From positions 1 through 38,946 of the forward strand of contig JAKIWD010000006.1 in NCBI GenBank assembly GCA_022750205.1: a DNA stretch of 38,946 nucleotides. Reading direction: 5' to 3'. Below the pieces are notes generated by a model. It did no database searches, was not told the origin of the DNA, and was given only the letters and a program-made list of their open reading frames with translations. Below, one piece after another: positions 1 through 38,946 of this stretch. The position numbers were made by a program, and so were the translations under genes. This stretch comes from Thermoplasmata archaeon (GTDB lineage Archaea; Thermoplasmatota; Thermoplasmata; Lutacidiplasmatales; UBA184). Position 1 is the stretch's first letter, and every line of letters begins with the position of its first letter.

Positions 1-205
1 CCTCATGAAAATGGATTCCGTAGTAATCGCGGGTCAACATCCCGCGGTGAATGTGCCCCTGCTCTTTGCACACACCGCCCGTCAAGTCATCCGAGTTGGG
101 TCGGAGTGAGGGTGACTCATTTGGGTCGCTCGAACTTCGGTTCAGCAAGGGGGACTAAGTCGTAACAAGGTATCTGTAGGGGAACCTGCAGATGGATCAC
201 CTCCT
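1..205 (+). rRNA. rrs: 16S rRNA, 3' end (partial, truncated by window start)
   Basis: Conserved 3' segments: 'gcacacaccgcccgtcaagtcatccgagt', 'ctaagtcgtaacaaggtatctgtaggggaacctgcagatggatcacctcct' (helix 44/45 and anti-SD). Confidence 0.98.
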
Positions 206-206
206 A

Positions 207-1968
<1,762 letters not shown>

Positions 1969-2002
1969 CCTCGCAAACTATCACACTCCCAGGAGATCAA
2001 CG

Positions 2003-2446
2003 ATGCCGAAGAGCGGAAAGGAAGGGCAGGGGTTGCGCGTGGCGCTGGTGGCGAGCGAGTTCAACTTTGACGTCACGATGATGATGCTCGAGCGCGCGAA
2101 GGAGGAGGTCGAGTTCCTCGGCGCGAAGCTCGGCCCGGTCGTCAAGACCCCCGGCGTCTACGATATGCCGCTGGCGGTCAAACTCCTGCTGCAGCGGAGC
2201 GACGTCGACGCGGTGGTCACCCTGGGTGCGGTCATTGAGGGGGAGACGAACCACGACGAGGTCGTCATGAACCAGGCCGCGCGCAAGCTCCTGGATCTTT
2301 CCGTGGAGTTCGCCAAACCTCTCGGCCTCGGCATCTCGGGCCCCGGCGAGACGCGGTTGCAGGCTCAGGATCGCATCGAGAACGCCGCGGCGGCCGTCCG
2401 CGCCGTGGTCAAGATGGCCCAGCGAGCCCGGGAGATATCCCGGTAA
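2003..2446 (+). CDS. ribH: 6,7-dimethyl-8-ribityllumazine synthase
   Basis: VALVASEFNFDVT...KTPGVYDMPLAVKLLL...VVTLGAVIEGETNHDEVV; SD-like 'aggag' upstream. Confidence 0.93.
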   Translation: MPKSGKEGQGLRVALVASEFNFDVTMMMLERAKEEVEFLGAKLGPVVKTPGVYDMPLAVKLLLQRSDVDAVVTLGAVIEGETNHDEVVMNQAARKLLDLSVEFAKPLGLGISGPGETRLQAQDRIENAAAAVRAVVKMAQRAREISR

Positions 2447-2579
2447 GGGAGCCACTCCAGTTCCGGCCCCCCGGGTCGGGGCGGGAACGTCGTCGGTCGA
2501 GCGCGCCCGACGCGTCCTGGCCGGCACATCGCACGGGCTTCCGCGAACGTTATGGCGGACCCGGATTACTCGCGCGACG

Positions 2580-5138
2580 ATGAACCCGAGGCGACAGCCC
2601 TCGGCCGCACAGGGTCTCCGAGCACGGCTGCGTCGGGCGCTGACTCTGCTCAGCGCGCTGGCGCTGATCGTGCTCCTGACCCTCCCGTACTCTCCGGCGA
2701 ATGGGGCGACCGGCTTTGGCGCGCGCCCGGCGCCGGTTCGGGGTGAGAGTCCGGGAGCGGCCGCGCTTTCCTTGGAGCGGGCGTCGAGGTTGGCCCTCCC
2801 CTGTACCTCCTCCCTGTCGTGCGAGCGGGGGCGCGGCCCCCTGAGCTACCCCGGCGCCAGCTCGTGGTGGGCCAACCTCAGTGGCACGCTCAACGCTTCT
2901 CCGGGGTGTCGCAGCAGTTTCGGGATGACTTGGGACGACGCCCTGAACGAGAGCGTGCTGTTCGGCGGGCTGGGCTCGTGTTCCGCATCCAGCTCGTACG
3001 CGCTCGGCGACACGTGGACCTTCGGCGCCGGTAGCTGGACCAATCGGACGGGCGGGACCACCCCCGCCGCCCGATTCTTCGGTACGATGGGCTACGATGC
3101 GTTGGACCGGGACGTGGTGCTTGTCGACGGGACGAACCTTACGGACACCCCCTTCAACGAGACGTGGACCTTCGGCTCGAGCGGATGGGCGCTGGCGCAC
3201 CTCGCGCTCCTACCGGAAGCCCGACTGCAAGCGGGAATGGCCTACGACTCGACCGACGGATACCTCGTACTGTTCGGAGGGAGCACGATCCCCGGCGGCG
3301 GTACTTTCTACCCGAACACTTGGCTCTACGCGCATGGGAATTGGACCGAGGCGACCGGGGGGGTTCAACCGTCGCCCCGACGCGACCCGATACTCATCGA
3401 CGACCCTGCCCGGAACGGGCTCATCCTATTCGGCGGTGTTTCGTCTTCGGGGGTCCCCCTCAATGACACGTGGCTATTCAAGGCGGGGACCTGGAGCCTG
3501 CTCTCCGCCGCCGCTGGGCCATCCCCTCGCTGGGACGGCTCCGGGGCGTACGACCAGAGCATCGGAGCGCCCCTGTTGTTCGGTGGCTGCCTCGCGCTGG
3601 GTTGCAACCCGGCCGCCGACGATGTTTGGAGCTTTACTACCCAGGGTTGGACCAATCTCACTGCAAGTGCCGGCAGCGGTCCGTCGGGCCGCGGCTCGGC
3701 GGGCTTCGCGTACGAGACCGGGACCGGTGGAGAACTGATGTTCGGAGGCGCCGGGGCCCAAGGCCGGGTGGGGGATACATGGAGGTTCCTCATCGCCCTC
3801 AGCGGCGCGGCGTCGATGGGGACCGGGCCGATCGATCTCGGGATGTCGCTCGCCGGGAACGTCAGCGTGAGTGGGGCCGCAACCCCCGTTGACGTGGAGA
3901 TCACTGGCGTCCCCGGTTGCGGGCCCGTCGGAGTGGGAAGTTTCGCGTGTACCCCGAATGCGACCGGGGAGTTCCCCGCCTCCCTGCTCGTGCACGACGG
4001 GGCGGGAAGACAGCTCAACCTCTCCCTGGGCACGGTCGTGGTCAACGCCCGCCCCAACGCGTCAGCGACCGCAACGCCGTCGTCGGGTACGGTTCCTTTC
4101 TCGGTCCGACTTACGGGCCGGAGCCTTGGCGGCACGAACCTGGGCAACGATCAGTGGCACATCTCCGGAGTGGCGGAGATCTTGCTCGGCCCGAACGTCA
4201 CGTACAACCTCACCACCGCTGGCAACTACACCTTTGCCTTCTCGGTCTCCGATCAGTTCTCGGAGACCGCTAGCGCCAGCGTGACGGTCAACGCTTTTGC
4301 GCCGTTCCTGGCGGCCGTCGACTGGTCTCTGATCAGCGAGGCATGCGTGGGTTCCTCCCCCACGTCGACGTATTCGCTCACTGGCTCGACCAGTGGCGGG
4401 CTCGGGCCGTACACGGTATCCTGGTCCGTGGGCGGTTCCTCGCTCCACGTCGTGTGGAACACGACGGCCGGCACCTCCCCCACCGTGACGATGAACGCCT
4501 CGGACTCCCGGGGGACCCACACCTCGGCGAGCGCGACGTTGACGTCCCCGCCCCTGACGTGCGGCACCACTCCCATTCCTCCACCGGCCGGGCGAAACGC
4601 AACGGCCTCGGGGCCTCAATGGGAAACGTTTGCCCTGGTCGGGACGGTGGCCGCGGCGGTCGCACTCCTAGTGGGACTCGTGCTGTGGCGCCGCCGGCCC
4701 CCGCCGACCACGGACGCACCCCCGGCGCCCTCCCCCGTCACGCCGGCCGACCGCTCCCCGCCACCATCGAATGCCTCGCCCGCGTCCGCGATGCCCGCCG
4801 TCGAGGGAGCCGCGGGAGCGGATCCTGCTGCTCGCAACGGCCCGGAGGCCTCGCTCTCCCAGCAAATCCTCACGCACCTGTATCGCCAGGGAAGGCTCGG
4901 CCCGGGGGAGGTCGCCCCGGTGTCCTTCACGCAGGAGGGGATCGGCAGGGCCCTTGGTCGAGATCAGAGCGCGTTCGCCAAGACATTGGTCCGCCTGGAG
5001 GCATCCGGACTGCTGGTCACCGAGGTCCAACACGTGACGGGTGGCACCCGCCGTCGGAAAGTGTACCGTCTCACCGATCGCGGCGAAACCCTCGCCCGAT
5101 CGCTGCGGACCCCCTCCCCCAGCAGAACGTCCGGCTAG
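2580..5138 (+). CDS. Secreted Kelch-type six-bladed propeller + PKD/Ig-like domains + TM helix + C-terminal winged-helix (MarR-like) domain
   Basis: N-terminal hydrophobic segment; six repeats of 'xxYDxxxGxxVLFGGxxxxxxxNDTWxFxxGxW'; TM FALVGTVAAAVALLVGLVLWRRR; C-terminal LSQQILTHLYRQGRL..SFTQEGIGRALGRDQSAFAKTLVRLEASGLLVTEVQHVTGGTRRRKVYRLTDRGETLA. Confidence 0.85.
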   Translation: MNPRRQPSAAQGLRARLRRALTLLSALALIVLLTLPYSPANGATGFGARPAPVRGESPGAAALSLERASRLALPCTSSLSCERGRGPLSYPGASSWWANLSGTLNASPGCRSSFGMTWDDALNESVLFGGLGSCSASSSYALGDTWTFGAGSWTNRTGGTTPAARFFGTMGYDALDRDVVLVDGTNLTDTPFNETWTFGSSGWALAHLALLPEARLQAGMAYDSTDGYLVLFGGSTIPGGGTFYPNTWLYAHGNWTEATGGVQPSPRRDPILIDDPARNGLILFGGVSSSGVPLNDTWLFKAGTWSLLSAAAGPSPRWDGSGAYDQSIGAPLLFGGCLALGCNPAADDVWSFTTQGWTNLTASAGSGPSGRGSAGFAYETGTGGELMFGGAGAQGRVGDTWRFLIALSGAASMGTGPIDLGMSLAGNVSVSGAATPVDVEITGVPGCGPVGVGSFACTPNATGEFPASLLVHDGAGRQLNLSLGTVVVNARPNASATATPSSGTVPFSVRLTGRSLGGTNLGNDQWHISGVAEILLGPNVTYNLTTAGNYTFAFSVSDQFSETASASVTVNAFAPFLAAVDWSLISEACVGSSPTSTYSLTGSTSGGLGPYTVSWSVGGSSLHVVWNTTAGTSPTVTMNASDSRGTHTSASATLTSPPLTCGTTPIPPPAGRNATASGPQWETFALVGTVAAAVALLVGLVLWRRRPPPTTDAPPAPSPVTPADRSPPPSNASPASAMPAVEGAAGADPAARNGPEASLSQQILTHLYRQGRLGPGEVAPVSFTQEGIGRALGRDQSAFAKTLVRLEASGLLVTEVQHVTGGTRRRKVYRLTDRGETLARSLRTPSPSRTSG

Positions 5139-5250
5139 CGGCCTCACCGTCCACCGGACCTTACGAAAGTGCCGTACGGCGTCGAGATGCCGTCTTGCGG
5201 CCATACATGCGCTGGCGGTTTATCTCCTCCGGGCACGCAATGGACCCTTG

Positions 5251-8034
5251 ATGCAGTCCGCGCGCCGCCTGCCCGGGTCTTCCCCGAACCTACCCCGCAC
5301 CCGCGGTCCGAGTTGCGCCGATGCGCTCGCTTCCGTCTCTCGGTGGGCCTCCGCGGTGCGTCGGTCTCGCGCAAGCTCGATCGTCGCGCTCTCCGGGCTT
5401 GCCGCCCTGCTCATCCTACCCGGTGGGGGGGTTCTGGCCGGGGGGGCCGGAGGGACCTCCGCCCCCGCCGGACTTCCGGGCCACGCCGTCAGTGTCATCG
5501 GGACGGATGTCAGCGGTGCACTGACCGCCGCGGCGCGGTCCCTGTCCGCGGGCCAGGGTCCGGCGGCGGGACACGCGATCAGGTGTGCCTTCGCAGCAGG
5601 GGCTGCGGCTTGTGGTCCGTCATTGGTCCCGTCGTCCGTAAGCGGTCCCGGCTGGAGCAACATCACCGCCTCGCTCGCGGCGTCTCCGGCGTGCCGGAGC
5701 AGCATTGGGATGACCTACGATGCGGCCGATGGCTACGTCCTCCTGCTCGACGGGCTCTCGGGCTGCCCGGCCGGTGTCTCCGGCGCGCACAACGACACCT
5801 GGGAGTACGCCAATGGCACCTGGTCGAACGTCACGGCCGGGCTCGCCACCTCCCCCTCGCCCCGGTTCATGGAGGGGCTCACCTACGACGCGGCGGACCA
5901 TTACGTGCTGATGTTCGGCGGGGAATCCCTCAACGGAAGCGGTCTCAACGATACCTGGACCTGGTCGAACGGGACCTGGACCCAGCTGACCCTGACCGTC
6001 GCTCCGTCGGCCCGGTTCCAGGCGGGGATCACGTACGACGCCGCCGACGGATATGTCCTGCTCTTCGGGGGGGCCCCGTTTTCGGGCGCGTCCTCGTACT
6101 ACGGTGACACCTGGTCGTACAAGGCCGGGGCGTGGAGCTCGATATCCCCGCCGTCGGGGATCGCCCCGTCGGCGCGCCGGGACATGGGTATGGCGTACGA
6201 TCCCGCGAACGGGCGCGTCGTGCTGTTCGGGGGCGTGGATGCGAGCTTCACCGGACTCTCCGACACGTGGACCTACCTCAATGGGACTTGGACCGCCGCG
6301 ACGCTGACGACCGCGCCTCCCGCGCGGTGGGACCCGGGTCTGACGTACGATCCGGGCGTGAACGGCCTCCTCCTGTTCGGTGGGTGCACCTCCCAAGGGT
6401 GTTACACCATGCTCCGCGATACCTGGGTGTTCGCGAACGGTACCTGGTCGGACCTCACCGCTGGGTTGTCGGCCGCTCCCTCGGCCCGCGGGGCGGAAGG
6501 GATGACGTACGACGCGGCCGACGGATACGTTGTCCTCTTCGCAGGGGCGCAGTACAACGGTCGATTGGCCGATACCTGGGTCTTCTCCGGGAGTGTCAAC
6601 GGGAGCAGTTCGGGTAACGGGATCGGCGGCGGGAACGGCGGATCGGGCGGCCGCGTGACGATCACCAATGCAACGGGGTGGACCAACGTCACCGCCGGTC
6701 TGGCGACCTCCCCGGCGTGCCGCAGCAGCATGGGGATGACCGACGATCTCGCGGACGGCTACGTCCTGCTCTTCGACGGCCTGTCGGGTTGCGCGCCGAT
6801 GGTGTCGGGTGCGCACAATGACACCTGGGAGTTCGCGAACGGGACGTGGTCGAATGTCACGGCGGGCCTCACGACCTCGCCCTCGCCCCGATTCATGGAA
6901 GCCCTCACCTACGACGCCGCCGACCGCTACGTCCTGATGTTCGGTGGGGAGGCGATCAACGGGAGCGGCCTCAATGACACGTGGAGCTGGTCGAACGGGA
7001 GCTGGACCCAGCAGAGCCCGACCACCTCCCCGGCGGCGCGCTTCCAAGCCGGGATGGCCTACGACGCCCTCGACGGCTACGTAGTGCTGTTCGGCGGAGC
7101 TCCATATTCGGGGGCCACCACCTACTTCGGCGACACCTGGTCGTACAAGGCGGGAGCGTGGACGACGATCTCCCCGACCGGCGGCACGGCGCCATCGGCG
7201 CGCCGGGATATGGGCATGGCGTACGATACTGCGATCGGGAGCATCGTCCTCTTCGGAGGTGTCGACGCCAGCTTCAACGGCCTCTCCGACACGTGGACGT
7301 ACGTCAATGGTACGTGGGCCACCTTGTCGCCGACCGTATCTCCGGCCGCCCGCTGGGACCCGGGACTTACGTATGATCCGGGCCTGAACGGCCTGCTGAT
7401 GTTCGGCGGATGCACCTCTCAGGGCTGCTACAGCGTGCTCAACGACACGTGGGCGTTCACGAATGGCTCCTGGACCGATCTGTCCAGCGGGCTCGCCACG
7501 GCACCCTCGGCCCGTGGTGCCGAGGGGATGACGTTCGACGGGTCGGACGGCTACGTTCTGCTGTTTGCTGGCGCTCAGTTCGGCGGTCGTCTCAGCGACA
7601 CCTGGATCTTCAACGGGACGATCGCTTCCACCGGGAACGGTTCGAGCGGCGGTTCCGGCTCCGGCGGCAGCAGTGGTTCGGGAGGGAACGAGAGCGGCAA
7701 TTCCTCCGGTAGTGGGGCTGGTTCCGGCAGCAACCAGGGCGGGAATTCTTCCGGGTACGGCGTCGGAACCGGAGGAGCGAGCGGCTGCGACAACGGGACG
7801 GGCAACTGTTCGGGGGCTGCTTCCACCGGGGGACCCCAAGACCAGGGGGGCACGCCCCTCGGCGGTTCGGGGAGCCCCGGCGCACAGTCCAGCTTCGGGG
7901 GCCTGTTTACGTCGTCCCGCATGGGCTCACCATGGTCCTTGCTCGTGCTGATCTTCTTCCTCGTTACGGGGGCCCTCGGTGTCGCGGTGGCATCAGGCCG
8001 TCGGGTCCGACGCCGACGAACCGGTGAGCGCTGA
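5251..8034 (+). CDS. Secreted Kelch-repeat protein with two tandem six-bladed propellers, Gly/Ser-rich linker and C-terminal TM anchor
   Basis: 12 Kelch-like repeats (YDAADGYVLLFGG...DTWxFxNGTWxxLT), GSG-rich stalk, TM SLLVLIFFLVTGALGVAVASG followed by RRVRRRRTGER. Start taken at the ATG at 5251 instead of the tracked 5041. Confidence 0.88.
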   Translation: MQSARRLPGSSPNLPRTRGPSCADALASVSRWASAVRRSRASSIVALSGLAALLILPGGGVLAGGAGGTSAPAGLPGHAVSVIGTDVSGALTAAARSLSAGQGPAAGHAIRCAFAAGAAACGPSLVPSSVSGPGWSNITASLAASPACRSSIGMTYDAADGYVLLLDGLSGCPAGVSGAHNDTWEYANGTWSNVTAGLATSPSPRFMEGLTYDAADHYVLMFGGESLNGSGLNDTWTWSNGTWTQLTLTVAPSARFQAGITYDAADGYVLLFGGAPFSGASSYYGDTWSYKAGAWSSISPPSGIAPSARRDMGMAYDPANGRVVLFGGVDASFTGLSDTWTYLNGTWTAATLTTAPPARWDPGLTYDPGVNGLLLFGGCTSQGCYTMLRDTWVFANGTWSDLTAGLSAAPSARGAEGMTYDAADGYVVLFAGAQYNGRLADTWVFSGSVNGSSSGNGIGGGNGGSGGRVTITNATGWTNVTAGLATSPACRSSMGMTDDLADGYVLLFDGLSGCAPMVSGAHNDTWEFANGTWSNVTAGLTTSPSPRFMEALTYDAADRYVLMFGGEAINGSGLNDTWSWSNGSWTQQSPTTSPAARFQAGMAYDALDGYVVLFGGAPYSGATTYFGDTWSYKAGAWTTISPTGGTAPSARRDMGMAYDTAIGSIVLFGGVDASFNGLSDTWTYVNGTWATLSPTVSPAARWDPGLTYDPGLNGLLMFGGCTSQGCYSVLNDTWAFTNGSWTDLSSGLATAPSARGAEGMTFDGSDGYVLLFAGAQFGGRLSDTWIFNGTIASTGNGSSGGSGSGGSSGSGGNESGNSSGSGAGSGSNQGGNSSGYGVGTGGASGCDNGTGNCSGAASTGGPQDQGGTPLGGSGSPGAQSSFGGLFTSSRMGSPWSLLVLIFFLVTGALGVAVASGRRVRRRRTGER
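5650..7617 (+). repeat. Intragenic tandem duplication of a whole propeller domain (period ~1026 bp)
   Basis: GWSNITASLAASPACRSSIGMT...DTWVFSGS (5650-~6594) is repeated as GWTNVTAGLATSPACRSSMGMT...DTWIFNGT (6676-~7617). Confidence 0.9.
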
Positions 8035-8228
8035 GCCGTAGCGGCCGCCCGACGCCCGAGGTGGGCTGCCTCGCAGTCTGCGCGAATCTAATGCGGGGCC
8101 GCGGCGTGCGAATCGTTTATCTGTCCATCCTCGTACTCGGGGCGAATTCGGGTAGCGGCGGTCCCTGACCGAGCGCGGCAAATCGCTTTATTCGAGAGCA
8201 TCGACGAACCGACGGGGGCGTACCAACG

Positions 8229-9041
8229 ATGTCCGGTCTTGGAGTCGCCCGTCGCCTTTCACCTGCCCCGATGTACCAGTTGCGACACCATCCCGGAGAG
8301 TTCGCGCGGGAGATGTGGGGCGCCTACCGTTCCCCCGCTGCCCTCGGGCGATTCTTCCAGCGGACCGGTTCCGAGGTCACACAGTGCTGGCGCGACCTTT
8401 TGGAGAAGGACCGGTTCTACGAGCGGATCCAACAGAAGGAGGCGGAGCTGCAACGGAGCGGCGCCCTGGGATCGAGCCCGGGAGGACGCGCCGATTCCTA
8501 TAGCGAGATCCTCTACCTGATCCTCCGCCTTGCGCGGCCGACGGTCGTGGTTGAAACCGGCGTCGCGATGGGATATTCGAGCGCGTACCTGCTGCAGGCA
8601 CTTCACGACAACGCGGATGGGACCCTCTATTCGATTGACCTTCCTACGACCGACCCCGAAGGACGAATCGACGGGGACGGCGTGCGAGACCGGACACACG
8701 TTCGCGCCCCCCAGGAGACCGGTGCGGTCGTCCCCGACGACCTGCGCGACCGATGGAAGCTCAGCCTCGGTCCCTCCAACCCGCTGCTACCGGAGCTGCT
8801 GGAGAAGCTCGGGAGCGTTGACGTCTTCTTTCATGATTCGGACCACTCGTACCAGAACATGATCTGGGAGTACCGCGTCGCCTGGCCGAAGATCCGGCCG
8901 GGCGGCTACCTCCTGACCGACGACATCACCCGCAATCAGGCGTTCGAAGAGTTCGTCGCGTCCGTGGGGGGCCGTCCGTACCGCTGGTTCGGTCGGAACG
9001 GTCGCCGCGGGGCCCTGCTCCGACCGCCGACGGCCGGCTAG
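8229..9041 (+). CDS. Class I SAM-dependent methyltransferase (Methyltransf_24-like)
   Basis: TVVVETGVAMGYSSAYLLQAL, VDVFFHDSDHSYQNMIWEYRVAWPKIRPGGYLLTDDI. Confidence 0.75.
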   Translation: MSGLGVARRLSPAPMYQLRHHPGEFAREMWGAYRSPAALGRFFQRTGSEVTQCWRDLLEKDRFYERIQQKEAELQRSGALGSSPGGRADSYSEILYLILRLARPTVVVETGVAMGYSSAYLLQALHDNADGTLYSIDLPTTDPEGRIDGDGVRDRTHVRAPQETGAVVPDDLRDRWKLSLGPSNPLLPELLEKLGSVDVFFHDSDHSYQNMIWEYRVAWPKIRPGGYLLTDDITRNQAFEEFVASVGGRPYRWFGRNGRRGALLRPPTAG

Positions 9042-9394
9042 AGCCCGAGCCGACGTCGGGCGAAATCGAACGCGGTCTGGCCCTTCGGTGTGTGGGCCTT
9101 CACATCCACCGGTCCGGGAGGTAGGCCGCCCGCGCGGCGGTGCGTCAGTGCCGCCGCCAACTTGGCGTGGCCGATACGGACCGTGACGTCGGGTTGGGGT
9201 TGTGCCCCCGCGAGGACCGTTACCGCTCCGTGGGCATCGACGTTGAGCGTCGCGGCGCCCTCTTCCGTCTGGAACACCCAGCGTTGTGGCAGGTACGAAC
9301 GGATCACGGCGCCGAAGAAGCCCGTCAGCTGCGGCTTGATCTGGGCTTCGACACCCTGCCCGGCGTCCGTCAGCAAAGGCACAAGGCAACTCAT
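9038..9394 (-). CDS. SCP-2 sterol-transfer-like domain protein
   Basis: AQPQPDVTVRIGHAKLAAALTHRRAGGLPPGPVDVKAHTPKGQTAFDFARRRLGL resembles the SCP2 C-terminal half; start set at MSCLVPLL. Confidence 0.5.
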   Translation of the reverse strand: MSCLVPLLTDAGQGVEAQIKPQLTGFFGAVIRSYLPQRWVFQTEEGAATLNVDAHGAVTVLAGAQPQPDVTVRIGHAKLAAALTHRRAGGLPPGPVDVKAHTPKGQTAFDFARRRLGL

Positions 9395-9564
9395 CGCTCG
9401 ACCCCGAGCCGAGTCGGCCCCCGGGTTAACCTTTGGGGTGAGGAGGCTTAACGGGCGGACGCCGGGCAAGCTGTTATGGGGGCCGACACCTCAGCCGCGA
9501 GCGGGGTGCGCTCCTGACCCTCCGTCACTCTTTCTCGGCGGTCGACTCGACCCAGGAGATCGCC

Positions 9565-10242
9565 GTGCGATGGGCCCGGGACGGGGCCCCCGAGGGAACG
9601 CTGATCGTGGCCGAGACGCAGCGATCCGGTCGTGGACGGCTCGATCATCGGTGGACTTCTCCGCCCGGTGGACTCTATCTCTCGATCGTTCTTTCCGAGC
9701 CGGCGCGCTCCCTCTCACTGGCCCCGATGGCGTTCGGTCTCGCGATCTCCGAGACGGTCGGGGGGTACGGGGCCCCGACCTGCCTGAAGTGGCCCAATGA
9801 CGTGTTCACGGTCGAAACCTGCGCCCGGAAGCTCGCGGGCGTGCTCGTCGATCGGATCGCTTCGCCGTCGCTCGGTCATGCGCTGGTGGCCGGAGTTGGC
9901 GTCAACGTCGCAGCGCCGATCGAGTCGTTCGCGCCAGCTCTCCGATCGGACATCGCCCAGCTGAACGAGCTCGTGGATGTCCGCCGAACGCCCGCGCAGG
10001 TCGAAGCGGACCTCGTCCCGCGGATCCGGGCCGCCCACGAGGCGCTCCGGACCCGTGGCGGACAGTTGAACACCGTCGCCCGATGCCGAGCGAGGCTGTA
10101 CGGCCGGGGGCGGTCTGCGCGCCTCGACGGTCGCCCGGTCGGCACCATCCGGGAGCTCGACGAGGACGGTTCGCTGTGGGTCGAGCACGCGGGACACCGG
10201 GAGAATCTGCACGCGGGCGACCTCGTGGTGGAGACCCCGTGA
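9565..10242 (+). CDS. birA: Biotin-[acetyl-CoA-carboxylase] ligase; coding clearly extends upstream of 9565 (conserved VDSTQEIA at 9541-9564)
   Basis: AETQRSGRGRLDHRWTSPPGGLYLSIVL, LKWPNDV, RKLAGVLVD are canonical BPL motifs. 5' end unresolved, see findings. Confidence 0.9.
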   Translation: MRWARDGAPEGTLIVAETQRSGRGRLDHRWTSPPGGLYLSIVLSEPARSLSLAPMAFGLAISETVGGYGAPTCLKWPNDVFTVETCARKLAGVLVDRIASPSLGHALVAGVGVNVAAPIESFAPALRSDIAQLNELVDVRRTPAQVEADLVPRIRAAHEALRTRGGQLNTVARCRARLYGRGRSARLDGRPVGTIRELDEDGSLWVEHAGHRENLHAGDLVVETP

Positions 10243-11789
10243 CCGGCGCGTTCGAGCGCTGGGAGAAGCGCCGGCGGTCCGCCCGCGAAGCGGGCGGCGC
10301 CGAACGGGTCCAGAAGCACCGGTCCGCGGGCAAGAAGTCGGCGCGCGAACGGCTCGAGGCGTTCTTCGATCCCGGTAGCTTTGTGGAGCTCGACCCGTTC
10401 GTGACCCACCGGGTCACTACGTTCGGGCTCGCCGACCGGCGGATCGCGGGGGACGGTGTCGTCACCGGGTTCGGCGAGGTCGGGGGCCGACCTACGGTGG
10501 CGTTCGCGCAGGACGCGACCGTCTTCGGCGGGGCGCTGGGCGAGGCGCATGCGGGAAAGATCGTCAAGGTCATGGAGCTCGCCAAGAAGTCCGGCGTGCC
10601 GATCGTCGGGTTCAACGACTCCGGCGGCGCGCGCATCCAAGAGGGCGTCATGAGCCTGGGGGGATACGGGGAAGTGTTCCGGCGGAACGTGACGCTGTCG
10701 GGCGTGGTCCCGCAGCTCTCGCTGATACTCGGGCCGTGCGCGGGAGGGGCGGTGTACTCCCCCGCGATCACGGACTTCATCATCATGGCCCGGGGCCAGG
10801 CCCAGATGTTCATCACCGGACCCGACGTCGTGCGGGCCGTCACCCACGAGGAGGTGACGCTCGAGGCGCTCGGAGGCGCCGACACGCACGCGACGCTGAG
10901 CGGGGTGTCGCACTTCACGGCCAACGACGAGGCCGACGCGATCTCGCTCGCCCGCCGGTTGCTGGCCTACCTTCCGCTGAACAACCTGGAGGAGCCCCCG
11001 CTCTCCGCGGCGCACGCGCCCACCCCCGACGCCGCCAAGGAACTCGTTGGGGTCGTCCCGGAGGACTCGAACGCCGCGTACGACGTCCACGCCGTGATCG
11101 ATCGCGTGCTGGATCCCGGGACGCTCCTGGAGGTCCAGGCGGCGTACGCTCCGAACATCGTCGTGGGATTCGCCCGCCTGGACGGGCGACCGGTCGGCGT
11201 GGTCGCCAACCAGCCGGCGGCGCTCGCGGGCACTCTGGATATCGCCGCATCGACGAAGGCCGCACGATTCGTGCGGTTCTGCGACGCCTTCAACTTCCCC
11301 CTCGTCACGTTCGTCGATGTCCCCGGATTCCTACCGGGCACGCAACAGGAGCACGGCGGGATCATCCGCCACGGCGCCAAGCTGCTGTACGCGTACGCCG
11401 AGGCGACGGTGCCCAAGCTGACGGTGATCCTCCGCAAGGCGTACGGCGGCGCCTACGACGTGATGTGCTCCAAGCACCTCGGGGGCGACCTCAACCTCGC
11501 GTGGCCGACCGCCGAGATCGCCGTGATGGGCGCGGAGGGGGCCGTCAACATCCTGTTCCGCCGGGAGCTCGACGCGGCAACCCCCGCCGAAAAGCCCGCG
11601 TTGCGGGCTCGGCTCGTGGGAGACTACCAGGTCGAGTTCCTCAACCCGTACCTGGCCGCCGAGCGGGGGTACATCGACGACGTCATCGACCCGGCGGATA
11701 CCCGCGCGCGTCTCGTTGCCGGGTTGAAGCTGCTCGCCTCCAAGCGCGAGGAACGCCCGGCGCGCAAGCACGGCAACCTCCCGCTGTAG
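10239..11789 (+). CDS. Biotin-dependent carboxyltransferase subunit (PccB/MmdA/12S-like)
   Basis: KKSARERLEAFFDPGSFVELDPFV, NDSGGARIQEGV, FVDVPGFLPGTQQEHGGIIRHGAKLLYAYAEA, GAEGAVNILFRRE. GTG start overlaps the birA stop. Confidence 0.92.
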   Translation: MTGAFERWEKRRRSAREAGGAERVQKHRSAGKKSARERLEAFFDPGSFVELDPFVTHRVTTFGLADRRIAGDGVVTGFGEVGGRPTVAFAQDATVFGGALGEAHAGKIVKVMELAKKSGVPIVGFNDSGGARIQEGVMSLGGYGEVFRRNVTLSGVVPQLSLILGPCAGGAVYSPAITDFIIMARGQAQMFITGPDVVRAVTHEEVTLEALGGADTHATLSGVSHFTANDEADAISLARRLLAYLPLNNLEEPPLSAAHAPTPDAAKELVGVVPEDSNAAYDVHAVIDRVLDPGTLLEVQAAYAPNIVVGFARLDGRPVGVVANQPAALAGTLDIAASTKAARFVRFCDAFNFPLVTFVDVPGFLPGTQQEHGGIIRHGAKLLYAYAEATVPKLTVILRKAYGGAYDVMCSKHLGGDLNLAWPTAEIAVMGAEGAVNILFRRELDAATPAEKPALRARLVGDYQVEFLNPYLAAERGYIDDVIDPADTRARLVAGLKLLASKREERPARKHGNLPL

Positions 11790-11801
11790 GTCCGAGGGAT
11801 C

Positions 11802-13331
11802 GTGGTCGGCTTCACCGAGACGGTCCTGCGGGACGGTCACCAGTCGCTGCTCGCGACGCGGATGCGCACGCGCCACATGCTGCCGGCGGCCGAGCGCCTG
11901 GATGCGATCGGGTACCGTTCCCTGGAGGTCTGGGGAGGTGCGACGTTCGATGTGTGCCTGCGTTTCCTGCGGGAGGACCCGTGGGAGCGTCTGCGGGAGC
12001 TCAAGCGTCGGATCCGGCGCACGCCGCTCCAGATGCTCCTCCGGGGCCAGAACCTCGTCGGGTACCGGCACTACGCGGACGACGTGGTCCGCAAGTTCGT
12101 CGCCGAATCGGCGCGCCAGGGGATCGACATCTTCCGCGTCTTCGACGCGCTGAACGATCCCGGCAACATGGCCGTCGCGCTCGACGCGGTCCACCGGGTC
12201 GGCGGGACCGCGCAAGCGACGATCTGCTACACCGAGTCCCCGGTCCACACGCTCGACTCGTTCGTCCGGCTCGGGACCACCCTCGCCGGGATGGGGGCGG
12301 ACGAGCTGTGCGTCAAGGACATGGGCGGGTTCATGCCGCCCGCCGCCGGCGGAGCGCTCGTACGGGCGCTGGTCAAGGAGGTCGGACTGCCGGTCGTGGT
12401 CCACACTCACTCGGCGAGCGGCATGTCGACGCTGACGTGCCTCGCCGCCATCGAGGCGGGGGCGACGGCGATCGATACGGCGCTCAGCCCGTTCGCCGGC
12501 GGGGCGAGCCAGCCGCCCACGGAGGCCCTCGTCGGGGCCTTGCGAGGGGGACCGTACGACCCCCATCTCGACCTGCCGGCGCTGGCCGAGCTCGCGGAGT
12601 ACTTCCAGGGGGTCCTCGAACATTATCGGGCACTGCTGAACCTGCGCTCGTTGCAGACCGACCCGGCCGTCCTGCTCCACCAGGTACCCGGAGGGATGCT
12701 CTCCAACCTGCTCTCGCAGCTCAAGGATCAGGAAGCGCTCGGTCGGTTGAGCGAGGTGCTTGCCGAGATCCCGCGCGTGCGCGCGGACCTCGGGTACCCG
12801 CCGCTGGTGACGCCGACGAGCCAGATCGTCGGGATCCAGGCGGTGTTCAACGTCCTCGTCGGCAAGCGCTACGGGCAGATCACCCGCGAGGTCCGTGACT
12901 ACGTACGCGGGCTGTACGGCCAGCCGCCCGGGCCCATCGACCCGGAGCTGGCACGTCAGGTCCTCGCCAGCGAGCCGGCGATCCACGGACGCCCAGCCGA
13001 CCAGCTGGGTCCGGAGTTCGACAAGGCTCTGCTCGAAGTGCGGGCCCTCGTGCCGGCGGCCGACGCGACCGAGGCGCTCAGCTACGCGCTGTTCCCTCTG
13101 GTCTTCAAGCAGTACCTCGCGGCGGCGAACTCCGGGCTGACACCGGACGTGCTCAACGCCCTCGCCGTCGGAGTGGTCGGCGCGTTGCGGGCACCGGTCC
13201 CCCTCTCGCTCCGGCGCGACGACGACCGTGCGGCCGCGGCGGCATCACCGGTGAACCCGTGGGCCCACGAAGGGCGTGCCACCCTCATGGCCGGTGGGAG
13301 GTGGGTCGATGCGCATCGTCGTCACGCTTGA
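11802..13331 (+). CDS. Oxaloacetate decarboxylase alpha/pyruvate carboxylase subunit B/transcarboxylase 5S-like protein
   Basis: FTETVLRDGHQSLLATRMRTRHMLPAAERLDAIGYRSLEVWGGATFDVCLRFLREDPWERLRELK...MLLRGQNLVGYRHYADDVV. Confidence 0.93.
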   Translation: MVGFTETVLRDGHQSLLATRMRTRHMLPAAERLDAIGYRSLEVWGGATFDVCLRFLREDPWERLRELKRRIRRTPLQMLLRGQNLVGYRHYADDVVRKFVAESARQGIDIFRVFDALNDPGNMAVALDAVHRVGGTAQATICYTESPVHTLDSFVRLGTTLAGMGADELCVKDMGGFMPPAAGGALVRALVKEVGLPVVVHTHSASGMSTLTCLAAIEAGATAIDTALSPFAGGASQPPTEALVGALRGGPYDPHLDLPALAELAEYFQGVLEHYRALLNLRSLQTDPAVLLHQVPGGMLSNLLSQLKDQEALGRLSEVLAEIPRVRADLGYPPLVTPTSQIVGIQAVFNVLVGKRYGQITREVRDYVRGLYGQPPGPIDPELARQVLASEPAIHGRPADQLGPEFDKALLEVRALVPAADATEALSYALFPLVFKQYLAAANSGLTPDVLNALAVGVVGALRAPVPLSLRRDDDRAAAAASPVNPWAHEGRATLMAGGRWVDAHRRHA

Positions 13332-13866
13332 CACGGAGCGGCGAGAGATCGACGTCGGCCCGGACGGGACGGAGGTCCGTTGGGGCGACCGTTCCGCCGT
13401 CGTCAAGGTCATCCCCGGCAGCGGGCGCTCGATCGAGCTCGAGATCGGAGGGGAGCGAGCGGTCGTCGAGGGGTGGCCCGAGCATCTTTCGGACCCCCCG
13501 AGGGAGATCGTGATCAATGGAGAGACGTTCGCCCTCTCCCTCGAGCGCGTCGCCCTGCCCCACGGCGAGGCCGGTCGGATCGCTCTCGAAGTACCGGTCC
13601 TCGGGCCGATCGCCGCCCCAACTCCCCCCGCGGCTGCGGCCGGGGGCGGCATCGCCGTCGCCCCTCCCATGCCCGGCCGGGTCGTTGAGCTTCGGGTCAA
13701 GGACGGTGATCGGGTCACCGCCGGCCAGGTCCTGCTCGTTCTGGAGGCGATGAAGATGCGCAACGAGGTGACCAGCCCGACCTCCGGTGTTGTCCGAGGA
13801 GTGGCCGTTTCGGCCGGTTCCAACGTGCGCGCCCGGGAAACGATGCTGCGCGTGTTGCCGGAGTAA
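13309..13866 (+). CDS. Biotin carboxyl carrier protein (1.3S-like)
   Basis: PPMPGRVVELRVKDGDRVTAGQVLLVLEAMKMRNEVTSPTSGVV; EAMKM biotinylation motif; overlaps the upstream gene by 23 bp. Confidence 0.92.
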   Translation: MRIVVTLDTERREIDVGPDGTEVRWGDRSAVVKVIPGSGRSIELEIGGERAVVEGWPEHLSDPPREIVINGETFALSLERVALPHGEAGRIALEVPVLGPIAAPTPPAAAAGGGIAVAPPMPGRVVELRVKDGDRVTAGQVLLVLEAMKMRNEVTSPTSGVVRGVAVSAGSNVRARETMLRVLPE

Positions 13867-13896
13867 GCGGGGGGATCCGACTCCTACGGCGGAGCT

Positions 13897-14304
13897 TCAC
13901 CGGTGCGGGGGGGGGGTTTTCGAGGCGGCGGAACGTGGTTCCGGCGGTTCCTCATCGGCGACCCCGCCCCGGTCGATGCGGTCGGCCAGCTCCACCGGAT
14001 CGTCGAATGGTTCGTCGCCGGAAGGCATCGGTTCTTCCGGGGGTGCCGGTCCGGAGGGGACGGGCTCCGCCGTCCCAGCCGCGGGCCCCCCCGGGGCGGG
14101 CGGCGATGGTCGCGGGGAGAGATCGATCGGCGGGTGGTCGCGGTTCTCGTAGACGTACACGATGGCTGCGATGACCGGCACCAGGATGAACGCGAGCGCG
14201 TAGATGCCGGCGCCGGCCAGACGCAGGCCGATGACCCCGGCGAGGGTGACCGCGGCGAGGACCACGAGCACGACGTTGAACGACAGGCGACCCCACGCGG
14301 ACAT
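13897..14304 (-). CDS. Small two-TM membrane protein with Pro-rich cytoplasmic tail
   Basis: LSFNVVLVVLAAVTLAGVIGLRLAGAGIYALAFILVPVIAAIVYVYENRDHPPIDLSP; tail encoded through a C10 homopolymer. Confidence 0.55.
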   Translation of the reverse strand: MSAWGRLSFNVVLVVLAAVTLAGVIGLRLAGAGIYALAFILVPVIAAIVYVYENRDHPPIDLSPRPSPPAPGGPAAGTAEPVPSGPAPPEEPMPSGDEPFDDPVELADRIDRGGVADEEPPEPRSAASKTPPPHR

Positions 14305-14314
14305 CGGTGCGCTC

Positions 14315-14626
14315 CTACGTCAGCGGGAGCGAGCGACCACACGATGGGCAGGTGGTCGTGCCCGGCTCCAACGGTGCGGCGCAGTAGATGCAGAACCCGA
14401 TGTCCGGGCTCAACCCGGTCAGGTTCGGAGGGCCGCGTGACGACGTCCCCATGCCGGCCGGTGACGGACGGCGGCGGGCGGCGGGGCTGAGGAAGTACGT
14501 GAAGCTGATGATCACCCAGGCGAGGAGCACGAAGAAGATGATCGTCGAGTACTGGGGGAACAGGAACTCCAGGACGACGGCTGCGAGCAGCACGCCGAGA
14601 CTGACGAAGGGAACGACGCTCCGCAC
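14315..14626 (-). CDS. Membrane protein with C-terminal zinc ribbon
   Basis: Two hydrophobic segments, then FCIYCAAPLEPGTTTCPSCGRSL (CxxC...CxxC). Confidence 0.6.
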   Translation of the reverse strand: MRSVVPFVSLGVLLAAVVLEFLFPQYSTIIFFVLLAWVIISFTYFLSPAARRRPSPAGMGTSSRGPPNLTGLSPDIGFCIYCAAPLEPGTTTCPSCGRSLPLT

Positions 14627-14740
14627 GAACTTCCGATCCTCGGGCCTGCTCCACGCGCCGGCGCGTACTTGGGGTTTGTCGCCGGCGGCCGGCCGCGTCG
14701 TTCCACCCCACCTCTAATAGGGGGCCCGGCTGAGCGGGGC

Positions 14741-16192
14741 GTGTCCAAGGCCCCGACGCTCGTCGCCCTCGATGAGTTCCGCTACGAGATCGCGACCTCG
14801 GAATCCCCGGGTATGCGCGTCCCGGGGATCCTCTTCTCGAACGCCCAGCTCTTGGGGGCCGTGGAGTCCGACCCGTCGCTCCAGCAGCTGGCGAACGTCG
14901 CCACCCTCCCCGGGATCCAGCTCCATGCGCTGGCCATGCCCGATATCCACTTCGGATACGGATTCCCCGTCGGCGGGGTCGCGGCGTTCGACGTCAAGGA
15001 AGGGGTCGTATCCCCCGGCGGGATCGGGTACGACATCAACTGCGGCGTACGGTTGGTCCGCACCGGGCTCACGCGCGATGAGGTCCGGCCGCACCTCGCA
15101 AATCTGATCGACGCGCTGTACAAGGCCGTACCGAGCGGGGTCGGCTCCAAGGGCCCCGTCACGCTCTCGGAGGGCGAGCTCGATGAGGTCCTCGCCGACG
15201 GCGCAGCGTGGGCGGTGCGGCGCGGGTTCGGCCGCGAGTCCGATCTCGCGGTGCAGGTGGAGAACGGGCGCATGCCCGGCGCCGATCCCGCGGCGGTCAG
15301 CCCGGCCGCTCGCAAGCGCGGCCACCGCCAGCTGGGCACCCTCGGTTCCGGCAATCACTTCCTGGAGGTCCAGGCGGTCGACGAGATCTTCTTTCCCGAG
15401 TTCGCGGAGCGGCTCGGGCTCGTCACCGGCGAGGTCGTCGTCATGCTTCACACCGGCTCGCGGGGGCTGGGACACCAGGTCGCGACCGACTACATCGCGA
15501 CGATGGACCAGCGGCTCGCGCGCGAAGGCGTCACCCTCGTCGACCGCCAACTGTCGTGCGCGCCGGTGGCCAGCGACGACGGTCAGCGGTACCTCCGCGC
15601 GATGGCGGCCGGAGCCAACTATGCCTGGGCGAACCGCCAGCTGATCACCGACGGGGTGCGCCGGGCGTTCGGCCAGGTCTTCGGCCGATCCGAGTCGGAA
15701 CAGGGGCTCGACGTGGTCTACGACATCGCGCACAACATGGCCAAGCTCGAGCACCACGCCGTGGACGGCGGGCGCCGCGAGGTGCTCGTGCACCGCAAGG
15801 GCGCCACGCGGGCTTTCCCCGCCGGCCGCGACGAAGTGCCGGTGGCGTACCGGGAGTTTGGCCAGCCCGTGCTGATCCCAGGCGACATGGGTACCGCGAG
15901 CTACGTGCTCGCCGGATTGCCGACGAGCATGGAGCGGTCGTTCGGTTCGTCGTGCCACGGTGCCGGGCGACTGTTGTCGCGGCACGCCGCCGTCCGTCGC
16001 TTCCGCTACGAGGAGGTCACTCGCTCGCTCGGGGCGAAGGGGATCATCGTCCGCGCCGCGTCCCGGGAAGGGGTCACGGAAGAGGCCCCGGGGGCCTACA
16101 AGGACGTTGAGCAGGTCGTGCGCGTCGCCGAGGGGGCGGGGCTCACGCGACGGGTCGCGCGCCTCGTGCCGCTTGGCGTCGTCAAGGGCTAG
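14741..16192 (+). CDS. rtcB: RNA-splicing ligase RtcB (3'-phosphate/5'-OH RNA ligase)
   Basis: MPDIHFGYGFPVGGVAAFD, VSPGGIGYDINCGVRL, GTLGSGNHFLEVQ, HTGSRGLGHQ, HNMAKLEHH, HRKGATRAFP, GAGRLLSR. GTG start; TATA-like 'tctaatag' about 25 nt upstream. Confidence 0.96.
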   Translation: MSKAPTLVALDEFRYEIATSESPGMRVPGILFSNAQLLGAVESDPSLQQLANVATLPGIQLHALAMPDIHFGYGFPVGGVAAFDVKEGVVSPGGIGYDINCGVRLVRTGLTRDEVRPHLANLIDALYKAVPSGVGSKGPVTLSEGELDEVLADGAAWAVRRGFGRESDLAVQVENGRMPGADPAAVSPAARKRGHRQLGTLGSGNHFLEVQAVDEIFFPEFAERLGLVTGEVVVMLHTGSRGLGHQVATDYIATMDQRLAREGVTLVDRQLSCAPVASDDGQRYLRAMAAGANYAWANRQLITDGVRRAFGQVFGRSESEQGLDVVYDIAHNMAKLEHHAVDGGRREVLVHRKGATRAFPAGRDEVPVAYREFGQPVLIPGDMGTASYVLAGLPTSMERSFGSSCHGAGRLLSRHAAVRRFRYEEVTRSLGAKGIIVRAASREGVTEEAPGAYKDVEQVVRVAEGAGLTRRVARLVPLGVVKG

Positions 16193-19100
16193 ACTCTTCC
16201 CGTTCTCGGCGACCGGCGAGGGCGCCGAGTAGGACCGCGAGACCCACCCCGCCGCCTGCTAGCAGGATCCACGCAGGATCGAGCGCGTAGGGGATCACCA
16301 CCGACGCGACGGCGGCTTGGACGACAAGGGGAACTTCGACGTGGCCGGTGTAATTGTCCCCCACGACGGAAGCGTTCAGCTCGTAGCTTCCGGCCGCAGA
16401 CGGTGCGATGAGGTCGACGAAGATCCCTCCCGTCGGGCCCGGGCTGGCCGAACCCGCGGGGACGAGGGGCCCACCGGCGCGCGATTGGAACCCGAACGCG
16501 ACGTGGAATCCGGAGATCGAGCACGAGGGTGCGCTCAGGTTCGTGCACACCGGGTCCGCCGAGACCGTGGCCCCGACGAGGGCTCCCGGCGCGACGGACG
16601 ATTCGGCCAACGACGCGGTCAGCGTGACGGTGGTGCGGTTGTAGGCGGTGATGGTAAAGACCGACTCGTTGGTGTCCAACAGCGAATCGCTCACCGTGAC
16701 GACCGGCGCGTAGTGGCCCGGCACGACGAACTCGTGTTGCGTCGAGCTACCGGTCCCGACGCTCCCGTCGCCGAAGTTCCATGCGAACGTGTACGGCGCC
16801 CCGCCGCCCGCGACCCCGGACACGGAGAAGTTCACGAACAACGGTGCCAGGCCGGCCGTGACGTTCGGTCCGCCGGTCAGCGCCGGCGCGGAGCGAGCGG
16901 GGCCGGTGATCGTCAGCGCCTGGCTGCGGACGAGCCGGTCGCCCCACGGATCGGTCGCGGTGTCGCGGACCGTGTAGTTCCCGGCGTTCAGGTACGTGTG
17001 CGTGACCGACGTCCCGAGCGCGGTCCCCCCATCCCCGAACGACCAGGCGACCGAGAGGCCCGAGATCCCCGTGGCTTCGGCGGTCGCGTTGAGATGCAGG
17101 GGCGTCGCGCCGTTGACGGGCCTGACGCTATCGGTCAAGGTCGCCGCCGCGCTGCGACCGGCGACCGCGTCGGTGAGGAGGACCGCGGCCGACGTGGTGT
17201 TCCCGTTGCGGTCCGTGGCACTGACGCCCACGACGAGCGGGCATGCCCCGTTGCGGATGCACGGGAGCGCCCCGAACGTCTGGGTGACCGTGGCGCCGAA
17301 GGAGGAATCATCGTCGCCGAGGTCCCAGCGGTAGGTGTACGGTCCGCTGCCGCCGGTCACATTGGCGGTGAGCGTGACGAGCGTTCCGGCCGGGACCTCG
17401 ACCGCCGGCGTGACGGAGACGGTGAGGGCCGGCCCGGCGGAGTCGGACGGGGAGAGCGCGTCGACGACGAACGCCGCGCTCGTCACACCCCCGCCCGCGT
17501 CGCCGAGCTGACCGATCACGACGTAGAGCCCGGGCGAAGTGTACTCGTGGGCGACCGCCGCACCGGTGCCGGACGTTCCATCGCCGAACGTCCAGGTGGT
17601 CGCGTTGGGTTGAGGGGCGTCACCCCCGCTCGCCGCGGCCGTGAAGGTCACGGAGAACGGGGCCACTCCCGAGAGGGCCGAATGGTTGAACGTGCCGAGC
17701 AGCGCGGGATACAGCGTGACGTTCAGCTGGGCCGTCGTTTGCTCGTCGACGCTGTCATTGACGTAGGCCGTGAGGGTGTGGTTCCCCGCGACGCGGAAAA
17801 TGCCGCAGTCGCAGGCGTTCACGTACGGGTCGTCGGTGACCCATTGCACGGTGTAGGGGGGCGAGCCGCCGACCGGTGTGACGGACAGGTTCAGGTCTCC
17901 CGGTAGGTCGGCGGAGGTGCGCGGGGCCGAGACCTGCGCCGTCAAGTTGGGAGGATTGGCGCAGTTCGGCGGGCTCGCGCCGCCGACCCCGATCGCCAGG
18001 CGGCTGGAGGTCCCCCCGTCGACCGGGTCGGCGGAGTCCCGGACGATCACCGCGGCGCAGAATCGCCCGGCCGCACCGTAGACGTGCGAAACCGTTCCGG
18101 CGGTGGTGTTCGCCAGATACGAGCCATCGCCGAACACGTAGTAGTACTGCCACGGGGACGGTCCCCCGCGCACGGTAGCGGTCAGGTTGATCGCCTGACC
18201 GACGGAGGGGGTGGCGTTCGTGGCGGTGAGCGTGACGTTGAGGGCGTGGCCCCCGCCGACGACGATCGCCACCGGAGCCGAGGTCGAGGAGTTCCCGGCC
18301 GAATCGAAGACGGTCGCCGTCGCGACGTAGACGCCCGCGTCGGGGAACTGGTGCGTGACCGTTCCGGACCCGGCGAGGGACGCGTTGCCGTCGCCAAAGC
18401 TGACGTCGATGAGGGGATACGGGGGTCTCCCGCCGGCGGCGCTCAGGTCGAACGTAGCGACTAACGGCGCCTTCCCAAAACGCGGTCCGGCGCCCAGGGT
18501 CAGCGCGAGAGTTCCGGGCGACGCCCGCTCGGCGGCGAGCTGTGGGAACAGTCGACCGATGTTGGGGCTCCCGAGCCCCGTCACGGCGTCCCAGCCGACT
18601 CCGGCGCTGTAGCCATTCCAACCGGAGGTGACATCGTGGTACGTCCCGTTGGACGACGTGTTCCGGGCGATCCCATACAGACCGGGGTTGAGGAACCCGA
18701 GCCCGCCCCGTGCGAAGCTGTCCGCGTCGGTCGCCAGCCCCGCCCAGAGCACGGTCGACGCGCTCGTTCCGCCGACTCCCACGAAAAAGCCACTCTCGAC
18801 GATCTCTACGCTCGTGCCCCCGTCGATCGCGACATCCGGCACACCTCGTACGTCCGGGGATGCGGGCAACCCCTTGGCCAACTGCCACCACGGACGCGCG
18901 AACGGCGCAAAGCCCCCGCCGGATCCGCCCTGGTTGGCGCACCCCGGCGAGGAGGCCCCGGTGGAGTTGCCAGACCAGGCCACCTCGGAGGAATAGGCTC
19001 CCCCGGAGGTCTTGAGGTCGGTCCCGCCGACTCCGGTCACGAATGGGTCCGAGGCCGGGTAGCTCGTCGAATCCCCGTTCGTCCCCTCGGCCGCGCCGCA

Positions 19101-20441
19101 GTCGCCGCTCGCGGAAAAGACCCCGATGCCCTCGGCCGCCGCGTCGGCGAGAACCGGGTGGAGGATCGCGTAGGAACCGTCACTGGTGGCGTTGCACGCG
19201 GACGAACACGGCGTCGCGAACGAGTTGTAGACCCCGACGTCCGGCTCGCCCCAGCTCAGCGAGATGACGTTCGCGGCCTGGTGGGCGACGAGCCAATCCA
19301 CTGAGCCGTACAGTCCGGCGCCCGGGTCCGGGGCGAATGTCATCTCGATCGTAGCGCCGGGAGCCATGGCGCGGGTCCATTCCAGGTCCAGCGCCTCCTC
19401 GGTCGCCCACCCGGTGCTCGTCTTGTTCAGGTTGCGGGTGGTCGGGACCGGGTAGAGGTACTGGACCGACCCGAGGGAGATCCCGTAGTTCGAGGTGAAA
19501 TCCCCCAAGTCGCCTTCGAGGACGGTCTGGTTCTCGAACCCGTCGTAGGTGTCCACGACCGCGAGCCGGAAGCCACTACCGTTGTCCCCGGCTTTCAGGT
19601 CGGTCGTGGCGTTGTACGCCGATTGGATCTCGCACGGTGCATACGGCGCACTCGAGGGGCACGAGGCTGCGGGCGTCGGCACTGGCGGCGCACTCACGCC
19701 GGCCGGGCCCCGAACATCCGGCCGGGCGACCGAGTCGTTCCCTAGTCCGTAGGCGCCGAGCCACGGCACCGAGTCGGGGAGCGTGGCCGCGCTCGGGTGG
19801 TTGAAGAACACCCCTTGCGGCGCGTGATAGGCGTCGAACGTCGTGTGGAACGCTGCCCCGACATCCACGGGCGATCCTCCGACGAGCAGAAGCGTGTGGT
19901 CCGGACTGGCGGTTACCTTGAGTCCGAACTCTTCAAAGTAGGCGACCGCGGCCGCGTACTCGTCGCCCGAAGGGCCGAACTGGGCGGCGATCTGGGAGGG
20001 GCTGAGGAAGGTGTGGTACTGAGGAGCGTCCGGAGTGTACTCGAGCGTCGTCGTCGCCGCCAGTCCCGCCGGGTCCCGCGGGGCGAGCGCCACCGCGACG
20101 TCGAGGGCCGCGGTGCTCGAGAGGGGGCCGAGGTCGGTCACGCCGGGGCCCGGGACGTACGCCGGGGCCACCACTACCGGACCCGTCGGGAGTGAACGCG
20201 CCGCGGAGCCGGTCCTCACCGCCGGGGTCGCGAGCCCGGGGAAGAGCGGAAGGCACGAGACGACGACGAGGAGGGTGACCGCGATCACCCGGGGACCGAG
20301 AGATTGCGGACGGGCGCCGGGAGGCGTTCGACCCGTCCGGCGAACGGCGGCCCGCAACGGTACCTGTCGATGCGACGCCCGCCCTATTAAGGGGCGTCCA
20401 GTCGCCCGCAACACCCGGGAGCGTCCCGCGAGGCGCCTCAT
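16182..20441 (-). CDS. Large secreted S53-family (sedolisin) peptidase with about 7 PKD/Ig-like domains and C-terminal TM anchor
   Basis: Pro-kumamolisin-like prodomain (YHTFLSPSQIAAQFGPS), ATEEALDLEWTRAMAP (E...D), SASGDCGA, VGVGGTSASTVLWAG (Ser), WDAVTGLGSPNIGRLF, then repeated 'WxFGDGxxGTG...H.Y..PG.Y.V' PKD motifs. Start uncertain: ATG 20441 or TTG 20357. Confidence 0.88.
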   Translation of the reverse strand: MRRLAGRSRVLRATGRPLIGRASHRQVPLRAAVRRTGRTPPGARPQSLGPRVIAVTLLVVVSCLPLFPGLATPAVRTGSAARSLPTGPVVVAPAYVPGPGVTDLGPLSSTAALDVAVALAPRDPAGLAATTTLEYTPDAPQYHTFLSPSQIAAQFGPSGDEYAAAVAYFEEFGLKVTASPDHTLLLVGGSPVDVGAAFHTTFDAYHAPQGVFFNHPSAATLPDSVPWLGAYGLGNDSVARPDVRGPAGVSAPPVPTPAASCPSSAPYAPCEIQSAYNATTDLKAGDNGSGFRLAVVDTYDGFENQTVLEGDLGDFTSNYGISLGSVQYLYPVPTTRNLNKTSTGWATEEALDLEWTRAMAPGATIEMTFAPDPGAGLYGSVDWLVAHQAANVISLSWGEPDVGVYNSFATPCSSACNATSDGSYAILHPVLADAAAEGIGVFSASGDCGAAEGTNGDSTSYPASDPFVTGVGGTDLKTSGGAYSSEVAWSGNSTGASSPGCANQGGSGGGFAPFARPWWQLAKGLPASPDVRGVPDVAIDGGTSVEIVESGFFVGVGGTSASTVLWAGLATDADSFARGGLGFLNPGLYGIARNTSSNGTYHDVTSGWNGYSAGVGWDAVTGLGSPNIGRLFPQLAAERASPGTLALTLGAGPRFGKAPLVATFDLSAAGGRPPYPLIDVSFGDGNASLAGSGTVTHQFPDAGVYVATATVFDSAGNSSTSAPVAIVVGGGHALNVTLTATNATPSVGQAINLTATVRGGPSPWQYYYVFGDGSYLANTTAGTVSHVYGAAGRFCAAVIVRDSADPVDGGTSSRLAIGVGGASPPNCANPPNLTAQVSAPRTSADLPGDLNLSVTPVGGSPPYTVQWVTDDPYVNACDCGIFRVAGNHTLTAYVNDSVDEQTTAQLNVTLYPALLGTFNHSALSGVAPFSVTFTAAASGGDAPQPNATTWTFGDGTSGTGAAVAHEYTSPGLYVVIGQLGDAGGGVTSAAFVVDALSPSDSAGPALTVSVTPAVEVPAGTLVTLTANVTGGSGPYTYRWDLGDDDSSFGATVTQTFGALPCIRNGACPLVVGVSATDRNGNTTSAAVLLTDAVAGRSAAATLTDSVRPVNGATPLHLNATAEATGISGLSVAWSFGDGGTALGTSVTHTYLNAGNYTVRDTATDPWGDRLVRSQALTITGPARSAPALTGGPNVTAGLAPLFVNFSVSGVAGGGAPYTFAWNFGDGSVGTGSSTQHEFVVPGHYAPVVTVSDSLLDTNESVFTITAYNRTTVTLTASLAESSVAPGALVGATVSADPVCTNLSAPSCSISGFHVAFGFQSRAGGPLVPAGSASPGPTGGIFVDLIAPSAAGSYELNASVVGDNYTGHVEVPLVVQAAVASVVIPYALDPAWILLAGGGVGLAVLLGALAGRREREESSP

Positions 20442-20510
20442 CTCCGGCGAACGCGCGCGGAGGGCAGAGGCTTTTACGGGAACCGGGCTCCCACCGACAT
20501 CACCGCGGCG

Positions 20511-21866
20511 TTGACGCCTCTCCAAGGCTGGCTGCTCTTCGTCGCCCTCCTTGTCCTCTACGGATTGGCGGTCTACGGACTGTACCGGGCCGGTCGCATC
20601 GGGCCGGATCGGTCGCTCTCGCTCCTCGGCCCGGCGCTCATGATGAAGACCCGGCGCGGGCGGGGACTCCTCGAACGCTTGGGCCGATTCCGGCGATTCT
20701 GGTCGGTGCTCGGGAGCATCGGCGTGGGGCTCGCGGGGATCGCGATGGTCCTCATTGTCGGACTCCTCGCCCTGGATGCGTACGCCGTCACGCAGATCTC
20801 GCCGAGCGCGGCCCCCTCTCCCCAGGAGGCGCTCGGGATACCGGGCATCAATCCGATCATCCCGATCGGATACGGATTGGTCGCCCTGGCCATCGGGATC
20901 GTGCTCCACGAGTTGGCGCACGGCGTGATGGCGCGCTCCCAGGGGATCGGGGTCAAGACCCTCGGCATCCTCTGGTTCATCGTCCCGATCGGGGCGTTCG
21001 TCGAGCAGGACGACGAGCAGATGAACGCAGCCCCGCGACGGCAACGTCGGCGGGTGGCCGCCGCGGGCGTTCTCGCCAATTTCATCCTGACCGTCGTGTT
21101 CTTCCTAGTGCTGGCCGCGACGCTTTCCGGGTCGATCGCCCCCAACGCGAACGGGGTGGGCGTCGCCTACGTGGTCACCGGTAGCCCAGCGGCCAACGCG
21201 AGCCTGGTGCCGGGCGACATCATCACCGCGATCAACGCCACCCCCACGCCGACGAACGCGGCGCTGCTGGACGCGCTCGCCGCGGACAAACCGGGGGCGG
21301 TCGTCGCCGTGACGTTCTACAATGCGAGTTCGGGGGCTCTCGAAACGAGATCGATCACGCTCGCCGCGCGCGGCGAGTACGTGACCGATGACCCCACCCA
21401 CGCCGACGAGGGGTTCCTCGGGGTTTCCCCGTTATTCCTCACGCCGGCGGGCCTGAAGTCGGACCTCGTGTTTCCGCCCACGAGTCCCTCCGGTACGATC
21501 ATCGGCGGCATCGATTGGCTCGTCCTCCCCCTCGCCGGCATCGAGCCGATCGCGGGGCCCACGGCGGGTTTCTTCCACGTCACCGGACCGTTGGCGGGGC
21601 TCGGGGCGGGCAACTTCTGGATCCTCGCCAACCTGCTCTACTGGCTGGCGTGGATGAACCTCCTGCTCGGTCTCTCCAACACCCTCCCGCTCATCCCGCT
21701 CGACGGCGGGCTGCTGTTCCGCGACTTCATCGCCGGCATCGCGGCCCGGGTGCGCCCACGATGGGACGCAGCGCGCTTGGACGGGTTCAGCGGATCCGCT
21801 ACGATCGCCTCGTCGGTCATCGTCGTCTTCCTCCTGGTATGGCAGTTCGTCGGTCCGCACCTGTAG
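20511..21866 (+). CDS. M50-family (site-2 protease-like) membrane metalloprotease with PDZ-like insert
   Basis: IGIVLHELAHGVMARSQGI (HExxH), PDZ-like segment VAYVVTGSPAANASLVPGDIITAINATPTPTNAALLDAL, NTLPLIPLDGG. TTG start. Confidence 0.88.
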   Translation: MTPLQGWLLFVALLVLYGLAVYGLYRAGRIGPDRSLSLLGPALMMKTRRGRGLLERLGRFRRFWSVLGSIGVGLAGIAMVLIVGLLALDAYAVTQISPSAAPSPQEALGIPGINPIIPIGYGLVALAIGIVLHELAHGVMARSQGIGVKTLGILWFIVPIGAFVEQDDEQMNAAPRRQRRRVAAAGVLANFILTVVFFLVLAATLSGSIAPNANGVGVAYVVTGSPAANASLVPGDIITAINATPTPTNAALLDALAADKPGAVVAVTFYNASSGALETRSITLAARGEYVTDDPTHADEGFLGVSPLFLTPAGLKSDLVFPPTSPSGTIIGGIDWLVLPLAGIEPIAGPTAGFFHVTGPLAGLGAGNFWILANLLYWLAWMNLLLGLSNTLPLIPLDGGLLFRDFIAGIAARVRPRWDAARLDGFSGSATIASSVIVVFLLVWQFVGPHL

Positions 21867-22990
21867 CGGAAGCGGAGCTCCTCGCGGAGTACCCCTTCCT
21901 CCCGGGCGCCGAGTCGTTGCTGGCGGGGCTCACGCCCTCCCTGCGCGACCTCCTGACCGACCCGACCTATGAACGGGCCCGCCTGCTCGGTCGGGCGCGG
22001 GTACGGGCCGCCGCCGACGATCCCACCGGGGGGACCGTGGTCGAGGAGCTCGCCCGGGCCGTTCCTGCGGAACGGTTCTTGTCGTTCTACTACGCCCGAC
22101 TGCTCCTTTCCGCCGCTCCCTCCCCCGCCGCGCTGCGCCGATGGGCCGTGGCGGAGGCCAAACAGAGCTACGGCCGCTGGCGGACCGAGCCGCTGCCCAC
22201 GCTCATCGACATCTCGGACCGGCTCCACTATCCCCTCACCGAGGCGGAGGGTGCCTCGGTGGCGCTGACCGTTCCGGACTACCTGCGATTGGCCACCGCG
22301 ATCCGGGAGGCCGATTTCCGCCTCGCCCGACAGGACGTCGCCGACGGGAAGGTCTCGATCGCCCGGGATCGCGCCGCCCGCCTCCTCCAGGAGGCCGTCC
22401 GCCTGGCACTCACGGCGCCCGTCCCGTTGACGGACGACGTCGTCGGCCTGTTGCGCGAACGGGAGGCGGAGTTCCTCGCGGACCTCGCGCAGCGAGTGCC
22501 GCTCCCGACGCGGCCGGCGCCCGGCGGACCGGCTTCGTACCGACCCGAGTTGTTCCCCCCGTGCATCCGCAAGATGGTCCGGATGCTCCAGGCCGGGGAG
22601 AACCTCTCCCACGCCGGTCGGTTCGCCCTCGCGGCGTTCCTCCATCGCACCGGCGCGACGTTCGAGACGATCGTCGACGCCTATCGAGGGGCTCCCGACT
22701 TCGACGAGTCGATCACGCGCTATCAGGTCGAACACATCACCCAGCGCGGAGGCGGAGAGGGGTACACGCCACCGGAGTGCGACACGCTCCGCACCCACGG
22801 ACTCTGCTTCCGGGACGGGGATCCCACCGCGCCGAACGCGCTCGACCGGTCCCGCGACGACCGATGCTTCGAGCCGACGCTCCGCCACCCGTTGACGTAC
22901 TACCGGCGGCGGGGGGGCAAGGTCAGGGCGGTGCCGGAGGAGTCGGTGTCAGCTGCCCATGCACCGTCCAGGCCCGGGCCGCCGCCGTGA
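21839..22990 (+). CDS. priL: DNA primase large subunit PriL
   Basis: FFPPCIRKM-type C-terminal 4Fe-4S region: LFPPCIRKMVRMLQAGENLSHAGRFALAAFLHRTG...CDTLRTHGLCFRDGD...RCFEPTLRHPLTYY. Confidence 0.9.
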   Translation: MAVRRSAPVAEAELLAEYPFLPGAESLLAGLTPSLRDLLTDPTYERARLLGRARVRAAADDPTGGTVVEELARAVPAERFLSFYYARLLLSAAPSPAALRRWAVAEAKQSYGRWRTEPLPTLIDISDRLHYPLTEAEGASVALTVPDYLRLATAIREADFRLARQDVADGKVSIARDRAARLLQEAVRLALTAPVPLTDDVVGLLREREAEFLADLAQRVPLPTRPAPGGPASYRPELFPPCIRKMVRMLQAGENLSHAGRFALAAFLHRTGATFETIVDAYRGAPDFDESITRYQVEHITQRGGGEGYTPPECDTLRTHGLCFRDGDPTAPNALDRSRDDRCFEPTLRHPLTYYRRRGGKVRAVPEESVSAAHAPSRPGPPP

Positions 22991-23597
22991 ACTGGCCGGC
23001 GACGACGAAGTACAGCATCGCGACATCGATCACGGTGAACGTCCAACCCAGTGCGTGGAACCGCAACCACGGGGCGGTCGGGGCCCACGGCCACGGGAGC
23101 GAGAGGTCGAATTCCAGGAACGTGGCGAGCGTCAGGATCAGCAGACGGTCGGCCCGCGACAGGAGCCCCCGGTACATCCGGCCGGCGCCGACGGCCTGTG
23201 CCTGGGTCCCCATGTAGCTCACCAGCAACAGACTGACGAGCGCGAGCAGCGCGAGGAGCGGGTCGGCGAATCCCGAAACAGCGATCCCGAGGAGGATCGC
23301 GATGTCGGCGTACCGGTCGAAGACGTGGTCGAGGAAGTCTCCGGCCGCGGAGACCCGCTGGGTTCGCCGGGCGACCTCGCCGTCGATGACATCGAACATC
23401 CCGCTGGCGAACACCAGGAGCGCGACGCCCAGGAACGGGTACGGTCCGAGCCATCGGGTCGACGCCGCCAACCCGCCGGCCGCGACGGCCAATACCAGTG
23501 CGGCGCCGGAGATCTGGGACGGAGACCAAGTCAGGAAGGGTCGCGCGAGGCGCTCGATCTGGGGCGCGAAGCGGGACCGATACCCTTCGGCCACCAT
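22923..23597 (-). CDS. CDP-alcohol phosphatidyltransferase (archaetidylinositol phosphate synthase-like)
   Basis: DVIDGEVARRTQRVSAAGDFLDHVFDRYAD matches D(x)2DG(x)2AR(x)8G(x)3D(x)3D; multiple TM segments. Confidence 0.9.
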   Translation of the reverse strand: MVAEGYRSRFAPQIERLARPFLTWSPSQISGAALVLAVAAGGLAASTRWLGPYPFLGVALLVFASGMFDVIDGEVARRTQRVSAAGDFLDHVFDRYADIAILLGIAVSGFADPLLALLALVSLLLVSYMGTQAQAVGAGRMYRGLLSRADRLLILTLATFLEFDLSLPWPWAPTAPWLRFHALGWTFTVIDVAMLYFVVAGQFTAAARAWTVHGQLTPTPPAPP

Positions 23598-23606
23598 CCC
23601 GCGCGG

Positions 23607-24176
23607 TTACCGGTTCGGGCGCAAAAGATAGTCGGTCACGCGTGCATCGGCGAGCCAATCGATCCGGCCGAACCGGGGTGGGGGCCGTTGGTCGAGCAGC
23701 GTGCGCACTTCGCGGGCCACGGCGTCGAGGGAACGGTCGGTCGTATCGACCTCCCAAACCCGGCGTCGCAGGGAGAGCGCCTCGAGCAGGATCACGTCGG
23801 TCGCCTCTGCGGCGACGTTCTCGCGCCGGTCGGCCCGGCTTCCCCGGAGGCCCTTGTCGAGGCGATCCGCGAGCTCGAGCGGGTGGCACCGAAGGAGCAC
23901 CACGTCTCGGCACGGGAGGAAGTGCGCGAGATGTCCCACGTACACGTCGGCCCGGAGCGCCGACGGTTTCCGGGACTCCGCCGCGCGCAATCGGGCCAGG
24001 TCGACGTCCACGACCGGCCGCCCCGGGCGCGCACTCGACGGGCCCCCCGCCAGTGCGGCAACCTCCACCACCCGCCGCGTCGGTCCGAGCCTCGCCGCGA
24101 CGCTGGATTTGCCCGTCCCGGGAGTTCCGGAAAGGGCCGTCGAACGGACGCGGTGCCGGGCCGTGAACTCCCCCAT
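23607..24176 (-). CDS. AK6/Fap7-like adenylate kinase family protein
   Basis: P-loop ALSGTPGTGKSSVA; VLLRCHPLELADRLDKGL; ENVAAEATDVILLEAL. Confidence 0.85.
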   Translation of the reverse strand: MGEFTARHRVRSTALSGTPGTGKSSVAARLGPTRRVVEVAALAGGPSSARPGRPVVDVDLARLRAAESRKPSALRADVYVGHLAHFLPCRDVVLLRCHPLELADRLDKGLRGSRADRRENVAAEATDVILLEALSLRRRVWEVDTTDRSLDAVAREVRTLLDQRPPPRFGRIDWLADARVTDYLLRPNR

Positions 24177-24229
24177 TTTTGAGTCGCGCCCGGGACCCCT
24201 TCCCACCGGCGGTGCAAGAAGGGGGCGAA

Positions 24230-24241
24230 GGTCTTTAAGCA
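24230..24241 (+). promoter_or_regulatory. TATA-like element 'tctttaag' upstream of the S53/C2H2 gene
   Basis: 'ggtctttaagca' about 65 nt before ATG 24303; same 'tttaag' core at 29313. Confidence 0.4.
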
Positions 24242-24302
24242 GTGTCTAGTATGGCACGCCGTTACCGCCCTTCCGGCGGAGCGCCCGCGTGGAGCATCTA
24301 GC

Positions 24303-27300
24303 ATGAATCAAGCAGCCCCAGCCAGCCGACCCCACTTGCCGAACCGGCGCGTCCTCTTCGCGCTCGCGGTCACCTGCGTCATGGTGCTCAGTTCGGCGCT
24401 CATCGCGGCCCCGGGCAACGCCCGCGCGGAGACCCCCACGGCCACAGCGTTCATGGCGGGCAGTTCGATGCATAGCGGGGTCCTGACGGGGGCTGAGCTT
24501 CAGCATTCGACGTACGCGACCTCGCCGGGCAGTGGCATGACGGCGATCACGAACGGGACCATCCTGGGCAATGTCGCCGGCTCGAGTCCCGTCGCCTTCA
24601 CGATCGGCTTCGCGCTGCAGAACGAATCAGAGCTCACCCAGATCCTCGCGGCCCAGGCGTCCGAAGGCTCCCCGATGTTCCAGCACTGGCTCACGCTCCA
24701 GCAGGAGAACCAGATGTTCGGGCCGAACCCCGTCGAGGTCCAGAACACGATCAACTACTTCACCTCCCTCGGGTTTCGCGTCGCGACCGAGGGCCCGATC
24801 TCCATCTCTTTCATCGGTCCGGCCGCGTCCACCAACGCGGCGTTCAAGACCACGCTCGTCAACGTCAAGGAGAACGGGGCGACCGCGATCACCAACGCGG
24901 CCCCGCTCTCGCTTCCCGGCCAGATCGCCAACGGCATCTCGACGGTCAACGGGTTGAACCAGCTCAACGTCGCCCACGTCACCAGCTTCGTCGACCCGGC
25001 GCTGACGGGAGACATGGCCGCGTCGCTGGCGATGACCCCGAGCGATCTCTCGACCTCGCTCTCCACCCCCACGACCTACCTGAACACCTCGCAGGCGTAC
25101 AACTTCACGAACGCGGCGTTCCTCTGGTTCCGCTACTTCTCGATGCACCACAAGGCGTTCGAGACCTGGCAGACGATCACGCCCGGCTCGCTGGACAAGA
25201 TCTACGGCGCCTACCCGCTGCTGAATGCCGGGATCAATGGCAACTCGACGGGCAGCCCGATCACCGTCGCGTTGGTCATGGCCGGCGGGATCAACCCGAG
25301 CGACATCCAGGAGTACGGCCAGCTGGTGTTCAATAACCCCAAGGCGATCTTCGATCGCCTCGTGCCGGTCCCCGTCGACGGCTCCTTCACGGACAACGGC
25401 ACGCTGACCTACACCGACGGCGACTCCAACGAGATGGCCCTCGACATCGACTACTCGGCGACCATGGCACTGGGCGCGAAGATCATGCCGGTCTACGGGC
25501 CTTGCCTGTGCACCAACGTGCTCGACGACGACTACGCGACGATCGACGCGATGCTCAAAGTGCCCAACGTGGTCTCGAACTCCTGGGGCGGGGAGGAGGA
25601 CACCTTCGGTAACCTCTACGGGCCGAACTGGCAGAACACGCTCACGATGCACCACTACTTCATGCTCCTCGATGCCCGCGGCGTGACGATCCTCGCTTCG
25701 AGCGCGGACGGCGGCGGCTTCGACACGGGGACGGGCATGCTCTCCGGCGCCTTCCCGGCGACCGACCCCTACGTGCTCTCGGTGGACGGGACCCGAGCGG
25801 CGGAGACGGACGGTTCGGGCGTGGCGTTCCCGTACACGGACTCCCTGGGCCTCGCCAATCTGACGATCGACACGCTGATCAACTGGCCGGTCCACGTCGA
25901 GCAGGCGACCCAGCTACAGTACCAGTCGTTCTGGTACCAACCGATCGCCAACACCACCCTCTACAACGCACCCCCCGAGGCCTCGGGCGGGTTCGGGACG
26001 AGCTACTGGTTCAACCAGAGCTGGTACCAGAACGGCATCGGCGTCCCCAACCTCGGACGTGCGCTCGGCTCGGGCGTCGGTGCGGAGGCCGACTTCAACG
26101 AGACGATCTACTTCGACGGCGGGATCGAGTACTTCTACGGGGGCACGAGCTTTGCCTGCCCCACCACCGCCGGCATGTTCGGCCTCATCGACGACTACCT
26201 GCTCGACCACGGCCACAGCGCCTACCTCGGCGACGGCAACGTCCCCGTGTTCACGGTCGGCAACGCGTGGCTCAACGGCAACCTGAGCCTCGTCCCCTAC
26301 TACGACGTCGTCAACAACGGCACCAGCTACTGGGGCAACTACGGCGTGGAGAAGGGATACTCCTGGCCTCCGGGACAGAAGTTCCCGATGTCACCCCAGG
26401 GATACACGACCTACGGGAACACGACGAAGGGCTGGGACTTCCCGACGGGCTGGGGCTCGATCAACGTGGCCAACTTCGCCACGGACCTCGCCGCGCTGGA
26501 ATCACTGCCCGGGACCTTCCAGATCATCAACACGACGACGAACAGCTTCAACGTGGGTGCCTGGGACTACATGGTCCTGAACCAGAGCTACACCGTCCAC
26601 CTCAACGCGTCGGCGTCCTTTGGGGCATCCAATCCAACGGTAACGGTGGAGTTCTTTGCCCAAAATGGACAAAAGTCGACGATGCAGTTCCCGCTTACTG
26701 CAGTATTCACGCCGACTCTCGGGTTCAACTTCGTGCTCGACACGAGCATCTCGCCGTTCAATGGCCCAGGTCTGATCATCTTCGAGTCCGGGAACGACAG
26801 CACGCACACTGCAGGTTTCGCCTACACCTGGATCTCTTGGCCAGCTCCGCCCGGAACGTTGACCGTAACGGTCGTAGACCCCCAGCAGTCGAGCGAGGTC
26901 GGCGGGTACGCCCAGTTCAACCCCTGGCCGTTCGGCTACGACGCCCCGGTCTCCGTCTCGCCCAGCTGCTGCACGGCGTATCCGAACTCGTTCACCGTCC
27001 AGGTGACGTTCAACGGCCATGCCGTCTACAACGCCCAGGTCGATGCGACGGTCCCGAGCGCCAGCGTCCTCGCCTGGCAGGGCTCCCCGATCCAAGGGGT
27101 GACCCAGGGCGACGGACGTCCGTCCCACGAGCTCACGAGCGCCATCCTCTCGCAGACGTTCACCAACACGTCCGGGTACGCCCTCGTCTACACGTGGAAC
27201 GTCATCGCGCCGACGTCCTACTTCGTCAACGCCACGTACGGTTCCGCCATCGGCGGCACGACCTACACGATGACGCCCGGCCCGAACGTGGGAACAACCG

Positions 27301-29201
27301 ATGACTACGGCGGGAACTACTCCGAGCTCAACACGGTCGCCTTCGTGCTCAAGCAGATCCGCCAGACGGTCAACCCGACCACAGAGAACTACTGGGCCCC
27401 CAACTCAGTCTACCAGTCGGCGTACTACGACATGCTCTACACCTGGCAAGGCGAGGAGCTCCCGGTCCACACCAGCGACTACCAGGGCAATGCGCTGGGG
27501 GGTCTGAAGGTCTGGTTCGGCAACTACGACGTCGGCGGGGAGAACAAGTTCTACAAGTACATCCCCTCGGGCGGCTCCGTCGGCGTGACGAACACTTCCG
27601 GCACGAGCGCGATCACGGGGGGGGACGGCAACGCGACGGTCTACATCCCGCAGAACCAGTCGTTGGACTTCTTCGTCTACACCAACGGCACACCGGCGTT
27701 CGGATTCGGCTTCGTGTCCGCCTCGATCCCGGGCGTCCAGAACCGCACGTTCAGCTACACCGAGCCGTGCGCGCCGACGCTCGTGAACCCGAAGACGACG
27801 ATCACCTGCCAGTACAATGACTCGTTCCAGCGCAACTACACCTCGGTCCCCGCCGTGGTCTTCCCGGACCCGGTCAAGGCGTGGACGGACACGACCTCCA
27901 AGGTCCAGCGCGACTTCTTCGGTGAAGGGGCCAGCGTCGCGGCCGCGGTGTCGATCCACCTGCCGACGGGTGACCCGTTCATCACCGGTATCGGCTACAA
28001 CTGGCCGTCCGGACTGGAGCACGTCGTCAGCGCGAACGCCTATGTCGATGGCGTCTACGCGGGCACGATGAGCCCGAACACGCCGCCGGACTGGCAGACC
28101 TACAACTCGACGGTCAACCTGACGGGAACCTACGGCGCGGGCAACCACACGCTCGAGGTCATCGTCGACGACAGCCTGGGCCACGTGTTCACGTCCCGCC
28201 ACACGTTCATCGTGGGTGGGGTGACCGTGCCGACGCTCCGGCAGTACACGGTGCTCCCGTACAACCTGACCTGGACCCTGGACATTCCCTACGTGGAGAT
28301 GAACAACCACACGTTCAACCAGACCCTCGACATCCGCTACGTCACCAACGGCTGCGGCGGCTCCCTGAGCCCCTGCCCGACCGTCGTGAACTACACGGAG
28401 CGGATCCGGGACGGCGTGGTCAACTACTACCAGCTGCTCAACCTGACACTGCTGAACCTGAACCACTTCTACGGCGGTTCCTCGACACTCCCCGCGGGTC
28501 AGTACCAGTTGATCATCTGGCTGAACGCCAACCATAGCGGCAGCATCGCGACGGAGCTGAGCACCTATCTCGTGTTCAATCCGGTCGTCGCGCACCTCAA
28601 CGGTCCGACGGCGAACGAGACCGTGCCGATCGGCAACGTGACGCTCTCGTACTCGTACTCCGGTCAGTACATCCAGGCGGCCAACCTGAGCGTCTACTCG
28701 GCGGCCGACCTGCAGGTGCCGGTCTTCAACGTGATCGCCTACGTGCCCGGCGACGGGCTGCGGGGTGGCGCGGCGAACTGGATCGCGGTCGACCAGGGGC
28801 CCTACCGGGTCACCTTGGCGCTGGGGACGCCGTACGGCTGGGACAACATCACCGAGAACATCACCGTGCTCGAGACGACAGGGCTCGTATGGCTGAACCA
28901 ATCGTCCGCGGCTCACCCACTGGGCGGGATGGGCGCGGCCGAAACGGGAACGATCCTGGCGCTCGTCGCGGGGATCCTCGGGCTCCTGATCGGTCTATGG
29001 ATCGCCCCGTCGTTCCGCCGCATGCCCACGGGCCCCAGCGGCAAGGGTAGCACCAAGCCGTGGGAGGAGGGACCCGCCGGGGCCACGAGCGCCGCGGGTC
29101 GTCAGGCCGGTCGGATCACGTGCCCCGTCTGCAAGGACGAGTTCTCGACGGAGTTTGCGCTCCACGAGCACCAGAAGATCGTCCACGGCATCGAAGAGTA
29201 G
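24303..29201 (+). CDS. Large secreted S53-like peptidase with Ig-like modules, C-terminal TM helix and cytoplasmic C2H2 zinc-finger tail
   Basis: Signal peptide RRVLFALAVTCVMVLSSALIAAPGNARA; SNEMALDIDYSATMALGAKI; YGGTSFACPTTAGMFGLIDDYL; WDFPTGWGSINVANF; TM GTILALVAGILGLLIGLWIAPSF; tail CPVCKDEFSTEFALHEHQKIVH. Confidence 0.88.
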   Translation: MNQAAPASRPHLPNRRVLFALAVTCVMVLSSALIAAPGNARAETPTATAFMAGSSMHSGVLTGAELQHSTYATSPGSGMTAITNGTILGNVAGSSPVAFTIGFALQNESELTQILAAQASEGSPMFQHWLTLQQENQMFGPNPVEVQNTINYFTSLGFRVATEGPISISFIGPAASTNAAFKTTLVNVKENGATAITNAAPLSLPGQIANGISTVNGLNQLNVAHVTSFVDPALTGDMAASLAMTPSDLSTSLSTPTTYLNTSQAYNFTNAAFLWFRYFSMHHKAFETWQTITPGSLDKIYGAYPLLNAGINGNSTGSPITVALVMAGGINPSDIQEYGQLVFNNPKAIFDRLVPVPVDGSFTDNGTLTYTDGDSNEMALDIDYSATMALGAKIMPVYGPCLCTNVLDDDYATIDAMLKVPNVVSNSWGGEEDTFGNLYGPNWQNTLTMHHYFMLLDARGVTILASSADGGGFDTGTGMLSGAFPATDPYVLSVDGTRAAETDGSGVAFPYTDSLGLANLTIDTLINWPVHVEQATQLQYQSFWYQPIANTTLYNAPPEASGGFGTSYWFNQSWYQNGIGVPNLGRALGSGVGAEADFNETIYFDGGIEYFYGGTSFACPTTAGMFGLIDDYLLDHGHSAYLGDGNVPVFTVGNAWLNGNLSLVPYYDVVNNGTSYWGNYGVEKGYSWPPGQKFPMSPQGYTTYGNTTKGWDFPTGWGSINVANFATDLAALESLPGTFQIINTTTNSFNVGAWDYMVLNQSYTVHLNASASFGASNPTVTVEFFAQNGQKSTMQFPLTAVFTPTLGFNFVLDTSISPFNGPGLIIFESGNDSTHTAGFAYTWISWPAPPGTLTVTVVDPQQSSEVGGYAQFNPWPFGYDAPVSVSPSCCTAYPNSFTVQVTFNGHAVYNAQVDATVPSASVLAWQGSPIQGVTQGDGRPSHELTSAILSQTFTNTSGYALVYTWNVIAPTSYFVNATYGSAIGGTTYTMTPGPNVGTTDDYGGNYSELNTVAFVLKQIRQTVNPTTENYWAPNSVYQSAYYDMLYTWQGEELPVHTSDYQGNALGGLKVWFGNYDVGGENKFYKYIPSGGSVGVTNTSGTSAITGGDGNATVYIPQNQSLDFFVYTNGTPAFGFGFVSASIPGVQNRTFSYTEPCAPTLVNPKTTITCQYNDSFQRNYTSVPAVVFPDPVKAWTDTTSKVQRDFFGEGASVAAAVSIHLPTGDPFITGIGYNWPSGLEHVVSANAYVDGVYAGTMSPNTPPDWQTYNSTVNLTGTYGAGNHTLEVIVDDSLGHVFTSRHTFIVGGVTVPTLRQYTVLPYNLTWTLDIPYVEMNNHTFNQTLDIRYVTNGCGGSLSPCPTVVNYTERIRDGVVNYYQLLNLTLLNLNHFYGGSSTLPAGQYQLIIWLNANHSGSIATELSTYLVFNPVVAHLNGPTANETVPIGNVTLSYSYSGQYIQAANLSVYSAADLQVPVFNVIAYVPGDGLRGGAANWIAVDQGPYRVTLALGTPYGWDNITENITVLETTGLVWLNQSSAAHPLGGMGAAETGTILALVAGILGLLIGLWIAPSFRRMPTGPSGKGSTKPWEEGPAGATSAAGRQAGRITCPVCKDEFSTEFALHEHQKIVHGIEE

Positions 29202-29308
29202 TGAGCTCCCCGCTCCACTTCCCAACCCTTTCTTTCTTCGTTCTTCGTCGCGCCGGTTGACGGCCGCACCGGGCCGCCACGGGCCAGAGTTAAACGGCTG
29301 TTCTACGA

Positions 29309-29318
29309 GACATTTAAG
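29309..29318 (+). promoter_or_regulatory. TATA-like element 'catttaagc'
   Basis: Centred about 27 nt upstream of ATG 29342, supporting a leaderless start there and not at the tracked ATG 29321. Confidence 0.5.
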
Positions 29319-29341
29319 CCATGTATGTTGTCAGGGCGCCT

Positions 29342-30970
29342 ATGCTCCGCGCGGAGACCAAGGCGCTCGGGACCTGGACGATCGCGGCCCTCCTCATCAT
29401 GGCCATCGTCGCATTGGCCCTCCCTGGGGGCCTTGTGGCGTTCGGGCACGCGAACCAGTCGCATCCCCTGGCCGGGTCGGCCTCGCATGTCGCCGCTCCG
29501 ACACCCCTCGCGAGCGTTGTCGCCCCGGCAGTGCACGTCGCGGCAGGCAACAACTCGAGTGGGAACATCAGCGCCTCCGTCGTCATTACCACGACGCTGA
29601 CCGGCCCGCAGGACATCCCGGTCGCGCTCAACTGGACGATCAACGTCACCAACACCACGCTGGACGCGAAGAACGTCTCCCAGACCCTGCTCGTCATGAA
29701 CGGGGCGAACGTCATCACCAACCTTTCGCAACCGGTTGCGGCGGGGACGACGAACTACACGACCAACATCGATTACGGATTGCTCACCTCGGCGAACTAC
29801 AATGGCGGCACCCTGCCGACCACCCCGTACACGTTCGTGGTCTGGCTGACCGCGCTCAATGCGACGAACGGGTCCGTTTCCTGGGTCAACGCGAGCTCCA
29901 ACGCGTTGACGGCCACGCTGCTGATCTCCAACGTGGAGGTGCTCTACACGAGCAGCCTGCCGTTGTACAGCTCGCTGCCGTTCACCATCGACTTTACCAC
30001 GACGTTCACCGGCAACACCCCGACCGTGATCAATCGCCTCAACGTGACGATCAACCTCGAGCTGAGGTTCATCGAATCGGGCTGCGGCAGCTTGTTCGGC
30101 CTGGGAGCGCCGTGCGAGACCGTCGCGAACGAGACCCTCGACACCGCCGCGTCCGGCCTGTTCAACGCCACCGGCGTCTACAGCTACACGGTCAGCGGCG
30201 GGGACTTCGCCGCGCAGAACTTCGCCAACGGGCAGTTCCCCTACGGCGAGTACCAGGTGATCGTCTGGACGACCCTCGCCAACGTCAACGACCCGGCTCA
30301 GGACGTCCGCACCAGCGCGGCCGCGGAGTACACGTACCCCGTGTTCGACCAGAACGCCGCCACGTTCCTGTCGCCCTCCGCGACGAGCCCGGCGACCGCG
30401 GGCAACGTGACCATCTCCGTCTCCTACATCGCCGACTACCTCGCGGCGGCGAACGTGACGGTCTACGAGGGCGCGACGGGCACCACCGTCGTCTTCTCGG
30501 CGGGCGTCGTGCAGGCCGGCGAGTACGCCCACGCCTCGAGCGCGACCTGGTCGGGCGCGGCCGCGGGCGAGTACCGGTTGGTCCTGGCGATCGCCACGGC
30601 GGCGGGCGCCGCGGCGGGAACGGCTACGTTCAGTGAGTTGTTCAACGTCACCTCGGCCGCGTCGGCGGGCGGTGGGGTCGTCTACTACAACGAGACGATC
30701 TACACCAACACCACGACGACCAAGGCGTCGGGCAGCAGCTTCGGCGGCCTGAGCGCGGGCGCAGGAGCGGCCACGCTGCTGGTCGTCGGGTTGATCATCG
30801 GCGCGATCGTCGCGTTCATGCTCGGGCGGATGATGTGGACCGGCCAGAAGCCCGGTTCACCCCAGCCCTGGTCGGCCAAGGGCGCGAACGAGTGCAGCAT
30901 CTGCCACCAGACGTTCCCGACGGAAGCCGAGCTCAAGGAACACTCCAAGCAGGCGCACGGCAAGGAGTAG
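29342..30970 (+). CDS. Secreted/membrane Ig-like protein with TM helix and cytoplasmic C2H2 zinc-finger tail, related to the C-terminal part of the upstream S53 protein
   Basis: N-terminal hydrophobic segment TWTIAALLIMAIVALALPGGLVAF; TM ATLLVVGLIIGAIVAFMLGRMMW; tail CSICHQTFPTEAELKEHSKQAH. Confidence 0.85.
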   Translation: MLRAETKALGTWTIAALLIMAIVALALPGGLVAFGHANQSHPLAGSASHVAAPTPLASVVAPAVHVAAGNNSSGNISASVVITTTLTGPQDIPVALNWTINVTNTTLDAKNVSQTLLVMNGANVITNLSQPVAAGTTNYTTNIDYGLLTSANYNGGTLPTTPYTFVVWLTALNATNGSVSWVNASSNALTATLLISNVEVLYTSSLPLYSSLPFTIDFTTTFTGNTPTVINRLNVTINLELRFIESGCGSLFGLGAPCETVANETLDTAASGLFNATGVYSYTVSGGDFAAQNFANGQFPYGEYQVIVWTTLANVNDPAQDVRTSAAAEYTYPVFDQNAATFLSPSATSPATAGNVTISVSYIADYLAAANVTVYEGATGTTVVFSAGVVQAGEYAHASSATWSGAAAGEYRLVLAIATAAGAAAGTATFSELFNVTSAASAGGGVVYYNETIYTNTTTTKASGSSFGGLSAGAGAATLLVVGLIIGAIVAFMLGRMMWTGQKPGSPQPWSAKGANECSICHQTFPTEAELKEHSKQAHGKE

Positions 30971-30995
30971 GACCTCAGTCCGTCCCTTGGGCCAA

Positions 30996-31018
30996 CTCCT
31001 TCCTTCTTCCCTTTTTTA
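30996..31018 (+). terminator. Pyrimidine/poly-T archaeal terminator
   Basis: 'ttccttcttcccttttttact' about 25 nt after the stop at 30970. Confidence 0.5.
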
Positions 31019-31056
31019 CTCGGCGAGCCGGGGCGCTCGCGGCGCCGGGAAGCGCG

Positions 31057-32286
31057 CTACTGGAAACGGAGCCCGTGGAACTCGCGTCGCCAAGCGAGGA
31101 CCTCGGCCCCGACCCGTTCGTGACGGGGCCCGGCACGGATGAGGAGCTCCGCCAGTCTCGGCATGTCCGACGGGATCAGTCCCAAGCGGGCGACCTCCGC
31201 GGTCCCCAACCGGCCGACGAGATCGGTGATCAACCGTTGTCGCTCCCACCGGCGAGCGAGGGCTCCGGGCGCGATCGCGTGACGCTCCTTGAGGGCCTTC
31301 CGATCCAGGTGGATCTGGTGGGACTCGGTGAAGCCATCGTCGGCGGCGAGGATGGATAGCCCGGCTCCGTGGAGGGCGCGCCCGAGCGCCTGGGCGTTCT
31401 CGACGGTCGTCGTCGCATACTCCTTGCCCACCCGCTCGAGCTCCAGCAGCGTCTGGCCGAGGGCGGCGATGCGGTGCCAGTGGGCGTTGTCGAAGATCCG
31501 CCAGACCAGCGCCGGGTCGATCTGCTGGAAAAGGTCCTCCCGATCGGTGACGAGCAATCCTCCTTGGGGCCCCGGGAACGATTTGTGGGTGCTCCCGAAC
31601 AGCACATCGGCCCCCTCGCGCAGCGGGTCCTGGAATCTCCCGCCCGCGATCAGACCCAGCACGTGGGAGCCGTCGTAGAACACGAGCGCGTCCTGGGCGT
31701 GGGCGGCCTCGGCGATCTCTCGCAGCGGGTACGGGAAGAGAAAGAAGCTCTGACCCAGGACGACCGCCGCCGGTCGTTCCCGCTGGATCTCCTCGATCGC
31801 CCGATCGGCGTCGAGCCGCGCCGAGGCGCTCGCGAGGGGGAGAGGTCGGACCTGATATCCGAGCAGGGCGGGGATGAAGCCCGAGGCATAGCCGTCGTAG
31901 CCGCCGGCCGATGGCTCGATCGCCAGAAGCTTGGAGCCGCGGGGGAGCAGGGGGGCCAATGCGGAGAGCGCCGCGATGTGGCCGGAGAGCGGTCGGGTCG
32001 TCGCGAACCTTCCGTGGAACAGTCGGGCGGCCGCGGCGTTGGCCAAGCGCTCGATCTCGTCGGTGTAGCGGGTGCCCGCGTAGCTGTTGTCGATCCGCTC
32101 CCCTTCGAATTCCGCAGAGAGAGGCAGCGTGTAGCGGCCGGCAAGGTCGCTGCCGAGATAGCGACGGGCCCGGGGCGAGATGGCGTTCTCGCTCGCGAGG
32201 AGGTTGAAGACGCCGTGGCCGCGCCAGCGCTCGTGCGCCGCGACCAGGCGCGCGAGACGCGCTTCCTCAGTCGGGGCCGCGGCCAT
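31057..32286 (-). CDS. glyA: Serine hydroxymethyltransferase family protein (PLP-dependent)
   Basis: FNLLASENAISPRARRYLGSDLAGRY, GSTHKSFPGPQGGLLVTD (PLP-Lys), DGFTESHQIHLD. Alternative start at 32310. Confidence 0.85.
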   Translation of the reverse strand: MAAAPTEEARLARLVAAHERWRGHGVFNLLASENAISPRARRYLGSDLAGRYTLPLSAEFEGERIDNSYAGTRYTDEIERLANAAAARLFHGRFATTRPLSGHIAALSALAPLLPRGSKLLAIEPSAGGYDGYASGFIPALLGYQVRPLPLASASARLDADRAIEEIQRERPAAVVLGQSFFLFPYPLREIAEAAHAQDALVFYDGSHVLGLIAGGRFQDPLREGADVLFGSTHKSFPGPQGGLLVTDREDLFQQIDPALVWRIFDNAHWHRIAALGQTLLELERVGKEYATTTVENAQALGRALHGAGLSILAADDGFTESHQIHLDRKALKERHAIAPGALARRWERQRLITDLVGRLGTAEVARLGLIPSDMPRLAELLIRAGPRHERVGAEVLAWRREFHGLRFQ

Positions 32287-32857
32287 CGGTGCCGCCGGCG
32301 GCCTCGCCAAGTCGCGCGGCCTTTCGGTGCTCGCGGTGCCCGCAGCGGGGACAGACCAGCTCGCGGCCGCCCATCGTCAGGAGACCGTGACAGGACTGGC
32401 ATCGGGCAGAGACCACCCCGAGGTTGGACGGGCCGGTCGTGAGCTTGATCGTCGGCTGGCTCTGGATCACCTTGGCGATCACGACGTCGCCGGGCGAGAA
32501 CTCGCTCGAGAGGCTCTCGGTGTACTCGTCCTTGGCCTTGGAGATATGGATCGTCCCTTCCGGCGCACCGGGCACGGCGCGCCGGCCGTTCGAGAGCGTG
32601 AGCACCGTGACCACGACCATCGCGCTCTTGACCTCGTCCACGCGCGCGTAGACGTCGTCGCCGTCCTCGATGTGCGGGATGGCGTGGAGCGCCTCGACGC
32701 GGATCGCGCGGTCGTGGCTGTCGACGCTCGTGCGACCCAGGAGGGCGGCGTAGATCTTGCCGTTGTCCTCGTAGGTGCCACGGCCGGGGACGAACTCTTC
32801 CGCGGTGCCGAGCAGGTCACCGGGCAGGACCAACTTGGGATTCTCTGGATCGCTCAT
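32267..32857 (-). CDS. csl4: Exosome complex RNA-binding protein Csl4
   Basis: VLPGDLLGTAEEFVPGRGTYEDNGKIYAALLG; S1-like GDVVIAKVIQSQPTIKL; zinc ribbon CQSCHGLLTMGGRELVCPRCGHRE. Confidence 0.92.
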   Translation of the reverse strand: MSDPENPKLVLPGDLLGTAEEFVPGRGTYEDNGKIYAALLGRTSVDSHDRAIRVEALHAIPHIEDGDDVYARVDEVKSAMVVVTVLTLSNGRRAVPGAPEGTIHISKAKDEYTESLSSEFSPGDVVIAKVIQSQPTIKLTTGPSNLGVVSARCQSCHGLLTMGGRELVCPRCGHREHRKAARLGEAAGGTDGRGPD

Positions 32858-33465
32858 GGGGGGTCGGACACCGAGAGCACCCACAGGTCCACGGCGAGCT
32901 CCGTCCGCGGCTTCCGATGGTGCGGAAACGTGCGGGGAAAAGGCCAGACCACGCTGCGAGTTTCGTCGATGTGCCAATCGCGCTCGACCGCCTGAGCCGC
33001 TATAAAGGTTCGGGAGTCGGGCGACGCGAACGCGTAGATACGTTTCCGCGCCGCGGTGAACGCCGCCTCCCAGAACGGCCGGTCCGCGTGCCGTCGTTGC
33101 GCTCCGAACGGGGGATTCATCACGACGGTGTGCGCGCGCTCCCGGAACGTCGAGACGTCGCCGACGATCCATTCGACCGTCGCGCCGAGGCGGTCGGCCG
33201 CCGATCGGGCGAGCTCGACGGCCGCGGGGTCCGACTCGACGCCCCGAACGCGGTCCGCCCCATACAGGGCAGCACCGATGGCCAACACGCCCGTGCCGCT
33301 GCCGAGGTCGACGACCGACCGGCCGTGGAGGTCGCTGCGGAGACTGGCCGAGTCGAGGAGGTCGCACGCGCGTTCCGGTGGCGTGCGGACCTGCTCGGTG
33401 TCCGCGCGGGCCGACGGAAACTCCGGCACCGTCGACAAGGCTCGAATGACCTCGGATCGCCTCAC
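32854..33465 (-). CDS. METTL5-like N6-adenine RNA methyltransferase family
   Basis: EQVRTPPERACDLLDSA...VVDLGSGTGVLAIGAALYGADRVRGVESDPAAVELA...TVVMNPPFGAQRRHADRPF (NPPF). Confidence 0.85.
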   Translation of the reverse strand: MRRSEVIRALSTVPEFPSARADTEQVRTPPERACDLLDSASLRSDLHGRSVVDLGSGTGVLAIGAALYGADRVRGVESDPAAVELARSAADRLGATVEWIVGDVSTFRERAHTVVMNPPFGAQRRHADRPFWEAAFTAARKRIYAFASPDSRTFIAAQAVERDWHIDETRSVVWPFPRTFPHHRKPRTELAVDLWVLSVSDPP

Positions 33466-33494
33466 GAATTGACCCGCGTGCCGCGGCGGGGCGA

Positions 33495-33609
33495 TGCGGG
33501 GAGCCGGATTTGAACCGGCGAACGCCTACGCGGCAGGATATCGCCGGAGAGGGGAGGTTTCCCCCCGCCGTTTAAGTCCTGCGCCGTTTCCGGGCTTGGC
33601 TATCCCCGC
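33495..33609 (-). tRNA. tRNA-Leu (anticodon TAA) with 31-nt intron at 37/38 (intron 33540-33570)
   Basis: Acceptor GCGGGGA/TCCCCGC + A73; D arm GCC...GGC; anticodon stem CAGGA/TCCTG with loop CTTAAA^A; long variable arm CGC-GTAG-GCG; T arm GCCGG-TTCAAAT-CCGGC. Confidence 0.93.
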
Positions 33610-33613
33610 GCCG

Positions 33614-33922
33614 TCAGCGGGCGGGGGCGGCTTCGGCGCGCGGTGCCTCGGAAGTCGGGGCCGCACGCGCTGGAACGCGCTTGAGCGACACCCGCTTTGG
33701 GAAGTACTTCAGGAGCACGACGTCGTTGACCGCCGAGACCCACCGGTACGGCACGTTGACGGGTCGCGATTCGTCGACTAACAACGGGCTCGACTCCTGC
33801 ACGAACAGGCCGTCGAGCTTGGACGTCTCCACGTCCACGACGAGGTTGTCGACCTCCCCGAGCAGGCGTCCGTCGGGAGTGTAGATCTGGCGTCCGAGGA
33901 GTTCGGTCATTTCGACGAGCAT
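33614..33922 (-). CDS. PRC-barrel domain protein
   Basis: ELLGRQIYTPDGRLLGEVDNLVVDVETSKLDGLFV...VPYRWVSAVNDVVLLK. Confidence 0.85.
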   Translation of the reverse strand: MLVEMTELLGRQIYTPDGRLLGEVDNLVVDVETSKLDGLFVQESSPLLVDESRPVNVPYRWVSAVNDVVLLKYFPKRVSLKRVPARAAPTSEAPRAEAAPAR

Positions 33923-34003
33923 GGAACGTCCTAGGGCCTGCGACGGCGGGCCCCCTTTTTAGCCCTTTGCACGGAGAAGCACGAGTTTTCCTGGTGCGGG
34001 CGC

Positions 34004-35791
34004 TCACGAAGCGCTGTCGTCGCTCGGTTCCTCCGCGTGCTTGACCTGGGACCGGTACATCGTCAGCAGCTCGGCGGAGGTCGTGGCGTTCGTCGCGGCT
34101 TTGTCATCGCGCCAGACCCCGGTGAAACGTGGAAACCGGAGGGCGAGCCCGGCACCGGGTCGGATCGCTTCGAACCCGGCGCGGTGGATCGGGCTGAGGG
34201 TGAGCTCTGCCCCCCGGACCTCGATCACGAGCCGTGGCTGGATCCACCGGTCCGGCTCGAGCCCGCTCTCGACCCCCTTGGGTCGTTCGGACAGCTCCAG
34301 TGATGCGAGCCGCTTGGGGATCTCCTCGAGCGTCGCGTCGTCGAACCCGCTGCCTACCTTAGTGAACGACTCGAACCGGTCGTTCTGGGCGTCGTAGACG
34401 GCCAGGAGCAGCGCGCCGTACCGACCGCCTCGGCGCCCCCTCCCGTGGAACGCGCCGACGATGACGCCATCGATCGAGTCGCCGAGTCGCTGGGTGTAAT
34501 CCCGCTTGTACTTGATCCACCAGAAGCCGCGCGCCCCGGCGCGGTACGCGCTCCCCGTGGCGACGGACTTCGCCATGACACCTTCCCCCCCCTCAGCGAT
34601 GGCGGCGTCCAGGAACAACTGGGCCGCGTCAACGTCTTTGACGATCGACTGGGTGGCCACCCGCACCCGTTCGCCTCCCCGAACGAGCGAGACTAGGCGG
34701 CGTCGGCGGTCGGGGAACGGCTCGTCCACCGTTGCCACGTCGTCGTCGAGCAGGACGTCGAACAGGTACAGGCAGACCGGGATCTCTTCCTGCATCCGCT
34801 CGAGGTCGTACTTGCGTCCCCGCCGGCGCGAAATGTCCTGGAACGGTCGGATCTGATCGGTGTCGGCATCGATCGCCACACATTCGCCCTCCACGATCGC
34901 CGGTTTGCGGGAGATCGCTTCCGGGAGTGCGGCCACGAGCTCCGGAAACTGCGCGCTCAGGTCCTCGAGCCGTCGGGAGAACAGCTTGACCGGCCCGTCG
35001 ACCGGTACGTGGGCCTGCACCCGCAGCCCGTCATACTTGTACTCTAGCGCTGCCTCGCCCTCCATCCGCTCGAGTATGTCGGCCAGGGAGGTCGCCCGCT
35101 CGGCCAGCATCGGCCGGATCGGGCGTCCGACCTGGAGCTGGATCCGGGTCAGGCCCTCCAATCCATCCTTCGCGAGGGTCTCGGCGACGAGCCCGAGGTC
35201 GCTCGAAAGGTTGAACGCCGCTTCGATCCGAAGCCGCGCCTCCTTCGTGCCGCCCCCATACTTTTGGGTCAGCGCGTCGAGGATCGTGAGCTCACGGACA
35301 CCGAGGCGGAGCGTGCCGATCGCGAATCGAACGGCGAACTTGGCCTCCGCCGGCGTGCACCGCCGCAAGAGGTCGGCGAAGAGGCCGACCTTGACCTCTT
35401 GCGAACCTTCGCCGGACGCATGAGCGATCTCGGTCAAGGTGGCGTACACATCGCGGGCCAGAAGCGCTCCTCGCTCGGGGGCGGCCGGGAGGGCCGTGAT
35501 CAGCTCGGCGGCGGTGAGCCCGAGATCCCCCGACCGCTGCCGTCGGTCGACCACGGCCGGTTCCTCGGCATTCGTCGCCGCCGCGACCGCCTTCGTGGCG
35601 AGGGACTCGGCCATGCCCAGCTCGACGCCCTCGTACTCCGGTCGCAACAAGCCCTGCGAGAGGTAGAGCACTTCGGCGAGTTCCTCCCGTCCGACGGCAT
35701 CGATCAGCTCGACGAGGATCTTGCGCATCTCGAGGCGCTTGGTCGTGGCCTCCAGGCGCTCGTAGAACGCCGCGAGCTCAACGAACCGCAT
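34004..35791 (-). CDS. lig: ATP-dependent DNA ligase (archaeal Lig1 family)
   Basis: EYKYDGLRVQAHV (KxDG nucleotidyl motif), FSRRLEDLSAQFPEL, VEGECVAID, EGVMAKS, WIKYKRDY. Confidence 0.95.
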   Translation of the reverse strand: MRFVELAAFYERLEATTKRLEMRKILVELIDAVGREELAEVLYLSQGLLRPEYEGVELGMAESLATKAVAAATNAEEPAVVDRRQRSGDLGLTAAELITALPAAPERGALLARDVYATLTEIAHASGEGSQEVKVGLFADLLRRCTPAEAKFAVRFAIGTLRLGVRELTILDALTQKYGGGTKEARLRIEAAFNLSSDLGLVAETLAKDGLEGLTRIQLQVGRPIRPMLAERATSLADILERMEGEAALEYKYDGLRVQAHVPVDGPVKLFSRRLEDLSAQFPELVAALPEAISRKPAIVEGECVAIDADTDQIRPFQDISRRRGRKYDLERMQEEIPVCLYLFDVLLDDDVATVDEPFPDRRRRLVSLVRGGERVRVATQSIVKDVDAAQLFLDAAIAEGGEGVMAKSVATGSAYRAGARGFWWIKYKRDYTQRLGDSIDGVIVGAFHGRGRRGGRYGALLLAVYDAQNDRFESFTKVGSGFDDATLEEIPKRLASLELSERPKGVESGLEPDRWIQPRLVIEVRGAELTLSPIHRAGFEAIRPGAGLALRFPRFTGVWRDDKAATNATTSAELLTMYRSQVKHAEEPSDDSAS

Positions 35792-36473
35792 CCGCTGCCC
35801 CCTGGTCGATGGCCCGTCGGACCTCGACGAGGTTCTCGGCGACGCGCCCGCCGGCAAACACCGCATTCCCGCAGACGAAGAAGGTGGCCCCCGCCCGCGC
35901 GGCCGGAATGGCCGTCACCGCCGTTACCCCGCCGTCGATCGACAGATCCGCGTGGGAGCCGATCGAGCGGAGCGCCGCCCGGGCCGCCTCCAACTTCGGG
36001 ATCGCCTCGGGCAGGAAGGATTGACCCGAAAAGCCGGGGTGGACGCTCATGACCATGATCTGGTCCAGCCGGTCGGCGAATCCCTCGACCGCGGAGAAAG
36101 GGGTCTCCGGTTTGAGGGCGATGCCGACGGCGACCCCGAGACCCCGGATCCGCCGAATGACCTCGGACGGGTCGTCCTTCGATTCCTGGTGGAAGACGAG
36201 GGTATCTCCTCCCGCACGTGCGAACGCCTCGGCATAACGGTCGGGCCTCTCGATCATCAAGTGGACGTCCAGCGGCAATTTCGTCCGCGTCCGAACCGCC
36301 TGCACCAGGGCCGGTCCGAACGAAATGTTGGGGACAAAATGACCGTCCATCACGTCGAGATGGAACGCGTCGGCGCCGCCCGCTTCCGCCGCCGCCACGG
36401 CGTCGCCGAGGGCGGCAAAATCCGCGCTCAGCAAGGACGGGGCGATGCGAAGCCTCCGGCTCGCCGTAGGCAC
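35778..36473 (-). CDS. rpe: Ribulose-phosphate 3-epimerase
   Basis: IAPSLLSADFAALGD, FHLDVMDGHFVPNISFGP, DVHLMIERPDRY, MVMSVHPGFSGQSF, LSIDGGV. GTG start; overlaps lig by 14 bp. Confidence 0.92.
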   Translation of the reverse strand: MPTASRRLRIAPSLLSADFAALGDAVAAAEAGGADAFHLDVMDGHFVPNISFGPALVQAVRTRTKLPLDVHLMIERPDRYAEAFARAGGDTLVFHQESKDDPSEVIRRIRGLGVAVGIALKPETPFSAVEGFADRLDQIMVMSVHPGFSGQSFLPEAIPKLEAARAALRSIGSHADLSIDGGVTAVTAIPAARAGATFFVCGNAVFAGGRVAENLVEVRRAIDQGAADAVR

Positions 36474-36494
36474 GCGCCGCCCAACCGGTATGGG

Positions 36495-36502
36495 TATATA
36501 TA
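36495..36502. promoter_or_regulatory. Palindromic TATA box (TATATATA) between divergent rpe and SBP genes
   Basis: About 25 nt from the rpe GTG (minus strand) and about 60 nt from ATG 36561 (plus strand). Confidence 0.55.
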
Positions 36503-36560
36503 CAACTAAGGGGGTCGGAGGCTCAAGTTTCGGGGAAACCCGAAGACTCGGTGAAACACA

Positions 36561-38946
36561 ATGGCGGAAGAGGGTATGCCGCAGCTGAACAAGCGACGCT
36601 GGTCAACGCACCGCGGGATGTCGACCCCGACAGCCGCGGTCGTTCTGATCATCGTCATCGTCCTGGTCGGAGCGGGCGGGTTCTTCGCCTTCAACTCCGC
36701 CAGTTCGAATCCGACGAGCAACACGACCTCCACACCGATCATCAACTGTTCGCCCCCCACGAGTAGGATCTGTCAGCAAGTGACCGTCGCCCACGACGTG
36801 TCCTTGCTCGTACCGTTCGCCTCGGCCCAAGCGGGTTCGACAGTGCCCGTGACCGCCTCTGTTCCTTCTTCGGATGGAACGGTTTCCAGTTACCTGTTCA
36901 CCTTCGGGGATGGAACCACCTCCAACCAGACCGGCTCCACCGCCGACCACATCTACGGCGCCCCTGGTAACTATCTGATCTCGGCCATCGCGACGATCAA
37001 CAACCAAAAGCACGACAGCTACCAGAACCTCGGCGCCATCGCCATCACCTCGTCCTTCACATCGGCCAACGCGGCGAACCTCCCCGGTGTCTCCGGGTCG
37101 ATCGTCGCCAACAGCACCTCGACTAGCGCCCCCTCGGCGATTCTGCAGCCGGGCGGCTGGATCGACGTGAGCGGCGCCTACACCGGCGCCCCGACCAACC
37201 CCGACTACCTGACGAACTCCCCGACGATCATCGCGGCGACGGGTGCGACGGTCAAGAACCTGACCAACACCAGCAGCCAGGCGAGCGCCCAGGTCCAGTT
37301 CTCGTCCTCCGGGACGTACTGGGTCAGCTTCGAAGGGTTCGCCAAGAGCGTCACCAGCGGGGCGACCGTCAGCCAGAACTACACTTTCTCGGTGTTCGTC
37401 TCCCCCAACGGCATCCACGCGGGGAGCGCCTCGGCCTCGGCCGCCAAGAGCCCCCACAAGGGCCTGGTCGTCTACGAGGATATCCCGGGCGGCTCAACCT
37501 CCGAGGATCCGGCCGTCGACTATGAGACCGCGGGCTACGAGCCGATCCTGAACGTCTACGAGACGTTGGTCGGCTACAACGGCAGCGACACCGGCCCCAC
37601 GGCCGCGTCGTTCGTCCCGATCCTCGCGGCGTGCGTCCCCGGCAGCGTCTCGGGCGCGAACAACTGCAACCAGCTGTTCCCGACCGAAGCCTCCGGCGAG
37701 ACGGGCCTGGTCAACGGCGACAACTACACCTTCGTCATCAACGCGGGCGCGAACTTCTACGACCCGGCGACCGGCAACCACTGGGGTGTCTGGCCGACGG
37801 ATGTCGTTTTCTCGCTCGCGCGGACGATGTCGTTCGCGGTGCTGCCCTCGTTCGGTAACAACAACGGCTGGATCGTCACCCAGGCGCTCCTTCCGGCCGG
37901 CAACCCACTGTGGGACGGCAACTACCACGGCGCGCGCAACAACACGCCGCAGAACGTGATGGCCTCGATGGTCATCAACGGCACCGACTGCCCCAGCGCG
38001 GCGCAGACCGGCAACTACCACGGCTGCGTCACGTTCAACGCGAACGGCGCCGGCCACAGCTGGCCGTACTTCCTGGAGCTGATCGGGGACGGCCTCGGCT
38101 CCTCGATCGTTCCGTGCGGCTGGTTCAGCGCCTCCACCCAGGGCGCGGGCATCCCCTACTGGACGTCGGGCAACTCGAGCGGCAACGGGGACCACCCGTG
38201 CGGCGCGATGGGCTCCTCCGGCTGGGGCGTTTCGCCCAGCACCATCTCTCCCAAGGCCTGGGACCAGTACCAGAAGGACGGCTCCTCGCCGCCCTTCGTC
38301 GGCAGCACCCAGTGGAAGATGGTCGGCAGCGGACCGTATTACATGAACTCGCTGAGCATCGGCTCGGCGTACGACCTGCAGGCGAACCCCAACTACGCGG
38401 CGAACCCGAGCTGCACCTGGCAGGGCTGCTGGCCGGCGTCCGGTGCCTACGCGAGCTCGGTTTCCGTGACCTGGGAGCTCAACCAGCTCCCCGGTGAGGA
38501 GGCCTACCAGGCCGGGGTCGCGGACTTCGCGACGATCCCGTCGACGGACACGGGGCTACTGCTCCAGCTCGTCGCCCAGGGGAAGATCAAGACCGTCGGG
38601 TTCCCGTCGCTCTCGATCGACTTCTATCCGTTCAACCTGGCGTTCAACGTCCCAGGGGCGGAGAAGTACACCACGAACCCGATCTCGGTCGCCTCGGACG
38701 TGTTCAGCTATGTCGGGCTGCGCCAGTTCGTCGCGCACTCGTACCCGTACTCGTCGATCGATCAGACGATCAACACGCTGGACGGGATCAAGTACGCGTT
38801 CAACTACGGCGGCGCGATCCCGCAGTTCATGGCGAACTACTACCCGACGAACGTCAGCTTCCCGGGTGGGACCCCCGACACGAACCCCTCGGACGTCGGC
38901 GGTGCGGCCTGGTGGTGGCAGCAGGTGGCCCACAACACCTCCAGCC
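36561..38946 (+). CDS. Membrane-anchored PKD domain + ABC-type extracellular solute-binding protein family 5 (oligopeptide-binding-like), 3' truncated
   Basis: ATG GCG GAA GAG GGT... frame read by hand stays open to the window end, so it is absent from the ORF track. N-terminal TM TAAVVLIIVIVLVGAGGFFAF; PKD SYLFTFGDGTTSNQTGSTADHIYGAPGNYLISAIA; SBP_bac_5-like PAVDYETAGYEPILNVYETLVGY...GDNYTFVINAGANFYDPATGNHWGVWPTDVVFSLARTM...WKMVGSGPYYMNSL. Confidence 0.85.
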   Translation, partial: MAEEGMPQLNKRRWSTHRGMSTPTAAVVLIIVIVLVGAGGFFAFNSASSNPTSNTTSTPIINCSPPTSRICQQVTVAHDVSLLVPFASAQAGSTVPVTASVPSSDGTVSSYLFTFGDGTTSNQTGSTADHIYGAPGNYLISAIATINNQKHDSYQNLGAIAITSSFTSANAANLPGVSGSIVANSTSTSAPSAILQPGGWIDVSGAYTGAPTNPDYLTNSPTIIAATGATVKNLTNTSSQASAQVQFSSSGTYWVSFEGFAKSVTSGATVSQNYTFSVFVSPNGIHAGSASASAAKSPHKGLVVYEDIPGGSTSEDPAVDYETAGYEPILNVYETLVGYNGSDTGPTAASFVPILAACVPGSVSGANNCNQLFPTEASGETGLVNGDNYTFVINAGANFYDPATGNHWGVWPTDVVFSLARTMSFAVLPSFGNNNGWIVTQALLPAGNPLWDGNYHGARNNTPQNVMASMVINGTDCPSAAQTGNYHGCVTFNANGAGHSWPYFLELIGDGLGSSIVPCGWFSASTQGAGIPYWTSGNSSGNGDHPCGAMGSSGWGVSPSTISPKAWDQYQKDGSSPPFVGSTQWKMVGSGPYYMNSLSIGSAYDLQANPNYAANPSCTWQGCWPASGAYASSVSVTWELNQLPGEEAYQAGVADFATIPSTDTGLLLQLVAQGKIKTVGFPSLSIDFYPFNLAFNVPGAEKYTTNPISVASDVFSYVGLRQFVAHSYPYSSIDQTINTLDGIKYAFNYGGAIPQFMANYYPTNVSFPGGTPDTNPSDVGGAAWWWQQVAHNTSS

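Follow-up and report, generated by a model that had tools for sequence, protein, structure and literature searches.

Two neighbouring genes in the 38,946-nucleotide stretch analysed here (the window) encode large exported proteins with a common ending. P1 (24303..29201, +; 1632 aa) is predicted to be a protease of the S53, or kumamolisin/sedolisin, type with an Ig-like C-terminal region; P2 (29321..30970, +; 549 aa) is a predicted Ig-like multidomain surface protein. Both finish in a transmembrane (TM) helix, a PW-containing linker and a C-x2-C-x12-H-x4-H finger, as the first-pass annotation had claimed: the P1 frame ends CPVCKDEFSTEFALHEHQKIVHGIEE and the P2 frame CSICHQTFPTEAELKEHSKQAHGKE. 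The P1 helix, placed by AlphaFold and hydropathy (2.32 over 21 residues), covers residues 1545-1567 or thereabouts (28935..29003, +). The linker behind it (29004..29120, +), predicted to be cytoplasmic and disordered (pLDDT < 50), contains KPWEEG, of which KPW is kept by most P1 orthologues. The finger (29121..29186, +) was found by pattern match and is followed by a class-conserved GIEE end. P2 has its TM helix at residues 479-506 by AlphaFold model and hydropathy (30755..30838, +), a putatively cytoplasmic linker with SPQPW that is disordered in the model (30839..30892, +) and in which Gln and Trp are invariant among 15 orthologues, and a finger (30893..30958, +) identified by pattern match, the zf-C2H2_4 profile and AlphaFold.

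What lies outside the membrane? P1 matches the pro-kumamolisin activation domain (Pro-kuma_activ, PF09286; 7.5e-18, 65.6 bits against a cut-off of 23.5). It also aligns with kumamolisin (7e-13) at all of the catalytic Glu, Asp, Asp and Ser positions, the Ser segment weakly. The aligning segments are NEMALDID, ASSADGGG and GGTS, whose residues we take to be the catalytic Glu/Asp pair, the oxyanion Asp and the Ser in GTS. By its pro-domain and catalytic residues P1 is assigned to the S53 peptidases, bearing out the earlier description of it as S53-like, and it would be expected to be proteolytic at low pH. A Foldseek search with the P2 model returned generic Ig/FN3/macroglobulin-like beta domains at low overall TM-scores; as modelled, P2 consists of several Ig-like domains. 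The window encodes a further S53 protease (16182-21044, -), which ends in TM-GRREREESSP; this terminus is short and charged and has no finger.

We call the endings C2H2 fingers because of the motif, the profile matches and the structural model, and not on the strength of a curated Pfam cut-off. Scored as single sequences, both fall under the gathering threshold (P1 14.6 against 27 bits; P2 17.6 against 25). All 26 aligned tails match zf-C2H2_4, and the tail profile retrieves solved C2H2 fingers (CTCF and Zif268). Across the 2.24-Mb assembly the strict motif has four occurrences: one each in P1 and P2 and two in a soluble 82-aa protein with two fingers; a control pattern has none. Structure prediction with AlphaFold, proposed as a check in the first-pass annotation, places a folded finger after the TM helix and disordered linker in P2 (finger helix 535-546; block pLDDT 72-83), and the P1 C-terminal fragment has the same layout (TM helix 279-301 of the fragment; finger blocks pLDDT 60-76). 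The tails are predicted to bind zinc. Under the criterion C-x2-C-x12-H-x3-5-H, every one of the 63 finger tails has the Cys and His residues, 59 have the core Phe and 58 the Leu, figures to be read knowing that the collecting search demanded the Cys/His pattern and so partly selected the tails on it, fingerless tails being counted separately. The C-x2-C-x12-H-x4-H form lies within a few residues of the C-terminus in all 63. A lack of conserved Cys and His in other genomes had been named as grounds for abandoning the idea; they are kept in many.

On which side of the membrane does the finger sit? The ectodomains belonging to the 63 finger tails hold 1592 N-glycosylation sequons against 700 expected by shuffling, and the tails 6 against 9.3. 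Lys and Arg average 0.35 in the 20 residues before the TM helix and 2.5 in the 20 after it. Because of these two asymmetries, taken with the N-terminal hydrophobic signals, the topology statistics support a cytoplasmic position for the fingers of P1 and P2, as had been proposed for them. The inverted arrangement, with the finger outside the cell, is highly improbable: nothing speaks for it beyond the indirect nature of the topology evidence, and it is contradicted by the sequon and positive-inside statistics and by the N-terminal signal-like sequences.

The two matching tails are both real, but they are not independent occurrences. Residues 1333-1631 of P1 are homologous to residues 237-549 of P2 (27.7% identity, E=8e-21). 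When 76 C-terminal regions were placed in a tree with the finger left out, the P1 type came out as a single clade (24 rows, 100/100), separate from the 42 P2-type sequences. Homology and tree together point to an ancient duplication, and the similar tails are to be counted once. Judged from sequence, P1 and P2 are old paralogues whose C-terminal 330 or so residues are held in common and have one origin.

The 63 finger tails come from a single Thermoplasmata family, Ca. Lutacidiplasmatales, of which SubAcS15-67, SubAcS15-31, SubAcS13-24 and UBA184 are given as members (PMC9287336). The genomes compared are mostly MAGs, and ORF lengths at related loci are stop-to-stop. Of the family's 61 genomes, 42 yield the tail, whole or partial, to a two-row profile, and all seven genera are represented. 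With a 26-row profile (the order; 293 genomes of the phylum), full tails are confined to this family with one exception, an S16 protease described below. The host family consists of acid-soil archaea, and the large surface proteins of the locus are often proteases.

Searching for recurrence of the tail, as first suggested, did find it at C-termini in many genomes; it is not dispersed, however, and belongs to one syntenic slot, with one or two carrier genes per genome. In the window the conserved left side of this slot is formed by genes for a CDP-alcohol phosphatidyltransferase (22923..23597, -; PF01066) and, at the boundary, an adenylate-kinase-like AAA_18 kinase (23607..24206, -; PF13238). 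Its conserved right boundary is a convergent gene of the serine hydroxymethyltransferase (SHMT) type (31057..32310, -; PF00464, 1.5e-27). The last tail gene is convergent with the adjacent SHMT gene at 48 of the 50 loci having that landmark, the gap being mostly 60-230 bp. Six genomes without a tail have a cleanly empty slot in which SHMT adjoins the AAA_18 kinase, some 20-75 bp apart, so the surface-protein unit is a clean presence/absence insertion. The ectodomain in the slot varies: P1 combines S53 with Ig-like domains, P2 has Ig-like domains alone, and three loci have thermopsin (E 4e-44 to 6e-58); TM helix, linker and finger persist.

The finger itself can be lost. Its state changes six times on the tree, and one change reflects a contig end and was set aside, leaving about five. 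These are most simply explained as finger losses in which the TM helix and linker were retained; in most of these losses a Ser/Gly-rich stretch stands in its place. They show that in some lineages the finger is dispensable. In four genomes P2 has no finger and the core Phe of the P1 finger is replaced by Ala or Met. The pairing is suggestive of a linked function, but in each paralogue tree the four group together as a single clade and so represent one event; at two further loci P1 alone keeps a normal finger. We did not retain P1-P2 finger pairing as a pattern.

A gain can be seen as well. In another family, at two loci, an exported S16 protease (Lon_C, 6e-14) has a TM helix and a C-terminal C2H2 finger that passes the Pfam cut-off (27.5 against 25 bits), and its orthologues in sister families have charged tails after the TM helix and no finger. 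This finger was probably added separately, independently of the Lutacidiplasmatales tails. It is basic (net charge +3 and +4) and, given that charge, may differ in function from the fingers of the slot.

How strongly is the finger maintained, and what does its surface offer? Pooled Nei-Gojobori dN/dS from 14 close pairs, partly non-independent, is 0.12 for the finger, 0.13 for the TM helix, 0.23 for the ectodomain and 0.25 for the linker. Purifying selection is stronger on the finger than on the ectodomain or the linker. At the positions that contact DNA in other fingers (-1/2/3/6), P2-type tails have mostly Thr/Ser, Glu/Asp, Glu and Glu/Ala (40 of 41 also have Lys at H+2), and P1-type tails have Thr, Phe/Tyr, Ala and Gln. 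Net charge is negative on average and in most tails. Fingers that read DNA have basic or base-contacting residues at -1, 2, 3 and 6 and usually stand in tandem, a description that the tails do not fit. The acidic charge and the contact residues favour contact with protein and disfavour the reading of bases, and surfaces conserved within each class are as expected for specific partners.

We therefore favour, as somewhat the likelier account, a reading of the finger as a cytosolic protein-docking module carried by a surface protease or adhesin that is anchored in the membrane. A docking element was among the functions first suggested, and the class-specific finger surfaces, their negative mean charge and the strong conservation of the finger point the same way. 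Each protein would have a signal peptide, a sequon-rich and probably glycosylated ectodomain, one TM helix and a short cytosolic tail with a single finger. The helix of the finger would bind a cytosolic or membrane-associated partner at the inner face of the membrane, and this binding would tether, cluster or report on the surface protein. The role and the existence of the partner are both inferred, and two further observations speak for them: the finger is kept while the ectodomain in the slot switches among Ig-like, S53 and thermopsin, and an unrelated S16 surface protease of another family acquired a C-terminal finger of its own. Docking would not be essential, since the finger has been lost several times with the TM helix and linker kept. 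The soluble two-finger protein was considered as the partner and rejected on co-occurrence: some genomes whose slot is empty encode it, and several with tails lack it.

The main rival, unlikely as we judge it, is a passive anchor, in which the finger, compact with its bound zinc, would act as a knob that keeps a single-TM protein from slipping out of the membrane and would have no specific partner. That a Ser/Gly-rich tail, unrelated but about as long, can stand in for the finger fits such a role, as does the short spacing of 21-50 residues between TM helix and Cys. A knob, however, has no need of surface residues that are conserved class by class, such as ELKEHxK or HQKIVHGIEE, and other surface proteins in the window anchor by a short charged end alone.

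Two other readings we consider quite improbable. In the first, the protein would be a transmembrane signalling receptor-protease: the outer protease or Ig region would act as a sensor or be cleaved, and the finger inside, either docked or set free by cleavage within the membrane, would carry the signal to a cytosolic effector. This would be an archaeal counterpart of membrane-tethered zinc-finger signalling. In the second, which takes in the nucleic-acid binding offered by the first-pass annotation, the finger would bind DNA or RNA while tethered to the membrane, or intramembrane proteolysis would release it as a regulator. The C2H2 fold suits this, and DNA-binding fingers are among the profile matches. 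AFV1p06 of an archaeal virus, a soluble protein with a single C2H2-type fold and a positive helix face, can bind DNA (PMC3541406). The slot tails resemble it in being single archaeal C2H2-type folds but are membrane-anchored and acidic; their -1/2/3/6 residues (Thr and three acidic, or Thr, aromatic, Ala and Gln), mostly negative charge, single finger and absent basic flank speak against nucleic-acid binding.

More doubtful still is a ubiquitin-like binder, in which a UBZ-type finger would dock SAMP, a ubiquitin-like modifier of archaea, and so control turnover of the surface protein. The finger helix is acidic, zf_UBZ weakly matches 6 of 26 tails (best 0.024) and the model of the OTU1 C-terminal finger matches 3 of 26 (best 0.0011). 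The profile score of the P2 tail is nevertheless under the Pfam cut-off (14.3 against 25.6 bits), and general C2H2 models match more tails with better scores. The recurrent C-terminal sorting tag also put forward at first, taken here as a sorting or processing signal that resembles PGF-CTERM and has its own sortase, accords with the finger's extreme C-terminal position but is largely refuted by synteny (48/50 loci) and the few carriers in each genome, by the TM helix being followed by a long tail (48-61 residues) and not a terminal basic cluster, by the fingerless S53 protease in the window, and by the lack of any NCBIfam CTERM hit to either protein at E 0.1; we rate it as scarcely credible.

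Kumamolisin is a secreted, soluble acid protease. P1 shares the pro-domain and the catalytic Glu, Asp, Asp and Ser of the kumamolisin/sedolisin group (MEROPS S53; PDB 1t1g) but differs in its added Ig-like domains, TM helix and cytosolic zinc finger. S53, thermopsin and A4 are reported as the most prevalent extracellular peptidases in Ca. Lutacidiplasmatales (PMC9287336), so that the thermopsin (A5) and S53 surface peptidases described there come from the same organisms and protease classes as ours; the words "zinc finger" are absent from the main text of that paper. The S16 (Lon_C) protease is like P1 in its signal peptide, ectodomain protease, TM helix and C-terminal finger, and unlike it in its unrelated ectodomain and linker, basic finger and apparently independent origin. 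In the titles and abstracts of the open-access literature searched, no description turned up of archaeal C2H2 fingers combined with thermopsin, with sedolisin or with membrane anchors; one paper among the matches (PMC9258230) contains the terms thermopsin, zinc finger and transmembrane together.

Archaeal surface proteases are usually seen as outward-facing enzymes, and zinc fingers as readers of DNA. An inner finger under strong selection, on proteins whose outer protease families are swapped, points to a cytosolic partner of the archaeal surface. The layout appears to have had a second origin elsewhere in the phylum, in another family. Natural losses and empty slots offer ready-made comparisons in the search for that partner.

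The window encodes a second S53-type protein, which carries PKD repeats (16182-21044, minus strand). Its C-terminal end consists of a TM helix followed by GRREREESSP, and a C2H2 finger is absent from this end. Another kind of tail is seen in the S16 surface proteases of family f24 (L165, L166 and L168), whose C-termini share the pattern I-x-D-(Y/F)-Y-K-K-(Q/N)-K after the TM helix; this pattern occupies the place of the zinc finger found in family f36. In other members of the phylum, at L103 (G183) and L104 (G106), C2H2 fingers lie N-terminal to a TM helix. The finger precedes the helix in L103 and L104, whereas it follows the helix in the S53 protease P1 and the Ig-like surface protein P2.

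A soluble protein with two C2H2 fingers is encoded at L001 (G000, contig C7, 19352-19576, minus strand). Proteins of this type have the conserved N-terminus (M/V)P(Y/F)VEYDE and are present in 69 of the 106 genomes of the order (search at E<=1e-6).

By eye, T/pyrimidine-rich runs lie 3' of the stop codons of P1 (29221-29252) and P2 (31003-31020). These are possible archaeal terminators, and the two genes may have separate transcripts. In the empty slots L169-L174, the AAA_18 kinase gene directly adjoins the SHMT gene. Several kb in size, the surface-protein unit at this site has been either cleanly inserted or cleanly lost.
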